The position numbers were made by a program, and so were the translations under genes. From NCBI RefSeq assembly GCF_002252665.1, contig NZ_NQKZ01000007.1, forward strand, positions 1 through 64,000: a stretch of DNA of 64,000 nucleotides, read 5' to 3'. The notes under the pieces were generated by a model. The model was not told the origin of the DNA. It did no database searches and saw only the letters and a list, made by a program, of their open reading frames with translations. Shown here piece by piece: positions 1 to 64,000 of this stretch. This stretch comes from Synechococcus sp. 8F6 (GTDB lineage: Bacteria; Cyanobacteriota; Cyanobacteriia; PCC-6307; Cyanobiaceae). Numbering within the stretch: position 1 is the stretch's first letter; each line of letters starts with the position of its first letter.

Positions 1-250
1 TGGAATTGGATGCCGCTGCGCGCCATGACCGGACTGGTATTTGTGTACCACTATATAGGGCCTGGGTGGCCGTCGCGGAGTGAGCTGGGTAATCAAGTCG
101 GGCGATGCGCTGGTGGTTCGGCGGGACTATGTCCAGCATCCCAGGCTGCAGGCTCTGCTGATACAGCTGCATCGGCACTATCTGCCGATGGTTCGCAACC
201 ACGCCGAGGTCGACTTTGATCCAGTTTTTCTGGCCCGAGTCGGCTTGTGA
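1..250 (+). pseudogene. LysR-like regulator remnant, 3' end, frameshifted
   Basis: This is the C-terminal end of a protein related to the gene at 367-1287. Frame 1 gives PLRAMTGL near base 13, which matches PLQRVTGF in the neighbour. Frame 2 gives SGDALVVRRDYV from about base 98 to the TGA at 248-250, which matches VGEALVVKREFV. No single frame spans both parts: frame 2 has a TAG at 56-58, and the distance between the two conserved blocks is 19 bases longer than in the neighbour. The simplest reading is a decayed or frameshifted tandem paralogue. The window edge cuts off its start, so the state of the upstream part is unknown. Confidence 0.55.
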
Positions 251-366
251 GCTGGGGGGTTTATGCAGAAACTGCAAGGTCTGCGAGATTGTGCGGTGTT
301 CGGCTGAATTCGCGCTTTTTAGTGAATTGGTGACACTACGGTTGCCCAACTATGGCTGCGCTCTGA

Positions 367-1287
367 GTGGTCTCAGTGGAGGTGTTGGCGGCGTTGGATG
401 CCCTGTTGTGGCTGCGCACCGGTGAGCGCGCTGCCGCCTATCTCGAGTGCACCCAGTCGACGGTGAGCCGCCACAGCCGCCGCTGTCTGCAGGTGTTTGG
501 CCTGGCGATGCAGAAACGGGCAGGCGAATGGTGCCTGCAAGGAGACCAAGCTCTGATTGATCTGGAGCGCGCCGTGCATCAGCTGCTGCGGTGGCGGCAA
601 GGCCGCTGCCTGCGGCTTGACAGCCAACACTGGTGCGGCCATTTGTTGGCCACGCAGCTGCCCGACGCCTGGACGTGCGGCAACTCCAATTATCTCGAAT
701 ACCAGCGGCCGCACGAGCTGTTGCTCCATGGTGTGATCGATGCCTGGCTTTGCTCCGCACCCGATCTCCCCGACCATCCCGACCTGCACGCCATCCAGCT
801 CACGGCCATGCCGCTGCACATGATGGTGAGGCCCGGTCACCCGCTCCTGCAGCGTGGTGATCGGCTCTCCTTCGCGGATCTGGCCGACTACCCCGTGCTG
901 CCGTTGCCCGATGGCGCCTTCCCCAAGGCCCAGCGCATCCTCGAAGACCACAACCTCTGGTCGTGTCCGGAGCGGGATCGGCGTGTCCAGCAGGCCTGCT
1001 GGTTTGACACGGTGCCCGTGGAGGACTTGATGATCGGCTTCGGCACGCCCCTGCAGCGGGTGACGGGCTTCTTGGATGGCTGCGTGCCCTTGCCGCTCAC
1101 CTTGCCGATCACAGTCGGGGAGGCCCTGGTGGTGAAACGGGAGTTTGTCGCCCGCTCCCATCTGCGCAGCCTGCTGGCCGCACTGGTCGGCAGGGCCACC
1201 CAGTTGGCCGCCGGGCTCGAGGTTGTGGAGGTGCTGCTGAGCGATCAGCCGGGCTTGAAGGTCAGCGCAACGCCGTTGTTGCAATAA
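367..1287 (+). CDS. LysR-like transcriptional regulator
   Basis: A 306-residue protein. The N-terminus (about residues 5-40) reads as a winged helix-turn-helix of LysR type, with a recognition-helix segment QSTVSRHSRR. The rest resembles a periplasmic-binding-like effector domain, with a stretch around MVRPGHPLLQRGDRLSFADL that is typical of LysR proteins. The start is GTG at 367, with GTG at 376 as an alternative, because an in-frame TGA lies directly upstream. The 3' end overlaps the convergent msrB gene by 43 bp. The ligand and regulon are unknown. A damaged relative lies just upstream, which suggests a local duplication. Confidence 0.7.
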   Translation: MVSVEVLAALDALLWLRTGERAAAYLECTQSTVSRHSRRCLQVFGLAMQKRAGEWCLQGDQALIDLERAVHQLLRWRQGRCLRLDSQHWCGHLLATQLPDAWTCGNSNYLEYQRPHELLLHGVIDAWLCSAPDLPDHPDLHAIQLTAMPLHMMVRPGHPLLQRGDRLSFADLADYPVLPLPDGAFPKAQRILEDHNLWSCPERDRRVQQACWFDTVPVEDLMIGFGTPLQRVTGFLDGCVPLPLTLPITVGEALVVKREFVARSHLRSLLAALVGRATQLAAGLEVVEVLLSDQPGLKVSATPLLQ

Positions 1288-1733
1288 CGCTTGCCGGTGG
1301 GCTTGGGGCCGTCGTCGAAGACATGGCCTTGGTGGCCTCCGCAGCGCTGGCAGTGGTATTCGGTGCGCGGCACGATCAGCTTGAAATCCAGCTTGGTGGC
1401 GATGCCGTTGGGCAGGGGTTGCCAGAAGCTGGGCCACCCGGTGCCGCTGTCGTATTTGGCCTTGGAGCTGAACAGCGGTAAAGCGCAGCCGGCGCAGAGA
1501 TAGGTGCCCGCACGTTTTTCGCCGTTCAACGGACTGGAGAAGGGCCGTTCGGTGCCTTCCTGGCGCAGCACCTTGTAGGCGGGCGGGCTGAGCCGTTGTT
1601 TCCAGGCGGCTTCGCTGAGCTGCCAGGCCGGATCCTGGGCTTTGGAGGCGGCTTCGGCGCGGGAGGCACCGGTGAAGAAGGCACCCAGGCTGGATCCCAG
1701 GGCCACCAGTAGGTTGCGGCGCGGCATTGTCAT
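1245..1733 (-). CDS. msrB: peptide-methionine (R)-S-oxide reductase MsrB, exported
   Basis: MsrB reduces the R-epimer of methionine sulfoxide in proteins. Zinc ligands are C80, C83, C128 and C131 (CAGC and CQRC), followed by GGHQGHVF. The catalytic cysteine is C151 in RYCNNG, where RYCINS is more usual. The first 29 residues are an export signal: twin arginines at 5-6 (PRRNLL), a hydrophobic core and a SRAEA cleavage-like site. Export by the Tat route is therefore likely and the enzyme probably works outside the cytoplasm. It lies 10 bp downstream of secG on the same strand and converges on the LysR-like gene. Confidence 0.93.
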   Translation of the reverse strand: MTMPRRNLLVALGSSLGAFFTGASRAEAASKAQDPAWQLSEAAWKQRLSPPAYKVLRQEGTERPFSSPLNGEKRAGTYLCAGCALPLFSSKAKYDSGTGWPSFWQPLPNGIATKLDFKLIVPRTEYHCQRCGGHQGHVFDDGPKPTGKRYCNNGVALTFKPG

Positions 1734-1743
1734 CCGAGCGTGC

Positions 1744-1974
1744 CTAGTTCAGCCAGCCGGCGCTGAGCACCACGGCCAGCCCCAGAAAGATGGCCAGCAG
1801 CGTCCAGCTGATGCGGTTGAGGGTGGCTTCCGCGCTGCGGGCGCTGGTGAACATGGACCCGCCGCTGGCGGCCAGACCGCCCATGCCGTCGCCCTTGGGG
1901 CTGTGCAGCAGCACACTGATGATCAGCAGCACGCCACTGCCGATCCACACCCACGACAACACAGACGTGATCAT
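1744..1974 (-). CDS. secG: preprotein translocase subunit SecG
   Basis: A 76-residue protein with the SecG pattern. It has a hydrophobic N-terminal segment (about 8-23), a short loop with SPKGDGMGGL, then SGGSMFTSAR, and a second transmembrane segment (about 53-73). SecG assists SecYE in pushing preproteins across the membrane. It sits between gpmI and msrB on the same strand, with 24 bp to gpmI. Confidence 0.9.
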   Translation of the reverse strand: MITSVLSWVWIGSGVLLIISVLLHSPKGDGMGGLAASGGSMFTSARSAEATLNRISWTLLAIFLGLAVVLSAGWLN

Positions 1975-1998
1975 GGCCTCTCCGCTGATGGACGCAGG

Positions 1999-3666
1999 CT
2001 AAACGCCCAGCGTCTGGGGGATGCGGCTGGCGTCGGCGGTGGTGCCTGCGGGCAAGACCAGCGACGCGCCGCTCATCGTTGCTGGTTTCGGCAGGTTCAG
2101 GATTTCGAGGATGGTCGGGGCGATGTCGGCCAGCCCGCCTTGGTCGCGCAGCAGCACATTGGTGCCATGGCCGGGCAGTTTGCGCTTTTCGCCCTCCACC
2201 AGGATCACGGGCACCGGGTTGGTGGTGTGGGCGGTCCAGGGGCGGCCATCGGGCCCTTCCATCGTCTCGGCGTTGCCGTGGTCGGCGGTGATCAACAGGG
2301 TGCCACCCATGCGATTGGTGGCCTCCATCAGTCGGCCCACGCAGGCATCCACGGTGCTGATCGCTTCTGTGGTGGCCTCCATCTTGCCGGTGTGCCCCAC
2401 CATGTCGGGGTTGGCGTAGTTGATCACCACCAGGGAATAGATGCCCTTTTGGATGGCAGCGATGCAGCTGTCGGTGAGTTGGCTCGCCGACATGGCGGGG
2501 GATTGGTCGTAGGTGGCGACGCGGGGTGAGGGCACCAGATGGCGGTCTTCGCCTGGGAAGGCCTGCTCGATCCCCCCATTCATGAAATAGGTGACGTGGG
2601 GATATTTTTCCGTTTCGGCGGTGCGGAACTGACGCAGTCCAGCCTCGGAGACCACCTGTCCCAGCAGGCCATCCAGGGATTCCGGTGGGAAGGCCACCGC
2701 CACCGGTAGGCCCTTCTCGTATTGGGTGAAGGTCACCACATCGAGTGGGGTGATCGCCTCCCGTTCGAAGCCGTCAAAGTCGGGCACCACCAGGGCCCGA
2801 ATCAGTTGCCGCACCCGGTCGGGGCGGAAGTTGAAACACACCAGGGCATCGCCCGCCTCAATCAGCCCCTCGGCCAGGCGCAGGGGCTCCAGGAATTCAT
2901 CGCCAATGTCCAGGGCGTAGGAGGCATGGATGGCATTGACCGGGCTGAGCTCGGAGATGGGGGCTGGTTCGGTGTAGAGGCGGTAGGCCTTCTCGGTGCG
3001 GTCCCAGCGGTTGTCGCGGTCCATCGCCCAGTAGCGGCCGCACAGCGTGGCGATCCGCCCGACGCCAGCCCGGCTGATCTGATCCTGCACCTGGGCGACG
3101 AATCGGGGGGCGCTGCTCGGGTCGGTGTCGCGGCCATCGGTGATGACATGCACGCAGACATCTGACAGACCCCGCGCTGCAGCCCAGCGCAGCAGCCCAC
3201 CCAGGTGGGTGATATGGCTATGGACGCCCCCGTCGGAGCAGAGGCCGATCAGGTGCAGGGTGCCTCCCCGTTGGATCAGGCCATCGGCCAGGGCGTTGAG
3301 GGCGGGGTTGGCGGCGAGGCTGCCGTCCTTGACGGCCTGGCTGATGCGCACCAGCTCCTGGCGGATGATGCGACCAGAGCCGATGGTGAGGTGTCCGACT
3401 TCCGAGTTGCCCATTTGGTCGTCAGGTAAGCCAACGGCCGACCCACTGGCTTCAATCAGGGTGTGGGGATAGGCGTGCCAGAGGGCATCCATCACCGGGG
3501 TGCTGGCGGCGCGAATGGCGTTGTGTTCGTCTTCGTGGCGGTAGCCCCAGCCATCCAGGATGGCGAGCACGACGGGGGCGACAGCCGCAGATTCTCGAAA
3601 CGCCGGAGGTGAGCCTGCGTTCAGGGTGGATTGCTGCTGGGAGGGAATTGTTGTCACCCGTCTCAC
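1999..3666 (-). CDS. gpmI: 2,3-bisphosphoglycerate-independent phosphoglycerate mutase
   Basis: Interconverts 3- and 2-phosphoglycerate in glycolysis and carbon export from the Calvin cycle. It has [11 protein letters not shown] near residue 33 (metal binding), the active-site serine in [20 protein letters not shown], and the C-terminal metal site TADHGNAE. The long reading is 555 residues from GTG at 3666. A second GTG at 3657 is equally possible, and either start adds a poorly conserved N-terminal tail of about 25 residues. It is first in a run with secG and msrB and divergent from pyrR. Confidence 0.95.
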
Positions 3667-3671
3667 CTAGC

Positions 3672-3689
3672 GGCGTTGGGACCAACGCC
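3672..3689. promoter_or_regulatory. 8-bp perfect dyad between gpmI and pyrR
   Basis: GGCGTTGG and CCAACGCC are separated by two bases, in the 49-bp gap between the divergent genes gpmI and pyrR. A dyad here could be an operator for either gene or a hairpin in the gpmI leader. No known regulator site was recognised. Confidence 0.4.
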
Positions 3690-3715
3690 TTCCAAATCCA
3701 ACTTACAGTGCAGAT

Positions 3716-4312
3716 GTGCTGCGATCCCCGCCGATCCCGGTACGGTCAGCCTTTGGCGACACCCAATCGGTGCTGATCGATCGGCTTGAACTGCTCTCGG
3801 CCCAGGATCTGGGGCGCACCCTCGACCGGCTGGCCTCCCAAGTGTTGGAGAGTGTCACCAACAGTCGGGACTTGGTGCTGCTGGGAATCCCCACCCGCGG
3901 TGTCGCGTTGGCCGCGGTGTTGGCCCAGCGCTTGGCGGCGATGACGGCTCACCCGATCGATCAGGGCACAGTGGATCCCACCTTCCATCGGGACGATCTG
4001 GGGCGGGTGGGAACCCGACTGTCCCAGCCCACCGATCTGCCGGTGGCGCTGGATGGGCGTGAGGTGGTGCTGGTGGACGATGTGATCTTCACGGGACGCA
4101 CCGTGCGGGCAGCACTTGAGGCCCTGCAGGCCTGGGGACGGCCGAAGCGGGTGCGCTTGCTGGCCATGGTGGATCGTGGCCATCGGGAGCTGCCGATCCA
4201 ACCCGACTTCTGCGGTCGGGTGGTGCCGACAAGCCGCCAAGAATCGATCCAGCTCTGCCTGCAGGGGATCGATGGGGAGGAAGGGGTGTACCTGGTGAGG
4301 CCGGAGATCTAG
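3716..4312 (+). CDS. pyrR: PyrR pyrimidine regulator / uracil phosphoribosyltransferase family
   Basis: A 198-residue phosphoribosyltransferase-fold protein. The PRPP loop is VVLVDDVIFTGRT at about residues 119-131, GIPTRGVALA lies upstream, and the substrate segment DPTFHRDDL matches PyrR. Family members act as pyr mRNA-binding attenuators, as uracil phosphoribosyltransferases, or both; which applies here cannot be told from sequence. The start is GTG at 3716. The only other pyrimidine gene in the window, pyrF, is 40 kb away, so there is no pyr operon here. The stop overlaps the convergent ftrV stop. Confidence 0.88.
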   Translation: MLRSPPIPVRSAFGDTQSVLIDRLELLSAQDLGRTLDRLASQVLESVTNSRDLVLLGIPTRGVALAAVLAQRLAAMTAHPIDQGTVDPTFHRDDLGRVGTRLSQPTDLPVALDGREVVLVDDVIFTGRTVRAALEALQAWGRPKRVRLLAMVDRGHRELPIQPDFCGRVVPTSRQESIQLCLQGIDGEEGVYLVRPEI

Positions 4313-4527
4313 GCGGGCTCGAGTTCGTCGCCTCGGAAATGGGCCCGGAATTTGCCGAAGGCCACCACCACCGGCAGGGTGGGGCTGATCACCCGTCCCT
4401 TCCACTCGTTGAGAACAGTCACCACCTCGCCTTGCTGACCCTGCAGGTCAAAGGCCTCGCCGCGGTGCTGGGGGTGGTGGTAGACGACCACGCTGTGGGA
4501 GACCTTGACCTGATCACCTGGCTGCAT
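4309..4527 (-). CDS. ftrV: ferredoxin-thioredoxin reductase, variable chain
   Basis: A 72-residue protein with the family signature: MQPGDQVKVS, then SVVVYHHPQHRGEAFDL, LQGQQGEV and KFRAHFRGDEL. The variable chain clamps the catalytic FTR subunit, which passes electrons from ferredoxin to thioredoxin in the light. The catalytic chain (ftrC) is not in this window, but a plant-type ferredoxin gene is (15311). The start is the ATG at 4527. The frame stays open further upstream but would then run into the neighbouring gene. It overlaps pyrR by 4 bp tail to tail. Confidence 0.88.
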   Translation of the reverse strand: MQPGDQVKVSHSVVVYHHPQHRGEAFDLQGQQGEVVTVLNEWKGRVISPTLPVVVAFGKFRAHFRGDELEPA

Positions 4528-4570
4528 GGCCTCGAAGTTTGGAGACGGGGCTAATCCTGTCACGCGCCAC

Positions 4571-5410
4571 TCATCGCTTGCAGGCCGTTTCTGGTCCGGC
4601 TTCCACCACCCTGCCGCCCAGGGCCCGGCAGGCGGCCTGGAATGCCGACCATTCGTCCATGCCGCTGGCAATCCGCTGGCGCACCTGGGCGTCGAGCTGT
4701 GAGTCGGGCACCGTGTGCGGCAGTTGGCCGTGGGCGTCCCGTTCGCGCTCCTGGCCCTTGAGGCTCTCAATGCTTTGCGTCACCTTGGCCTGCACATCGC
4801 GGCTGTGGGTTTTCCACCAGGGATGGTCGATGCGGGTCAGGGCATCGAGGGCTTCCCACCAGCGCTGTTGATCGCCAAGGCGTTTGGCGCGCTCGAACTG
4901 CAGTCGGTTGCGGGTCCAGTTTTCACGCAACTTGTCCCCCAGGCTGTTGCCGTCGCTCCGCTGGTCGTCGCCCATCTCGGCCAGGAGCGCCAGGGCGCCG
5001 GGCAGGTCGCCCTCCTGGAAGCGGCTGAGCGCCTTCTGTTGCAGAGACTGCTGCCACACCACCAGCTGTTGACGGTCGGCCGCTTGGCCGGCCTGGGAAT
5101 TCACCAGTTGCAGCTGAAGTTGCAGGGCGGGGCTCCATTGCTGTTGCTGCCACAGCTGGGCGGCCTTGCGGCGCCGGCAGTTGCCCTGCTCGGCCGGGGC
5201 CTGGCCACCGAGCCAGCGCAGGGCCTCGAGTTGTTCGCTGTAGCGCAGGCAGGCCTCGAGATCGCCTCCCCGGGCGGCCTGCTCCAGGCGTTGCGGCAGC
5301 TGTTGCTCCCACCAGTAGGCCGCCCCGACGCCGCTGGCCACCAGACCCAGAGTGAGGCCGAGCCAGAATCGGGGCAGCCTGTGGCGGCGCAGGGCCAAGG
5401 CGGGGCTCAT
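4571..5410 (-). CDS. membrane-anchored protein of unknown function, partner gene of Hsp70
   Basis: A 279-residue protein, not assigned to a family. A basic N-terminus (RRHRLPR) is followed by one transmembrane segment at about 15-34, then a long Gln-, Leu- and Ala-rich helical region with repeated W and LQ patterns, like a degenerate helical-repeat domain. The C-terminus has a conserved-looking EWSAFQAACRALGG. It lies 106 bp downstream of the Hsp70-like gene on the same strand, so the two are probably one transcript. I infer a membrane anchor or client-handling partner for that chaperone. This is based on position only. Confidence 0.7.
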   Translation of the reverse strand: MSPALALRRHRLPRFWLGLTLGLVASGVGAAYWWEQQLPQRLEQAARGGDLEACLRYSEQLEALRWLGGQAPAEQGNCRRRKAAQLWQQQQWSPALQLQLQLVNSQAGQAADRQQLVVWQQSLQQKALSRFQEGDLPGALALLAEMGDDQRSDGNSLGDKLRENWTRNRLQFERAKRLGDQQRWWEALDALTRIDHPWWKTHSRDVQAKVTQSIESLKGQERERDAHGQLPHTVPDSQLDAQVRQRIASGMDEWSAFQAACRALGGRVVEAGPETACKR

Positions 5411-5490
5411 GGAGACAGCTTCCGTTTTATGGGCGCATGGGGCCAAATGCACCCTTGCGGGGGCAGCGCCTGTGGCGTCCACCGATTTGG

Positions 5491-5520
5491 CGCAAGGGGG
5501 CTCAGCGCATGGGGGCTCAG
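5491..5520. repeat. 15-bp tandem repeat, two units
   Basis: Two 15-bp units, CGCAAGGGGGCTCAG and CGCATGGGGGCTCAG, differ at one base. The second unit includes the stop codon of the Hsp70-like gene. The array lies in the spacer before the membrane-anchored gene. Confidence 0.8.
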
Positions 5521-7097
5521 CGCACGGCACCCAGCACCCGCGCCTGCGCAGTCCGGCCGCTGCGCAGGTCGGTGGCCTCCAGCACCAGCTGGCCCTGACC
5601 ATTCACCTGGAAGGCCAGCCGCAGGCAGTCCTCGCCGGGCTGGCCCGGGGTGTCGAGGGCCACGGGTGGGGGCTGGTGGCTCCAGGCCCGGACCCGGCCC
5701 TGACCCGCTGGTCGCTGGCGCAGCACCGGTAGGCCGCCCTCGAACACCACTTCGCTGCGCTGTTCGTTGTCGGGTTCTCCCAACACCAGCTCCAGGGCGC
5801 GTTGGTCGGGGTTGTTGGAGGCGAGCACCAGCTCCAGCGGCCGCTCACTGGGCCAGGCTTGCCCCGCCACAAACAGGGGTTGCCAGTGGTGGCGACCGGA
5901 GCGCTGGTCCCAGCAGCGCAGGCTGACGCCATGGCGCAGCACGTCGCGCACCTGAACGCCTGGTGTGAGCGCTAGGGCCCCGAGGGCCACGGCTTCGACC
6001 GGACGCTCGTCGCGCAGGGGCACGCCGCTGCAGCGCTCGCTCAGCCATTGGCGGATCAGGGGGATGCGGCTGCTGCCTCCAACCGGCAGCACGGCGGTGA
6101 TCTGCTGCAGGGCCAGGCCCTCGCGCCGGGCCGCGGCCAGCACCTCCTCCAGCAGGCCATCGAGTTGGGCGAGCAGGCCCCGTTGCCGCAGCAGGTTGTT
6201 GAGGGCACTGCGGCTCAGCCGCAGGGGCTGGGGCGGCTGGCCTGGCCCCGGGGGACTCCAGAGCGCCAGGGCCTCTTCCTTGCTGCTGAGCTGACACTTC
6301 AGATTTTCTGCAGCCTGGAGCAGCGCACCATTCAGCGGTGCTCCAGGGCAGAGCTCGGCGGCGATCCAGCGGTCGAGATCCCGGCCCCCCAGGGCCAGGC
6401 CTGCTTTGCCGATCACCCGGGCACAGCGCAGGACCTGGCGGCTGGCCCCCAACTCGCGGCCGGCGAAGCGCAGCAGCTGGGCCATCGGTGCCGGCCTGCC
6501 CTCGCCCCCTTCCAGGGCCACCAGGGAGAGGTCGATCGTGCCGCCACCGAGGTCCACCACGAGCACCGTGCTGCCGGCCGGCAAGCCCGCCCCGATTGCG
6601 GCGGCGGTGGGTTCGTCCACCAGGGCTAGTTCGGGCACGGCCAACTCGCTGCAAACCTCCTGCAGCCATTGGCGATAGCGCAGGTAGCTGTCGATCGGGG
6701 CCGTGAGCACCAGCCGCTGCGGTTCCAGGTCGGCGGGCAGCGCCGCCCAGAGCCGACGCAGCAGCAGGGCGCCGGCTTGCTCCGGCGAGAGGGGCAGGCC
6801 GTTGCCTGGGGCGGGCTCCATGGCGGCAGATCCGACTGCGGGGGCTGCGCCGATCTGGCGTTTGAAGTCGCGGTGCAGCTGGGGATCGTCGCCATCGGCC
6901 AGGCCGGCCTCGAGCACCTGGCGTCCGATCAGGGGCCGGGATGGGGCGGGTTCGCTGAGCCAGAGCAGGGTGGGCACCACCACCGGTTCACTGTTGCTGT
7001 AGGGCGGCAAGGCCAGCAGCTGCGCCGCTGCGCCGGGTGCCTGGTAGGCCACCACCGTGGTGCTGCTGCCCAGATCGATCGCCAGGGTGCCGCCCAT
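5517..7097 (-). CDS. Hsp70-family protein (DnaK-like)
   Basis: A 526-residue protein, shorter than the roughly 630 residues of DnaK. The actin-like ATPase domain is clear: LAIDLGSSTTVVAY at the N-terminus (phosphate 1), VVDLGGGTIDLSLV (phosphate 2), LVDEPTAAAIGAG, and VGGSSRIPLI (adenosine). A reduced beta-type substrate-binding region follows at about residues 385-520. The C-terminal lid and EEVD-like tail are missing. Cyanobacteria carry several Hsp70 paralogues, and this divergent one is unlikely to be the main DnaK. It heads an operon with the membrane-anchored gene at 4571-5410, and no dnaJ or grpE is nearby. Its ATPase motifs look intact, so an active ATPase is expected. Confidence 0.88.
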   Translation of the reverse strand: MGGTLAIDLGSSTTVVAYQAPGAAAQLLALPPYSNSEPVVVPTLLWLSEPAPSRPLIGRQVLEAGLADGDDPQLHRDFKRQIGAAPAVGSAAMEPAPGNGLPLSPEQAGALLLRRLWAALPADLEPQRLVLTAPIDSYLRYRQWLQEVCSELAVPELALVDEPTAAAIGAGLPAGSTVLVVDLGGGTIDLSLVALEGGEGRPAPMAQLLRFAGRELGASRQVLRCARVIGKAGLALGGRDLDRWIAAELCPGAPLNGALLQAAENLKCQLSSKEEALALWSPPGPGQPPQPLRLSRSALNNLLRQRGLLAQLDGLLEEVLAAARREGLALQQITAVLPVGGSSRIPLIRQWLSERCSGVPLRDERPVEAVALGALALTPGVQVRDVLRHGVSLRCWDQRSGRHHWQPLFVAGQAWPSERPLELVLASNNPDQRALELVLGEPDNEQRSEVVFEGGLPVLRQRPAGQGRVRAWSHQPPPVALDTPGQPGEDCLRLAFQVNGQGQLVLEATDLRSGRTAQARVLGAVR

Positions 7098-7160
7098 CCC
7101 CCACTTCTAGCCAGGGGGCTGCCGCTGCTGACTTAGGCTTGCTCCATCAAGGTGGTGTTT

Positions 7161-7391
7161 ATGCAGAGCGGTCTTGATCTCAACCCCAAGGAATTGGCCC
7201 AGCGGGCCGAAAGCCTGATTCGCCATTCCAGCAACCGCTACCTCACCACGGTGCGCATTGCCTTCCGGGCCAAGCAACGCCGCTTCGATGATTTCGATGG
7301 CCTGCTCGACGACTCGATGATCAAGCCCGTGCAGCGGGCCATTGTTGAGCTCAGCGACGAGCAGGATCAGCCCGACCTGCTGCCTGGCTGA
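7161..7391 (+). CDS. rpoZ: RNA polymerase omega subunit (cyanobacterial type)
   Basis: A 76-residue protein. The stretches [38 protein letters not shown] and [15 protein letters not shown] match cyanobacterial omega. It stabilises the beta-prime subunit and helps hold RNA polymerase together. I chose ATG at 7161 because AAGGTGG at 7149-7155 sits at ribosome-binding distance. GTG codons at 7152 and 7155 lie inside that site. It is divergent from the Hsp70-like gene and followed 22 bp later by the DUF1818 gene. Confidence 0.92.
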
Positions 7392-7413
7392 GGCTGGCCC
7401 AGGCAGGTTCAGG

Positions 7414-7794
7414 ATGCAGGTGCAGGAGGGTGAGGGGTGGCGTTGGCTGGTGGATCCAGGCCGCCACCCCTTTGCTGTGTTGATCGGCGGCCAGGATTGG
7501 GCGGTGGAGCTGACCGCCGATGAGGCGCAGGGGCTGCAAGAGGGACTGGTCCACTTGGTGCAGGAGCATCACGGCCTGGTCGACCAGCTGATGGTGGAGG
7601 AGACGATCAGCCTGGAGCTGGAGCGGGGCCCGCTCTGGATGGCCCTGGAGGGCGGCCGAGAGGTGTGGCAGCTGCGGTTTGTGCTCACGCCGGCCTCACG
7701 GAGCCGGGCTGTGGAGGGCGGCTGGCGGCCCGAGGCCAGCGTGGCCCTGGTGGCCGCTCTCGTGTCGGCCTTGGCCCAGAACGATCCCAGCTGA
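7414..7794 (+). CDS. DUF1818 family protein
   Basis: A 126-residue cyanobacterial protein of unknown function. It has EGEGWRWLVDPGRHPFAVLI at the start, an acidic central part and RFVLTPASRSRAVEGGW near the end. It is soluble, with no signal or membrane segment. It lies 22 bp downstream of rpoZ on the same strand and is probably cotranscribed with it. Confidence 0.75.
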   Translation: MQVQEGEGWRWLVDPGRHPFAVLIGGQDWAVELTADEAQGLQEGLVHLVQEHHGLVDQLMVEETISLELERGPLWMALEGGREVWQLRFVLTPASRSRAVEGGWRPEASVALVAALVSALAQNDPS

Positions 7795-8132
7795 GACCCG
7801 GCCAATCTGGGTGTTGATCAGCAGTGCTGATCACGGTCGCTTTCCCGCTTGCCCCCCAAGAATCGCGGGTGTTTTGCCCAGGTTTTCCCCAGGCCAGGGG
7901 CCCGGATCTGGGTCTGGGGCTTGGCTCTGGGGAGAATGGTGCCGTTGTCTGCTTTCCCCTTGACAGCGCCCGCGGTTACCTCCCGCAGCGGCCCCGGCGG
8001 GGTGGGCCGGGTGCAGGTTCCTTGAGGGGCAGGCGATCTCAGCCTGGGAGCCCTGGTTGTAGGGCGTGGAACGGCGATTTGACGGTTGTGAGCGGATGTG
8101 GAGAACTGGTGCCAAGTCTTTGTTGAGCCCCA
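7795..8132. promoter_or_regulatory. 338-bp non-coding leader of the first DUF2811 gene
   Basis: No credible gene was seen here. The region holds a perfect 19-bp palindrome (7815-7833), a TTTTCCCCAGGCC element (7883-7895) that recurs upstream of the second DUF2811 gene, and a G-rich run around 7895-7940. The length suggests a regulated leader or a small RNA, but no RNA family was recognised. Confidence 0.5.
7815..7833. promoter_or_regulatory. perfect 19-bp palindrome
   Basis: TGATCAGCAGTGCTGATCA has two 9-base arms around a single G. It lies 20 bp after the DUF1818 stop codon and 300 bp before the DUF2811 start. It could be an operator or a hairpin. No T-run follows, so it is not an obvious terminator. 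Confidence 0.6.
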
Positions 8133-8420
8133 ATGGAGTTGCAGACCACTGTTGATGCTCGTCCAGCCAGCGTCGCCCAGGCTGCTGAGGAGCCTGAGTC
8201 AGCGGCTGCTGCGATGGTCAGCTTTCACGCCGAGGTGCCGGAGGTGCTGTTGGCGTCGATGCACGATTTCATGGCGCAGCATCCCAACTGGGATCAATAC
8301 CGCTTGTTCCAGGCAGCCCTCGCTGGCTTTCTGGTGCAGAACGGCCTGCACAGCCGCGGGGTGACCCGCTGCTATCTGGCCAATCTGTTCCCCGCCCAGG
8401 TCGGTTTCAGGAGCCCGTGA
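8133..8420 (+). CDS. DUF2811 family protein
   Basis: A 95-residue protein. The core from about residue 30 (FHAEVPEVLLASMHDFMAQH, then PNWDQYRLFQAALAGFLVQN and GVTRCYLANLF) matches the small cyanobacterial DUF2811 family of unknown function. The first 28 residues are a poorly conserved Ala- and Glu-rich tail, and the internal Met at residue 28 is an alternative start. A second member lies at 62031-62277. The 3' end overlaps the convergent membrane protein gene by 14 bp. Confidence 0.8.
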   Translation: MELQTTVDARPASVAQAAEEPESAAAAMVSFHAEVPEVLLASMHDFMAQHPNWDQYRLFQAALAGFLVQNGLHSRGVTRCYLANLFPAQVGFRSP

Positions 8421-9171
8421 GCCGGCCCCGGTCGTCGGGGCCGAACAGCTGTTGGTAAGCCGCCGTGAGGGTGCAGGCTGCCAGCGGCAGGGTGACCACG
8501 AGCCCGACGAGCAGCACCAGGAAACCGGCCAGCACCAGGCCGAGCAGCACCATGGCCAGCCCCAAAGACTGGAGCCAGTGGGGGTCGGTCGCAGCCCGGC
8601 TGCAACGGAAGGCCGCCAAGGGATTGAGACCGCCGATCAGGGTGAGCGGCAGGCTCAGAATCTGGTCGGCACTGAAGTAGATCACAGCGGCAAGGCCCGC
8701 CAGCAGCGGTAGCGGGGCTAGCACCGGCTGAATCAGAGTGAGCAACCACGAACTGGCCTGGGCCAGGCGCACGATCAGCGCCAGCACCGCCAGGATCAGC
8801 ACCAGCATCCCGAAACAGCGCAGCATGGCCCGTCCATCCACCCGCAGCAGGTCGCCCAGCCGGGGCCGCTGTTGGTTGAGGGCCAGCAGCGCTCCACGCA
8901 TCAACCCCACCACGAGCCAGAGACCCGTGATCACATAGAGGATCCAGGCGAAGCCCGCCAGGGCAATCGGCAGGGGATCGGGCCGCCCCAGCAGCGAGAT
9001 CACCAGCTTGCTCTGATGGCGGTAGAGCAGTTGGCTCAGCAGATTGATGCCACCACCGATCAGGGTGAATCCCATCAACGCCCAGGGGCTGCAGGCAAAG
9101 GCTGCCCAGCCCCGCTCGACCGCGCTGCGAATCGCCAATGGGTTTTGGTGGCGTGGCGCCAGATTGCTCAT
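8407..9171 (-). CDS. multi-pass membrane protein of unknown function
   Basis: A 254-residue protein with about six hydrophobic segments (roughly 27-48, 70-92, 112-134, 140-160, 198-218, 220-240). The polar N-terminus contains AVERGWAAFACSPWALMGF, a pattern seen in conserved bacterial membrane proteins without known function. There are no catalytic motifs. It overlaps the EVE-domain gene by 4 bp, so the two are probably translated together. Confidence 0.75.
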   Translation of the reverse strand: MSNLAPRHQNPLAIRSAVERGWAAFACSPWALMGFTLIGGGINLLSQLLYRHQSKLVISLLGRPDPLPIALAGFAWILYVITGLWLVVGLMRGALLALNQQRPRLGDLLRVDGRAMLRCFGMLVLILAVLALIVRLAQASSWLLTLIQPVLAPLPLLAGLAAVIYFSADQILSLPLTLIGGLNPLAAFRCSRAATDPHWLQSLGLAMVLLGLVLAGFLVLLVGLVVTLPLAACTLTAAYQQLFGPDDRGRLTGS

Positions 9172-9626
9172 GGGGATTCCAGCAGCGTCAGCAGCTGTTC
9201 GGCACTGCTGACGCTCACCGGCAGGATCGAGAGCCGATTGCCCCGTTTCACCACCCCCAGCTCCTCTGGGCTGAAGTTGTCCCGCAGGGCATCCAGGCTC
9301 AGCAGGCTGTCGAAGTGACGTACGTACCGCAGACGGACGCAGTCCCAGCGGGGGCGCTCCGGAGTGGCGGCGGGGTCGAAGTATTTCGAGCTGGGATCAA
9401 ACTGGCTGGGATCGATGAGCTGGGTTTCGATCACCTCCATCAGGCCCACAATGCCGGGTGGTTTGGTGTTGGAGTGATAGAAGAAAGCCTGGTCGCCGAT
9501 CTGCATGGCCCGCATGAAGTTGCGGGCCTGGTAGTTGCGAATGCCATCCCAGAGTGTGGTGCCCTCCCGCTGCAGATGGTCGATCCCGTAGACATCGGGC
9601 TCGCTCTTCATCAACCAAAAGGCCAT
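9168..9626 (-). CDS. EVE domain-containing protein
   Basis: A 152-residue single-domain protein with the EVE (PUA-like) pattern: WLMKSEPDVYGIDHL, TTLWDGIRNYQARNFMR, GDQAFFYHSN and PGIVGLMEV. EVE domains bind modified bases in DNA or RNA. Stand-alone versions are widespread and their role is not settled. The start codon overlaps nothing, and the 3' end overlaps the membrane protein gene by 4 bp. Confidence 0.88.
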   Translation of the reverse strand: MAFWLMKSEPDVYGIDHLQREGTTLWDGIRNYQARNFMRAMQIGDQAFFYHSNTKPPGIVGLMEVIETQLIDPSQFDPSSKYFDPAATPERPRWDCVRLRYVRHFDSLLSLDALRDNFSPEELGVVKRGNRLSILPVSVSSAEQLLTLLESP

Positions 9627-9680
9627 GGGCGTCGCTGCGGACGGCTCTGGACTGGATGCTAGAGGTCGACCTCTGGGCCG

Positions 9681-11099
9681 CTACAGCGCGGCGACCAGTT
9701 GCCGGAAGTGATCGCCGCGGGCTTCGAAGTCGCTGTATTGATCAAAGCTGGCGCAGGCGGGTGACAGCAGCACGGCGCGGCAGTGCAGGGTTGTTGCCAG
9801 TTCGGCGGCCAGGGGTACCCCCTCGGCCAGACCCGGGCAGCACTGCACCACCCCCGCAAACGCAGCCTCCTCGAGCAGGCGCCTGAATTCCGTCCGAGCA
9901 GCGCCATACAGCACCACCGCAGCGGCTTTGTGTTGCAGCGCGGCGAGCCAGCCGGCGGGATTGCCGCGTTTCGATTCGCCGCCGGCCAGCACCACTAGGG
10001 GGCCCTCCAAGGCATGGATCGCCACTTCGGCAGCGTCGTAATTGGTGGCTTTGCTGTCGTTGAAGTAGCAGATGCCCTGCTGATCGCGAATTCGCTCGAG
10101 CCGGTGGGGTACGCCGGGAAAAGCCCGGAAGGCCTGCTCCATCTGGGGGCCTGAGAGCCCGGCGGCCAGTCCGGCGGCGGCGGCCATCAGCAGGTTCTGG
10201 CGGTTGTGGGCTCCGGGCATGGCCAGGCTGTCGGCGGCCATCAAGGGTTCGGCTGCCGCACCAGCGCCAGGCTTGACGGCGCGCATCACCTGGCCGTTCT
10301 CGATCCAGAGGCTGGGGTGGATCGTGGCGGGCAGGTCGTTGCGCTGGCCGGCGGTGATCCAGGTGGCCTGGTCCCAACTGCTGGCATGGGCCCGGAGATC
10401 GGGGTCGTCGGCGTTGAGGATGCGCAGCTTGGAACGCTCCAGCAGGCTGCGTTTGATGGCGCGGTAAGCATCGAGGCTGCCGTGGCGCTCCAGATGGTCC
10501 GGCGTCAGGGTGGTCCAGATGCCCACGTCGGGGGCCACCTGCGGGGCCGCTTCGATCTGGTAGCTGCTGAGCTCCATCACCAACCAGTCGGGCGGCGCTG
10601 TGCTGCGTTGCCGCTGCTCCAGCACCAGCTCGGCGGCGGAAAAGCCCACATTGCCGCCCATGGGTGCATCCAGGCCGGCGTGCTGCAGCAGGTGGCTCAC
10701 CAGGTGGGTGACGGTGGTTTTGCCGTTGGTGCCGGTGATGCCGATCCAGGGCACGGCAGCATCGTTGGCCTGCCAGGCCAGCTCGAGCTCGCCCAGGGTG
10801 GGGATGCCCTGGCGGCGCAGCGCTTCCAGGGTGGGGTGATCCCAGCGGATCCCCGGGCTCACCACCACCGCAGCCAGGGGCGCCGTCAGGGCAGCAAAGG
10901 TGTCGGGGTGGAGGGGGGCATCCAGCTGGACAGGGATGCCGCTCTGCCGCAGCGCGGCGGCTTTGGCTTCGAGGGCAGGACCGCTCTGGTTGTCGATCAC
11001 CATCACGGCGCGCCCTAGATGGTGCAATAACCGAGCTGCGCCGATCCCGGAGCGAGCCAGACCCACAACCACGGTCAAACCGCTTGCCGTGACTGCCAT
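9681..11099 (-). CDS. murD: UDP-N-acetylmuramoylalanine-D-glutamate ligase
   Basis: Adds D-glutamate to UDP-MurNAc-L-Ala in cytoplasmic peptidoglycan synthesis. It has an N-terminal Rossmann-like VVVGLARSGIGAARLL, the ATP site GITGTNGKTTVTHLV, YQIEAAP, and the C-terminal block YFNDSKATNYDAAEVAI. About 472 residues from ATG at 11099; GTG at 11108 would add three residues. It stands apart from other mur genes. Confidence 0.95.
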   Translation of the reverse strand: MAVTASGLTVVVGLARSGIGAARLLHHLGRAVMVIDNQSGPALEAKAAALRQSGIPVQLDAPLHPDTFAALTAPLAAVVVSPGIRWDHPTLEALRRQGIPTLGELELAWQANDAAVPWIGITGTNGKTTVTHLVSHLLQHAGLDAPMGGNVGFSAAELVLEQRQRSTAPPDWLVMELSSYQIEAAPQVAPDVGIWTTLTPDHLERHGSLDAYRAIKRSLLERSKLRILNADDPDLRAHASSWDQATWITAGQRNDLPATIHPSLWIENGQVMRAVKPGAGAAAEPLMAADSLAMPGAHNRQNLLMAAAAGLAAGLSGPQMEQAFRAFPGVPHRLERIRDQQGICYFNDSKATNYDAAEVAIHALEGPLVVLAGGESKRGNPAGWLAALQHKAAAVVLYGAARTEFRRLLEEAAFAGVVQCCPGLAEGVPLAAELATTLHCRAVLLSPACASFDQYSDFEARGDHFRQLVAAL

Positions 11100-11146
11100 C
11101 TCGGACACTGCAGCTGATCTTCAGTCAGGAACGTGGGCGATCAAAG

Positions 11147-11218
11147 TGGGCGATACTGGAATCGAACCAGTGACTCCTACCGTGTCAAGGTAGTGCTCTA
11201 CCTCTGAGCTAATCGCCC
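11147..11218 (-). tRNA. tRNA-Val, anticodon GAC
   Basis: A 72-nt cloverleaf on the minus strand. The acceptor stem is GGGCGAT with ATCGCCC, the D stem GCTC with GAGC, the anticodon stem CTACC with GGTAG around loop TTGACAC (anticodon GAC, valine), and the T stem ACTGG with CCAGT around TTCGATT. The discriminator base is A and CCA is not encoded. It lies between murD and the S4-domain gene, all on the same strand. Confidence 0.95.
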
Positions 11219-11266
11219 CAGAAGCTCGCTCACTTTACAGATCGGTTTGCTGGGGGCCGCACCACC

Positions 11267-12061
11267 TCAGCAGCGCACCAGCTCGATGCGCCAGCGCTCC
11301 CGCTTGGTGGCGGTGATGGTCTCAAGCCGTAGCTCGCCCCGGCCCTCCAGCTGCACCCGATCTCCCGCTGCCAGCAGGCGGCTTGCGCTGGAGATGGGCT
11401 GCCAGTTGAGTCGCACGCTGCCCTGGCGGATCAGTTCGGCCATGCGGCTACGCGAGATCCCGAAGCCCGCTGAGGCCACCGCATCCACACGCAGGGAGGC
11501 CTCCACGGTGTGGAAGCGCCGCGGCTGACGCGCGGCGGGCAGCTGCAGCTGATCGAGGGGGCGGGCTTCCAGCTGCACCTCCACCGTGCGCACCGTGGTG
11601 CTCAGCCCAGCAAGGGCCATCGCCTGCTGGGCGGTGAGCACCGCCTGGGCGCCCCGATCGCCCCGCACCCACAGATCGCCCAGGCTGTCGGACTGTGCAC
11701 CGAGAGCGAGCAGCCCTGCCCGGAAATCGGCGCGTTCGGCGGGATCGAACAGGAAGTTGCCGCTGATCTCCAGGCCCATCAGTGCCTGGGGCACGGCGTT
11801 GGGCTCCAGGGCCGCCTCGCGACGCAGCAGCAGCAGGCGCCGCCGCTCAGCTCCCGGGTAGCCACCGCTGCTGCTCAGGCTGAGTTCGCTCAGGTCGCCC
11901 AGCCGTTGCTCGGCCTCCTCGCACACCTCGGCGTCCACAAAGGCTGTCCACACCGGCTCCCAGGTGCGCAGGGCCTGGTCGGCCGCGTTGATCACGGCCT
12001 TCAGTTCCTGGGGGTGCTTGCTGCCCTCCAGCAGGTCGCGCCGCGGCAGCATCAGATCCAC
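11267..12061 (-). CDS. photosystem II S4 domain protein (YlmH-like RNA-binding protein)
   Basis: A 264-residue protein. The N-terminal part (LPRRDLLEGSKHP, then GYPGAERRRLLLLR) belongs to the YlmH family. The C-terminal S4 RNA-binding domain (about 175-245) has VASAGFGISRSRMAELIRQG and VRLNWQPI. Cyanobacterial members are annotated as photosystem II S4-domain proteins; the molecular role is not proven. It ends near the tRNA-Val gene and starts 6 bp from the stop of the next gene upstream. Confidence 0.88.
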   Translation of the reverse strand: MDLMLPRRDLLEGSKHPQELKAVINAADQALRTWEPVWTAFVDAEVCEEAEQRLGDLSELSLSSSGGYPGAERRRLLLLRREAALEPNAVPQALMGLEISGNFLFDPAERADFRAGLLALGAQSDSLGDLWVRGDRGAQAVLTAQQAMALAGLSTTVRTVEVQLEARPLDQLQLPAARQPRRFHTVEASLRVDAVASAGFGISRSRMAELIRQGSVRLNWQPISSASRLLAAGDRVQLEGRGELRLETITATKRERWRIELVRC

Positions 12062-12067
12062 GCCTGC

Positions 12068-12571
12068 CTAGCCATCGCCCAGGCGCACCACGGCCAACGG
12101 TTTGGCCTGCTGCAGGCTGATCCACGGCATCTCAACGCCATTGGCGGTTTCGGCCAGCAGCAGCCAGTGCCCCTCCTCCACCCGGTTGCGCAGGCTGCGG
12201 ATCCGGTCGTCTTCTTCTGAGCGCACGCTTGCCGCCGCCGCGAAGCTGCCCATCCAGCCCGAGCCCATGCCCAACAGGGCGCCGATCAGGTGCTGACTCC
12301 AAGCGCCAGCAAAGGCAAAGGTGTCGAGGTCGGTGATGTAGGTGAAGGTGAGGCCGGCCAGGAAGCCAAAAGGGATCAGCCAGCGGGCCATCGAGCGCTG
12401 GCGGTTGCGCCGCGCCACCGCCGGATTGAGCCGCTCCACCTCCGCCAGGGTCTGCTCGCCTGCGCCGATGGCCTCCAACCGCACCATCGGCGGCTGCAAC
12501 TCCGCCAGTCGGTCCTTCAATTGATGCAGGCGTTTGCGGTCGTTCAACACCACCACCACACTCGTGCCCAC
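12068..12571 (-). CDS. membrane protein of unknown function (cyanobacterial)
   Basis: About 167 residues from a GTG at 12571. The start is uncertain, because the frame stays open into the antisense of serA. A basic helical N-terminus (LNDRKRLHQLKDRLAEL) precedes two hydrophobic segments around residues 70-90 and 98-118. The C-terminal soluble part contains EEGHWLLLAETANGVEMPWI. No family was recognised. It is divergent from serA and closely precedes the S4-domain gene. Confidence 0.6.
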   Translation of the reverse strand: MGTSVVVVLNDRKRLHQLKDRLAELQPPMVRLEAIGAGEQTLAEVERLNPAVARRNRQRSMARWLIPFGFLAGLTFTYITDLDTFAFAGAWSQHLIGALLGMGSGWMGSFAAAASVRSEEDDRIRSLRNRVEEGHWLLLAETANGVEMPWISLQQAKPLAVVRLGDG

Positions 12572-12653
12572 GCTGCGCTCGACTCTTTGAGGATGGAGGG
12601 ATTCTCGCCGCTCACTACACTGCACCGCCGGCTCACCCTCCCAACCGCCGGGC

Positions 12654-14240
12654 ATGACAAAGGTTCTCGTTTCGGATCCCATCGACCAGGCGGGGATCGA
12701 CATCCTGTCCCAGGTGGCCACGGTCGATGTGCGCACCGGCTTGCCGCCTGAAGAGCTCAAGGCGATCATTGGCGAGTACGACGCCTTGATGATCCGCTCA
12801 GGCACCACGGTGACCGCGGACATTATTGAAGCCGCCGACAAGCTGCGGATCATCGGCCGTGCCGGTGTTGGGGTGGACAACGTGGATGTGCCAGCGGCCA
12901 CCAGGCGGGGTGTGCTGGTGGTGAACTCCCCCGAGGGCAACACGATTGCCGCCGCTGAGCAGGCCCTGGCGCTGATGCTGGCCCTCTCGCGCCATGTTCC
13001 CCACGCCCACGCCAGCACCATGGCCGGCGGCTGGGATCGCAAGAAATACGTTGGCAACGAGCTCTACAAAAAAAAGCTCGGTGTGGTGGGCCTGGGCAAG
13101 ATCGGCTCCCATGTGGCCCGGGTGGCCAAGGCCATGGGCATGGACGTGATGGCCTACGACCCGTTCGTGTCGGCGGAGCGGGCCCAGCAGATGCAGGTGC
13201 GCCTGCTGCCCCTGCCGGCCCTGTTTGCTGAAGCCGACTTCGTCAGCCTGCACCTGCCGCGCACGCCGGACACCGAGAACCTGGTGAACGCTGAGCTGCT
13301 CAAGACGATGAAGCCAACAGCCCGCATCGTCAATTGCGCCCGCGGCGGCATCATCGACGAGGCGGCCCTGGCCGAAGCGGTGGACAACGGCACCATCGGC
13401 GGCGCCGCCCTCGACGTGTATGCCAATGAGCCCCTCGACGCCGGTTCGCCCCTGCGCCAGGTGCGGGAGCGGCTGATCCTCACCCCCCACCTGGGCGCCT
13501 CCACCGAAGAGGCCCAGGAGAATGTGGCCATCGATGTGGCCGAGCAGATTCGCGACGTGCTGCTGGGTCTGCCGGCCCGCAGTGCCGTCAACATCCCTGG
13601 CCTCAACGCCGAGGTGATGGAGCAGCTCAAGCCCCATCTGCAGCTGGCTGAAACCCTCGGCCAACTGTTGAGCCAGCTGGCGGGTGGCCCGATCAATGAG
13701 CTGGAGGTGCGGCTCCAGGGCGACTTTGCGGCCCATCCTCCCCAGCCGCTGGTGGTGGCAGCCCTCAAGGGCCTGCTCTCCACGGCCCTGGGCGACAGCA
13801 TCAACTACGTGAACGCCAGCCTGGAGGCCAAGGAGCGTGGCATCCATGTGTTGGAGGTGAAGGACGATGCCAGCCGTGATTTCGCCGGCGGCTCGCTGCA
13901 GCTCAGCTCCAAGGGCTCCAATGGCAACCACACCGTGACTGGAGCCGTGTTCGCCGAGGGTGAGCTGCGCATCACCACCATCGACGAGTTCCCCGTGAAC
14001 GTGGCCCCGAGTCGCCACATGCTGTTTACCCGGCACCGCGACATGCCCGGGATCATTGGCCAGCTGGGCTCCCTGCTGGGCGAGCACAACGTCAACATCG
14101 CCTCCATGCAGGTGGGCCGCCGCATCGTGCGCGGCGATGCCGTGATGGTGGTCAGCCTCGACGATCCCATTCCGCCCAGCCTGCTGGCCTCGGTGCACGC
14201 GATCAACGGCATCCAGGAAGCTCATCCGGTCACCCTCTGA
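12654..14240 (+). CDS. serA: D-3-phosphoglycerate dehydrogenase
   Basis: Oxidises 3-phosphoglycerate in the first step of phosphorylated serine synthesis. A 528-residue long-type enzyme: an N-terminal catalytic part, the NAD-binding GVVGLGKIGSHVAR at about 142-155, the RGGIIDEAAL segment, the H-containing LTPHLGASTEEAQENVA, an intervening domain, and a C-terminal ACT domain (about 455-528, with MPGIIGQLGSLLGEHNVNIA). The ACT domain suggests serine feedback, though this is not certain for the long type. The stop overlaps the prmA start by one base. Confidence 0.96.
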   Translation: MTKVLVSDPIDQAGIDILSQVATVDVRTGLPPEELKAIIGEYDALMIRSGTTVTADIIEAADKLRIIGRAGVGVDNVDVPAATRRGVLVVNSPEGNTIAAAEQALALMLALSRHVPHAHASTMAGGWDRKKYVGNELYKKKLGVVGLGKIGSHVARVAKAMGMDVMAYDPFVSAERAQQMQVRLLPLPALFAEADFVSLHLPRTPDTENLVNAELLKTMKPTARIVNCARGGIIDEAALAEAVDNGTIGGAALDVYANEPLDAGSPLRQVRERLILTPHLGASTEEAQENVAIDVAEQIRDVLLGLPARSAVNIPGLNAEVMEQLKPHLQLAETLGQLLSQLAGGPINELEVRLQGDFAAHPPQPLVVAALKGLLSTALGDSINYVNASLEAKERGIHVLEVKDDASRDFAGGSLQLSSKGSNGNHTVTGAVFAEGELRITTIDEFPVNVAPSRHMLFTRHRDMPGIIGQLGSLLGEHNVNIASMQVGRRIVRGDAVMVVSLDDPIPPSLLASVHAINGIQEAHPVTL

Positions 14241-15169
14241 TGGTGGCCGCGTCTGGCGGCGCCCCGTTCGGCGCCGGCCCCAGCTGGTGGCGATTGGAGC
14301 TGGCGGCGCTACCCGAGCTTGAGGAATCCCTGCTGTGGAAGCTCGGGGCCCTGGGGATTTCCCGCGTGGCCGTGCAGCACCGGCCCGAAGATCCCGGTGA
14401 GCGGCAGCTGGTGGCCTGGCTGCCGGCCATCGATTGGCCCGAACCGGAGCGCTGCCAGCTGGAGCGAGCCCTGGCCCCCCTGGCGCAGACCTTTGGCCTG
14501 GTCCTGCCCCCGATCCGCTGGAGTGAGCAGGCCGACGAAGACTGGAGCCTTAGCTGGAAGCAGCACTGGCAGGCCGACCCGGTGGGCCAGCGCCTGCTGA
14601 TCCTCCCCGCCTGGCTCCCCTGTCCGCCCGAGCATGCCGAGCGTCTGGTGATCACCATGGATCCCGGCAGTGCCTTCGGCACCGGTAGCCATCCCACCAC
14701 CCGTCTCTGCCTGGAGGCCCTCGAGGGCCTTGAGTTGGCCGGGCTGCGGGTGGCCGACCTCGGTTGCGGCAGCGGCGTGCTGGGCCTGGCGGCCCTGCGC
14801 CTGGGCGCGGCCTCGGTGGCGGCGGCCGATACCGACTCCCTGGCGGTGCGGGCCACCGCGGACAATGCCGCCCTCAACGGCCTCACGTCCCAGGTGCGGG
14901 TGGGCTTGGGCTCGGTAGAGGCTCTGGCTGCCCTGCTCGACGGCCAGCCGGCCGATCTGCTGCTCTGCAACATCCTGGCGCCGGTGATCCAGGCCCTCTG
15001 CCCCGCCTTTGAGACGGTGCTGGCCGCCCACGGCGTCGGTCTGCTCAGCGGCCTGCTGGTGGATCAGGCCCCGGCCCTGCAGCATGAGCTGCTTGAGCAG
15101 GGTTGGCGGGCGGAGCTCACGGCCCAGCAGAGCCAGTGGGGGCTGATGACGATCCGGCGTGTTGCATAA
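14240..15169 (+). CDS. prmA: ribosomal protein L11 methyltransferase
   Basis: A 309-residue SAM-dependent enzyme that methylates ribosomal protein L11. The family block MDPGSAFGTGSHPTTRLCLE is followed by the SAM site ADLGCGSGVLGLAAL (about 173-187) and LLLCNILAPVI. The start ATG shares its A with the serA stop (TGATG), so translation is probably coupled. Confidence 0.94.
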   Translation: MVAASGGAPFGAGPSWWRLELAALPELEESLLWKLGALGISRVAVQHRPEDPGERQLVAWLPAIDWPEPERCQLERALAPLAQTFGLVLPPIRWSEQADEDWSLSWKQHWQADPVGQRLLILPAWLPCPPEHAERLVITMDPGSAFGTGSHPTTRLCLEALEGLELAGLRVADLGCGSGVLGLAALRLGAASVAAADTDSLAVRATADNAALNGLTSQVRVGLGSVEALAALLDGQPADLLLCNILAPVIQALCPAFETVLAAHGVGLLSGLLVDQAPALQHELLEQGWRAELTAQQSQWGLMTIRRVA

Positions 15170-15268
15170 GGCACGCTGATCTGTGCCTTGGCTTTGATTG
15201 GGCTTCCCGGATCCTGGCGCGCAAATCAGCAGGAAAGGCGTGCGGCGGATGTATGAAGGGCGTGTCCT

Positions 15269-15293
15269 ACAGGCCCGGCTTCCGGGTGCCTGT
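15269..15293 (+). promoter_or_regulatory. hairpin in the petF leader
   Basis: ACAGGC (15269-15274) pairs with GCCTGT (15288-15293), and an inner CCGG/CCGG stem closes the loop. It ends 17 bases before the petF start, and no Shine-Dalgarno sequence is visible in between. It could affect ferredoxin mRNA stability or translation. The rest of the 141-bp gap after prmA shows nothing recognisable. Confidence 0.45.
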
Positions 15294-15310
15294 GAGCCCC
15301 AACCCTTTTC

Positions 15311-15610
15311 ATGGCTTCCTACAAGGTCACCCTCATCAGCGAGAGCGAAGGCCTCAACAAGACCATCGAGGTTCCTGACGACCAGTACATCCTCGATGCC
15401 GCTGAAGAGCAGGGCATCGATCTTCCCTACTCCTGTCGTGCAGGCGCCTGCTCCACTTGTGCTGGCAAGCTGACCGCCGGCACCGTCGACCAAAGCGATC
15501 AGAGCTTCCTCGACGACGACCAGATCGAAGCTGGTTTCGTGCTCACCTGCGTGGCTTACCCCACCAGCGACTGCACCATCAAGACCCACGCTGAAGAAGA
15601 GCTTTACTGA
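15311..15610 (+). CDS. petF: plant-type [2Fe-2S] ferredoxin
   Basis: A 99-residue photosynthetic ferredoxin. The four cluster cysteines are C42, C47, C50 ([10 protein letters not shown]) and C80 (VLTCVAYP). The acidic C-terminus (EEELY) is typical and binds partner enzymes. It accepts electrons from photosystem I and feeds FNR and ferredoxin-thioredoxin reductase, whose variable chain is at 4309. It is followed by hairpins and a terminator. Confidence 0.96.
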
Positions 15611-15627
15611 GCTCGGGGTCCCTGCGA

Positions 15628-15654
15628 GGCGCCAGTCAGGTCCTGGCTGGCGCC
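15628..15654 (+). terminator. stem-loop after petF without T-run
   Basis: GGCGCCAG (15628-15635) pairs with CTGGCGCC (15647-15654). There is no downstream T-run, so it is more likely a 3'-end stabilising hairpin than a terminator by itself. Confidence 0.4.
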
Positions 15655-15677
15655 CCTTGAATCATCCAAGCTTGTTT

Positions 15678-15700
15678 GCCACCCTGCGGGGTGGCTTTTT
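15678..15700 (+). terminator. rho-independent terminator of petF
   Basis: GCCACCC (15678-15684) and GGGTGGC (15689-15695) form a 7-bp stem with a TGCG loop, followed by TTTTT. Confidence 0.85.
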
Positions 15701-15724
15701 ATTGTCATCCTGGAGCCTTGTTCA

Positions 15725-16156
15725 GTGTCAGGCCAGACAACCCCTTTGCGGGGAGCCTCCACACGCGGCACCGTCGAAGTCCTGCTGGAGCCGGGGAGCG
15801 AGCACACCAGCCCTGGAGGCCAGTACAGCTATCGGGTGCTGGGCCCCTGTTGCCGTCTGTTTGATCGCGAGGAGCTGCCCTGGCCTTGCTGCCGCCTGGC
15901 CTGGCGCAGCAAGGAGCCCAGCTGGCGGCGGATCGGCCGGCGTTTTGTTCCCGATCTGGCCTCGCGCCGCTGTCCCTCCTATGCGGTGGAGCTGCTCCAG
16001 CCGGGAGCCCGACCCACCCGCACGGTCATGACCCTGTTTCCGGTGCGTCTGGGGGCAGGCCTGCAGGAGTGGTGGTACAGCAAGTTGCCGGCCTCCCTCG
16101 ACCATGCCAACAGCCAGCCTCCCGGCCAGTCGGTGACGCCTGAGCAACGCCCCTGA
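15725..16156 (+). CDS. conserved protein of unknown function, cysteine-rich
   Basis: A 143-residue protein from GTG at 15725, not recognised. It has two CC pairs (GPCCRLFD and PWPCCRLAW), many arginines and a tryptophan-containing RLGAGLQEWWYSKLP near the end. There is no signal or membrane segment. It follows the petF terminator, so it has its own promoter, and it converges on psbV with a terminator between. Coding is likely, since the codon pattern matches the neighbours. Confidence 0.55.
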   Translation: MSGQTTPLRGASTRGTVEVLLEPGSEHTSPGGQYSYRVLGPCCRLFDREELPWPCCRLAWRSKEPSWRRIGRRFVPDLASRRCPSYAVELLQPGARPTRTVMTLFPVRLGAGLQEWWYSKLPASLDHANSQPPGQSVTPEQRP

Positions 16157-16178
16157 GTCGGGCACCCAAAACGGGCCA

Positions 16179-16206
16179 CAAAAAAGCCGGCGCTGGGGCA
16201 CCGGCT
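16179..16206 (-). terminator. rho-independent terminator of psbV
   Basis: On the minus strand AGCCGG and CCGGCT form the stem, followed by TTTTTTG (16179-16185 read in reverse). It lies 30 bp after the psbV stop codon. Confidence 0.8.
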
Positions 16207-16235
16207 GATGGGGGATCGGTTCAGATGGGACGCGA

Positions 16236-16799
16236 TCAGAAGTAGATCTTGCCGCCGCCCCACTGCACGCCCTGCACCTTGGGGGCCACCAGGATGTAGC
16301 CGGCCATCAGACGCAGATCGTCGTCGTCGAGATCGCGCATCTTCACGAAGATGTCGCTGCTGCGCATGCTGGGGTGGACGTCGGCGATGCTGTACTCCCC
16401 GTCATAGGAGGTGGGGTCCTTCATGTAGTCAACCAGGGCCTCCACGTTGTCCCTGGACGGGGTGGCCAGGGCCAGGGTCTCGGGGTCGAGGCCCACGTTC
16501 TGGTTGGTCTTGGTGATCCCGCCGGCATGGCACTCGCCGCAGCTGCTATTGAACACCTTGCGGCCGGCTTTGATCTCCTGCTCGCTGAAGGTCACCAGGG
16601 TGCCATCGGGGCTGGCCGGCACGGTGAGCTGCTCGGTGCTCCACGCGGCCGCCAGGGCCGGGCCACCGAAGCCCATGCACAACAGCAGAGCCAGGGGCAG
16701 GGCCAACAGGGTTCGGGCAAGTGCGCGAACACCCCTGCGGAAGGTGGCCCTGCTGAAGGTGGCTCTGCTGAAGGCAGCCGAGGAGAAGGAGGAGGCCAT
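16236..16799 (-). CDS. psbV: cytochrome c-550, extrinsic photosystem II subunit PsbV
   Basis: A lumenal cytochrome c that stabilises the oxygen-evolving complex. Haem attachment is C87-x-x-C90-H91 (CGECH), and the second axial ligand is H142 in ADVHPSMRSSDIF. The C-terminus GGGKIYF is typical. The N-terminal 50 residues are a signal peptide ending in GGPALA, with an unusual duplicated SRATF in its basic region. The start is ATG at 16799 (187 residues). ATG at 16835 has a better-placed AAGG upstream and would add 12 residues. It stands alone between two terminated units. Confidence 0.93.
   Translation of the reverse strand: MASSFSSAAFSRATFSRATFRRGVRALARTLLALPLALLLCMGFGGPALAAAWSTEQLTVPASPDGTLVTFSEQEIKAGRKVFNSSCGECHAGGITKTNQNVGLDPETLALATPSRDNVEALVDYMKDPTSYDGEYSIADVHPSMRSSDIFVKMRDLDDDDLRLMAGYILVAPKVQGVQWGGGKIYF
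16741..16785. repeat. 15-bp tandem repeat inside the psbV signal sequence
   Basis: AAGGTGGCCCTGCTG and AAGGTGGCTCTGCTG differ at one base, and a third unit at 16771-16785 is degenerate. They encode SRATF repeats on the minus strand, in frame. Confidence 0.8.
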
Positions 16800-16897
16800 T
16801 GGGAAAAGCCGGCGGGTAGGCGGGAGAGACCGCATCGGAGACCTTGTATCACGGGGGAAGGGCCCTCCGGAGCGGAATCGCGCGAACTGTTGCAGGC

Positions 16898-17857
16898 CTA
16901 GGCCGTGGCCGGTTCGGGTGGCGTGATGTCGATGCTGAGGAAATCCTTGGCCACCACGGTATTGGCGAAGATGGCCCGGGCTTCCGCCACCAGGTCGTCG
17001 GGGGTCATCGCATTGCCCGGCATGTAGCGGGGGCTGAGGTGGGTCAGCACCAGCTGCTTGACGCCGGCCTCCAGGGCCGTTTGGGCCGCCATCGTGCTGG
17101 TGGAGTGCTGGCGCTGGTAGGCCAGCTCCGCCTCGGCGTGGGAGAAGGTGGATTCGTGGATTAGGAGGTCGGCCCCGGCGGCCAGCTGCACCGCCGCCGC
17201 GCAGAACACGGTGTCGGTGCAATACACGACGCTGGCGCCCGGGCGGTCGGGGCCGCAAAGGCTGGCGCCCTTGATGATGCGGCCATCGTCCAGGGTCACG
17301 CTGCGGCCAGCCTTGAGCTCGGCATAAACCGGGCCGGGCGGGATGCCCAGGGCCCGGGCACGCTCCACGTCGAAGCGGCCGGGCCGCGGTTTCTGGTCGA
17401 CCCGGTAGGCAAAGGCCGGCACCCGGTGGGTGAGCGGGGTGCAACGCACGGTGAGGTCGTCGTCGTCGAGCAGCAGGGCGCCACTGCTGGCGGCGGGCTG
17501 CACTTTGTGGGTGCGCAGCGGGTAGCCGATGCGGGTGGAGGAGGTGCGCAGCACCCCTTCGAGGTAGTCGCGCAGCGGGTCGGGGCCATAGAGATCGATG
17601 CCCGTGCAGGTGCCCGCCAGCCCCAGGCTGGCCAGCAGCCCCGGCAGGCCGAACACGTGGTCGCCATGCATGTGGGTGATGAAGATCCGCCGCAGCTGGC
17701 TCACCCGCAGCTCGCTGCGCAGGAACTGGTGCTGGGTGGCCTCACCACAGTCGAACAGCCACAATTCACTGCGCTGGGGCAGCCGCAGCGCCACGGCCGA
17801 CACATTGCGGCCCCGGGTGGGCACGCCGGAACTGGTGCCTAAAAAGGTGACCTGCAC
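16898..17857 (-). CDS. rnz: ribonuclease Z
   Basis: Cleaves the 3' trailer of tRNA precursors. A metallo-beta-lactamase fold with HMHGDH, the N-terminal [19 protein letters not shown] and [11 protein letters not shown] (GEGTQ is more usual), and the C-terminal HLSPRYM. I chose GTG at 17857 (319 residues), where family homology begins; GTG at 17896 adds 13 unconserved residues. Since the tRNA-Val gene here does not encode CCA, tRNA 3'-end processing by this enzyme is expected to matter. Confidence 0.93.
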
Positions 17858-17925
17858 GGTCGTGCCGCCTCTGGCGCATGCTGCCACGCCGGGCACAATG
17901 AATCCCCTGAGCAGGAATCTTTCTT

Positions 17926-19203
17926 TTGGCGCCGCCTTCCCCTCGCCAGCGCGTCCTCTCCTGGTCGGCGACCTGGCTCGTTGCCGGGCCCGCGGCGGCT
18001 GTGGTGCTAGCCGGGGCGGCCCCCATGGCCCTGCAGGCCCAGGCTGCTGAGCCCCAGGTGCGGGTGCTGCTGCTGGAGGCTGACCGGATGCCGCTGGCGG
18101 CAGGCCAGCAGCCCTTGGTGCTTCGGGCCGGCAGCCAGCGCTGGTTGCTGGCCCCCAGTGAGTCGGTGGTGCTGCAGCTCGCCGCCGGCGACCTCGTGCT
18201 GGAGCGCGGCGGTGCCGTGGAGCGCCTGCCCCAGATGTCCGAGCTCTGGCTCGAGCCGGCGGCGCGGCCTTCCGGCGATGGGGCCGATTTCCAGCTGCAG
18301 CAGCGGGGCTACCGCGGGCGTCTGCAGCTCCTGGTGGGCGCCTCTGCGGTGCGGGCCATCAACCACGTGCCCCTGGAGGCTTACCTGCCCAGCGTGGTGG
18401 GCAGCGAGATGCCGGCCAGTTGGCCCCAGGCGGCTCTGCGGGCCCAGGCGGTGGCGGCCCGCACCTATGCCCTGCGACAGCGCAAGCCCACGGCCCCCTT
18501 TGACGTGAGCGCCACCGTGTCGAGCCAGGTGTACAAGGGCGTCGATGCCGAAACGCCCTCCACCCGCCAGGCGGTGGCCAGCACCCGCGGTCAGGTGTTG
18601 ATCTACGGCTCCAGCCTGGCCAATGCGGTTTTTCACAGCAGCGCCGGCGGCAGCACCGAAAACAGCGGCGATCTCTGGAGTCAGCAGCTCCCCTACCTGG
18701 TGAGCGTTCCCGATTTCGATCAGCACAGTCCAGTGCACGCCTGGGAGCAGCGGTTGGAGCCCGAGCAGCTGCAGAAGGCCTTCGGCGAGATCGGCGGAGC
18801 CCAGCGCATCGAGGTGCTCGCCACCACCGGCTCAGGACGGGTTCGCCAAGCCCGGGTGATTGGCCCCAGCGGCACCCTGGTGCTCACGGGTGCCAAGTTG
18901 CGCAGTCGCCTCGGCCTCAAGAGCACCCTGGTGCGCTTTGAAGTGCTAGCCCCCGAGTTGGCAGCCCTTCCTCCCTCCCTGCCGCCCCTGCCGCCCCTGC
19001 CGTCCCAGCCGTTTGATCCGGGGGGCCAGCCGCCCGTGCAGGTGCCCCCGCCGTCGCTGTTGGCGATCGGCCGCGGCTACGGCCACGGTGTGGGCATGAG
19101 CCAGTGGGGGGCCCACGGCCTGGCCCAACGGGGCCAGAGCTACGACCAGATCCTGCGCCACTACTACCGCGGCACCGAGCTGCGTCCTTACACCAGCCCC
19201 TGA
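17926..19203 (+). CDS. SpoIID/LytB domain protein, exported
   Basis: A 425-residue protein from TTG at 17926. A signal-type hydrophobic segment (about 16-40) ends in QAQAAEP. The SpoIID domain spans about residues 130-425, with [32 protein letters not shown] and the terminal [16 protein letters not shown] Pro- and Leu-rich linker (about 350-375) interrupts it. SpoIID proteins cleave peptidoglycan glycan strands as lytic transglycosylases. Cyanobacteria do not sporulate, so this one presumably works in wall remodelling. It is followed 2 bp later by nagB. Confidence 0.88.
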
Positions 19204-19205
19204 GC

Positions 19206-19946
19206 GTGGAGCTGCTCGCGTTGCCAGACGCCCAGGCCGTGGCGACGGCGGTGGCCGAACGGGTGTGTCAGGCACAGCAGGCTGAGTTGCCCAAGCCCCT
19301 GGGCCTGGCGACCGGGCGCACCATGGAGCCCGTGTATGCGGCGCTGCGGTTGCAGCTGGGCCGGCTCAGGCCTCAGGAGCGGCAGGCCATCCGCGATGGC
19401 TGGCTGAGTTTCAACCTCGACGAGTACGTGGGCCTGGCGGCCGACGATCCACGCTCCTTTGCCGCCTTCATGGCTGATCAGCTGCAGCGGCCCCTGGGGT
19501 TGCGGGCGGATCAGGTGCGGCTGCCCGATGGCCTGGCGACTGATCCCCAGGCCGAAGCTCACCGCTATGCGACGGCCCTGGCCGCCGCCGGGGGCTTGGG
19601 CCTGCAGCTGTTGGGCCTGGGTGGCAACGGCCACGTGGGGTTTAACGAACCCCCCTGCGCTGCCGAGGCCCCCTGCCGCTGCCTGGAGCTGAGCCCCGCC
19701 ACCCGCGCCCAGAACGCCGGCGCCTTCGGCGGCGATGCAGGGGCAGTGCCGGCCCGGGCCATCACCCTGGGAATGCTGGAGATCCTGGCGGCCGAGCGGA
19801 TTCTGCTGGTGGTGACCGGTACGGCCAAGGCCGGGATCCTGCGGCGCGTTCTGGAGGAGCCGCCCCACGACAACCTCCCGGCCAGCTGGCTGCAGGGCCA
19901 TCCCGCGGTCACGGTGATCGCCGATGCCGCAGCCCTGGCTGGTTAA
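19206..19946 (+). CDS. nagB: glucosamine-6-phosphate deaminase family (NagB/6-phosphogluconolactonase fold)
   Basis: A 246-residue protein with FNLDEYVGL, LGLGGNGHVGFNEP and ITLGMLEILAAERILLVVTG, which fit NagB better than phosphogluconolactonase. It converts glucosamine-6-phosphate to fructose-6-phosphate and ammonia. The start is GTG at 19206, two bases after the spoIID-like stop, so the two are probably cotranscribed. This pairing would suit recycling of wall amino sugars, but that is inference. It converges on yebC. Confidence 0.85.
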   Translation: MELLALPDAQAVATAVAERVCQAQQAELPKPLGLATGRTMEPVYAALRLQLGRLRPQERQAIRDGWLSFNLDEYVGLAADDPRSFAAFMADQLQRPLGLRADQVRLPDGLATDPQAEAHRYATALAAAGGLGLQLLGLGGNGHVGFNEPPCAAEAPCRCLELSPATRAQNAGAFGGDAGAVPARAITLGMLEILAAERILLVVTGTAKAGILRRVLEEPPHDNLPASWLQGHPAVTVIADAAALAG

Positions 19947-19965
19947 GCGGGCTTGGCGGGCTGGT

Positions 19966-20751
19966 TCAGCCCATCAGCGTTGCCAGCACGGACTGCATCA
20001 GATCCTCGTTGGCCTCCAGGTTGCTGGTGACGCTGCGCACATCGTCGAGGTCGTCGAGGGCGTCGAGCATGCGGTAGAAGGCCCGCAGGCTGTCCTCGTC
20101 GCCGAGGGGGCAGGCGGTCTGGGGAATCCAGCGGTGTTCCCAGCCGCCCACGGGCAAACCCTGGTGGCGCAGGCCGTCTTGTAGGGCTTCGAGGGCCTCG
20201 AAGGCGCCGAACACCTCGGCCCCCTCGCCATCGAGCTCGTAGCCCAGGGCTGCTGGCCCGCCCCGCTCCTCCAGCGTCAGCAAGCTGTCCAGCAGCGCCT
20301 CCTCCTGCAGGCCGGGCTGCTCGATCCGCACCACCGCCCGCTGCTCAAACAGGTAGCCCACGCAGCCCGTCTCGCCCAGGTTGCCGCCGTGTTTGCTGAA
20401 GGCCAGGCGCACGTCGGCGGCGGTGCGGTTGCGGTTGTCGGTGAAGGCCTCGATCAGCACCGCTACCCCGCCGGGGCCATAGCCCTCGTAGCGCACAGCC
20501 TCAAAGGCATCGCCCGCGCCGCTGCCCTGCCCGGAGCCCTTGGCGATGGCCCGCTCGATGTTGGCGTTGGGCACGCCGGCGGCCTTGGCCTTCTCGATCG
20601 CCGTGCGCAGCTGGAAGTTGCCAGCTGGGTCGGCTCCACCCCGGGCTGCCACGGTGATTTCCCGCCCCAGCCGGGTGAACACGGCACCTCGCTTGGCGTC
20701 CACCACCGCTTTGGTGCGTTTGATCTGGGCCCACTTGCTGTGGCCGGCCAT
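19966..20751 (-). CDS. yebC: YebC/PmpR family protein
   Basis: A 261-residue protein starting [20 protein letters not shown], then [20 protein letters not shown] and [14 protein letters not shown], all family hallmarks. Members are called transcriptional regulators, and some act on ribosomes at polyproline stalls. The role here is open. A 27-bp gap separates it from truB, which lies upstream on the same strand. Confidence 0.93.
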
Positions 20752-20778
20752 CGGAGGGTGCGGGGAAAAACGGCGGGG

Positions 20779-21684
20779 TCAGCCAGTGGCGTTGAACACC
20801 AGCTTCGGCTGCAGCAGGCCGGTGCCATTGGCGCGGGCCATGCCGGCCAGGTTGCCATCCGGGGCCAACACGGCGACCGGCTGTTCGGCAGCCAGCTCCT
20901 GGCCGGGCTCCAGGGGCGCTGCGGCGGCCAGGGCCCTGCCGCATCGCCAGCCCGCCTGCTCTGTTTCATCCAGCTGCCGTCGGGGCAGGTGCGCCAGGGC
21001 CGCCAGGGGATCCAGCAGGGGCGGCAGGGGCGCCTGCTCGAGACGCTCCAGCGGCACGGCTTGTTCGAGGCTGAAGCCCAGGGCCTCGGTGCGTCGCAGC
21101 CCGGCCAGGGCGCCGCCGCAGCCCAGTGCCTCCCCCAGGTCGCGTGCCAGGGCGCGGATGTAGGTGCCGGCCGAGCAGCGCACCAGCAGCTCCAGGCTGC
21201 CGGCCGCGGCATCCCAGCCCAGCAGCTCCAGCCGCTGCACGGTCACCGGCCGGGCCGCCAACTGCAGCTGCTCCCCCTGGCGCACCCGGGCATAGGCCCG
21301 CTGGCCGTCCACATGCACCGCCGACACCTGGGGCGGCACCTGCTGGATCGGGCCGCGAAAGGCCGCCAGGGCCGCCTCCAGATCGGCCGCCGTCAGGGCG
21401 GGCACGGCGGCGCGGCTCAGCACTTCTCCTTCCAGGTCGTCGCTGACGGTGCGCACCCCCAGTTGCACCACGCCCCGGTACGTCTTGTCACCCTCCAGGT
21501 AGGGCAGCAGCCGGGTGGCGGGGCCAAGGGCGATTGGCAGCACGCCGGTGACGGCGGGATCCAGGGTGCCGCCATGCCCCACGCGGCGCAGGCCGTAGGC
21601 ACGCCGCACCCGGCCGACGCAGGCGTGGGAGGTGAGGCCGGCGGGCTTGTCGAGCACCAGAAAGCCGCAGGGCTGGTCAGCCAT
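20779..21684 (-). CDS. truB: tRNA pseudouridine-55 synthase
   Basis: Makes pseudouridine 55 in the T loop of tRNAs. It has GFLVLDKPAGLTSHACV, the catalytic aspartate in GHGGTLDPAVTGVLPIALG, and the family segments GDKTYRG and VRCSAGTYIRALARDLGE. 301 residues from ATG at 21684; the open frame upstream is spurious. It lies directly upstream of yebC on the same strand. Confidence 0.95.
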   Translation of the reverse strand: MADQPCGFLVLDKPAGLTSHACVGRVRRAYGLRRVGHGGTLDPAVTGVLPIALGPATRLLPYLEGDKTYRGVVQLGVRTVSDDLEGEVLSRAAVPALTAADLEAALAAFRGPIQQVPPQVSAVHVDGQRAYARVRQGEQLQLAARPVTVQRLELLGWDAAAGSLELLVRCSAGTYIRALARDLGEALGCGGALAGLRRTEALGFSLEQAVPLERLEQAPLPPLLDPLAALAHLPRRQLDETEQAGWRCGRALAAAAPLEPGQELAAEQPVAVLAPDGNLAGMARANGTGLLQPKLVFNATG

Positions 21685-21726
21685 GGATCGGAGCGTCAGC
21701 CTTGCAGGGTCCCATGTTCGGCCTCG

Positions 21727-22464
21727 ATGACCCTGCAGCAGCGCCGTGACCTCGCGTTTCTGGTGCTGGCCGGCATCTTTCTCGGCACCATGGGCATGCT
21801 CAATATCCTCGGGCTCACCCGCTTTCTGCAGCTGGGCAGCATCGGCTCCTGGCCGATCGTGGTGGCTGTGGGCGCCCTGCCCTATCCGGTCACTTTCCTC
21901 TGCACCGACCTGATCAGTGAGCTGTGGGGTGAGCGCAAAGCCGGGCAGCTGGTGTGGGTGGGCCTGGCGCTCAACGGCTGGATCGTGCTGATCCTCTGGC
22001 TCGGTGGCATCCTGCCGGGTCTGGCCGGTGCGCCGGAGGCCACCTTCTTCGAGGTGCGCCGCCTGGCCTTCGGGGCGGTGGGGGCCTCGATGGTGGCCTA
22101 CCTGGCAGCCCAGTTCACCGATGTGCGCCTGTTCCATTTCTGGAAACGCGTCAGTGGCGGCAAAGCCCTGTGGCTGCGCAACAACGGCTCCACCCTGGTG
22201 AGCCAGCTGGTGGACACCACGGCGGTGGTGTTGATCAGCCACTACGCCAGCCATCTGCTGCCGGTGCGCGCCGGCGAGCCGGTGCTGCCCCAGTTGGCCT
22301 CGTTCATCGCCAGCGGCTACCTGTTCAAACTCATCGCCGCCCTGGCCGACACCCTGCCCTTTTATGGCTTGGTGGCCTGGCTGCGGCGCTGGCTGGAGGT
22401 GCCCGGCGACGGAGCCGAGTTGCTCGACGGGGTGCCTGAAGGGGCCCCGAATCCCGGCACCTAG
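21727..22464 (+). CDS. queuosine precursor transporter (YhhQ/DUF165 family)
   Basis: A 245-residue membrane protein with about six helices. It has LAGIFLGTMGMLNILGLTRF, the conserved PYPVTFLCTDLISELWGERKA, and NNGSTLVSQLVDTTAVVLIS, which match the family that imports 7-deazaguanine precursors such as preQ0. The late queuosine enzyme queA is also in this window (56654). The start is ATG at 21727, divergent from truB by 42 bp. It is followed 22 bp later by a methyltransferase. Confidence 0.87.
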   Translation: MTLQQRRDLAFLVLAGIFLGTMGMLNILGLTRFLQLGSIGSWPIVVAVGALPYPVTFLCTDLISELWGERKAGQLVWVGLALNGWIVLILWLGGILPGLAGAPEATFFEVRRLAFGAVGASMVAYLAAQFTDVRLFHFWKRVSGGKALWLRNNGSTLVSQLVDTTAVVLISHYASHLLPVRAGEPVLPQLASFIASGYLFKLIAALADTLPFYGLVAWLRRWLEVPGDGAELLDGVPEGAPNPGT

Positions 22465-22486
22465 GTTGGCCTCAACCTGCACAGGG

Positions 22487-23263
22487 ATGGCGTTGGTGGT
22501 GGAGAGGCAAGAGGGGGCGGCGCTGGCTTCACCCTTAACGGTGGAGCAGTTTTTGGTCGATGGTTTTGCCCTGCGGCCCCAGTTGGCCGCTTTCCTTGAG
22601 ATCGCCTTGCCGGAGCTGGAGCGCCGCCTGCCCAGCAGCACCAACGATCTTGCTGCCCTGCATCCGGGGGCCTTTGATCCCAACCAGGTGGAGCAGTTCT
22701 ACGAAGACGCCGTGGGCACCGGCCATCTGCTCGAGTTGGCCGCCTGGCACCTCGGCAGTGCCGATTACATCGCCGACACTCTGCGCCTTCAGCAGCGCTT
22801 TGCGGCCGGTCAGGTGCTCGACTTCGGTGGCGGCATCGGCAGCCATGCCTTGGCGGCGGCAGCCCTTCCCCAGGTGGAGCAGGTGTGGTTTGTGGATCTC
22901 AACCCCCACAACCGCGCCTTCGTGGAGGTCCGCGCCGCCGAGCTTGGCCTGGCCGGCAAGTTGCGCTGCTTCCGCGATCTGGCCGATCCGGCCCTGCCCG
23001 CGCGCTTCGACACGATCGTCTGCCTGGATGTGCTCGAGCACCTCAGCGATCCGGCCGCCCAGCTGGAAATTTTCGCCGAACGCTTAGCACCGGAAGGGAT
23101 TGCCTTGCTCAACTGGTATTTCTTCAAGGGGTTTCAGGGCGAGTACCCCTTCCACTTCGACGCCCCTGAGCTGGTGGAGGCCTTCTTCCGCACACTCCAA
23201 AGCCGCTTCCTGGAGGTGTTCCACCCCTATCTGATCACCACCCGGGCCTACCGGTTGGCCTGA
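22487..23263 (+). CDS. class I SAM-dependent methyltransferase
   Basis: A 258-residue protein. The SAM site is VLDFGGGIGSHALAAA (about 107-122), the acidic strand-2 end is WFVDLNPHN, and CLDVLEHL follows (about 177-184). An N-terminal helical extension of about 90 residues precedes the fold. The substrate is unknown. It lies 22 bp after the queuosine-precursor transporter and may share its transcript. Confidence 0.82.
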   Translation: MALVVERQEGAALASPLTVEQFLVDGFALRPQLAAFLEIALPELERRLPSSTNDLAALHPGAFDPNQVEQFYEDAVGTGHLLELAAWHLGSADYIADTLRLQQRFAAGQVLDFGGGIGSHALAAAALPQVEQVWFVDLNPHNRAFVEVRAAELGLAGKLRCFRDLADPALPARFDTIVCLDVLEHLSDPAAQLEIFAERLAPEGIALLNWYFFKGFQGEYPFHFDAPELVEAFFRTLQSRFLEVFHPYLITTRAYRLA

Positions 23264-23297
23264 AGGGTCCCCTGAGCGGGCGCGGGGCTCTGGCCAT

Positions 23298-23325
23298 CAA
23301 AAAGCCGGCGGGGTTGTCCGCCGGC
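23298..23325 (-). terminator. rho-independent terminator of rplU-rpmA
   Basis: On the minus strand GCCGGCGG and CCGCCGGC form an 8-bp stem, followed by TTTTTGATGG. It is 43 bp after the rpmA stop codon. Confidence 0.85.
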
Positions 23326-23367
23326 TGGTGCTTGAAGATCGGCTCGCCGGGATGGCTTGCAGCTCGA

Positions 23368-23631
23368 TCAGCCGACGGCGATGTTGATGCGCTTGCGGCT
23401 GCGCAGCCCGCGCTTGATGCTGTCGAAGCTCACCACGCCGTCCACTAGGGCGAACAGGGTGTCGTCGGAGCCGCGGCCAACGTTCACGCCAGGCAGCACG
23501 GAGGTGCCGCGCTGACGGATCAGGATTGAGCCGGCGCTCACAGTTTCACCGCCGTAGCGCTTGACGCCCAGACGCTTGGAGTTGGAGTCGCGGCCGTTGC
23601 GCGTGGAGCCTGTGCCTTTCTTGTGGGCCAT
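23368..23631 (-). CDS. rpmA: 50S ribosomal protein L27
   Basis: An 87-residue protein starting [20 protein letters not shown], followed by [20 protein letters not shown], both diagnostic of L27. The N-terminus reaches the peptidyl-transferase centre. It is second in the rplU-rpmA operon, after a 63-bp gap. Confidence 0.97.
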
Positions 23632-23694
23632 GGATCGGAGGAAGCAGGGATAGGGGTCTCAGGAACGTAGGCGTGGAGCGCGAGGTACCGGGTT

Positions 23695-24060
23695 TCAGGC
23701 GATCGCCTTACCGCCGACGGAGATCGACTCGACCATCACACGGGTCAGCTCCTGACGGTGACCGTTCTTGCGCCGGGTCTTCTTTTTGGGGCGCATTTTG
23801 TAAACGATGATCTTGGGGCCGCGGCGATGCTCCATCACTTTCAGCGCCACGCTGGCGCCTTTGACGTAGGGCTGGCCGAGGGTGGTGGCTTTGCCGTCGT
23901 TGACCAGGAGCACGTTGTCGATGGTGAAGTTGCCATCAACATCGACTGCGACCCTGTCGAAGTCGTAGTAGCGGTTCGGTTGCAGCCAGAACTGCTGGCC
24001 TGAGGCCTCAACAATGGCGTAAGGACCGGATGCAGCGGCAGTTTCGGGGGTTGGGCTCAT
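23695..24060 (-). CDS. rplU: 50S ribosomal protein L21
   Basis: A 121-residue protein with YAIVEASGQQFWLQPNRYYD, VLLVNDGKATTLGQPYV and a basic KMRPKKKTRRKNGHRQ. I took ATG at 24060 as the start, since the longer open frame enters the kaiA leader. It is first gene of rplU-rpmA and divergent from kaiA, an arrangement common in cyanobacteria. Confidence 0.95.
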   Translation of the reverse strand: MSPTPETAAASGPYAIVEASGQQFWLQPNRYYDFDRVAVDVDGNFTIDNVLLVNDGKATTLGQPYVKGASVALKVMEHRRGPKIIVYKMRPKKKTRRKNGHRQELTRVMVESISVGGKAIA

Positions 24061-24246
24061 GGCAGCAAGGGCGTGGACAGGCTGACGGGCGGTCCTCAGG
24101 AGCGGAGTGGTCTCCGGCGAAGGACTGGCCGTCATTCGGCCTGGCGCACACAATCAAAAGACAAACAACAATCTTCCCGCTCTGGCCCTCCTTTCGTCAA
24201 CATTTGGGAGCCATTCCCGCGGGTTGTCCCGCTGCCGAAGCGGTCC
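24061..24246. promoter_or_regulatory. divergent rplU / kaiA promoter region
   Basis: A 186-bp gap. Bases 24148-24182 form a clearly A+T-rich block (CACAATCAAAAGACAAACAA within it) in an otherwise G+C-rich stretch, the most likely place for promoters. I could not pick -10 and -35 boxes with confidence. The kaiA frame is open through most of the gap (from 24073), which makes the kaiA start uncertain. Confidence 0.45.
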
Positions 24247-25107
24247 ATGCCCGAACCGGCTCTCACCATCGCTTCCCTGATCCGCGACCCCCGGCTGCAG
24301 GACGCCAGCTCCCGATGGCTGGCGGGTGGTCGCTGTGCGCTGGTGTGGGTGGATCCGGCCAGCGATCCCGTGGAGCAGCTGGATCGGCGGCGCGAAGAAT
24401 TCGATGCGGTGCTGCTGGAGCAGGGGGCCCTCTCCCCCCAGTCCTATCAAGCCCTATCGGATCTCGGCCTGTTATTGCCGGCTGTGGTGATTGGTGCGGT
24501 GAGTGGCCGGATCGAATTTCACGATGCGGAGGTGCACCTACCCCCCGATCAGCTGGAGCAGCTCAGCTACAGCCTCGATGCGGCGGTGTCTCGTTTCCTG
24601 CGGCATGGCCTGGTGGCGGCGAGCAGTTCCCCTGCCGGCCAGACCCCCGACACGCCCGACCGCTGGAAGTTGGCCAATCGGCTCAAGGGCCGGCTCGGGT
24701 TTGTGGGCGTGTTCTACAAGCGCGATCCCTCCCGGTTTCTGCGCAACCTGCCGGAGCTGGAGAGCCATGAGCTGATCCATTCCCTCGAGCGCACCTATCG
24801 GGATCTGCTGCTCAGCTACTTCCGGGATCCGGCTGCCGCCAACCAGGCCCTGGAAAGCTTTGTGAATACGGCTTTTTTTAGTGATTTGCCGATCACCAAA
24901 ACTGTTGAGATTCACATGAATCTCATTGATGGTTTCTCCAAGCAGCTCAAGCTGGAAGGACACAAAAACGATTTTCTCCAGGATTACCGACTAGCCCTAC
25001 TCGACGTGATGGCCCATCTCTGCGAGATGTATCGCCGCTCGATTCCACCCGATGCCCCCTTGGCTGGCTTGCCGGTCGAGGTGTCCGGCCAGTCCTCGAT
25101 GGCTTGA
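24247..25107 (+). CDS. kaiA: circadian clock protein KaiA
   Basis: 286 residues from ATG at 24247, the usual full length. The N-terminal pseudo-receiver domain is about residues 1-135 and lacks a phosphate-accepting site. The C-terminal four-helix KaiC-binding domain is about 165-270 ([18 protein letters not shown], then [15 protein letters not shown] and [19 protein letters not shown]). KaiA pulls the KaiC A-loop and so drives KaiC autophosphorylation. No Shine-Dalgarno sequence is visible. kaiB follows after 19 bp. The full-length form contrasts with Prochlorococcus, which lacks kaiA. Confidence 0.95.
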
Positions 25108-25126
25108 CCCAGGAGCTTCTTTCACC

Positions 25127-25534
25127 ATGACTCCACGCAAGACCTACATCCTCAAGCTCTACGTGGCGGGCAACACGCCAAACTCGATGCGTGCCCTCAA
25201 GACGTTGCGCAACATTCTGGAAACGGAATTCCGGGGGGTCTATGCCCTCAAGGTGATCGATGTGCTGAAAAATCCCCAGTTGGCGGAGGAAGACAAGATC
25301 CTCGCCACCCCGACCCTCGCGAAGATCCTGCCACCGCCGGTTCGGCGGATCATTGGCGATCTCTCCGACCGGGAGCGGGTGCTGATCGGTCTGGATCTCC
25401 TCTACGAAGAGCTCACGGAGGAGGCTCTGGCTGACGAGGCATTTTCTCAGGAGGCCTTCGGTGATGACCCGCTCGGCGATGCGCCTTCAGCCGCTCCTAC
25501 AGATCCTCTCCCTTCCCAGGGGCCGCTGACCTGA
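25127..25534 (+). CDS. kaiB: circadian clock protein KaiB, long C-terminal tail
   Basis: 135 residues. The thioredoxin-like, fold-switching core is about residues 1-98 ([38 protein letters not shown], then [19 protein letters not shown]). KaiB binds phosphorylated KaiC, sequesters KaiA and recruits output kinases. The tail from about residue 99 to 135 is acidic and then Pro- and Ser-rich, making it longer than the roughly 102-residue Synechococcus elongatus protein. AGGAG at 25111-25115 serves the ATG at 25127. Confidence 0.95.
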
Positions 25535-25562
25535 GTAGTTTTTTATCAGACCCCCACCGTCG

Positions 25563-27104
25563 ATGCAGGATCCCAGCCCCAACATTAATCCCCTGATGCA
25601 GGTGCAGAAGCTCCCGACTGGGATCGAGGGCTTCGATGACGTGTGCCATGGCGGGCTGCCGATCGGCCGTTCCACCCTGATCAGCGGTACCTCGGGCACC
25701 GGCAAAACGGTGTTTTCGCTCAACTTCCTGTGCAACGGCATTCGCCAGTACAACGAGCCTGGGATCTTTGTCACCTTTGAAGAGTCGCCGCTCGATATCT
25801 TGCGCAACGCCGCCAGTTTTGGTTGGAATCTGCAGGAGATGGTGGAGCAGGATAAGCTTTTCATCCTTGATGCTTCGCCGGATCCGGAGGGTCAAGATGT
25901 GGCGGGCAGCTTTGATCTTTCCGGTCTGATCGAGCGAATCAACTATGCGATTCGCAAATACAAGGCCCGCCGTGTGGCGATTGATTCGATCACGGCTGTG
26001 TTCCAGCAATACGATGCTGTGTCGGTGGTGCGGCGTGAGATTTTTCGGCTGATTGCCCGCCTCAAGGAGATCGGTGTCACCACGTTGATGACCACCGAGC
26101 GTATCGATGAATATGGCCCGATTGCCCGCTACGGCGTTGAGGAGTTTGTTTCCGACAACGTGGTGATTCTGCGCAACGTGTTGGAGGGTGAGCGTCGGCG
26201 GCGCACCTGCGAGATCCTCAAGTTGAGGGGCACCACCCACATGAAGGGGGAATTCCCCTTCACGATGGGAGCCCATGGCATCAGCATCTTCCCGCTGGGG
26301 GCGATGCGTCTCACCCAGCGCAGCTCCAATGTGCGGGTGAGCTCTGGCGTGCCGCGGCTCGATGAGATGTGCGGCGGCGGCTTCTTCAAGGATTCGGTCA
26401 TCCTGGCCACTGGCGCCACCGGCACCGGTAAAACGTTGCTGGTCAGCAAGTTCGTCGAGAACGCCTGCGATAACAAGGAGCGGGCGATCCTATTTGCCTA
26501 CGAGGAATCCCGGGCCCAGCTGCTGCGCAACGCCACCAGCTGGGGGATCGACTTCGAGCAGATGGAGCAGGACGGCCTGCTCAAGATCATCTGTGCCTAT
26601 CCCGAATCCACGGGATTGGAGGACCACCTCCAGATCATCAAGACCGAAATCAGCCAGTTCAAGCCGTCGCGGATGGCGATTGATTCCCTCAGTGCCCTGG
26701 CTCGGGGGGTAAGCCATAACGCCTTCCGCCAGTTTGTGATCGGCGTCACCGGCTACGCCAAGCAGGAGGAGATCGCCGGCTTCTTCACGAACACCTCTGA
26801 GGAGTTCATGGGCAGCCACGCGATCACCGATTCCCACATCTCCACCATCACCGACACGATCCTGCTGCTGCAGTACGTGGAGATTCGCGGTGAGATGGCC
26901 CGCGCCCTCAACGTGTTCAAGATGCGGGGCTCCTGGCACGACAAGGGCATCCGCGAATTCGTGATCACCAGCAACGGGCCGGAGATTAAGGACTCCTTCT
27001 CCAATTTCGAGCGGATCATCTCCGGTGTTCCCCACCGCATCACCACTGATGAGCGCAGTGAGCTCTCGCGGATTGTGCGGGGCGTGGCCGACGACGACCG
27101 CTAA
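25563..27104 (+). CDS. kaiC: circadian clock protein KaiC
   Basis: 513 residues with two RecA-like rings. CI has Walker A GTSGTGKT (42-49) and catalytic glutamates E73/E74. CII has GATGTGKT (284-291) and E314/E315. The phosphorylation sites are conserved: S427 and T428 in DSHISTITD, with T422 matching T426 of Synechococcus elongatus. The C-terminal A-loop and tail for KaiA binding are present (ELSRIVRGV). KaiC is the autokinase, phosphatase and ATPase core of the clock. It closes the kaiABC run, 28 bp after kaiB, and converges on nblS. Confidence 0.98.
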   Translation: MQDPSPNINPLMQVQKLPTGIEGFDDVCHGGLPIGRSTLISGTSGTGKTVFSLNFLCNGIRQYNEPGIFVTFEESPLDILRNAASFGWNLQEMVEQDKLFILDASPDPEGQDVAGSFDLSGLIERINYAIRKYKARRVAIDSITAVFQQYDAVSVVRREIFRLIARLKEIGVTTLMTTERIDEYGPIARYGVEEFVSDNVVILRNVLEGERRRRTCEILKLRGTTHMKGEFPFTMGAHGISIFPLGAMRLTQRSSNVRVSSGVPRLDEMCGGGFFKDSVILATGATGTGKTLLVSKFVENACDNKERAILFAYEESRAQLLRNATSWGIDFEQMEQDGLLKIICAYPESTGLEDHLQIIKTEISQFKPSRMAIDSLSALARGVSHNAFRQFVIGVTGYAKQEEIAGFFTNTSEEFMGSHAITDSHISTITDTILLLQYVEIRGEMARALNVFKMRGSWHDKGIREFVITSNGPEIKDSFSNFERIISGVPHRITTDERSELSRIVRGVADDDR

Positions 27105-27131
27105 GAAAACGACTGCTAAGCGAAGGGTTGA

Positions 27132-29111
27132 TTACAGGGTGACAGCCTGGTCGTAGCGGCGCCGCTCAGCCAAGAGCTGCAGCTCGTCGGTGTCGGAATC
27201 CTCCAGAGGCAGGTCAAACCAGAAGATGGTGCCCACTCCGGGCTCGCTGGCCATGCGCACCTGGGTGCCGTGCTTCTCGAGAATGCCGCGCACGATTGAC
27301 AGGCCCAGCCCCGTGCCTGCCTCGGTGTGCACAGCGTTTTCGACCCGGAAGAAGCGCTCGAAGATGCGCTCCTGGTCGGCTTCGGAGATGCCACATCCGC
27401 TGTCGGCGATCTCGATCCGCAGCCTGGGCAGCGGTGAGGTGAGCTCGCAACTTGGACTCTCGCTGTTCGGGGCCGTGCTCGGGGAGAGCTGGCAGAGGTC
27501 AGGCCACGGGTAGGCCCGCAGCTGCAGTTGTCCGTCCTTGGGGGTGAACTTGAGCGCGTTGCCCACGAGGTTGTCGAACACCTGCAACAGCAGGTCCCAG
27601 TTGCCCAACACCCGGGGCAGCAGGGGGTCGGCATTGAAGGCCAGGGTCACGCCTTTTTCGTCCGCGTTGAGCCGGTAGGTGCGCAGGGTCTGCTCGATGG
27701 CGGGGGCCAGCTCCATGGGTTCGAGGGTCCACACCCGCTCCGACTCCAGGCGGGAGAGGTCGAGCACATCGTTGACGAGTCGGGTGAGGCGATCGGTTTC
27801 GGCATTGGCGATGCCGAGGAATTCCCGTTTTTCCTCCTCGGTGAGCTGGTCGCCCAGGTCGTGGAGGGTTTCCACGTAGCTCTTGATGTTGAACAGCGGC
27901 GTGCGCAGCTCGTGGGACACGTTGCTGATGAAACGGCTCTGGGCCGCGTTGAGTTCCACCTCGCGGGTGAGGTCCTGAATGGTCATGGCGATGCCCTTGA
28001 GGCTTTCGCCGCTGGCATCGCGCACCGACTGCAGCACGATCCGCAGCGTCCGAGATGGTTCGCCAAAGCTGCAGCGCACATCGGTGGTGTCGCGATCGCG
28101 GCAGGTGATGCTGTCCAGGGGGGATTGCAGCTCCATGGCCAGCCGTTCGGGCAGCTCGGCGATCAGGTCATTGCCTTCGAGGTTGCGTCCTTCCCAGCGG
28201 AACAGGCGACGGGCGGTCGGGTTGGCCAGCACGATCGCCCCCTCCGCATCGAGCAGCACGGCGCCATCGGCCATGGTGGCGATCAGCGATTGCTGCTTCA
28301 CCTGGGCAGCGGTGAGCTCTTCGATGTTGGCGGCTTTGTAGTCCTCCAACTGGGAGGCCATGGTGTTGAAGCCCGCCAGCAATTCGCCCAGTTCGCCCCC
28401 CACCGGCAGGGCCAGCCGCGTTTCAAACTTGCCTCCGGCGATCGAGCGCACCCCCTGCAACAACTCCTTCACCGGGCGGGTGATGGTGAGGGCGTTGAAC
28501 ACCGCCCCCAGGATCACCAGCACCCAGATCGAGATGAACACCGCCACGGTGACCTCCCGGGTGAGAGCGGCACTGGCCAGCAGGGTTTCATTGGGGTTGA
28601 TGCCGAGGGCGAGCACCCCGAGGTAGCGCCCCTCGCTCACCATCGGCACGAACACGTCAGTCACCTGGCCGTCTGGGCTGAGGTGCTGGCGGATCAGCGG
28701 GGTGTCGGGCCGTTTCTGAAGGTCGGCGGGCAATTCGAGCCGGCGGCTGAGCAGCAGCTCGCTGCTGCCGGAGCTGGCCCCGATCGGGATGCCCAGGTAG
28801 ATCACCCCTTCGGGGTCGGCGAAGAAGATGTAGCGAAGGCTGCGGCTGGAGCGCCAGAAGCGATCGGCCACCGCCGCCAGCTCGCGGTCGTTGGCCTCGG
28901 CCACCAGCGGCGTGACGTTGGCGGAGAGCAGCAGACCCAGATCGCGGGCATAGCGGGTGTCGCTCATCCGGGCATCCCGCTGGATGCCGTTGAGGGCAAA
29001 GAAGGTGATGCCCGTCATCAGCAGGCTCACCACCAGGGTGGCCACCGCCAGCAGCTTGGTCTGCAGGCTGAATTCCGCCCACCAGCGGCCCAGGGCAGCG
29101 CGCCAGCTCAT
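27132..29111 (-). CDS. nblS: membrane sensor histidine kinase NblS (Hik33/DspA type)
   Basis: 659 residues. There are transmembrane segments at about 19-40 and 187-208 with an extracytoplasmic domain between them, a HAMP at about 209-262, a PAS at about 270-385, HisKA with H400 in SNVSHELRTP, N-box DNLVGNALKF (513-522), and GTGLGLSIV (599-607). A low-complexity Pro- and Ser-rich insert with two cysteines (about 537-562) sits between the N and G1 boxes. This kinase governs high-light, nutrient and phycobilisome responses through RpaB and NblR-type regulators. It overlaps purD by 4 bp and faces kaiC. High-light genes such as hli (62716) are plausible targets. Confidence 0.93.
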   Translation of the reverse strand: MSWRAALGRWWAEFSLQTKLLAVATLVVSLLMTGITFFALNGIQRDARMSDTRYARDLGLLLSANVTPLVAEANDRELAAVADRFWRSSRSLRYIFFADPEGVIYLGIPIGASSGSSELLLSRRLELPADLQKRPDTPLIRQHLSPDGQVTDVFVPMVSEGRYLGVLALGINPNETLLASAALTREVTVAVFISIWVLVILGAVFNALTITRPVKELLQGVRSIAGGKFETRLALPVGGELGELLAGFNTMASQLEDYKAANIEELTAAQVKQQSLIATMADGAVLLDAEGAIVLANPTARRLFRWEGRNLEGNDLIAELPERLAMELQSPLDSITCRDRDTTDVRCSFGEPSRTLRIVLQSVRDASGESLKGIAMTIQDLTREVELNAAQSRFISNVSHELRTPLFNIKSYVETLHDLGDQLTEEEKREFLGIANAETDRLTRLVNDVLDLSRLESERVWTLEPMELAPAIEQTLRTYRLNADEKGVTLAFNADPLLPRVLGNWDLLLQVFDNLVGNALKFTPKDGQLQLRAYPWPDLCQLSPSTAPNSESPSCELTSPLPRLRIEIADSGCGISEADQERIFERFFRVENAVHTEAGTGLGLSIVRGILEKHGTQVRMASEPGVGTIFWFDLPLEDSDTDELQLLAERRRYDQAVTL

Positions 29112-30421
29112 CGGCTGCGCACCTGATGGCCGATGTCGCGCCGGGCGGTCATGCCCTCGAAGTGCACCTGGGCCAGGCCGGCGTAGGCCCGCTCGAAGGC
29201 GCTATCGAAGTCGTCGGCCTGGGCCACCACCGCCAACACCCGCCCGCCGCTGGTGCGGCAGCTGCCGTCTGAGTCGCGGCGGGTGCCGGCGTGGAACAGC
29301 TGCAGCTGGGCGCTGGGCTCCAGCTGGCTGGTGATCGGATCGCCTTGGCGGATGGTGCCGGGGTAGCCCTGGGCGGCGGCGATCACGCAGGCACTGCAGC
29401 CCGCGCTGATCGTCAGCGGTGGGGCTTGGTCGAGGCGGCCGGTGGCGCAGGCCAGCAGCACCTGGGCCAGCTCAGGGCCCAGCAGGGGCATCAGGGTTTC
29501 GCACTCCGGATCGCCAAAACGGCAGTTGAATTCGATCACGCTGGGGCCGCTCTCAGTGAGCATCAGGCCGGCGTAGATGACGCCCCGGTAGTCGATGCCG
29601 CGGGCCCGCAGGGCGGCCACGGTGGGTTCGAGCACCAGGCGACGCACCTCGTTCAGGCCTTGGGCATCGAGCAGTGGCGCCGGCGCGTAGGCCCCCATGC
29701 CGCCGGTGTTGGGGCCTGTGTCGCCCTCGCCGATGCGCTTGTGGTCCTGGGCGGGGGGCAGCAGCACCATCCGCTCGCCGTCGCAGAGGGCAAACACCGA
29801 GACCTCTGGCCCGAAGGTTCGCTCCTCCAGCACCAAGGAGGCCCCGGCTGCGTCAGCGTTGGCGTCGAAACGACCATCAAAGATCTCCGCAACCGCGGCC
29901 GTGGCTTCCTCCAGGGTCTCGGCCACGGTGACCCCCTTGCCCGCCGCCAGGCCATCGGCCTTGACCACCAGGGGCCGGCCTTCGCGCTCCAGGATCTGCA
30001 GAGCCTGCGCGCAGCTGCTGGCAGGCCAGTAGCCGGCGGTGGGGATGCCTGCCTCCAGCATCAGCGCTTTTGCCCAATGCTTGCTGGCCTCCAGCTGGGC
30101 CCCATCGGCCCCCGGCCCGAACACCGGCACCCCCGTGGCCCGCAAGGTGTCGGCCAGGCCGGCGGCCAGCGGGGCTTCCGGGCCGACCACCACCAGCTCA
30201 ATCGCCTGGTCGCGGCAGGCGGAGATCAGGCCGGCCTGATCGGATTCGGCAATCGCCAGCTGCCGGCAGCCGGACAGGTCGGGGGTGCCCCCATTGCCGG
30301 GGGCAATCCACACCGCTTCCACACCGCTGCAGCGCGCCAGCGCCCAGCCCAGGGCATTTTCGCGACCACCGCCACCGATCACCAGGATCTTTGCGGGGGT
30401 TGGGCAGGGGGCGGAGGGCAT
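29108..30421 (-). CDS. purD: phosphoribosylamine-glycine ligase
   Basis: 437 residues with an ATP-grasp fold: ILVIGGGGRENALGWALA, the glycine-rich VVKADGLAAGKGV, DHKRIGEGDTGPNTGGMGAY and FNCRFGDPE. It catalyses the second step of purine synthesis. The stop overlaps the nblS start by 4 bp, giving a purD-nblS transcript. It is divergent from the unknown gene before purC. Confidence 0.96.
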   Translation of the reverse strand: MPSAPCPTPAKILVIGGGGRENALGWALARCSGVEAVWIAPGNGGTPDLSGCRQLAIAESDQAGLISACRDQAIELVVVGPEAPLAAGLADTLRATGVPVFGPGADGAQLEASKHWAKALMLEAGIPTAGYWPASSCAQALQILEREGRPLVVKADGLAAGKGVTVAETLEEATAAVAEIFDGRFDANADAAGASLVLEERTFGPEVSVFALCDGERMVLLPPAQDHKRIGEGDTGPNTGGMGAYAPAPLLDAQGLNEVRRLVLEPTVAALRARGIDYRGVIYAGLMLTESGPSVIEFNCRFGDPECETLMPLLGPELAQVLLACATGRLDQAPPLTISAGCSACVIAAAQGYPGTIRQGDPITSQLEPSAQLQLFHAGTRRDSDGSCRTSGGRVLAVVAQADDFDSAFERAYAGLAQVHFEGMTARRDIGHQVRSR

Positions 30422-30517
30422 GGGGCCGGGTGAGGGGCGAAACTGGGGGTGGATGGGGTGTAGCAGCTCTTCTAGGTTGAAACCTGCTGAGCGGGCCGCC
30501 GCGCCCTGTAGTTCGAC

Positions 30518-31570
30518 ATGCCGGCAAGCGCAACGCCATTCTCCCCCCGAGCCCGGCAGCCCTTTTACCGGCAGCCCGTTTACCGGCAGCCCCTGTACCG
30601 GTTGCGGTGCCTCCAGGGGCGGGTTGCCATCGGCGTGGGTATGGGGTTGGTGGCGCTTGGGGGCGCCCTGCCTGCAGCACTCTGGGCCAAGGCCCCACCA
30701 GCGGCCCCTGATCCGGTCTTGGCGGCTCTGCTGCGCAGCGGTGATCTCAGCGCCCTCAACGGGGCCTGCACCGCCGCCCTTGAACGGGGCGATGGCCTGC
30801 AGTTGCGGCGCCTGCAGCAGCGTTTGCTGACGATCCATCCGGCCCCCCAGCCCCTGGCGGTGGTGCTGGCCAATGCCAACAGCTTGCTGAGCTGTGGAGC
30901 CCCCGATGGGGCCTTGGCGGTGCTCGGCCGCGTGAGCCCTGCGGCAGGGGCCGAGCGGGCGCAGTGGCTGGTGCTGCAGTGGCGCGCCGCCCAGGCGGGT
31001 TTGCACCACCAGCTGGCTGCCGATGCCCTGGAGCGGCTGGCGGCCGGCAACCTGGCGTCTCTGGCATCGCTGGAGCTGCCGGTCGGCCAGCGCCAGGATG
31101 GCACTCCGGTGACGCGCCCGGCCCTGGATCTGCTGGCCAGCCACCTGGAGAGCCTGGGCCAGCGGCAACGGGCGGCCGAGGTGCTGGTCAGCAGTGCCCA
31201 GCCCGGGGCCGCGACGGCGGTCCGTCTCTCGCAGGCGGTGGCTCTGCTGGATGGACTGCCTGCCCCGGAGCAGGATCGCCTGCTGGAGCTGGCTCTTGAG
31301 CAGGCTGCCGCGGCGGGGGCGTGGGGGCTGGTGGCCCAGATCCTCGATCAGCAGCTGGCCCTCGTCAGCAGCACGCCAGAGTCGGCTGCGCGGGTGCGGG
31401 AGCGCCGCTTGCGGCTCAGCGGCGGCATCGACGATGCCTACGGAGAATGGCTGCTGCGCCGCCGCGATCCGGCGGGCTCAGCACGGCAGCTCGAGCTGGA
31501 GCGTCAATTGCGTTCTCCTCGCGCCCCCGGCGGCCATGCTGCACCCCCTACTCCCATATCCCAGCCATGA
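30518..31570 (+). CDS. membrane-anchored helical protein of unknown function, upstream of purC
   Basis: A 350-residue protein. A basic N-terminus with repeated F/VYRQP units is followed by a hydrophobic segment (about 38-58). The rest is Leu-, Ala- and Gln-rich and helical, with TPR-like periodicity. It has no catalytic motif and I did not recognise a family. Its stop overlaps the purC start by 4 bp, which suggests translational coupling with purine synthesis. The tail past residue 330 is low complexity. The start could lie at an internal codon beyond the repeats. Confidence 0.6.
30554..30598. repeat. 15-bp tandem repeat, three units, in frame
   Basis: Three units at 30554, 30569 and 30584 (CGGCAGCCCTTTTAC, CGGCAGCCCGTTTAC, CGGCAGCCCCTGTAC). 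They encode the repeated YRQP of the unknown protein's N-terminus. Confidence 0.85.
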
Positions 31571-32322
31571 CGGCTTACAGCCTCGGTTCACTCCTCTACG
31601 AAGGCAAGGCCAAGCGCGTCTATGCCACCGACCAGCCCGAGGTGGTAGCGGTGGAATACAAGGATGACGCCACGGCCTTCAATGCCCTCAAAAAGGCCCA
31701 GCTGGCTGGCAAGGGTGAGCTCAACTGCAGGATTTCGGCCCTGCTGTTCGAACACCTTGCTTCCCGTGGGGTGCCCACCCATTACTTAGGGGTGGGAGGA
31801 GAGCGCTGGATGCTCTGCCGGCCCGTGCGGGTGATTCCCGTTGAGGTGGTGATCCGCAACATCGCTGCGGGCTCGCTCTGCAAGCAGATGCCGATCGAGC
31901 CCGGCACGGCTCTGGAGCCACCGCTGCTCGATCTCTATTACAAAGACGACGCCTACGGTGATCCCCTGCTCACCGAGGCCCGGTTGGAGCATTTGGGGCT
32001 GGTGACCCCGCAGCAGCGCCGGCGGCTGGAGGATCTGGCGCGTCAGGTCAACCGCGAGCTGTTGGCTCTGTTTGGTTCGCTCGGGCTGCAGTTGGTGGAT
32101 TTCAAGATCGAACTGGGGTTTACCACCACCGGTGAATTGGTGGTGGCTGATGAGATCAGCCCAGACACCTGTCGGCTCTGGGATCGGGGCGTGGCCGATG
32201 CACAGGACCGCATTTTGGACAAGGATCGATTCCGACAGGATTTAGGTGGTGTTGTCGAGGCCTACGGGGAGGTCCTCAAACGGGTCCAAGGGGCCTGTCC
32301 AGAACCCAGGGTCTACGGGTAA
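31567..32322 (+). CDS. purC: phosphoribosylaminoimidazole-succinocarboxamide synthase
   Basis: 251 residues starting [20 protein letters not shown], followed by [29 protein letters not shown] and [12 protein letters not shown]. It joins aspartate to CAIR in purine synthesis. ATG at 31567 overlaps the upstream unknown gene's stop (ATGA). bamA follows after 43 bp. Confidence 0.96.
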
Positions 32323-32365
32323 GGTCGACGGCATTTACGGCCCGACCGCGCCGTCCCCCAATCAC

Positions 32366-34531
32366 ATGGCTGGCTTGCTGGGTTTGAAGGCTGCGTGGCC
32401 CCTGGTTGGTGCCGCTCTCCTTTCGGCGACTCCTGCCCTCGCCCAGCCAGCCAGCGAACAGCCCCCTGAATCCAGGCCGGTTTCCGAGCAGCTCGATAAC
32501 CCCCTGGCGGAACCGGCGCCCGCCCCAGCTACCCCTGCCCAGGCCGAACCCGCCCAGCCCGCCGCAAAGGCTGAGCCCAAGGTGTTGATTGCCGAGGTGG
32601 TGATCGAGGGCCTCCAGGGCCATCCCGAGCAGGAGCGGCTCGAGTTGGCCGCCTACGCCGCCATGGCGGCCACCCCCGGCACCCAGGTAACCCGCTCGGA
32701 ACTTCAGACCGACCTGTCGGCGATCTACGCCAGCGGCTGGTTTTCCGATGTGCGCATCCAGCCTGTTGATGGCCCCTTGGGCGTCCGCCTCGTGGTGGTG
32801 GTGGTGGCCAACCCGGTGCTGGAGCAGGTCAAGCTCGATCCCGCCGACCTGAAGCTGCCTGAGCAGGTGGTCAAGGACACCTTTGCGGCGGACTACGGCA
32901 AGACTCTCAACCTCAACACCCTGCAGACCCGCATGCAGGAGCTGCAGCGCTGGTATGCCGACCAGGGCTACTCCCTATCCCGGATCACCGGCCCCAGTCG
33001 GGTGAGTCCGGAAGGGGTGGTGGAGCTGCTGGTGCGTCAGGGCACTGTCGAGGGGGTGGAGGTTCAGTTCCTCAACAAGGAGGGCTCGGCCACCAACGAC
33101 AAGGGCGAGCCGATCCGGGGCAAGACCAAGCCCTGGGTGGTGACCCGAGAGGTCTCCCTGCGGCCCGGTCAGGTGTTCAACCGCCGTGAGCTGGAGGAGG
33201 ACATCAAGCGCATCTATGGCACCGGCCTGTTCAGCGACGTCAAGGTGACGCTCAGGCCGGTGCCGGCCGAGCCCGGCAAGGTTGTGATTGTGCTGGGCAT
33301 CGTCGAGCAGTCCAGCGGTTCCCTCTCCGGTGGCCTGGGGTACAGCCAGAGCCAGGGTGTGTTCGGCCAGATCCAGCTGCAGGACAGCAACTTGTTTGGT
33401 CGCGCCTGGGACCTGGGCACCAACATCTCCTACGGCCAATACGGCGGCCTCGGTGATATCACCTTCACCGACCCCTGGATCAAGGACAACAAGTACCGCA
33501 CCTCGTTCCGGGCTCGCGTCTTCTTCAGTCGGGAAGTTCCCCAGCTTTTTCAAAATGAAAACAATTTTGCCTTGAATGATCAGGATCTTAACGGGCGAGA
33601 TTTTGTTGTTTCCAAAATTGTAGGCAGGGATCTTGACGCTGGCACTACTGAAGTAACTACTAATTTTGACACGGTGGCGCTTCAGAGGATTGGTGCCAAC
33701 GTACAATTTGTGCGCCCGCTCAATGGCGGCAATCCCTACAAGAAAGCGCCCTGGAACTTGATCCTGTCTTTCGGTGGTCAGGAAGTGACACCGATGGACT
33801 TTTCGGGCAGCAAATATTCCTACGGCGTGGTGGGAGCCACCAGCTCTCCGATTACCGTTCCCAGCAACCAGGTGATCTGCCTGGCCTACAACTGCGCTTC
33901 TGAAAACCAGTTGCTGAGCTTCCGCGTGGGTGCTACCTACAGCACCCTCAACGATCCCCGCAATCCCACCAAAGGCAACTTCCTGAGTCTGGGCACCGAG
34001 CAGTTTATTTCCGTTGGAGAAAATTCCCCCACGTTTAACCGTGTGCGGGGCAGCTTCACCCACTACATCCCTGTGGAGTGGTTGAAGATCTTCAAGGGTT
34101 GCCGTCCTAAGCCTGGTGAGACCAAGGATTGCAAACAGGCCCTCGCCTTCCAGGTGTCGGCTGGTTCGTTGATCGGCAGTGAGATTCCGCCTTACGAGGC
34201 TTTCTGTTTGGGGGGTGGCAATTCCGTGCGCGGTTACTACGACTGTGACCTTGGCGTGGGCAAGAGCTTTGCTGAGGCCACGATCGAATACCGCTTCCCG
34301 ATCTTCAGCATCATCAGTGGTGAGATCTTCTTTGACGCCGGCACCACCTTCGGCACCCAGGGCGATATCCAAGGTAATCCGGGTGGTCTGCTGGGTAAAA
34401 AGGGTCAGGGCTATTCCCCGGGGATCGGCGTGATCGTCACCACTCCCGTGGGCCCCCTACGGCTGGAAGCCGCCACCCAGGACTTCACCAGTGACTGGCG
34501 CTTCAACCTCGGCGTCGGCTGGAAGTTTTAG
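32366..34531 (+). CDS. bamA: outer membrane protein assembly factor, Omp85/BamA family
   Basis: 721 residues. A signal peptide (about 1-26, ending ALAQP) is followed by a Pro- and Ala-rich linker (27-70), then POTRA domains at about 75-320 (for example SDLSAIYASGWFSDVRI and KRIYGTGLFSDVKV), and a C-terminal barrel from about 330 ending in FNLGVGWKF. Cyanobacterial Omp85 inserts barrel proteins and is the relative of chloroplast Toc75. Bases 33551-33660 (residues about 396-433) are 40% G+C, far below the surroundings, probably a surface loop. It heads the bamA-lpx-msrA operon. Confidence 0.93.
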   Translation: MAGLLGLKAAWPLVGAALLSATPALAQPASEQPPESRPVSEQLDNPLAEPAPAPATPAQAEPAQPAAKAEPKVLIAEVVIEGLQGHPEQERLELAAYAAMAATPGTQVTRSELQTDLSAIYASGWFSDVRIQPVDGPLGVRLVVVVVANPVLEQVKLDPADLKLPEQVVKDTFAADYGKTLNLNTLQTRMQELQRWYADQGYSLSRITGPSRVSPEGVVELLVRQGTVEGVEVQFLNKEGSATNDKGEPIRGKTKPWVVTREVSLRPGQVFNRRELEEDIKRIYGTGLFSDVKVTLRPVPAEPGKVVIVLGIVEQSSGSLSGGLGYSQSQGVFGQIQLQDSNLFGRAWDLGTNISYGQYGGLGDITFTDPWIKDNKYRTSFRARVFFSREVPQLFQNENNFALNDQDLNGRDFVVSKIVGRDLDAGTTEVTTNFDTVALQRIGANVQFVRPLNGGNPYKKAPWNLILSFGGQEVTPMDFSGSKYSYGVVGATSSPITVPSNQVICLAYNCASENQLLSFRVGATYSTLNDPRNPTKGNFLSLGTEQFISVGENSPTFNRVRGSFTHYIPVEWLKIFKGCRPKPGETKDCKQALAFQVSAGSLIGSEIPPYEAFCLGGGNSVRGYYDCDLGVGKSFAEATIEYRFPIFSIISGEIFFDAGTTFGTQGDIQGNPGGLLGKKGQGYSPGIGVIVTTPVGPLRLEAATQDFTSDWRFNLGVGWKF

Positions 34532-35394
34532 TGGTGCAGTGGCCAGCTGATTACACCGGAGCCTGGACTCTCCAAACCCCGGTGCAGCGCCGCGGTGTGG
34601 GCCTGCATAGCGGCCAGGAGGGCACGGTGCGGCTTCAGGCCTCGGAGCGTCCGGGTTTCTGGGTGGGCTGGCTCGATGCGCCAGAGCTTCCGCTGTGCCG
34701 ATTGGCGCCGGGCCAGGTGAGTGACACCCAGTTGTGCACGGCCTTGCATCTGGGCCCACGCCGGTTGGCCACGGTGGAGCACCTGCTGGCAGCCTTGGCC
34801 GGTATCGGGGTGACCCAGGCCGAGATTCTGGTGAGCGGTGAGGAGATTCCCCTGTTGGATGGATCGGCCCTGCCCTGGGTAGAGGCCTTGGCCGAGGCGG
34901 GGTTGCGGGCCCTGCCGGCCCCCTCTACCGGCGTCGAGCTGGAGGCTCCGCTGACGGTGAGCCATGGCTCCAGCTTTGCCACGGCGTTGCCTTACGCCGG
35001 CCTGCGGCTGGGCGCTGCCATCGAATTCACCGATGCGGCCATCGGGCGCCAGCTGTTTTCTCTGGAGCTCACCCCTGGCACGTTTGTCGATGAGATCGCC
35101 CCGGCCCGCACCTTTGGTCTGCGCTCCCAGGTGGATCAGTTGCGGGCAGCGGGGTTGATTCAGGGGGGCTGTCTTGAGAACGCCCTGGTGTGTGACGGCG
35201 AGACCTGGCTCAACCCGCCGCTGCGGTTTGCCGAGGAACCCGTGCGCCATAAAATCCTGGACTTGTTGGGAGACCTTGCACTCGTCGGCCTACCTCGGGC
35301 CCAGGTGTTCGCTTACCGCGGCTCCCATGGGCTTCACACCTCCCTGGCGGCTGCTTTGGCTGACTTGCCTCCCGCCATTCCCTCTCCCGGTTGA
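34531..35394 (+). CDS. lpxC: UDP-3-O-acyl-N-acetylglucosamine deacetylase
   Basis: 287 residues, the committed step of lipid A synthesis. It has [12 protein letters not shown], the zinc histidine in [50 protein letters not shown], and the second zinc site [13 protein letters not shown]. The start is GTG at 34531, sharing a base with the bamA stop. Confidence 0.93.
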
Positions 35395-35897
35395 TCCCCT
35401 TGTCTGAGTCCAGTTCTCCGGTTCCCGCATCTCCGCTGCCCGCCTCAGCGGGAGCCAGCAGGGAGGTGATCCTCACCACGGAGCAAATCCAGGGATTGCT
35501 GCCCCACCGCTACCCCTTCGCCCTGGTGGATCGGGTGATTGAGCACGAGCCCGGCAAGCGGGCTGTGGCGATCAAAAATGTCACCATCAACGAGCCGCAG
35601 TTTCAGGGCCATTTCCCGGGTCGCCCGCTGATGCCGGGGGTGTTGATTGTGGAGGCCATGGCCCAGGTGGGCGGTCTGATCGTGACCCAGATGCCCGATC
35701 TGCCCAAGGGGTTGTTTGTCTTCGCCGGAATCGACGGGGTGCGCTTCCGCCGGCCTGTGGTACCTGGCGACCAGCTGCTGATCACCTGTGAGTTGCTCAG
35801 CCTCAAGCGCCAGCGCTTCGGCAAGGTGAAGGCTGAGGCCAGCGTCGATGGCCAGCTGGCCTGCTCCGGCGAACTGATGTTTTCACTGGTGGCTTGA
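35391..35897 (+). CDS. fabZ: 3-hydroxyacyl-ACP dehydratase FabZ
   Basis: A 168-residue hot-dog-fold protein with [14 protein letters not shown] (catalytic His), [19 protein letters not shown] and EAMAQVGG (catalytic Glu). It works in fatty acid elongation and supplies the hydroxyacyl chains context for lipid A. The start is TTG at 35391, overlapping the lpxC stop by 4 bp; TTG at 35400 is also possible. It is in the lpx operon, as in many bacteria. Confidence 0.94.
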
Positions 35898-35900
35898 GCG

Positions 35901-36707
35901 ATGGCCACGACCATCCATCCCACCGCTGTTGTTGATCCCAGGGCCGAGCTGGCCGATGGGGTCAGTGTGGGGCCCTATGCGGTGATCGGCCCTGAGGTTC
36001 AGCTCGGCCCCGATTGCCGCATCGGCCCCCATGTGGTGCTCGATGGTCGGGTGCGGATGGGCCGCGGCAATCGCATCTTTCCTGGCGCCTGCATCGGCCT
36101 GGAGCCCCAGGATCTGAAATACACCGGCGATCCCACCGAGGTGGTGCTCGGCGATGACAACACCATCCGTGAGTGCGTCACCATCAACCGCGCCACGACC
36201 GGCCATCAACAGACGCGCCTGGGCAGGGGCAACCTGTTGATGGCCAACAGCCATCTCGGCCACAACTGTGAACTGGGTGACCGGATTGTGATCGCCAATG
36301 GGGTGGCTGTGGCCGGCCATGTGGTGATCGGCGACCGTGCCGTGATCGGCGGCGTGTTGGGTGTCCATCAGTTTGTGCACATCGGCACTTTGGCGATGGT
36401 GGGGGGGATGAGCCGGATCGAGCGGGATGTGCCCCCATTCACGATGGTGGAGGGCCATCCATCCCGCGTGCGGGCCCTCAACAAGATCGGCCTGCGGCGC
36501 AGTGGCCTGGTAGAGCTCGACGACGGCCGGCAGTTTGAGGACCTCAAACAGGCCTGGACCCTGCTGTATCGCCGCTCTCTGACTCTGGCTGAGGCCCTGG
36601 GGCAACTGCGCTGTCAGCCCCTGCATGGCGCAGCCGACCAGCTCTGCACGTTCCTGGAAGCCTCCCTAGGCCCATCGCGCCGCGGGCCGATTCCGGGGGC
36701 GCGCTGA
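35901..36707 (+). CDS. lpxA: acyl-ACP--UDP-N-acetylglucosamine O-acyltransferase
   Basis: 268 residues. A left-handed beta-helix of hexapeptide repeats ([20 protein letters not shown] and onward) has catalytic [16 protein letters not shown] near residue 120 and [17 protein letters not shown]. It makes the first step of lipid A synthesis. There are 3 bp after fabZ, and the stop overlaps the lpxB start by one base. Confidence 0.95.
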
Positions 36708-37891
36708 TGCTGCGGTTGCTGGTGAGCACCGGCGAGGTGTCTGGGGATCTGCAGGGGGCCCTGTTGGTCAGGGCGCTGCATGAGGAGGCCCAGCGCCGCC
36801 AGCTGGATCTGGAGATCGTGGCGCTTGGCGGCGAGCGGATGGAGCGGGCCGGGGCCGAGTTGCTGGCCAACACCACCCGCATGGGGGCTATCGGCCTGCT
36901 GGAGGCCATCCCCTTTGTGTTGCCCACCTTGAAATTGCAGCGGCGCCTCAAGCGTTGGTTCCGCCGTGACCCGCCCGATGGTGTGGTGCTGATCGACTAC
37001 ATGGGCCCCAACGTGAGCCTTGGGCTACGCCTCAAGCACAAGTTCCCCAGGGTGCCGGTCACTTATTACATCGCCCCCCAGGAATGGGCGTTCAAATTCG
37101 GCAACGGCGGCCGCTCCAATCTGATCAGCTTCACCAACCAGATCCTGGCGATCTTCCAGGAAGAAGCCCGCTTCTACCGCTGCCGCGGCGCCAACGTCAC
37201 CTACGTGGGCCATCCGCTGCTGGACACCATTGGCCAGCTGCCCAGCCGCCAGGAGGCCCTGCGTCAACTTGGCCTGCGTGATGCGCCGGTGCTGCTGCTG
37301 ATGCCGGCGTCTCGGCGCCAGGAGATCCATTACATGCTGCCCCACATCGTGGCGGCGGCGGCGGAGCTGCAGCGTCAGCGGCCCGAGCTGCAGGTGGTGG
37401 TGCCAGCAGGCCTGCCGGGATTTGAAGCCCATCTGTCGAGGCAGTTGAGCCAGGCAGGGGTGCGCGCCGAGATCATTGCCGCCTCCGATTCCGACCAGCT
37501 CAAGGCCTACCTCTGTGCCGCAGCGGATCTGGCGCTGGCCAAGTCGGGCACCGTCAACCTCGAGCTGGCCCTGCGGGGCGTGCCGCAGGTGGTGGTGTAC
37601 CGCGTCAGCGGGGTCACCGCCTTTGTGGCCCGCTACATCCTGCGCTTCAGCGTGCCCCACATCTCGCCGGTCAACCTGGTGCTGGGCGAGCGGCTCGTGC
37701 CCGAGTTGCTGCAGGAGGATCTCTCAGCTGCGGCGATCGTGAGGGAAGCTCTGCCCCTGCTCGATAGCGCCAGTGCGGCCCGCCACAGCATGCTGGAGGG
37801 CTACCGCCGTCTGCGGCTCGAATTGGGGGAGCCTGGCGTCACCCAGCGGGCGGCCGCGGCCATCTTTGACCAGGTGCTCAACGCCGCATGA
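36707..37891 (+). CDS. lpxB: lipid-A-disaccharide synthase
   Basis: 394 residues in the GT19 glycosyltransferase family. It has [63 protein letters not shown], and [20 protein letters not shown]. It joins UDP-diacylglucosamine and lipid X. It starts at the last base of the lpxA stop, and the 3' end overlaps msrA by 4 bp. Confidence 0.95.
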
Positions 37892-38589
37892 TCCAAACCC
37901 CCCGGCCCCTGGCCTGGCTGCCCAGCCTGGTGCTGCCTGTGCTGCTTCCTCTTCTGTTCCTGCTGCCGTTGGGCCTGTTGTCGCCTGGCCCAGCCTGGGC
38001 GGACCCGGCCCAGAAGGCTGCTTCGGTTCAAGAGGCTGTGCTGGCGGGGGGCTGTTTCTGGTGCCTGGAGCACGACCTCGAGAGCTTGCCCGGGGTGCTG
38101 GATGCCGAGAGCGGCTACAGCGGCGGGACCGTGGCCCAGCCCACCTATGGCCAGGTGTCGGCCGGAGGCACCGGCCACCAGGAGGTGGTGCGGGTGCGCT
38201 TTGATCCAGCTCGCCTCAGCTACGCCGCTCTGCTGCGGGCGTACTGGCGCAACATCGATCCCCTCGATGGCGGCGGTCAGTTCTGCGATCGCGGTACGTC
38301 CTACCGGCCCGTCATCTTCACCAGTGGCCCCGAGCAGCAGACCCAAGCCGAGGCCAGCCGCCTGGCGGCAGCTGCGGAGCTGGCGCGGCCCGCTGCCAGC
38401 CTGCAGGTGCAGATCAAGCCCCTGACGCGCTTCTGGCCGGCGGAGGGCTACCACCAGAACTACGCGGAACGCAACAGCGTCAAATACAACTACTACCGCT
38501 GGGCCTGCGGCCGGGATCGGCGGCTCGATGCGGTGTGGGGCAAGCGAGCCCGCAGTGGCATGGCCTGGGTTTCGAGCAGGAAGTCCTGA
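37888..38589 (+). CDS. msrA: peptide-methionine (S)-S-oxide reductase MsrA, exported
   Basis: 233 residues. The catalytic cysteine is C56 in [24 protein letters not shown] and [10 protein letters not shown] follow. The first 38 residues are a strong signal peptide (hydrophobic 13-32, ending PAWADP), so the enzyme probably works in the periplasm or thylakoid lumen. It overlaps lpxB by 4 bp and closes the outer-membrane operon. The MsrB at 1245 also has an export signal. Confidence 0.93.
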
Positions 38590-38765
38590 CGCAAGAGCAG
38601 TAACTGGGGAGCAGCGGACCCGTGGACTCTGCTGCAATTATGAGGAAAATCTGTAGGGGCAGGGTGGTTTTGGTCGGTCAGACGGCTGTAGTAGAGCGGC
38701 TTTCCGCCCTTCCCAATCCCTTGACGCTTCTCTACCGTGATGCGTGCCTCTGTGCGCTGCCCTGT
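38590..38765 (+). promoter_or_regulatory. 176-bp spacer before the small gene
   Basis: No gene was seen. TTGACG at 38721-38726 is a plausible -35 element, but no convincing -10 follows at the right distance. Nothing else is recognisable. Confidence 0.25.
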
Positions 38766-38972
38766 ATGTATCTGCTGACCATTCGCGACGGTCTGCAGAC
38801 CCGCCACGTTGGGCCTTACGGGAGCCCGAAGCAGGCTGCGGATGATCTGGATCGCCTGCTGCCCCTCTGTGGGGAGCGGGCCCGCTGGCAGATCCATGCC
38901 CTCGAATCGCCTGCCCAGCTGATGGCCAGCCTGGGGGCAGCCGCTAGCGCTGATGTGGGCGTGGCTGCCTGA
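38766..38972 (+). CDS. small conserved protein of unknown function
   Basis: 68 residues beginning MYLLTIRDGLQTRHVGPYGS, followed by a helical DDLDRLLPLCGERARWQI and an alanine-rich end. It is soluble, with no known motif. The open frame extends upstream, but this ATG is the first that gives a compact domain. It converges on the small membrane protein gene 10 bp away. Confidence 0.6.
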   Translation: MYLLTIRDGLQTRHVGPYGSPKQAADDLDRLLPLCGERARWQIHALESPAQLMASLGAAASADVGVAA

Positions 38973-38981
38973 GAGCCGCCT

Positions 38982-39236
38982 TCAGCTGCGGCCGGGATAG
39001 CCGCGCAGCAGGCCGCTTTCGACCATCAGACCCACGCCCGCATTGATCAGAATCAGGCCGAAGGTGCCATACCAAAACCAGGGGCCTGGGCTGGTGAGTG
39101 TTTCCACCTTGCCGCTGGCCGCCAGCACCTGAATTCCCTTGCGGATCACCGCTTCGCCGAAGAGGCAGAGCCCCGCTGGCAGCAGCAGCACCCCCAGCTG
39201 AGCTTTGACATACCAGCGGATCTTCTGGACGGCCAT
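38982..39236 (-). CDS. small membrane protein of unknown function
   Basis: 84 residues with two hydrophobic segments (about 13-28 and 53-72) and a basic N-terminus (MAVQKIRWYVKAQ). The GPWFWYGTFGLILINAGVG segment looks conserved. No function is known to me. It lies downstream of pepA on the same strand with a 42-bp gap. Confidence 0.65.
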   Translation of the reverse strand: MAVQKIRWYVKAQLGVLLLPAGLCLFGEAVIRKGIQVLAASGKVETLTSPGPWFWYGTFGLILINAGVGLMVESGLLRGYPGRS

Positions 39237-39278
39237 GGAGCGAGCTAAGGCGTCAGGACTCCAAACCTAGGCTGCTGA

Positions 39279-40802
39279 TCAAATCCGGGCTGATGGTCCC
39301 GTGGCGGCGCCGGAGCAGATCCAGTTCACCAGGGTGCGTACGCCGAAACCAGTGGCTCCGGCCGGGTCGGCCCCCCGCCCCTTGTCACTCCAGACGGTGC
39401 CGGCGATGTCGAGGTGGGCCCAGGCCAGCTTCGGGGTGACGAAGTCCTGCAGGAACAGGGCGGCGGTGATCGAGCCGCCAGGGCGGGGGCCGGTGTTTTT
39501 GAGGTCGGCGACCGGGCTCTTGAGCCCGGCCTTGTAGGAGCTGCGCAGGGGCATCCGCCACAGGTCTTCGCCGCCGGCCTGACCAGCGCCCAACAGCGCT
39601 TCGGCCAGGCCGTCGTTGTTGGACCACAGCCCCGCCATCTCCTCGCCCAGGGCGATCACGCAGGCACCGGTGAGGGTCGCCAAGTCCACCACCGCATCGG
39701 GCTCCAGCTTGCAGGCATACACCAGGGCGTCGGCCAGGGTGAGGCGCCCCTCGGCGTCGGTGTTGTTGATCTCGATGGTCTTGCCGTTGGAGGCGGTGAG
39801 GATGTCGCCGGGGTGCACAGCGCCGCCGCTGATCATGTTTTCGCAGGCCGCCACGATCACGTGCACCTCCACGCCGGCGGGCTTCAGCTCAGCGATGGCG
39901 CGGGCCGCTCCCAGCACCGCGGCGCTGCCGCCCATGTCGTATTTCATCATCTCGATCTGGGAACCGGCGGTTTTGAGGTTGTAACCGCCGGAATCGAAGG
40001 TGAGACCCTTGCCCACCAGGGCAATGCGGCGTTGCACGGGCCCGGCCGGGGTGTAGGTGAGATGGATGAATTTCGGGGCCAGATCGGACCCCTGGGCGAC
40101 GCCGAGGTAGGCCCCCATGCCGAGGGCTTCGCAGTCGCTGCGCTCCAGCACCCGCAGCGTGATGCCGAAGTCGCGGGCGATGGCCGCGGCGGTGTCGGCC
40201 AGATGCTGGGGTGTGGCCACATTGGGGGGCGCAGCCACCAGTTTGCGGGCCAGTTCGACGCCGGCGCAGGTGGCGTTCACCGCAGCCAGGGTGGGCTCGG
40301 CTGCCTTGGCTACCCCGATCAGGCTGACCGTGGCGGGCTGGGGTCTGGGCTCGGCTTCGCTCTTGAAGCGTTGATCACTGAACAGGGCCAGGCGGGTGGC
40401 CTCAGCCATGGCGCCGGCAGCGGTGCCGGCCTCCAGCCCTTCGAGCGGCAGGGCCAGGGCCAGGTGGCGGGCTCCGGCGGCCGCCGCGGTTTGGCTGGCG
40501 GCGGCGCAGGCCTGGCGCAGGCCGGCCAGGCTGAAGTCGGCCGGGGCGCCCAGGCCTACCAGGATGAGGGTCTGGGGGGTGGCGTCCAGGCGATCCAGGC
40601 TGATGCATTCGCCCGGCTTGGCCTTGAAGCGCCGCTGTTCGAGGCGTTTGGCCAGAGGCTGGCCCAGGGCCGTGGTCAGCTTCTGCAGCTGGGGGTGCTC
40701 CGGGCGATCGTCGGCACCGGCGAACAGGCCGACGGCCAGGCAGTCGCCGTCCCACTGGCTCAGGGCCGCGGGCAGGTCGTCGGGGATGCAGCGAAACTCC
40801 AT
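39279..40802 (-). CDS. pepA: leucyl aminopeptidase
   Basis: 507 residues in the M17 family. The C-terminal catalytic domain has VGKGLTFDSGGYNLK (metal-binding Lys and Asp), EMMKYDMGGSAAVLGAARA and the signature NNTDAEGRLTLADALVYA. It removes N-terminal residues, and relatives also bind DNA. The start is ATG at 40802. It is the last gene of a run with the GIY-YIG and HhH genes, 38 bp downstream of the GIY-YIG gene. Confidence 0.95.
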   Translation of the reverse strand: MEFRCIPDDLPAALSQWDGDCLAVGLFAGADDRPEHPQLQKLTTALGQPLAKRLEQRRFKAKPGECISLDRLDATPQTLILVGLGAPADFSLAGLRQACAAASQTAAAAGARHLALALPLEGLEAGTAAGAMAEATRLALFSDQRFKSEAEPRPQPATVSLIGVAKAAEPTLAAVNATCAGVELARKLVAAPPNVATPQHLADTAAAIARDFGITLRVLERSDCEALGMGAYLGVAQGSDLAPKFIHLTYTPAGPVQRRIALVGKGLTFDSGGYNLKTAGSQIEMMKYDMGGSAAVLGAARAIAELKPAGVEVHVIVAACENMISGGAVHPGDILTASNGKTIEINNTDAEGRLTLADALVYACKLEPDAVVDLATLTGACVIALGEEMAGLWSNNDGLAEALLGAGQAGGEDLWRMPLRSSYKAGLKSPVADLKNTGPRPGGSITAALFLQDFVTPKLAWAHLDIAGTVWSDKGRGADPAGATGFGVRTLVNWICSGAATGPSARI

Positions 40803-40840
40803 GGGCCGGCCGGGGTTGGCGGCGATCGTAGCCAGCGCGC

Positions 40841-41440
40841 CTAGGCGGGATCGGCCTGGAACGGTGTGGCCCAGCGGCTGCGCGTTTCCTTGTTGAAGGG
40901 CGGCAGCCAGCGGCGAATCAGCGCCTGCTCCAGGGCCCGTCGCGGCCGAACGGCGGCGGGCACATCCAGCCAGAAGCGAATGCTGAGCTGGCAGCCCAGG
41001 CCGACCTTCAGCAGGGCCTCGCTGTAGGCGGCCAGGTAGGCCTTGCAATCGTGCTCGCCTTTCCAGCGCCGATCAGCCCGGCCGGTTTCGCCCACGTAGA
41101 GCAGCAGCGGCTGGGGCAGGCCGGCGGGGCGATCGGTGACCACGTACAGGGCGGCCCCCTGCTGGGGTGCGGCGGGCCAGCGCCAGAACGACAGGGGCTG
41201 GGGCTGCAGGCTGAGGGGCTGGAAGCGCTCGGCTTCGCCCTGGGGATCCTCGGGAGGGGTGGCAAACAATGACCCCTGCTGGCCGCCCCCCTCCTGGTTG
41301 GCAAACAGGGGTTGCTGGTGGGCCGCCAGCCGGGCCTGCCACTCCTGCAGCTGGTGGGTCAACAGAGGAAGATCGGCGCCCTCGGCATGGGCCGCTCCCC
41401 CGAGGGCCGATCCAGCAAACAACTCCCCTTGGCGCGCCAC
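40841..41440 (-). CDS. GIY-YIG domain protein
   Basis: 199 residues. The C-terminal half (about 92-190) has LYVVTDRPAG and LLLYVGETGRADRRWKGEHDC, then ALEQALIRRWLPPFNKE, consistent with a GIY-YIG nuclease domain with its catalytic Arg and Glu. The N-terminal half is a Gln-rich extension. The real substrate is unknown. It follows the HhH gene by 4 bp on the same strand, so the two are probably made together. Confidence 0.78.
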   Translation of the reverse strand: MARQGELFAGSALGGAAHAEGADLPLLTHQLQEWQARLAAHQQPLFANQEGGGQQGSLFATPPEDPQGEAERFQPLSLQPQPLSFWRWPAAPQQGAALYVVTDRPAGLPQPLLLYVGETGRADRRWKGEHDCKAYLAAYSEALLKVGLGCQLSIRFWLDVPAAVRPRRALEQALIRRWLPPFNKETRSRWATPFQADPA

Positions 41441-41444
41441 GGCC

Positions 41445-42137
41445 CTAGGACGCCTTGCTGGCCGGCGGCAGCACCGGACCGGCTGGCCCCGGTTGGAAGC
41501 GCACCTTGCCGATCCAGGCTTCCACCAACGCCGCCGGCAGCTGCAGGCGCTGTTGCAGGTCGGCCAGATCGCGGAAGGGGCCGCGCCCCCGCTCGCGCAG
41601 CAGCCGGCGCAGCCGTTCCGGATCCAGTCCCAGTTCTTCGAGTTGCGTGGCCGTGGCGCGGTTCAGATCCAGGGGGCTGAACGGTTGCACCGGCAGGGCG
41701 GGTTCGCCATACCAGCGAAACTCCAACAGGGGGCCCCAGCTCTCCACCACCGCTGCGGGCAGCTCCAGCAGCCGTTGCAGATCCTCGATCCCGCTGAGCT
41801 GCACGCCCCCGGCCTGGAGCCGCAGCAACAGGTCCACCTGGGCCGCTTCGATGCCCGGCAGCCGCAGCCAGTCGGCGGGGGTGGCGCGGTTGACGTCCAG
41901 CCGCCAGCCCAGGGCGGCAGCGCGACGAACCGCCCCGGCATCCTCAAGCTTGAGCGCGGGGTTCTGCTGCAGCTTGAGAGCCAGCATGTCGCGTTCCACC
42001 TGCTCGCGATCCGAGCTGTCCGGCTGGTCGGCGGGGGCCGGCCGCTCGGGCTGGGGGCTGCGGCGGGCGGCTGGGATCTGCCCGGTGGCCCTCAGCAGCT
42101 GACGAGCGAGGGGATCCAACCAGTGCCGCTGGGCCAT
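41445..42137 (-). CDS. helix-hairpin-helix protein (ComEA-like)
   Basis: 230 residues. Three HhH-like blocks are visible: DVNRATPADWLRLPGIEAAQ, an internal SGIEDLQRLLELP, and DLNRATATQLEELGLDPERL followed by RDLADLQQRLQLP. These bind DNA or act in protein contacts in ComEA and its relatives. The N-terminus is Pro- and Arg-rich with no signal peptide, unlike ComEA. ATG at 42137 was chosen; a start at 42158 adds seven residues. It lies 4 bp upstream of the GIY-YIG gene. Confidence 0.78.
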   Translation of the reverse strand: MAQRHWLDPLARQLLRATGQIPAARRSPQPERPAPADQPDSSDREQVERDMLALKLQQNPALKLEDAGAVRRAAALGWRLDVNRATPADWLRLPGIEAAQVDLLLRLQAGGVQLSGIEDLQRLLELPAAVVESWGPLLEFRWYGEPALPVQPFSPLDLNRATATQLEELGLDPERLRRLLRERGRGPFRDLADLQQRLQLPAALVEAWIGKVRFQPGPAGPVLPPASKAS

Positions 42138-42183
42138 GGCGGATCGCGACTGCAACAACGGTGATCTGAACCTAGCGGCCAGC

Positions 42184-42885
42184 TCAGGCTTCAGGCCAGT
42201 CGATCAGCCCCCAGCGCAGGCCCAGCACGGCGGCGTGGGTGCGGTCGCGGGCCGGCAACTTGCGGCACAGGTGACGCAGGTGGGTTTTCACCGTGTCTGC
42301 TGAAACGTACAGCTGCTGGCCGATTTCGCCGTTGCTGTCACCCCGGGCCACGAGGCTGAGCACCTGCCGCTCCCGCTCGCTCAGCGGTTCGAGCGGGCCG
42401 CCATCGCCATGGCCCCGGCGAAACAGCTCTGCCAGGCTTCGGTCGACATACACCCCGCCGCCGCTGATGGCATGGATCGCAGCAAGCGAACTGCCCAGCC
42501 CCATGCGGGATTCCACCAACAACCCATCACAACCAGCCTCGATGGCGCTCTTGATCGCCTCCTGGCGCTGCTCCTGACTGATCAGCAGCAGGGTGTGAAT
42601 GGTGGGCCAGCGCTGTTTGATCGCCTGCACCAGGGCCACGCCAGAGCCCTCCTCCAGGGTGTCGCTGAGAACCACCATGCTGGGCTGATGCTGTTCCACC
42701 AGGGCAAGGCCGGCCGCTTCGCAGGTGGCGGCCACCACCAGGTGGTCCTGTCCGATCAGACCGCCCACAAACGTGCAAAGCAGGGCCCGGTTGCCGAAGC
42801 AGACCACCAGCCGGGCGTCCCGCAGCAGGTTGTGGATCTGGCTGGTGTTGCGGCGGATCTGGTCAAGTTTTGGCGTGAAGTCCAT
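42184..42885 (-). CDS. LuxR-type response regulator with atypical receiver
   Basis: 233 residues. The N-terminal domain (about 20-145) resembles a receiver, but the acceptor aspartate region reads VVLSDTLEEGSG, shifted by one residue compared with the usual pattern, and the conserved first acidic pair is missing. The C-terminal LuxR helix-turn-helix (about 165-230) is clear: LSERERQVLSLVARGDSNGE and ADTVKTHLRHLCRKL. It may work without phosphorylation. It lies upstream of the HhH gene on the same strand, with a 46-bp gap, and is divergent from the DUF1825 gene. Confidence 0.85.
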   Translation of the reverse strand: MDFTPKLDQIRRNTSQIHNLLRDARLVVCFGNRALLCTFVGGLIGQDHLVVAATCEAAGLALVEQHQPSMVVLSDTLEEGSGVALVQAIKQRWPTIHTLLLISQEQRQEAIKSAIEAGCDGLLVESRMGLGSSLAAIHAISGGGVYVDRSLAELFRRGHGDGGPLEPLSERERQVLSLVARGDSNGEIGQQLYVSADTVKTHLRHLCRKLPARDRTHAAVLGLRWGLIDWPEA

Positions 42886-43018
42886 GGGTGGGGTTCACGG
42901 CAGCATGAGCCGCATGCTGGCTGAGGCTGGCCGGGGTGGCATCGCGATTACGTCTATCCGCACTCCCCAGGGCGGCTTGACTTCACCAGAATCACAGAAT
43001 CGCTGCACTGCCAGGGGC

Positions 43019-43342
43019 ATGGCGTTCTTTGAATCCGAAATCGTTCAGGACGAAGCCAAGCGCCTCTTTGGCGACTACCAGCAGCTGATGCAGCTGGGCA
43101 GTGAGTACGGCAAGTTCGATCGGGAGGGCAAGAAGCTCTACATCGAAAAGATGGAGGACATGATGGAGCGCTACCGGGTGTTCATGAAGCGCTTCGAGCT
43201 CTCCGAGGATTTCCAGGCCAAGCTCACCGTCGAGCAGCTGCGCGCCCAGCTCAGCCAGTTCGGCCTGACGCCGGAAACGATGTTCCAGCAGATGCACCAG
43301 ACCCTCGAGCGCATGAAGGGTCAGCTCGATGCTCCCGCCTAG
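43019..43342 (+). CDS. DUF1825 family protein
   Basis: 107 residues, highly helical: [20 protein letters not shown], followed by [19 protein letters not shown] and [20 protein letters not shown]. This is the cyanobacterial and plastid-related DUF1825 family of unknown function. ATG at 43019. It precedes tyrS by 62 bp. Confidence 0.88.
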
Positions 43343-43404
43343 GGCCTGACGGCGATCCCGTCGCGGCTGCGTACGATCCGGCCACCCAGTCGCCCCTGGC
43401 CCCG

Positions 43405-44703
43405 GTGCCGATGACAGGACCGCAACCAACCGTCGTGCATCCTCATGGGGCCTTGCCGGCCTGGCTCGCCCGGGGGATGGCGGATCTGTTTCCGGCCGGC
43501 GCCGCCGTCGGGGCTGGCGAGGATCCCGATCAGCAGCTGGCGGCTCGCCTTGCCGAGGCGGAGTGCAGCGGCAGGCCCCTGCGCATCAAGCTCGGCATCG
43601 ATCCCACCGGCTCCGACATCCACCTGGGCCACTCGATTCTGTTCCGCAAGCTGCGGGTCTTTCAGGACGCCGGTCACACCGCGGTGCTGATCATCGGCGA
43701 CTTCACCGCCCGCATCGGTGATCCCACCGGCAAGAGCGCCACCCGGGTGCAGCTCAGCGCCGCCGCGGTGGAAGCCAATGCCGAAACTTATCTGGTGCAG
43801 CTCGGACTCGGCCAGGATCCGTCGCGCGCGCTCCTGGATTTCGACACCCCTGGCCGCCTCGAGGTGCGCCGCAACAGCGAGTGGCTTGCGGGTCTCGATT
43901 TGCCCGAGGTGATCGAGCTGCTGGGCATCTCCACCGTGGGTCAGATGCTGGCCAAGGAGGATTTCGCCAACCGCTACGGCTCGGGCACGCCCATTTCCCT
44001 GCACGAGTTCCTGTATCCGCTGCTGCAGGGCTACGACTCTGTGCAGGTGCAGGCCGATGTGGAGCTCGGTGGCACCGACCAGAAGTTCAACGTGGCCATG
44101 GGCCGCGACCTGCAGCGCCACTTCGGCCAGCGGCCCCAATTTGGCTTGTTGTTGCCGATCCTGCCGGGGCTTGATGGCGTGCAGAAGATGAGCAAGAGCC
44201 TGGGCAACACCGTGGGCCTCTCTGAAGACCCGCTCTCGATGTATTCGAAGCTTGAGAAGGTGCCGGATGCGGTGGTGAACGACTACCTCACCTTGCTCAC
44301 CGATCTGGAGCTGGCCGCCCTGCCCGAGAACCCCCGCGAGCGTCAGAAGGCGATGGCCCTGGAGATCACCCGGGCTCGCCATGGTGATGCGGCGGCTGAT
44401 GCGGCCCAGGTGGATGCGGCCAAGCTTGTGGCTGGTGCCCAGGGCGCCGGGGCGGCCGATGCCGAGGTGCCGGAGGCTTCGCTGGCGGCAGTGAACTTCC
44501 CCGCCAAGGCTTTCTATCTGCTCAGTGCTGTGGGGATCTGCGCCAGCAGCAGCGAGGCCCGGCGCCAGATCCAGGGGGGTGGGGTGAAGCTCGATGGCCA
44601 GAAGCTGGCCGATCCCAACCAGGAGTTCACCGGCCCGGCCGAGCTGGCGGGCAAGGTGCTGCAATTGGGCAAGAAGACGTTCCGGCGGCTGGTGGTGGGC
44701 TGA
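43405..44703 (+). CDS. tyrS: tyrosyl-tRNA synthetase
   Basis: 432 residues with a class I Rossmann core: [20 protein letters not shown] (HIGH-type motif) and [11 protein letters not shown] (KMSKS). The C-terminal S4 domain has [20 protein letters not shown]. The type with this KMSKS spacing is the TyrRZ-like group. It charges tRNA-Tyr. Its stop overlaps the pyrF start by one base. GTG at 43405 was taken; the ATG two codons on is equally possible. Confidence 0.95.
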
Positions 44704-45440
44704 TGGCTGGGCTCCTGGGTGCACATCCGGCTGATCGAATCATCGTGGCCCTCGATGGCATGGGACCGGATCAGGCACTCGCCTTTGCCGCGGCGATTCC
44801 TGAGCTGCGCTGGGTGAAGGTGGGCCTCGAACTGTTTGTGGCGGGCGGCCCGGCGGTGGTGCGGCAGCTGCGCGATCAGGGCAAGCGGGTGTTCCTGGAT
44901 CTCAAGTTCCACGACATCCCCGCCACCATGGCCGGCGCCTGCCGCAGCGCCACGCGCCTCGGGGCTGAGCTGATCACGGTGCACGCCTGTGCCGGCCATG
45001 ACGCCTTGGCTGCCACCCAGGCTGCTGCCCTGGAGGCCGCCAACGACGCCGGCCTGCCCGCTCCCACCTTGCTGGCCGTGACGGTGCTCACCAGCTGGGA
45101 GTCCACCGGTTTCGCTGCCCAGCTTGCGATTGACGAGCCTGTGTCCGCCTACGTGCCCCGCTTGGCCCGGCTGGCGGCGGCGGCCGGCATCGGCGGCTGC
45201 GTGTGCTCGCCCCTGGAGGTGGCGGCCCTGCGGGCAGCCCATCCTGAGCCCTTTGCTCTGGTGACACCAGGCATTCGCCCGGCCGGTTCTGCCCTGGGGG
45301 ATCAGCAGCGGGTGATGACGCCGGCCCAGGCCCTGGTGGCGGGTGCCAGCCAATTGGTGATCGGTCGCCCGATCACGGCCGTACCCGATCCGGCGACGGC
45401 TTTTGCTGCCTGCTGCGCTGAGCTCTCAGGCCACCAGTGA
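44703..45440 (+). CDS. pyrF: orotidine 5'-phosphate decarboxylase
   Basis: 245 residues, the last step of UMP synthesis. It has [17 protein letters not shown], the catalytic [23 protein letters not shown], and the phosphate site [16 protein letters not shown]. It is coupled to tyrS by a one-base overlap. Its 3' end overlaps the convergent glycosyltransferase by 15 bp. Confidence 0.95.
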
Positions 45441-46637
45441 GCCCTGAGGCACCAGCTCGGCGTAGAGCGCCTCGAGGGCATGGATGTTGCCTTCCAGGGT
45501 GTAACGCTCCAGGGCCCGGGCCCGGGCCCGGCGGCCCAGCTCTTCCGTGAGCACCGGCTGATCCCGCAGCACCGGCAGCAAGGTGCGCAGCTGGGTGGTG
45601 ACCCCCTGGGTGCTGATCACGATGCCGGCGCCCCCCTCCAGCACTTCACCATCGGCTCCGGCGTCGGTGGCGATGCAGGCGGTGCCGCTGGCCATGGCCT
45701 CCAGCAGGGCCAGGCTCAGCCCTTCCACCAGCGAGGGCAGCAGAAACACTTCGGCCAGTTGCTGAAACGCCACCCGCCGCTCGAGGCTGGGTTCGTATCC
45801 CCACCACACCACGTCGGGTTCATCGCCTGGGGTCTGCAGGGCGCTGCGCAAGGGACCATCGCCCACGATCACCAGCACGCAACCCGCCGGGCGCACCAGC
45901 CGCCAGGCCTTGATCAGGGCTTCCACGTTCTTCTCGGTGGCCACCCGGCCCATGTAGAGAAAAACGCGCCGGCCGGCAAACCGCTGGCGCAGCTCCTGCA
46001 GCTCGGGGCTGGCCGCTGCCTGGGCACCGGTGGCCGGTGCCGGCCGCCAGGTGTCGGTGTCGACGCCATTGGGGATCACGGCCAGCCGTTCGGCCCGCAC
46101 GCCCAGGCGCAGCAGCACCTCGGCCTGCAGCTCCGAAAACACGATCACCCGGTCGAATTTGGCCAGGGTTGGGGCGTAGAGCTGGTAGGTGAGCTGCTGG
46201 GTGCCGGCGGTGAGGTTGCGCAGGCTGGCATCGAAGGCCGGATGGAAGGTGGCCACCACCGGCAGCCCCAGCTGCTGGCAGAGATCGGGCAGGCGGAAAT
46301 CCAGCGGCGAGAGCGTCAGGCTGGCGTGCACCAGGTCGGGCTTGAGCCGCTCCAGGGATTCCCGCAGCTCCCGCTGGGCGCCCAGTGAAGGAATCGTGTA
46401 CACCTGCGATTTGACCAGGTAGGGCAGGGCCACTTCCGGGCCGCCGCCGTTGCTGTCTCCGAGGGTTTCGACCTCCGTGAGGGCCTCGCCCGACCGGCCC
46501 AGGCTGCCGGCGGGGGTGTCGAAGTGGATGAAGCTGATCCCGTGGCCACGGCTGCGCAGCGCATGGGTGGTGCTCAGTCCGTAGGTGACATTGCCGCAGA
46601 ACGGGTTTTTTTTGCCCAGCCAGGCAATGTGGGCCAC
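45426..46637 (-). CDS. family 4 glycosyltransferase
   Basis: 403 residues, GT-B fold. The C-terminal donor domain has [28 protein letters not shown] and [21 protein letters not shown] (the E-x7-E pattern). The acceptor domain starts with [18 protein letters not shown]. The acceptor is unknown; an envelope lipid or polysaccharide is plausible. It follows the MFS gene after 27 bp, on the same strand. Confidence 0.88.
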
Positions 46638-46664
46638 CAGGGCTCGCGCGTCCGGAAATCCACG

Positions 46665-48044
46665 CTAACAGCGCTGCCAGGGCCGCTCCATCACCGCTGC
46701 CGCCAGGGCGATCGCCGCCAGCCCCCACAGCACCGGCAGCAGGCCGTAGCGGCTCACCACTGCACCAGCCAGCACCAGCGGCAGGCTCAGGGCGATGTTG
46801 ATCAGGTTGTTCTGCAGGCCAAACACCTTGCCGCGCAGGTCCTCGGGCGTCTCCTCCTGGATCGTGGTCTGGGCGGGGATCGCCAACAGGGCCGAACCCA
46901 CGCCCAGCACGGCGCAGAGCAGCAGGGTGAACACGAGGTTGCCGCGCAGCTGGCCCAGCAGCACCAGGCTCCAGCCGATGGTGCCCAGCCCCGTGGCGGC
47001 CAGGTGGCGACGGTTGAGGCCTTGGCCGAGCTGGGCCACCGCCAGGGCTCCGGTCGCCAGCCCCAGGCCGCTCATGGCCAGCAGGGTGCCGAACTGGGTG
47101 GGCCCCAGCCCGGGGATCGCCGAGGCCAGGCTGATCGCCAGCACGTAGAGGGCCGCCAGCAGGCTGTAGAGCAGCACCAGTTGCACCATGGCGCTGCGCA
47201 CCCGTGGCCGCTCCCGCAGCACCTGGAGGCCCTCGCCGATTTCCTGCCACACGGAGCTGCGGCTGAGGGGCCTGGGTTGTTCCCGCCAGCGGATCCGGCT
47301 GATCGCCACGGCCGCCAGCCCATAACAAAAGGGCAGCAGCAGGAATTCACCGCCATCCATGCCGATCTGGCGCAGGCCCAGGTGCAGCAGCCGCAGGATC
47401 GGGTCGCCCAGGGCGAAGCCCACGATCGTGGCGGCCATGCTCGTGGCCTGATACAGCGAATTGGCCGCCAGCAGCTGATCGCTGGGCACCAACTGGGGGA
47501 TGGCCGCCTGTTCGGCGGGGGCGAAGAACTGGGTGAGCACCGATTCGAGCAGGGTCATCAGCACCAGACCCCAGTAGCCCCAGCTCAAGCCGAGCCACTC
47601 GGGCCCCTCCACCAGGCAGAAGGGGGCCAGCAGCACCAACGCCGCCCGCAGGCCATTGGAGGCCACCATCACAGCCCGTTTGGGCCAGCGGTCGGCCCAC
47701 ACCCCGGCCACCGTGCCGAGCAGCATCGCCGGAATCGTGTTGGCCACGTAGATGCCCGTGGCCAACAGGGTGATCATCTGGGCCCGGGTTTCGGGCAGAT
47801 CGAGGCGGATCGCCGAGGCCGCCTCGGCCAGGGCGGGGTTGGCCTCCGGGGTGCCCTTCACCCAGGTCTGGGCGATCAGGAACACCATCAGCACGATGTA
47901 GAACTTGTCAGCCAGCTGCGAAAAGACCTGGCCCAGCCACAGCCGGCGGAAATCGGGCAGCGCCAGAACGCCTTGCAAGCCGGTGGCGTTGGAACTGCCG
48001 CTCAATCTGGCCTGGGCTGCTGCTGGCCCGTCATGATGCCGCAA
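46665..48044 (-). CDS. MFS transporter
   Basis: 459 residues with about twelve hydrophobic segments. It has the MFS loop GVWADRWPKRAVMV after the second helix and a long central loop around DGGEFLLLPFC. The TTG start at 48044 overlaps recO by 14 bp. Substrate unknown; the sequence resembles efflux-type members. It lies between recO and the glycosyltransferase on one strand. Confidence 0.87.
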   Translation of the reverse strand: MRHHDGPAAAQARLSGSSNATGLQGVLALPDFRRLWLGQVFSQLADKFYIVLMVFLIAQTWVKGTPEANPALAEAASAIRLDLPETRAQMITLLATGIYVANTIPAMLLGTVAGVWADRWPKRAVMVASNGLRAALVLLAPFCLVEGPEWLGLSWGYWGLVLMTLLESVLTQFFAPAEQAAIPQLVPSDQLLAANSLYQATSMAATIVGFALGDPILRLLHLGLRQIGMDGGEFLLLPFCYGLAAVAISRIRWREQPRPLSRSSVWQEIGEGLQVLRERPRVRSAMVQLVLLYSLLAALYVLAISLASAIPGLGPTQFGTLLAMSGLGLATGALAVAQLGQGLNRRHLAATGLGTIGWSLVLLGQLRGNLVFTLLLCAVLGVGSALLAIPAQTTIQEETPEDLRGKVFGLQNNLINIALSLPLVLAGAVVSRYGLLPVLWGLAAIALAAAVMERPWQRC

Positions 48045-48825
48045 GGCCTGGGGCCAGGCCCGTGCGCAGCAGCCGGTAGGCCCGCGGTTTGCGGCCCAGG
48101 TGCTCCTGGGTCCAATGCTCCACCAGCTCGAGCAGGTGCAGCCAAACCGGCAGCGGTCCCATCAGCTCGCCATCGCGCCGGCGGGGCAGGTTGGGCCGAA
48201 GCAGCCGTTGCAGCAGGGCCAATTCCGAGGCGTTGAGCACCACCCGCGCCCCAGGCACCCCGCCGATCGCCAGGCCCTCGCTGGGCACCAGGCTGCAGCG
48301 CCAGTCCCAGTTGCCCAGCGGCGGCTCCAGGGGCTCGCCGCTGCGGGCGCAGCGTCCGAGCGGTAGGGCATAGCCGCCCAGGGCGAGCAGGTGAACGCTC
48401 CCTTGCACCGCAACCGCCAGGGCCTCCAGATCGCAGCCCCGCTCCCGCACCAGCGCATCGAGGCGCCCCAGCTGCATCAGCAGGTCGGCGAGCATGCCCG
48501 GCGCCGGAGCTTCGCTGGGGACCAGGGCCAGGCAGAGCTCGCAGAGGGCCTGGGCAGCGGCCAGGGCCTCGAGTTGCTGGGCCAGGCCGCTGTAGCTGCG
48601 CAGCACCTTCAGTTGGCGCACCCGCCGCAGGCCGCTGCGGCCACCCACCTGCAGCCGCAGATGGCTCAGGGGCACGGCGGCGGCCAGGCTGCTGCGGGGT
48701 TTGCGCGCCCCGGGCACCGCGAGTCGGATCACCCCCTGGTCGTCGCTGAGCAGGGTCAGCAGGCGATCGTTTTCACCGAGGGGCTTGCAGCTCAGGGCCA
48801 GTCCTTCCAGGCTCTCCTCGGGCAC
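48031..48825 (-). CDS. recO: DNA repair protein RecO
   Basis: 264 residues. The N-terminal OB domain has GLALSCKPLGENDRLLTLLS and LAVPGARKPRSSLAAAVPL. A helical zinc-binding part follows, with cysteines at LCELCLALV, GRCARSGEP and WRCSLVPSEG. RecO loads RecA on SSB-coated DNA with RecR. It lies 8 bp after deoC on the same strand. Confidence 0.88.
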   Translation of the reverse strand: MPEESLEGLALSCKPLGENDRLLTLLSDDQGVIRLAVPGARKPRSSLAAAVPLSHLRLQVGGRSGLRRVRQLKVLRSYSGLAQQLEALAAAQALCELCLALVPSEAPAPGMLADLLMQLGRLDALVRERGCDLEALAVAVQGSVHLLALGGYALPLGRCARSGEPLEPPLGNWDWRCSLVPSEGLAIGGVPGARVVLNASELALLQRLLRPNLPRRRDGELMGPLPVWLHLLELVEHWTQEHLGRKPRAYRLLRTGLAPGLAAS

Positions 48826-48832
48826 GGCAGAC

Positions 48833-49501
48833 TCAGCCCCGCAGCGCCTGGGCCAGGGCCACGCCGCGGCTGGTGCCCAGGCGTGTGGCGCCGGCTTCCA
48901 CCAACGCCAGGGCCTGCTCGAGGTTGGTGATGCCGCCTGAGGCCTTGATCGCGGCCCTGCCGCGGGCCAGCTCCTTGAGCTGCCGCACCTGCTCCACCGT
49001 CACCGGCGGACCGAAGCCGCTGCCGGTTTTGAGGAAGCGGGCGCCGGCGTCGATGCTGATCTCCACCAGCAGGGCCAGGGCCTCGGGATCCAGCTTGCCC
49101 ACCTCCAGGATCACCTTCACGGGCAGGTCCAACTCGCAGATGGCCGCCAGTTCGTCGTGGACCGGTGTGCTGGCCCGGTCGGCCAGGGCTCCGAAATCCG
49201 GCACCACATCAAGTTCATCGGCGCCGGCCGCGGCGGCCGCTTCGGCTTCGGCCTGCTTCACCGCCGATGGCACCGCGCCGAAGGGAAACCCCACCACCGC
49301 AATCAGTTGGGGGGTGCGGCCCTTGCCCTCCCGGGGCAGCTGCTCCCGGGCCGTGGCCACCCAGCGAGAGGCCACGCACACCCCGGCAAAGCCGAAGTGG
49401 CGGGCCTCCTCGCAGCATTGCCGGATCGCGCCCTGGCCCTGGTGAGGATCCAGCAGGGCATGGTCGATCAGGGGGGCCAGGTCGGGCCGGTCGGCGCTCA
49501 C
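48833..49501 (-). CDS. deoC: deoxyribose-phosphate aldolase
   Basis: 222 residues in a TIM barrel: DHALLDPHQGQGAIRQCCEE, VVGFPFGA, the Schiff-base lysine in RFLKTGSGFGPP, and IKASGGITNLEQALALVEAG. It splits deoxyribose-5-phosphate into glyceraldehyde-3-phosphate and acetaldehyde. It overlaps hpf by 4 bp. Confidence 0.94.
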   Translation of the reverse strand: MSADRPDLAPLIDHALLDPHQGQGAIRQCCEEARHFGFAGVCVASRWVATAREQLPREGKGRTPQLIAVVGFPFGAVPSAVKQAEAEAAAAAGADELDVVPDFGALADRASTPVHDELAAICELDLPVKVILEVGKLDPEALALLVEISIDAGARFLKTGSGFGPPVTVEQVRQLKELARGRAAIKASGGITNLEQALALVEAGATRLGTSRGVALAQALRG

Positions 49502-50088
49502 GCCTCCTTGGCCTGGATCACCCCGAAGCCGCCATGGTTGCGGTGATACACCACCTGGATCTGGCCGCTCTCCGCGTCGCGGAACACGTAGAAGTCGTGG
49601 TCGATCAGCTCCAGCTGATGCTGGGCGTCGTCGAGGGTCATCGGCGGCATGGCAAAATACTTGCGCCGCACGCCTCGGTTGGGCAGTTCGGGCTCCTTGC
49701 CGTCCACCAGGGTGGCTCCCGGCGGCGGCAGGTTGGCAGCAGCGCCGGCCTCCTCATCGCGGGCGGAGCGGTGCACCGGACCCTGGGCCTGCTCGTGGAT
49801 GCGGTCTTTGTAGCGGTGCAGCTGGCGGCTGAGCTTGCTGGCCACCAGGTCGATGCTGGCGTAGAGGTTGTCGCTGCGCTCCTGGGCCCGGATCACGGTG
49901 CCGTTGGCAAACATCGTCACCTCCACGGTTTGCTGCGGCACCCGCGGGTTGCGGGCCACCGACAGGTGCACGTCGGCCTCTTTGACGAGGCCTTCGAAGT
50001 GGTGAATGGCGCGGGTCAGCTTGGTTTCGGTGTACTCCCGGATGGCCGGGGTGACGTCAAGATTGCGGCCATGGATCAGCAGTTTCAT
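49498..50088 (-). CDS. hpf: long-form ribosome hibernation factor (LrtA/HPF)
   Basis: 196 residues. The N-terminal sigma-54-modulation domain has MKLLIHGRNLDVTPAIREYT and VHLSVARNPRVPQQ, a charged linker follows, and the C-terminal dimer domain has VRRKYFAMPPMTLDDA and HDFYVFRDAESGQIQVVYHR. In cyanobacteria this is LrtA, raised in the dark; it pairs ribosomes when translation drops. The start is ATG at 50088. The deoC start overlaps its stop. Confidence 0.93.
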   Translation of the reverse strand: MKLLIHGRNLDVTPAIREYTETKLTRAIHHFEGLVKEADVHLSVARNPRVPQQTVEVTMFANGTVIRAQERSDNLYASIDLVASKLSRQLHRYKDRIHEQAQGPVHRSARDEEAGAAANLPPPGATLVDGKEPELPNRGVRRKYFAMPPMTLDDAQHQLELIDHDFYVFRDAESGQIQVVYHRNHGGFGVIQAKEA

Positions 50089-50136
50089 CAGATGGCAACC
50101 GCCTCCGGTGCTCTGGTGCCCCAACGCTAAGAACGG

Positions 50137-50823
50137 TTGGTGATGTGCCTCAAGCTCGACGCAATCCTTTTCGAAGCGGCGCAACCGGTGCCGTTTCTGC
50201 TGGGCTGGGAAGCCCAGCGCAGCCTGCAGCAACGGCTCCTGCTGGACCCTGAAGGGCCGGAGGCGGTGCTGCTGCTGGAGCATGAGGCCTGCTACACCCT
50301 GGGCCGCGGTGCCTCGGAGGCCTTCCTGCGCTTCGATCCGGCCGCCCCACCGCTGCCGCTGCACCGCATCGATCGCGGCGGCGAGGTGACCCACCACGCC
50401 CCGGGCCAGCTGGTGCTCTATCCAGTGCTCAACCTGCAGCGCCATGGCGCCGACCTGCACCTCTACATGCGCCAGCTGGAGCAGGTGGTGATTGATCTGT
50501 TGGCCGGCCTGGATCTGCAGGGGGAACGGATCGCCGGGCTCACCGGGGTGTGGCTGGAGGGCCGCAAGGTGGCGGCCATCGGCGTGGGGGCGCGCCGCTG
50601 GATCAGCCAGCACGGCCTGGCCCTCAACGTGGATGGCGACCTGGCGGGCTTTGCGGCGGTGGTGCCCTGCGGCCTCGCCGACCACCCGGTGGGGCGACTG
50701 GCCGACTGGCGGCCTGAGCTCACCAGCGAGGGGCTGCGCCAACCGCTGCTGGCGGCCCTGGCCGATCGGTTTGGTCTGGCCCTGCGTCCACCGAAGCCCC
50801 AGGAACGGCTGCAGGGGTGGTAA
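50137..50823 (+). CDS. lipB: octanoyltransferase LipB
   Basis: 228 residues. It has [11 protein letters not shown], the [21 protein letters not shown] block (HGPGQ is more usual, here HAPGQ), [20 protein letters not shown] with the catalytic Lys, and VPCGL with the catalytic Cys. It moves octanoate from ACP to lipoyl domains. pdhC, a lipoyl target, lies 2.6 kb downstream. TTG at 50137 or ATG at 50143 is the start. The end overlaps the acyl-ACP synthetase by 7 bp. Confidence 0.92.
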
Positions 50824-52820
50824 CCCTGGGGCTGAGCTCCGCCGCCCCTCTCGCCATGGCCCGCGCCGTCTCCCCCGCTGAGATCCACTGGAGCGGCAGC
50901 CGTCGCGATCAGCAGGCCCTGGCCCGTCGCAGCGACTGGAGTCAGATCACCGGCCTGGAGCAACTGTGGCCCGTGCTGGCCGAGCGCCATGGCGAGGCCC
51001 TGGCCCTGGAGGCACCGCACGCCTCCATCCCGGAGCAGCTCAGCTATCGCCAGCTGCACCAGCGCATCGAGCAGGCTGCGGCGGCCTTCGCCGGCCTTGG
51101 GGTGGGTGCGGGGGATGTGGTGGCCCTGTTCGCCGAAAACGGCCCCCGCTGGCTGCAGGCGGATCAGGGGCTGATGCGGGCCGGCGCCGCCGATGCGGTG
51201 CGGGGCAGCGCCGCGCCGCTGGAGGAGCTGCGCTACACCCTCGACGACTCCGGGGCCGTGGCTCTGGTGGTGGAGTCGGCGGCGTTGCTGGAGAAGCTCG
51301 CCCTCGAGAACACCCGGCTGGCCCGGCTGCGTTTCGTGCTGGTGTTGGAGGGCGAACGGGGTGAGGGAGCGCCGCCGGTGCCCTGCCTGAGCTGGGGCGA
51401 ACTGCTCGAGCGCGGGGCGGCGGCGTTGGCCTCCGGCACGCCGGCCCCGCCCCCGCCAGGGGACGGAGCCCGCCTCGCCACGATCCTGTACACCTCCGGC
51501 ACCACGGGGCAGCCCAAGGGTGTGCCCCTCAGTCACGCCAACCTGCTGCACCAGCTGCGGCACCTGGGGGTGGCCGTGGCTCCCCGGCCCGGTGACCGCG
51601 TGGTGAGCGTGTTGCCGATCTGGCATTCCTACGAGCGCAGTGCCGAATATTTCCTGCTGGCCTGCGGCTGCCGGCAGACCTACACCACCCTCAAGCAGCT
51701 GCGTGCCGATCTGCAGCGGGTGCGGCCCCACTATCTGATCAGCGTGCCGCGCCTGTGGGAGGCCCTGCTCTCCGGCTTCGACGATGCCCTGACGGCGATG
51801 CCCGCCTCGCGGCAGCGGTTGCTACGGGCCGCCCTGGCCAACAGCCGCGCCTACGGCCAGCAGCGTCGCCAGGCCTTCGATCTCACCCTGACGCCAGAGG
51901 GCTGGCCGGCCCGGGTTGGAGCCGCGGGGCTGGCGCTGTTGCGCTGGCCGCTGCACCGGCTGGCGGCGGCGCTGCTTTGGCCCAAGGTGCGTCAGCAATT
52001 GGTGGGCGGGCGGTTGCGCACCGCCATCAGCGGCGGTGGCGCCCTGGCCCTGCACGTGGATGGTTTTTTCGAGGCGATCGGCATCGAGCTGCTGGTGGGC
52101 TACGGCCTCACCGAAACCAGCCCGGTGCTCAGCTGCCGCCGCAGCTGGGCCAACCGCCGCGGCAGTGCCGGCCAGCCGCTGCCGGCCACCAGCCTGCGGA
52201 TCGTCGATCCCGAAACCGGCGCCCTCCTGGCCCTTGGCCAGCGGGGCCGGGTGCTGGCCCGCGGCCCCCAGGTGATGGCGGGCTACTGGCGCAAGCCTGA
52301 GGCCACCGCTGCGGTGCTGGATGGCGAGGGTTGGTTTGATACCGGCGATCTGGGCCAGTTGCTGCCCGATGGCTCCCTGGTGCTCACCGGCCGGGCCAAG
52401 GACACGATTGTGCTGAGCAGCGGCGAGAACATCGAGCCCGGCCCGCTGGAGGAGGCCCTGGTGGCCAGTCCCCTGATCGAGCAGGTGATGCTGGTGGGCC
52501 AGGACCGCAAGCAGCTCGGCGCCCTGCTGGTGCCCAAGCCCGAAGCCCTGGCTGCCTTCGCCGCAGCCGCCGGCCTCATCACCCAGGTGGACGGCGACCC
52601 GGCGGGCGAGGCGGCCCTGCTGCGCGCCCTCACCCGCGAGTGCAACCGGCTGCTGGCTGCTCGCCCGGGCTCCCGGCCCGATGAGCGCCTGGCCGGGGTG
52701 GCCTTGGTGGAGCCCTTCAGCCTCGACAACGGCCTGCTGACCCAGACCCTCAAGCAGCGCCGCGACCGCATCGCCGCTCGGGATGGCGGCGCGATCGCCG
52801 CGATCTACACGCCCCGGTGA
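50817..52820 (+). CDS. aas: long-chain acyl-ACP/acyl-CoA synthetase
   Basis: 667 residues, an AMP-binding enzyme. It has [18 protein letters not shown] (about 221-238), [50 protein letters not shown] and GWFDTGDLG, then [20 protein letters not shown]. In cyanobacteria this single enzyme (Aas) recycles free fatty acids to acyl-ACP. The AMP-binding order is complete. The start is GTG at 50817. It overlaps lipB by 7 bp. Confidence 0.93.
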
Positions 52821-52888
52821 GGTGCGGCCAACCGACCGTTGACCCCCGCCCGCCGCGCTGACAGCCTGAATGCTGCTTTGCATCCCCC

Positions 52889-53332
52889 ATGGCTGACGGC
52901 TCCCTGACGATCAAGCGCACGATCACTGTGCGTGCCGTGGTCACACCCCGCTGGAAAGAGGATGCTGAGCGCGAGCTGAGCAACGCCATCGCCAACGTCG
53001 ACGGTCAGTTGTCCCAGCTGGAGCAGGAGGGTCAGCAGCTGGTCGACGAGATCCGTCGCCAGAGCGCCAATCCGCTCGATCCGCGGGTGCAGGACCAGGT
53101 GGCTTCGGTGCAGCAGCAGGTGGCCGCCAAGCGGGCCGAGCTGGAAGAGCAGAAGCGTCAGATGCTCGAGCAGCAGCGCCAGGTGCGGGAGCTGGAGATG
53201 GAGCAGATCGTGGAGCAGGGGCAGATCGAAAGCCTGTGCGAGGTGAAGGTGGGCGACAACCTGGTGGAGAAGCTGCAGGCGGCTGTGCTGGTGCGCGATG
53301 GCGTGATCGAGGCCATCGAAGCCGGCGCCTGA
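52889..53332 (+). CDS. YlqD family protein
   Basis: 147 residues. The N-terminus (LTIKRTITVRAVVTPRWKED) and C-terminus (ESLCEVKVGDNLVEKL and VLVRDGVIEAIE) form a barrel-like part, with a long coiled coil (about 40-115, rich in Q, E and L) between them. YlqD has no settled role. There are 68 bp after aas and 76 bp before pdhC. Confidence 0.85.
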   Translation: MADGSLTIKRTITVRAVVTPRWKEDAERELSNAIANVDGQLSQLEQEGQQLVDEIRRQSANPLDPRVQDQVASVQQQVAAKRAELEEQKRQMLEQQRQVRELEMEQIVEQGQIESLCEVKVGDNLVEKLQAAVLVRDGVIEAIEAGA

Positions 53333-53408
53333 GCAGCTCCACTCGCCGAGCCCAGGAGCCCCAACCAGGAGCCACGTAAAATCCGCCCAACTGCGCGGCA
53401 GACCCCCG

Positions 53409-54758
53409 TTGGCAACCCACGAAATCTTTATGCCGGCCCTCTCCTCCACCATGACGGAGGGCAAGATCGTGGAGTGGCTCAAGAAGCCGGGCGACAAGGT
53501 GGAGCGCGGTGAATCCGTGCTGGTGGTCGAGTCCGACAAGGCCGACATGGACGTTGAGTCGTTCAACGAGGGCTTCCTGGCTGCGGTGCTGATGCCGGCC
53601 GGTGGCACGGCGCCGGTGGGCGAGACCATCGGCCTGATTGTGGAAACCGAGGCCGAGATCGCTGAGGCGGCGGCCAAGGCCCCCGCCGCTCCCGCGGCTG
53701 CGGCCGCTCCCGCACCGGCTCCCGCTGCGGCGGCTCCAGTGGCAGCTCCTCCGGCTCCGGTGGCGGCTCCGCCAACCCCCGCTCCCGCTCCAGTGGTGGC
53801 GGCTCCGGTGGTGGCCCCCGCGTCGACGGCCAGCGGTCGGGTGGTGGCTTCCCCCCGGGCCAAAAAGCTCGCATCCCAGCTGGGCGTTGACCTGGGCGGT
53901 TTGCGTGGCAGCGGTCCCCACGGCCGCATTCAGGCCGACGACGTGCTCGCCGCCACCGGGCAACCGATCACGGTGCCCCGGGTGGCCGAGGGCTCGGGTC
54001 CGGCCGCCGTGGCGGCTGCCGGCGGTAACGGTGCAGCCCCGGCGGCTCCTGCGCCTGCCGGTGAAGCCTTTGGCCGGCCCGGTGAGAGCGTGAGCTTCAA
54101 CACCCTCCAGGGCGCGGTGAACCGCAATATGCTCGCCAGCCTGGCGGTTCCCTGTTTCCGGGTGGGCTACACCATCACCACCACCAAGCTCGACGCCTTC
54201 TACAAGCAGGTGAAGCCCAAGGGCGTCACGATGACGGCCCTGCTGGCCAAGGCCGTGGGCGTGGTGCTGGCCCGCCATCCCCAGGTGAACGCGGCCACCA
54301 GTGCCGATGGCAGCGCCATGAGCTTCCCCGCCGCGGTGAATGTGGCGGTGGCGGTGGCCATGGAGGACGGCGGCCTGATCACCCCGGTGCTGGCGAATGC
54401 CGACAAGACCGACATCTATTCGATGGCCCGCAACTGGGCTGATCTGGTGAGCCGCGCCCGCAGCAAGCAGCTCCAGCCTGAGGAATACAGCACCGGCACC
54501 TTCACCCTGTCCAATCTGGGGATGTTTGGCGTCGATCGCTTCGACGCGATCCTGCCCCCCGGCACCGGCGCCATCCTGGCGGTGGCGGCCTCTCGCCCCA
54601 CCGTGGTGGCCGGCAAGGATGGCTCCATGCGCGTGGCCAACCAGATGCAGGTGAACCTCACCTGCGACCACCGCACCATCTACGGCGCCCACGCTGCCGC
54701 CTTCCTCAAGGATCTGGCCCAGCTGATCGAGACCAACCCCGAAAGCCTGGCGCTCTGA
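53409..54758 (+). CDS. pdhC: pyruvate dehydrogenase complex E2 (dihydrolipoyl acetyltransferase)
   Basis: 449 residues from TTG at 53409. The lipoyl domain has K44 in ESDKADMDVES. A long Ala- and Pro-rich linker (about 85-130) follows, then a peripheral subunit-binding domain (about 140-180: SPRAKKLASQLGVDLGGLRG). The catalytic domain ends with CDHRTIYGAHAAAFLKDL, where the usual HxxxDG is HxxxYG, as in cyanobacterial and plastid E2. It makes acetyl-CoA. The LipB gene upstream serves this lipoyl site. Confidence 0.94.
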   Translation: MATHEIFMPALSSTMTEGKIVEWLKKPGDKVERGESVLVVESDKADMDVESFNEGFLAAVLMPAGGTAPVGETIGLIVETEAEIAEAAAKAPAAPAAAAAPAPAPAAAAPVAAPPAPVAAPPTPAPAPVVAAPVVAPASTASGRVVASPRAKKLASQLGVDLGGLRGSGPHGRIQADDVLAATGQPITVPRVAEGSGPAAVAAAGGNGAAPAAPAPAGEAFGRPGESVSFNTLQGAVNRNMLASLAVPCFRVGYTITTTKLDAFYKQVKPKGVTMTALLAKAVGVVLARHPQVNAATSADGSAMSFPAAVNVAVAVAMEDGGLITPVLANADKTDIYSMARNWADLVSRARSKQLQPEEYSTGTFTLSNLGMFGVDRFDAILPPGTGAILAVAASRPTVVAGKDGSMRVANQMQVNLTCDHRTIYGAHAAAFLKDLAQLIETNPESLAL

Positions 54759-54771
54759 TTCTGATGCGACT

Positions 54772-56637
54772 GTGAATCAGCCTGCAGCCACCGCTCTGAT
54801 CCGCTGGCTGCTCGGCAGGCCTCTGCCGAAAGCTGCCGCTGCCTCCGAGCGCCTGCCCAGCGTGCAGGCCCTGCCGATCCTCGCCTCGGATGCCCTGTCT
54901 TCGGTGGCCTATGCCACGGAGGCTGCCCTGGGGGTGCTGGTGCTGGCCGGCAGCCAGGCGCTGCGGTTGTCGCTGCCGATCACCCTGGCGATCATCGCCC
55001 TGATTGCCATCGTGGTGGCGTCCTATCGCCAGACGATCGAGGCCTACCCCCAGGGCGGTGGCTCCTACGTGGTGGCAAGGGAGAACCTGGGCACCGGCCC
55101 CTCCCTGCTGGCGGCTGCCGCCCTCTTGGTGGACTACACCCTCACGGCGGCGGTGAGCCTGATGGCCGGCACCCAGGCCCTCTCCTCGCTCTGGCCAGGG
55201 CTACTCCCCTATGAGGTGCCCCTGGCGCTGCTGTTGCTGCTGGCGGTGGGCTGGGCCAACCTGCGCGGCCTGCGCGAAGCCGGCCAGGCCTTCAGCATTC
55301 CCACCTACGCCTTTGTGGTGATGGTGGCGTTGCTGGCGGTTTTTGGCCTCCAGAACCTGGTGGTTGCCCATGGCTTCACCCCCGACGCCCCACCGGCCAT
55401 CCGGGCCGTGGAGCCCCTGGGTCTGTTTCTGGTGCTGCGAGCCTTCAGCTCCGGTTGCTCGGCCATGACCGGCATCGAGGCCATCGCCAACGGCGTCTCG
55501 GTGTTTCGCGAGCCAGCTGCGCGCCGCGCCCGCGCCACGATGCTGGTGATGGGCCTGATGCTGGGGGCCATGTTCCTGGCTGTCAGCGGCCTGGCCTATC
55601 TCTACGGGGTGGCCCCCGACCCCGATCGCACCGTGCTGGCCCAGGTGGGCATGCGGGTGTTCGGTGCCGGCAGTGGGCTGTTCTGGGCGCTGCAGATCAC
55701 CACCCTGCTGATTCTCACGCTGGCGGCCAACACCGCCTTCGCGGGCTTTCCGCGCCTGGCGGCGATGCTGGCCCAGGACCGCTTTCTGCCCCGCCAGATG
55801 GGCTGGATCGGCGACCGGCTGGTGTTCCAGAACGGCATCGCCGTGCTGCTGGCGGCCACGGCCCTGATCATCCTGGTGTGCCGGGGCGACACCACCGTGG
55901 CGGTGAACCTTTACGCCCTGGGCGTGTTCATGGCGTTCACCCTCTCCCAGGCCGGCATGGTGGTGCGCTGGTGGCGCCGGCGCGGTGCCGGCTGGTTCGG
56001 TCGGCTGGCCATCAACGCGCTGGGTGCCCTCACCACGTTGGTGGTGCTGCTGGTGATCGTGGTGAGCAAGTTTGACGAGGGCGCCTGGACGGTGGTCATC
56101 GCCATCCCCCTGCTGGTGTGGCTTCTGGCCAGCATTCGCGATCGCTATCGCCGCGTCTACGCCGCCATCGCCTTGCCTGCCGACGCCCAGGGCAGCGTTG
56201 TGTTGCCCCAGCGGCGCGATCCGGTGGGCAACCGCAGCATCGTCTGGATCGCCTCCTTCTCCCGTCCCTCCCTGGATGCTCTGCGCTACGCCGCCACGGT
56301 GTCGGATCAGGTCAGCGCGGTGTGGGTGCGCTCGGAGGGGGACGACATCGAGCTGATCCGCGGCGACTGGCAGCGGCTGGTGGGCGAGTCGCCCGGCATC
56401 AGCCTGCGGATCCTGGACAGCCCCTTTGCTTCTCTGATCGATCCGTTCGTGGCGTTTGTGACTGGAGAGCAGCAAGCCCACCCGGAGGTGAGCCTCACGA
56501 TCGTGATGCCGATGGCGATCCCGCGCTATCGCTTTGATTCCCTGCTGCTCAACCAGCGCGGCATCAACATGCACCGGGCGCTCGATGCCAGCGGCAACCG
56601 GGTGTTCACCCTGGTGCGCTACTACCTGCCGGCATGA
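54772..56637 (+). CDS. APC-family permease (KimA-like)
   Basis: 621 residues from GTG at 54772. About twelve helices occupy residues 30-460; the first contains [41 protein letters not shown] and [19 protein letters not shown] are APC/KimA features. A soluble C-terminal domain of about 150 residues follows. KimA-type members take up potassium and are inhibited by cyclic di-AMP. The sequence suggests that group, but an amino acid substrate cannot be excluded. It lies 13 bp after pdhC, and the queA start is 16 bp beyond its stop. Confidence 0.82.
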
Positions 56638-56653
56638 GCCAGGGCCTGCTGCC

Positions 56654-57778
56654 ATGAGCGATCCCGCCGATCTGCGGCTCTCCAGCTACGACTTCCAGCT
56701 TCCCGAGGAGCGCATCGCCCAGCGGCCGGTGGAGCCCCGCCATGCCGCCCGGCTGCTGGCGGTGGACCCGCCCGGGGTGGGCCCTGCTCCCCTGGCCCGC
56801 CACCTCACGGTGTGGGAGCTGCAGCAGGAGTTGCAGCAGGGTGATCTGCTGGTGGTGAACGACACCCGGGTGCTGCGGGCCCGCCTGGAAGCACGCCGGC
56901 CCAGCGGCGGTGCTGTGGAGCTGTTGGTGCTGGAGCCCTGGCAGGGTGGCCAGGGCCAATGGCTCTGCCTGGCGAAGCCCGCCAAGAAGCTCCGGCCGGG
57001 CGATTGGATCGAGGTGGTGGCCGATGGCCAGCCGCCCCTGGCGGTGCAGGTGCTCGGCAGCGACCCCACCACCGGCGGTCGCATCGTGCAGTTTCCGCCG
57101 CAATATGCCGATGCGGCGGCCCTGGAACCGCTGCTGATCCATTACGGCGCCATCCCGCTGCCGCCCTACATCCACGAGCACGACGCTGCCGACAACGAGC
57201 GCTACCAGACCCGCTATGCCGCTCGCCCCGGAGCGGTGGCTGCGCCCACGGCGGGCCTCCACCTCAGCGACGCCTTGCTGGCGGCGATCCGGGAGCGGGG
57301 CGTTGAGCTGGCCACCACCACCCTGCACGTAGGCCTGGGCACCTTCCGGCCGGTGGAAACGGAAGATCTGCGCCACTTGGAGCTGCACAGCGAGTGGGTG
57401 GAGGTGAGCCCGGCGCTGGTGGCCGCGGTGGCCGCCTGCCGGGCCCGCGGCGGCCGGGTGATCGCCATCGGCACCACCTCGGTGCGCAGCCTCGAAGCCG
57501 TGGCCCAGCTGCACGGCGGCGAGCTGCGGCCCCACACCGGCCCCGTGAATCTGGTGATCCAGCCCGGCTATCGCTTTGCCGTGGTGCAGGGCCTGCTCAC
57601 CAACTTCCACCTGCCCAAGAGCTCCCTGCTGCTGCTGGTGAGTGCCCTGATCGGTCGCGAGCGCCTGTTGGCGTTGTATGCCGAGGCGATCGAGCGCCAG
57701 TATCGCTTCTTCTCCTATGGCGACGCCATGTGGATCGCGCCGGAGGCGGTGCTCAGTTCAGCCGCTCCATCGCTTTAA
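56654..57778 (+). CDS. queA: S-adenosylmethionine:tRNA ribosyltransferase-isomerase
   Basis: 374 residues. It has [66 protein letters not shown], and [20 protein letters not shown]. QueA makes epoxyqueuosine at the wobble position of GUN tRNAs. A precursor transporter is at 21727. The start is ATG at 56654. It converges on sodB, with a terminator in the 140-bp gap. Confidence 0.96.
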
Positions 57779-57852
57779 AGGGCCTGAGCTGCCAAGAACC
57801 TCAAGGCAGGATTACTGCTGGCCTGCTGGCCAGAGAGGGAAAGAGGGGCCAG

Positions 57853-57881
57853 CAAAAAGCCCCCGGTTGGGGCCGGGGGCT
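57853..57881 (-). terminator. rho-independent terminator of sodB
   Basis: On the minus strand AGCCCCCGG and CCGGGGGCT form a 9-bp stem, followed by TTTTTGC. It is 38 bp after the sodB stop codon. Confidence 0.88.
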
Positions 57882-57918
57882 GGGCAGGGCTGGCTTCAAT
57901 CAGCCGAGCATGTGGGGA

Positions 57919-58518
57919 TCAGGCAGCAGCCAGGTTGGCAGCCACGAAGTCCCAGTTCACCAGCTTCTCGAGGAAGGTGGTCATGTAATCGGGGCGGCGG
58001 TTCTGGTAATCGAGGTAGTAGGCGTGCTCCCACACATCCATGGTGAGCAGGGCCTTCTGGCCGTGGGCCAGGGGCAGGTCGGCGTTGGGGGTTTTGATGA
58101 CCTTGAGGGTGCCGCCATCGAGCACCAGCCAGGCCCAGCCGCTGCCGAACTGGGTGGCGCCGGCGGTCTTGAACTGCTCGACGAAGGCTTCAAAACTGCC
58201 GAAGTCAGCGTTGATCTTGTCGGCGAGGGCGCCGCTGGGCTGGCCGCCGCCACCGGGCTTCATGCACTGCCAGTAGAAGCTGTGGTTCCACACCTGGGCA
58301 GCGTTGTTGAACACACCGGCCTTGCTGGCATCGCCGGCCACGGAGGTGATGGTGTCTTCCAGGCTCTTGCCGTCCAGGTCGGTGCCGGCCACCAGGTTGT
58401 TGAGGTTGGTCACGTAGGCGGCGTGGTGCTTGCCGTGGTGAAACTCAAGGGTGGAGCGGGAGATGTTGGGCTCGAGCGCATCGAGGCCGTAGGGCAGCGC
58501 GGGCAGCGTATGGGCCAT
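57919..58518 (-). CDS. sodB: iron superoxide dismutase
   Basis: 199 residues. The metal ligands are H27 (EFHHGKHH), H79 (VWNHSFYW), D161 and H165 ([11 protein letters not shown]). The pattern [11 protein letters not shown] marks the iron type. It removes superoxide from photosynthetic electron leakage. It has its own terminator and a 100-bp upstream gap. Confidence 0.95.
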
Positions 58519-58618
58519 GGATGGGAAACAAAGGAAGGTGGCAGGGTGGATTGGCGCAGCACAGAATCAGCGCAACCCACCAACCAGAGTAGGCATCTTA
58601 ACGATTGCGTTCTGCGGC

Positions 58619-59260
58619 TCAGCCGCCGATGCGCAGCAGTTCGACCTCGAAGGTGAGGGTGGCATTGGGGGGAATGACGCCGCCGGCGCCGCGCTCGCCG
58701 TAGGCCAGATCAGGGGGAATCACCAGCTTGCGCTTGCCGCCCACCTTCATGCCGGCCACGCCCTCATCCCAGCCCTGAATCACCCGGCCACCGCCAAGGG
58801 GGAAGGAGAACGGCCCGCGGCCGTAGCTGCTGTCGAATTCGCTGCCGTTGGCCAAGGTGCCGCGGTAGTTCACCACCACCGTTTCACCGGCCACGGCTTC
58901 GGCGCCATCGCCCACCACCAGATCGGTGATGCGCAGGCCGCTGGGGGTGGTGCGCTCCTTGGGAGCGTTGAGCTCGCCCCCGAGGCCGCTGGCCTGGGCG
59001 ATCTCAGCGCCGCTGGTCTGGTCGTTGTCGCTGGCCATCACAAACAGGGTGGGGTTGGGGTCGTCGGGGTCCAGTTCGAAGCGGCTGGTCACGGCCGGCC
59101 TGGCCGGCGCGTTGGCTGGAGCTGGGCTGGACAGCACGGCCGCTTCGGCAGCGCCACCGGGGTTGGCGGCCTGCACGGTGGTGGGATTCACCAGTTGGCT
59201 CACCAGGGCCAGCAGCAGGCAGGCCACACACACGGCCGAGCTGATCAGGATGTCGCGCAT
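58619..59260 (-). CDS. FKBP-type peptidyl-prolyl isomerase, exported
   Basis: 213 residues. The N-terminus has a hydrophobic signal or anchor (about 6-27) ending in VQAANPG, then a low-complexity stretch. The FKBP domain is about residues 95-213: TTPSGLRITDLVVGDG, VNYRGTLANGSEFDSSY, GRVIQGWDEGVAGMKVGG and LVIPPDLAYGERGAGGVIPP. It is probably a periplasmic or lumenal folding helper. It lies 68 bp downstream of the unknown gene at 59329 on the same strand. Confidence 0.93.
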   Translation of the reverse strand: MRDILISSAVCVACLLLALVSQLVNPTTVQAANPGGAAEAAVLSSPAPANAPARPAVTSRFELDPDDPNPTLFVMASDNDQTSGAEIAQASGLGGELNAPKERTTPSGLRITDLVVGDGAEAVAGETVVVNYRGTLANGSEFDSSYGRGPFSFPLGGGRVIQGWDEGVAGMKVGGKRKLVIPPDLAYGERGAGGVIPPNATLTFEVELLRIGG

Positions 59261-59328
59261 GGGACCCCGCAGGTTGATCCGATTCTGCCGGGCAGTCGGC
59301 TGGCGTGCTCCCTTCAGTCGGGACTGTC

Positions 59329-59685
59329 TCAGTCGGGAATGTCCACTTCGGGGGGGGCTTGGGCTGGTGGTTGCTGGCGCAGGCCCCGCTCCAGACGGTC
59401 AATCCGGCCGCGCAGTTCATCGAGCTCCCGCTGCCGGGCCAGGCCCAAATCCTGCAGCAGCTGGTCTTTGTTGCGCTCCAGCTGGCGCTCGGCCTGCTGC
59501 TCCAGTTCGGGCGTTTCGCCCCGTAGGGCCTTCAGCACGTCGTCCACCAGGGCTGGGGCCTGGCTGGGATCGAGCTTGCCGCTGCGCACCCAGGCCTGGG
59601 TGACCGTGCGCAGTCGCTCCGACACCAGTGAGGTGGTGCCGAGGCCACGCAGCAGCAGTTGTTGGAGCGGGTTGTTCGGATCCAT
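59329..59685 (-). CDS. small coiled-coil protein of unknown function
   Basis: 118 residues: MDPNNPLQQLLLRGLGTTSL, SGKLDPSQAPALVDDVLKAL, then a charged coiled coil with ERQLERNKDQLLQDLG, QRELDELRGRIDRLERGLRQ, and a Pro-rich end. It resembles phasin-like helical proteins, with no known function. It is divergent from lnt by 48 bp and sits upstream of the FKBP gene on the same strand. Confidence 0.68.
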   Translation of the reverse strand: MDPNNPLQQLLLRGLGTTSLVSERLRTVTQAWVRSGKLDPSQAPALVDDVLKALRGETPELEQQAERQLERNKDQLLQDLGLARQRELDELRGRIDRLERGLRQQPPAQAPPEVDIPD

Positions 59686-59733
59686 GGCGGCAATCGTCCT
59701 TCTTCACCTTGGCGCTTCCTACGCTCACTGGCC

Positions 59734-61209
59734 ATGGGCAATGACCGGCTAGGGGGGTGGTGGCTGGCCGGGATGTCCGGGCTGCTGGCGGGGTTGGCGC
59801 TACCCCCCCTGGGGCTGCCGCCGCTGCTCTGGCTGGCCCTGGCGGGGCTGTGGGCCCTGCCGGGCTCGGCGATCGGGGCCCGGGGCGGGGCCCTGTGGGC
59901 AGGGGCGGCCGTGCTGGTGAGTCACCGCTGGTTGCTGGGGCTCCACCCCCTCGACTGGATCGGCGTGCCGGGCCCCTTGAGCTTTCCCCTGGCCGTGCTG
60001 TTGCTGGCGATCTGCGCCCTGGCGGGGGCTGGCTTGGTGGCCCTCTGGGTGGCCCTGGCCCAGCGCTTCGACCCCCGCCGGTTGAGCACTGCCCTGCTGC
60101 TGAGCGCCGGTTGGGGGCTGGCGGAGGTGCTGCTGGCCAAGGGGCCGCTGTTTTGGCTGGGGTTGGGAGCGGCGGCGCTCCCCGGCGACCGACCCCTGGC
60201 AGGCCTGGCCGCCCTCGGCGGCAGCGGCCTGCTGGCCACCTTGCAGCTGCTGATCGGTTGGGGCCTGTGGCGCTGCGCGACGGTGCCCCAGCCCCGGGCC
60301 TGGATCGCTGCCACCGCTGCTGGCGTGCTTCTGAGCCATGGCCTCGGTGCAGCCGTGCTGGCGGCGCTGCCCCTAGGCCTGCCTGCGGGGCAGACCAGCT
60401 CCGGCGTGGAGCGGGTGCTGGTGCTGCAGCCGGCGATCCCCACGCGCCAGAAGTTTCAGTGGGCCCAGCAGCAGCGGTTGCAGCAGCGCTTAACGGCGGC
60501 GCTGGCGGAGGCGCAACAGCGCCGGGTGGATGCAGTGCTGCTGCCCGAGGGGGCCCTGGGGCTCGAGCCTGAGCTGGCGGCGCCGGTGCCGGTCGAACTG
60601 ATCAGTGGTGGTTTCCGCTGGCAGGAGGTGGCCGGGGAGCCGCAGCAGCGCAGCGCCCTGCTGCGCATGGCTCCGGGGGAGCAGCAGGCCAGCAGTTGGC
60701 TCGACAAGCATCGGCTCGTGCCCTTGGGGGAATGGGTTCCCCTGGCGGGGCTGGGGCGATGGAGCGGTTTGTCGGCCGTGGGCGGCATCGAGCCGGGAGC
60801 GGCATCGCGGCTCCTGCCCCGGCCAGCGGGGGCCATTGCCGGGGCCATTTGCTACGAGCTCTCCGATGGTGCCGCCCTGGCCACCGCCAGCCGCGCTGGG
60901 GCGGGCTGGTTGCTGGCCAGTGCCAACCTCGACCCCTATCCCGCGCTGTTGCAGCAACAGTTTCAGGCCCTGGCCCAGCTGCGGGCGATTGAGACGGGCC
61001 GCTGGCTGGTGAGTGCGGCCAACACTGGCCCGAGTTTGTTGGTGAATGCCCGCGGCCGGGTGGTGGCCTCCCTGCCAGCGGGTCGGCCAGCCACGGGCGT
61101 GTTTGCCGTGCCCCGCCTGCAGACCCTCACCCCCTACGACCGCTGGGGCGAGGCTCCCTTGCTGCTGCTCGCCGGAGCCGCGGCGTGGCAGCGGCGGCCG
61201 AGGGCGTGA
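59734..61209 (+). CDS. lnt: apolipoprotein N-acyltransferase
   Basis: 491 residues. The N-terminal six or so transmembrane segments are in about 1-215. The nitrilase domain carries the catalytic triad: Glu in LLPEGAL, Lys in WLDKHRLVPLGEWVP, and Cys in AGAICYELSDG. It N-acylates outer-membrane lipoproteins. ATG at 59734. The 3' end overlaps the convergent crcB gene by 76 bp, an unusually long tail-to-tail overlap. Confidence 0.93.
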   Translation: MGNDRLGGWWLAGMSGLLAGLALPPLGLPPLLWLALAGLWALPGSAIGARGGALWAGAAVLVSHRWLLGLHPLDWIGVPGPLSFPLAVLLLAICALAGAGLVALWVALAQRFDPRRLSTALLLSAGWGLAEVLLAKGPLFWLGLGAAALPGDRPLAGLAALGGSGLLATLQLLIGWGLWRCATVPQPRAWIAATAAGVLLSHGLGAAVLAALPLGLPAGQTSSGVERVLVLQPAIPTRQKFQWAQQQRLQQRLTAALAEAQQRRVDAVLLPEGALGLEPELAAPVPVELISGGFRWQEVAGEPQQRSALLRMAPGEQQASSWLDKHRLVPLGEWVPLAGLGRWSGLSAVGGIEPGAASRLLPRPAGAIAGAICYELSDGAALATASRAGAGWLLASANLDPYPALLQQQFQALAQLRAIETGRWLVSAANTGPSLLVNARGRVVASLPAGRPATGVFAVPRLQTLTPYDRWGEAPLLLLAGAAAWQRRPRA

Positions 61210-61589
61210 CCCAGGGCCACCAGCACCAGGCCGCCCAGCAGGCTCGCCACCAGCACCAACAGGCTGTCCCAGGCTTCGCCAGCCCGCAGGGCCCGGGCCA
61301 GTTGCAGCATCCAGGAGGAGAAGGTGGTGAGGGATCCGCAGAAGCCGATGCCGGCCCACAGCATCAGCCGCTTGCGCCGGACGGACTGGGCCAGCACCAG
61401 GCCCAGCAGCAGGCAGCCCAGCATGTTGGCGATGAAGTCGGCTCCCACCAAGCCGCGCAGGCCGCCGACTTCCGCCGTGCCGATGGCCTCATGGCGCCAG
61501 CGCAGCAGGGCCCCGGGGATCGCTCCGGCGGCCACCAGGGCTAGATCGCGCAGGTCGCCACGGAGGCTGCGGGCGGGGGTGGTGCTCAT
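61134..61589 (-). CDS. crcB: CrcB fluoride channel family, first copy
   Basis: 151 residues with four hydrophobic segments. It has GALLRWRHEAIGT, IANMLGCLLLGLVLA, and GFCGSLTTFSSWMLQ, the CrcB polar track. The C-terminal tail is Ala- and Ser-rich. It starts with a 4-bp overlap with the second crcB gene (61586), and its 3' end overlaps lnt by 76 bp. Paired crcB genes are thought to form a heterodimeric fluoride exporter. Confidence 0.88.
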   Translation of the reverse strand: MSTTPARSLRGDLRDLALVAAGAIPGALLRWRHEAIGTAEVGGLRGLVGADFIANMLGCLLLGLVLAQSVRRKRLMLWAGIGFCGSLTTFSSWMLQLARALRAGEAWDSLLVLVASLLGGLVLVALGHALGRRCHAAAPASSSKGASPQRS

Positions 61590-61975
61590 GTCTCGGCCCC
61601 CAGGGAGAGGCCCGTCAGCATCGCCAGCAGCCCGCCGGCCACCGAGCCCCCGGCCAGCACGGCCGCTTCGCGCCAATGCCTGGCCACCAGCTCCGCCCGC
61701 AATTCGGCCGAGAAGGTGGAAAAGGTGCTGAAGCTGCCCAGAAAGCCGGTGCCGATCAACAGGAGCACCCGGCGGGATGCATCACCACAACTCTGCTCCA
61801 GGCCCACCATCAGGCCGAGGGCGAAACAGGCAATCAGGTTGACCCCGAAGGTGCCCCAGTGCCGCCTGGGCAGCACCGGTTCGAGGTGATCGACGACCCG
61901 GAAGCGCAGCCAGGCGCCCGGGACAGCGCCGATGGCCACCAGCAGGGCGTCAGCTCCTGGAGCTCCTGCGGCCAT
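61586..61975 (-). CDS. crcB: CrcB fluoride channel family, second copy
   Basis: 129 residues with GAVPGAWLRFRV, GTFGVNLIACFALGLMVGL and GFLGSFSTFSTFSAELR. The GFLGSFSTFSTF motif supplies the phenylalanine and threonine residues of the ion path. It is first in the pair, and its stop overlaps the next crcB start. Confidence 0.9.
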   Translation of the reverse strand: MAAGAPGADALLVAIGAVPGAWLRFRVVDHLEPVLPRRHWGTFGVNLIACFALGLMVGLEQSCGDASRRVLLLIGTGFLGSFSTFSTFSAELRAELVARHWREAAVLAGGSVAGGLLAMLTGLSLGAET

Positions 61976-62030
61976 GGTTCAGCACTGGTGCCCCATCAGT
62001 CTGCAGTTCTGGGTGTTGGGGTCGCCTCGC

Positions 62031-62277
62031 TCAAGGCAGGGTTGGTAAGGGTGTCGGATCCTGGCGGCGAAACAGGCCATCGAGGTAGTGGCGGGCCACA
62101 ACGCGGTCCTGGCAGCCGTGCTGGAACAGGAAGCCGGCCAGGGCGGCCTGCATCAGGCGGTACTGGTCCCACTGGGGATGCAGCCGGACAAACTCCCGCA
62201 TCGCGTCGTAGAGGTCTTCCGGAAACTGGTTTTCGACCGAGACGGAGTTGGGGGGGGTGGTCCGGGATCTGGAGCAT
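62031..62277 (-). pseudogene. DUF2811 family protein, apparently frameshifted
   Basis: The conserved C-terminal part (PEDLYDAMREFV, HPQWDQYRLMQAALAGFLFQ and RVVARHYLDGLFRR) is open on the minus strand and matches the DUF2811 gene at 8133. No ATG, GTG or TTG lies in this frame within a sensible distance. The ATG at 62277 is in a different frame, and deleting one base from the eight-base G run at 62250-62257 (C run on the coding strand) would give MLQIPDHPPNSVSVENQFP in frame. I therefore infer a one-base indel, a real mutation or an assembly error. If an upstream start is used instead, the frame runs open to 62474. Confidence 0.6.
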
Positions 62278-62577
62278 GGAGGCGTTGCCCTGAGCGAGCC
62301 CCCATCAGGCCACGCCACTGGCTCCGCCGTCAAAGGGCGTCCCAACAGGCGAGTCCGGCAAGACCCACCGACCCCAGGCCCGGGCCACAGGCACTTTCGG
62401 GCTTTTTTCCAGTTTGGCGCGCGCTCGGAAGTCGCCTGCGCAGAAGCGTCAAGGGGCCGGCCCGTTTTCCCCATCCCCGGACTCAGACGGGTGATGGACG
62501 GGGCCCTTCCGCCTCTCCATCCCTGTGGAAAAGGCCTCTAAAGATTGGGGAGAAGCGACCCGGCCTGGGGAAAAGAT

Positions 62578-62592
62578 CACTGCTCAGCAGTG
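62578..62592. promoter_or_regulatory. 15-bp dyad upstream of the second DUF2811 gene
   Basis: CACTGCT C AGCAGTG is a perfect inverted repeat. GATCAC and GTGATC flank it at 62575 and 62593. The 19-bp palindrome at 7815 shares the core ideas TGATCA and AGCAGTG, but not the exact sequence. Confidence 0.5.
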
Positions 62593-62677
62593 GTGATCAA
62601 TCCCAGGCGGGTCAGCAGGAGCGCTCATCACCGGGGGCCGGGGCCAGATGCACCCACCACCAGCTGCTTCAAGATCT

Positions 62678-62703
62678 GTTACGATTACGTCAAGTTTCGT
62701 AAC
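62678..62703. promoter_or_regulatory. inverted repeat GTTACG/CGTAAC in the hli promoter
   Basis: Two 6-base arms separated by 14 bases, ending 12 bases before the hli start codon. It resembles half of an RpaB/HLR1 site (TTACA-type) but does not match it. Candidate operator for hli. Confidence 0.35.
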
Positions 62704-62715
62704 CAACGAACATCC

Positions 62716-62859
62716 ATGGCTGATTCCGCTTCCCGTTTCGGTTTTGTTGCCTTCGCTGAAACCTGGAATGGTCGCCTGGCCATGCTCGGTTTCGTGATCG
62801 GCCTCGGCACCGAGCTGCTCACCGGCCAGGGCATCCTGGGCCAGGTGGGTCTGGGCTGA
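62716..62859 (+). CDS. hli: high-light-inducible protein (one-helix, HLIP)
   Basis: 47 residues: MADSASRFGFVAFAETWNGR followed by LAMLGFVIGLGTELLTGQGI. The chlorophyll-binding motif ETWNGRLAMLGF is the single-helix LHC-type signature. These proteins protect pigment synthesis and photosystem II under high light, and NblS (27132) is a known regulator of the class. It is terminated by a strong hairpin. Confidence 0.95.
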   Translation: MADSASRFGFVAFAETWNGRLAMLGFVIGLGTELLTGQGILGQVGLG

Positions 62860-62882
62860 GCCCCTCGGGCTTCGACCTAACG

Positions 62883-62916
62883 AAAAGCCCGGCCAGCTCT
62901 GCTGGTCGGGCTTTTT
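62883..62916 (+). terminator. rho-independent terminator of hli, possibly bidirectional
   Basis: AAAAGCCCG...CGGGCTTTTTT, with stem AGCCCGGCCAGC pairing to GCTGGTCGGGCT and a T-run after (A-run before). It could also end the methyltransferase gene transcribed from the other side. Confidence 0.9.
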
Positions 62917-62954
62917 TGTGCTGATTCAGAGCCTGCCGGTCTGATCGGAGTCGC

Positions 62955-63629
62955 TCACTCCGCCTTGGCAGCGATCACGGCAAAGAAGGGATCGCCCTTG
63001 CCGCCGATCCAGCCGAGCACCCCTGGAGCCGGGGTCTCTTCTGCCAGCAGCTGGGGCTTCGACCAGCCCTGGGCCAGCAGCACCTTCGCCACGGTGGCCA
63101 GATGGTCGCGGTCGCCGCCCTCGGTCCAGATCTGGGGGGCTTTCTGGAAGAACATCCGGTTGCTGAAGGCCACGATCACCTCGCCCCGGGGCCGCACCAC
63201 CCGCAGCAGTTCGGCGGCCACCGCTTCCGGTTGCTGCAGGTACTGCCAGCCGGCCACGATCAGCGCAACATCCACGCTGTTATCGGCCAGGGGAAGATCC
63301 TGTTCGGTGTTGAGGTTTTGCACCCAGTGGCGATCGAACCGGGGGTTGGCCGCCAATTCTTCGGCGTTGAGGCCGTGGCCGATCACCTCCTGGTAGGAGA
63401 GCTCTTCGGGCAGATGGCTGACCCAGCTGCTCATCAGGTCCAGCACCACCGCGCAAGGCGGGATCCGCTCGCGATACAGGCTGGTCAGGCGTGCCCGGAA
63501 ACTGGCATCAAGGTGATGCACGAACCGCGGATCGGCGTAGAAGAGGGCGTCGTCGGAGCGATCGAGCTTGTCGCGATCAGCGTCGCTCAGCACGGGAACA
63601 GGCACAGGCACGGGAGCGGATGGGGGCAC
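62955..63629 (-). CDS. class I SAM-dependent methyltransferase
   Basis: 224 residues from GTG at 63629. It has VVLDLMSSWVSHLP (about 61-74, strand 1), GHGLNAEELAAN, and VVRPRGEVIVAFSNR. The motif VLDLMSSW differs from the usual glycine-rich loop (only one Gly-like turn), so activity is uncertain. The first 14 residues are a PVPVPV run. It lies 100 bp from the ocp start, divergent from it. Confidence 0.75.
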   Translation of the reverse strand: MPPSAPVPVPVPVLSDADRDKLDRSDDALFYADPRFVHHLDASFRARLTSLYRERIPPCAVVLDLMSSWVSHLPEELSYQEVIGHGLNAEELAANPRFDRHWVQNLNTEQDLPLADNSVDVALIVAGWQYLQQPEAVAAELLRVVRPRGEVIVAFSNRMFFQKAPQIWTEGGDRDHLATVAKVLLAQGWSKPQLLAEETPAPGVLGWIGGKGDPFFAVIAAKAE

Positions 63630-63729
63630 GGTCTAGGTGGGCCGGGCCGCAAATCAGATGCGCCTTACCAGGCGGGACCCTGTGAGGCTAGAGTTTGCAA
63701 ATCTCTTTAACAATTGGGAGCGACGGCGC

Positions 63730-64000
63730 ATGTTCACGCTTGAGAAAGCCACCCAGATCTTTCCCGACACTATGTCGGCCGACGTTGTGCCGGCCATCAC
63801 GGCCCGTTTTCGGCTGCTGAGCGCCGAAGACCAGCTGGCGCTGATCTGGTACGCCTACCTCGAGATGGGCAACACCATCACCGTTGCTGCCCCTGGTGCT
63901 GCGCGCATGCAGTTTGCCGAGCCCGTGCTCAACCAGATCAAGGCGATGAATTTCGCCGAGCAGAGCGCGGTGATGTGCGAGCTCGCCAACCGCACCGACA
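63730..64000 (+). CDS. ocp: orange carotenoid protein, N-terminal part (cut by window edge)
   Basis: The first 90 codons of a carotenoid-binding photoprotective protein. FTLEKATQIFPDTMSADVVP is followed by LSAEDQLALIWYAYLEMGNT and AAPGAARMQFAEPVLNQI. W40 and Y43 match the carotenoid-contacting W41 and Y44 of Synechocystis OCP. GGGAG at 63716-63720 is the ribosome site. Whether a C-terminal NTF2-like domain follows, making it OCP rather than a stand-alone helical carotenoid protein, cannot be seen. Confidence 0.93.
   Translation, partial: MFTLEKATQIFPDTMSADVVPAITARFRLLSAEDQLALIWYAYLEMGNTITVAAPGAARMQFAEPVLNQIKAMNFAEQSAVMCELANRTD

Follow-up and report, generated by a model that had tools for sequence, protein, structure and literature searches.

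Partial accounts of E. coli and B. subtilis describe clusters of DnaA boxes outside oriC (datA and DARS in the former, the DnaA-box clusters in the latter) and regulators of DnaA such as Hda and YabA; SirA is another such regulator. At the nrdA-type promoters of E. coli, which DnaA regulates, closely spaced boxes lie upstream of the gene, and the E. coli protein binds best to paired boxes separated by 2-3 bp, equal to repeats of 11-12 bp (passages of PMC11317965). In cyanobacteria, the DnaA box is TTTTCCACA according to the relevant portion of PMC4674748, and excerpts of PMC6478999 describe ChIP-qPCR of DnaA at oriC in S. elongatus. Sections of PMC7198777 report that dnaA has been lost in free-living cyanobacteria and that several cyanobacteria keep DnaA although their replication is DnaA-independent; DnaA may regulate specific genes there, and its function "remains unclear". 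A term search of a review on DnaA as a transcription factor (PMC8203912) returned no words beginning with cyanobacter, Synechoc or DUF. Among the open-licence papers found, none names DUF2811, and titles and abstract starts hold nothing on DnaA boxes at a DUF2811-type gene; the literature retrieved on DnaA and its boxes deals with oriC, with the loss of dnaA and with other bacteria.

The window analysed here, 64,000 nucleotides of Synechococcus sp. 8F6, carries two DUF2811 genes that, according to an original prediction, share an element in unusually long upstream regions. Judging from sequence comparisons, we consider it probable that the shared element is a DnaA box, that the region upstream of DUF2811 is a DnaA-box array controlling the gene, and that DUF2811 belongs to the DnaA pathway.

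Results

The two DUF2811 loci of the window

The products of both genes match PF10929 (87.9 and 86 bits, cut-off 26.6), and the long non-coding upstream regions attributed to them are present: 338 bp separate the DUF1818 stop at 7794 from the ATG of gene 1 at 8133, and about 440 bp lie between 62277 at gene 2 and the start, near 62716, of a divergent small ORF that we take to resemble a high-light-inducible protein. The features of the gene 1 locus are the following.

7815..7833, no strand assigned: palindrome TGATCAGCA-G-TGCTGATCA with perfect 9-nt arms, 5' of the gene 1 array
7872..7880, plus strand: degenerate DnaA box TTTTGCCCA, one mismatch to TTTTCCCCA
7883..7891, plus strand: predicted DnaA box TTTTCCCCA, exact match, core of the 13-mer
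7928..7936, minus strand: inverted DnaA-like box TTCTCCCCA, 45 bp 3' of the 7883 box
7960..7965, plus strand: probable -35 element TTGACA, of the TTGAC(A/G) type conserved in Cyanobiaceae upstreams
8097..8105, minus strand: inverted DnaA-like box TTCTCCACA, just 5' of the start codon
8133..8420, plus strand: DUF2811 gene 1, 95 amino acids (PF10929, E = 5.6e-25)

The degenerate box at 7872 lies 11 bp 5' of the 7883 box; none of the main array spacings is shorter. Pairs of plus and minus boxes 44-46 bp apart, of the 7883/7928 type, recur in relatives, and the TTCTCCACA box, 214 bp from the main box in the window, lies 215-216 bp from it in 7 of the 16 named loci shown. The gene 2 locus, read from the minus strand, is arranged as follows.

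62578..62592, minus strand: imperfect palindrome CACTGCTGAGCAGTG, adjoining the gene 2 array, present in most gene 2 orthologues shown
62566..62574, minus strand: predicted DnaA box TTTTCCCCA, exact match, core of the second 13-mer
62546..62554, minus strand: DnaA-like box TTCTCCCCA, one mismatch
62524..62532, minus strand: predicted DnaA box TTTTCCACA, 42 bp from the first box, a recurrent distance (42-44 bp)
62465..62473, plus strand: inverted predicted DnaA box TTTTCCCCA, exact match, just 5' of the -35 element
62447..62452, minus strand: probable -35 element TTGACG, by TTGAC(A/G) conservation
62031..62277, minus strand: DUF2811 gene 2, domain and likeliest start region (PF10929, E = 2.1e-24)

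The three same-strand boxes of gene 2 (62574, 62554 and 62532), the middle one degenerate, are spaced by 20 and 22 bp, and a distance of 58-59 bp between plus and minus boxes was found in eight pairs from relatives. A scan for the sigma-70 consensus gave no full promoter in either upstream region of the window. The open frame of the gene 2 domain extends to 62474. At 62250-62277 on the minus strand, the ATG used by gene 2 relatives, in most of them 12-13 codons 5' of the domain, is out of frame with the DUF2811 domain, and a run of C lies between; relatives have intact copies. The frame offset could reflect an assembly error, slippage or another start, and the start of gene 2 is accordingly given as uncertain. 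The two window genes are convergent and 54 kb apart (8220-62240). Convergent DUF2811 pairs 55-60 kb apart also occur in G001, G005, G012, G014 and G015, and wider ones in G004 and G006.

Both dyads ascribed to these regions are real, with arms at 7815-7823 and 7825-7833 (9 nt, 100%) at gene 1 and six pairs at 62578-62592 at gene 2, and TGGG and TTGATCA stand 5' of each of them. By eye, the three paralogue groups of the genus all have ATCAGnnnTGCTGAT-type sequence at a similar position, and the dyad next to the array is, as a separate element, also conserved across the genus. The unequal distance between dyad and element that had been pointed out is there; as we read it, it arises because the two 13-mers are not positional equivalents: the 13-mer of gene 2 is an extra, dyad-proximal box, and the gene 1 box at 7883-7891 is matched, by its distance from the dyad, by TTTTCCACA at 62524-62532.

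The shared element is a 9-mer that precedes DUF2811 genes in relatives

The 13-mer TTTTCCCCAGGCC was confirmed at 7883-7895 on the plus strand and at 62562-62574 on the minus strand. These are its only exact copies in the 2,509,577-base genome, both at the DUF2811 genes of the window; the reversed control pattern has none. The shorter TTTTCCMCAGG has three genomic sites, all within the upstream regions of the two window genes, and TTTTCCMCA has 17 sites, its reversed control 10. Of these 17, five lie upstream of the genome's three DUF2811 genes, the third of which, on contig C22, is preceded by TTTTCCCCA at a distance of about 340 bp. What is conserved is the 9-mer TTTTCC(A/C)CA with a G after it, rather than the 13-mer; this G is present in 76% of 124 exact boxes.

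All counts of boxes given below refer to related genomes. Exact boxes, in which position 7 may be A or C, were present upstream of 45 of 46 DUF2811 genes of the genus, 11 of 13 of the family and 11 of 12 of the class, where 50 dinucleotide shuffles led us to expect 0.68, 0.26 and 0.30, respectively. These counts do not refute the original prediction, against which background frequency, or a lack of conservation upstream of orthologues, would have told. In a larger set, the exact box preceded 63 of 66 Cyanobiaceae genes, 70 of 73 others from the class and all five from family f16, that is, 138 of 144 DUF2811 genes in genomes not known to lack dnaA; genomes known to lack it were counted apart. 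Six upstream regions of this set are without an exact box (L016, L019, L071, L073, L092 and L168). At least two exact boxes were found in 93 of the 144 (31 Cyanobiaceae, 57 other class and 5 f16). L035, a duplicate of the place of L003, was left out of these counts, as was the second piece of the split G147 gene (L167).

Exact boxes mark 64 of 80 named loci. In 15 of the 16 without one, a box with a single mismatch lies close to where the exact box usually stands; L236 lacks even that. Upstream of the gene the loci have 3.70 boxes per kb, in their other parts 0.11 per kb. Position 7, which is A in the classical box, is C in 55% of the 124 boxes and in about a third of the larger set. Some DUF2811 paralogues are without boxes. 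Plasmid copies of the gene, drawn from the 13 plasmid records found, have boxes upstream in five of seven cases; large plasmids of Nostoc, Aulosira and Acaryochloris (L251-L255) carry DUF2811 with boxes upstream.

In the box-anchored alignment, which is blurred because the distance from box to gene varies, conservation extends for about 220 bp before it reaches background. By eye, many of the class loci shown (L006, L105 and L116, for example) have a TTGYAATTCTTATCATT-like block 5' of the array, and members of the genus have the ATCAGCACTGCTGAT palindrome 5' of theirs.

Boxes are helically phased and followed by a conserved -35-like motif

Boxes on the same strand are spaced mostly by 11, 21-22, 32-33, 42-44, 53-54 or 64-65 bp. 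These distances follow multiples of about 10.75 bp (Rayleigh R 0.87, n = 248 pairs), figures that are indicative only, as the 229 upstream regions used include loci duplicated under different identifiers and the rows are not independent. The largest number in one upstream region is nine boxes (G084). An inverted box often follows 44-46 or 58-59 bp further on. Of 66 Cyanobiaceae upstreams, 62 contain TTGAC(A/G), where simple shuffles give 7.65; outside that family, 74 of 78 class upstreams contain TTGACA, where such shuffles give 8.15. The order is thus boxes, then often an inverted box, then TTGAC(A/G).

The site HLR1 (GTTACA-N4-KTTACA), associated with RpaB, was absent at 11 of 12 letters or better from all 66 Cyanobiaceae DUF2811 upstreams. 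Perfect or near-perfect HLR1 sites occur in 20 of 82 upstreams from outside the Cyanobiaceae, against 1.5 in crude shuffles, and lie on the reverse strand in 19 of the 20 (L009, L029 and L090, for example). They may represent a light input to DUF2811. Examples related to HLR1 are given in part of PMC6331805.

The boxes agree with those of oriC

The dnaN-side oriCs of G027, G028 and G034 have phased arrays of the same boxes as DUF2811 upstreams. Exact boxes are few at the oriCs of the window's genus, and in the source genome three exact boxes lie upstream of gene 2 and one upstream of dnaN. Cyanobiaceae dnaN upstreams L075-L078 and L080 contain 0-2 exact boxes, fewer than some DUF2811 upstreams of the same genomes.

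Family f16 offers a case of covariation. All 34 of its DUF2811 boxes, from five of five genomes, read TTATCC(A/C)CA, a form taken by 9 of 299 elsewhere, and the box of the one f16 oriC compared (G039) is TTATCCACA. In an alignment of DnaA, the residue preceding a conserved R-Q is P in four f16 proteins and A in the remaining 12; this column is near the DNA-binding region and is one of nine clade-specific columns in the last 150. E. coli DnaA, whose box is TTATCCACA, likewise has P at the f16-specific column.

DUF2811 is mostly missing where dnaA is missing

DnaA (PF00308) was present in 283 of 289 class genomes searched, and a DUF2811 match in 373 of 388, a number that includes the 289. The 15 genomes without DUF2811 include five of the first six found to lack dnaA. 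It was predicted in advance that ten DUF2811-less genomes, eight further ones of this set together with G023 and G017, would also lack dnaA. The prediction proved right for all eight; G023 and G017 have dnaA. Both states are known for 367 genomes. Among the 18 that lack dnaA, 13 are without DUF2811, two have a pseudogene and three an intact gene, and 347 of the 349 dnaA-positive genomes have a DUF2811 match (Fisher p 6e-22, or 2e-20 with G023 and G017 added, relatedness being ignored). Two doubtful matches in dnaA-positive genomes were counted as present, namely G147 (split, in two frames) and G270 (weak). The dnaA-positive genomes without DUF2811 are G023 (99% complete), G017 (85%) and the fragmented assemblies G050 and G158; in G050, G158 and G017 the absence may be due to poor assembly. 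Searches of the 289 genomes also gave eleven Bac_DnaA matches in G113; among the other 282, G152 has two and the rest have one.

The genomes lacking dnaA are spread over at least eight groups (genera g87, g89, g155, g90, g144, g134 and g132, and family f34). Members that have both dnaA and DUF2811 also occur in g87, g144, g90 and g134. Joint deletion is an unlikely cause of this pattern, because dnaA and DUF2811 are non-adjacent in the 11 genomes compared. Intact DUF2811 genes persist in dnaA-less G157, G329 and G369, so the gene either is not strictly dependent on DnaA or is still decaying there.

The arrays of five dnaA-less genomes, two of them with pseudogenes, have 0, 0, 1, 1 and 1 exact boxes, versus a mean of 2.64 in other class upstreams. 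The single boxes belong to G329, G369 and the G309 pseudogene. No box is left in G157, whose sister G287 has three. In dnaA-positive G306, from the genus of G329 and G369, there are two, a contrast that is weak because dnaA-positive G086 of the same family also has one box.

The DUF2811 protein

A first AlphaFold model of DUF2811 is poor (pLDDT 64.6) and a second one good (86.6), with three predicted helices. Foldseek returned no match for either model at E <= 0.001. VIA-align compared 71 chains and scored highest (Z 3.4) for one from an assembly intermediate of the human mitochondrial small subunit, which leaves no clear match in the PDB. Profile searches yielded no ribbon-helix-helix Pfam match among 48 members, and no solved relative; such a fold was suggested by a pattern in the sequence, and we leave it open rather than claim it. 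NCBIfam contains no family at E <= 0.001. A phage origin was considered and rejected: DUF2811 was absent from the phage collection, and no PHROG matched at E <= 0.001. The one viral contig with DUF2811 has no boxes in the 900 bp upstream.

Discussion

Box sequence, helical phasing, covariation with the oriC box and loss together with dnaA lead us to conclude, with good confidence, that the regulator shared by these genes would be DnaA. A shared regulator or a regulatory RNA had both been put forward for the two loci; the first idea gains in this way a likely name, and the second is left without support. The long upstream regions and a hairpin with a T run at 62592-62578 would suit an RNA. Yet at Rfam gathering thresholds the window yields nothing besides a tRNA, one terminator-like site compares with 0.8 in shuffles, and conservation is confined to short blocks, so we regard a regulatory RNA made from this region as very improbable. 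No more credence is due to the idea that the region upstream of DUF2811 serves the chromosome as another origin, additional or alternative to oriC. It has the boxes and the phasing of oriC; on the other hand, in 11 genomes every DUF2811 gene is more than about 80 kb away from dnaN and dnaA, genomes of the genus have several DUF2811 copies, and trio-like runs occur in 1 of 229 DUF2811 upstreams versus 6 of 11 dnaN stretches, by a crude pattern that misses the other 5 of the 11. Such runs are seen at dnaN in L079 and L081-L085, within about 30 bp of a box in L082-L085. Position, copy number and the near-absence of trio-like runs led us to reject the second origin.

Two further explanations accept the boxes as binding sites. 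The arrays might be reservoirs of DnaA, of the datA or Bacillus cluster type, that lie near DUF2811 by chance and act on the availability of DnaA. The arrays are box clusters outside oriC, with three exact boxes at gene 2 and a single one at dnaN in the source genome, and an array of up to nine boxes (G084) could titrate DnaA. Against this, the boxes track the gene to several chromosomal places and to plasmids, stand in fixed order upstream of a conserved TTGACA, and belong to a coding gene that is mostly lost along with dnaA. We consider a chance reservoir unlikely, and favour control of the gene over titration because boxes accompany several chromosomal copies and five of seven plasmid copies; the two functions are compatible and not exclusive. 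Alternatively, the boxes could be bound by another protein, for instance DUF2811 itself, which would then regulate its own gene or compete with DnaA at oriC. The C at position 7 of many boxes, the second conserved palindrome beside the array in the genus and the small, predicted helical DUF2811 protein would all be in keeping with this. The switch from T to A at position 3, parallel to that of the oriC boxes, and the loss with dnaA fit DnaA directly, and a DNA-binding fold was not recognised in DUF2811, although this last point is weak evidence. We judge a binder other than DnaA to be decidedly unlikely.

Under control by DnaA, the sequence of events might be as follows. DnaA would assemble on the array, starting from the strong boxes, and would thereby change initiation at the downstream TTGAC(A/G) promoter, so that the level of DUF2811 would follow that of active DnaA. 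DUF2811 in turn would act in the DnaA pathway, most likely by limiting or tuning initiation at oriC through feedback, a role we infer because the gene is lost together with dnaA. As to the sign of this feedback, our guess leans mildly towards negative, with positive a serious contender. Put in its fullest form, DUF2811 would be an unrecognised, near-universal partner of cyanobacterial DnaA: a small protein controlled by DnaA through the array, feeding back on initiation, whose gene, after the loss of dnaA, decays within the span of a genus. For this fuller proposal the balance of belief is about even. We know of no such DnaA regulator in cyanobacteria.

Because DnaA boxes lie upstream of nearly all DUF2811 genes and lineages without dnaA have tended to lose the gene, DUF2811 is a strong candidate for a component of replication control that has gone unrecognised in cyanobacteria. 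It offers a concrete candidate target for DnaA where replication does not need it, and a candidate for how cyanobacteria tune initiation.

Comparison with described systems sets the locus apart in several respects. By its proposed role as a small partner tuning DnaA, DUF2811 is alike to Hda and YabA, in so far as partial accounts describe them; the likening to these and to SirA is by proposed role, not by sequence or fold. The arrays are, like E. coli datA and DARS and the B. subtilis clusters (described in part), groups of boxes outside oriC, but they follow a gene family, even onto plasmids, rather than a chromosomal position. With nrdA-type promoters of E. coli they have in common closely spaced boxes upstream of a gene (parts of PMC11317965), although here the boxes precede a cyanobacterial gene without known function, which is for the most part present where dnaA is present and whose regulation we infer only. 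Cyanobacterial oriC arrays at dnaN, as covered in part of PMC4674748, share the 9-mer, the 11/21-bp phasing and, in one f16 oriC, the variant box. Unlike them, the DUF2811 arrays lie away from dnaN, have almost no trio-like runs, commonly show C at position 7, occur in several copies per Cyanobiaceae genome, and are attached to a probable DUF2811 promoter.
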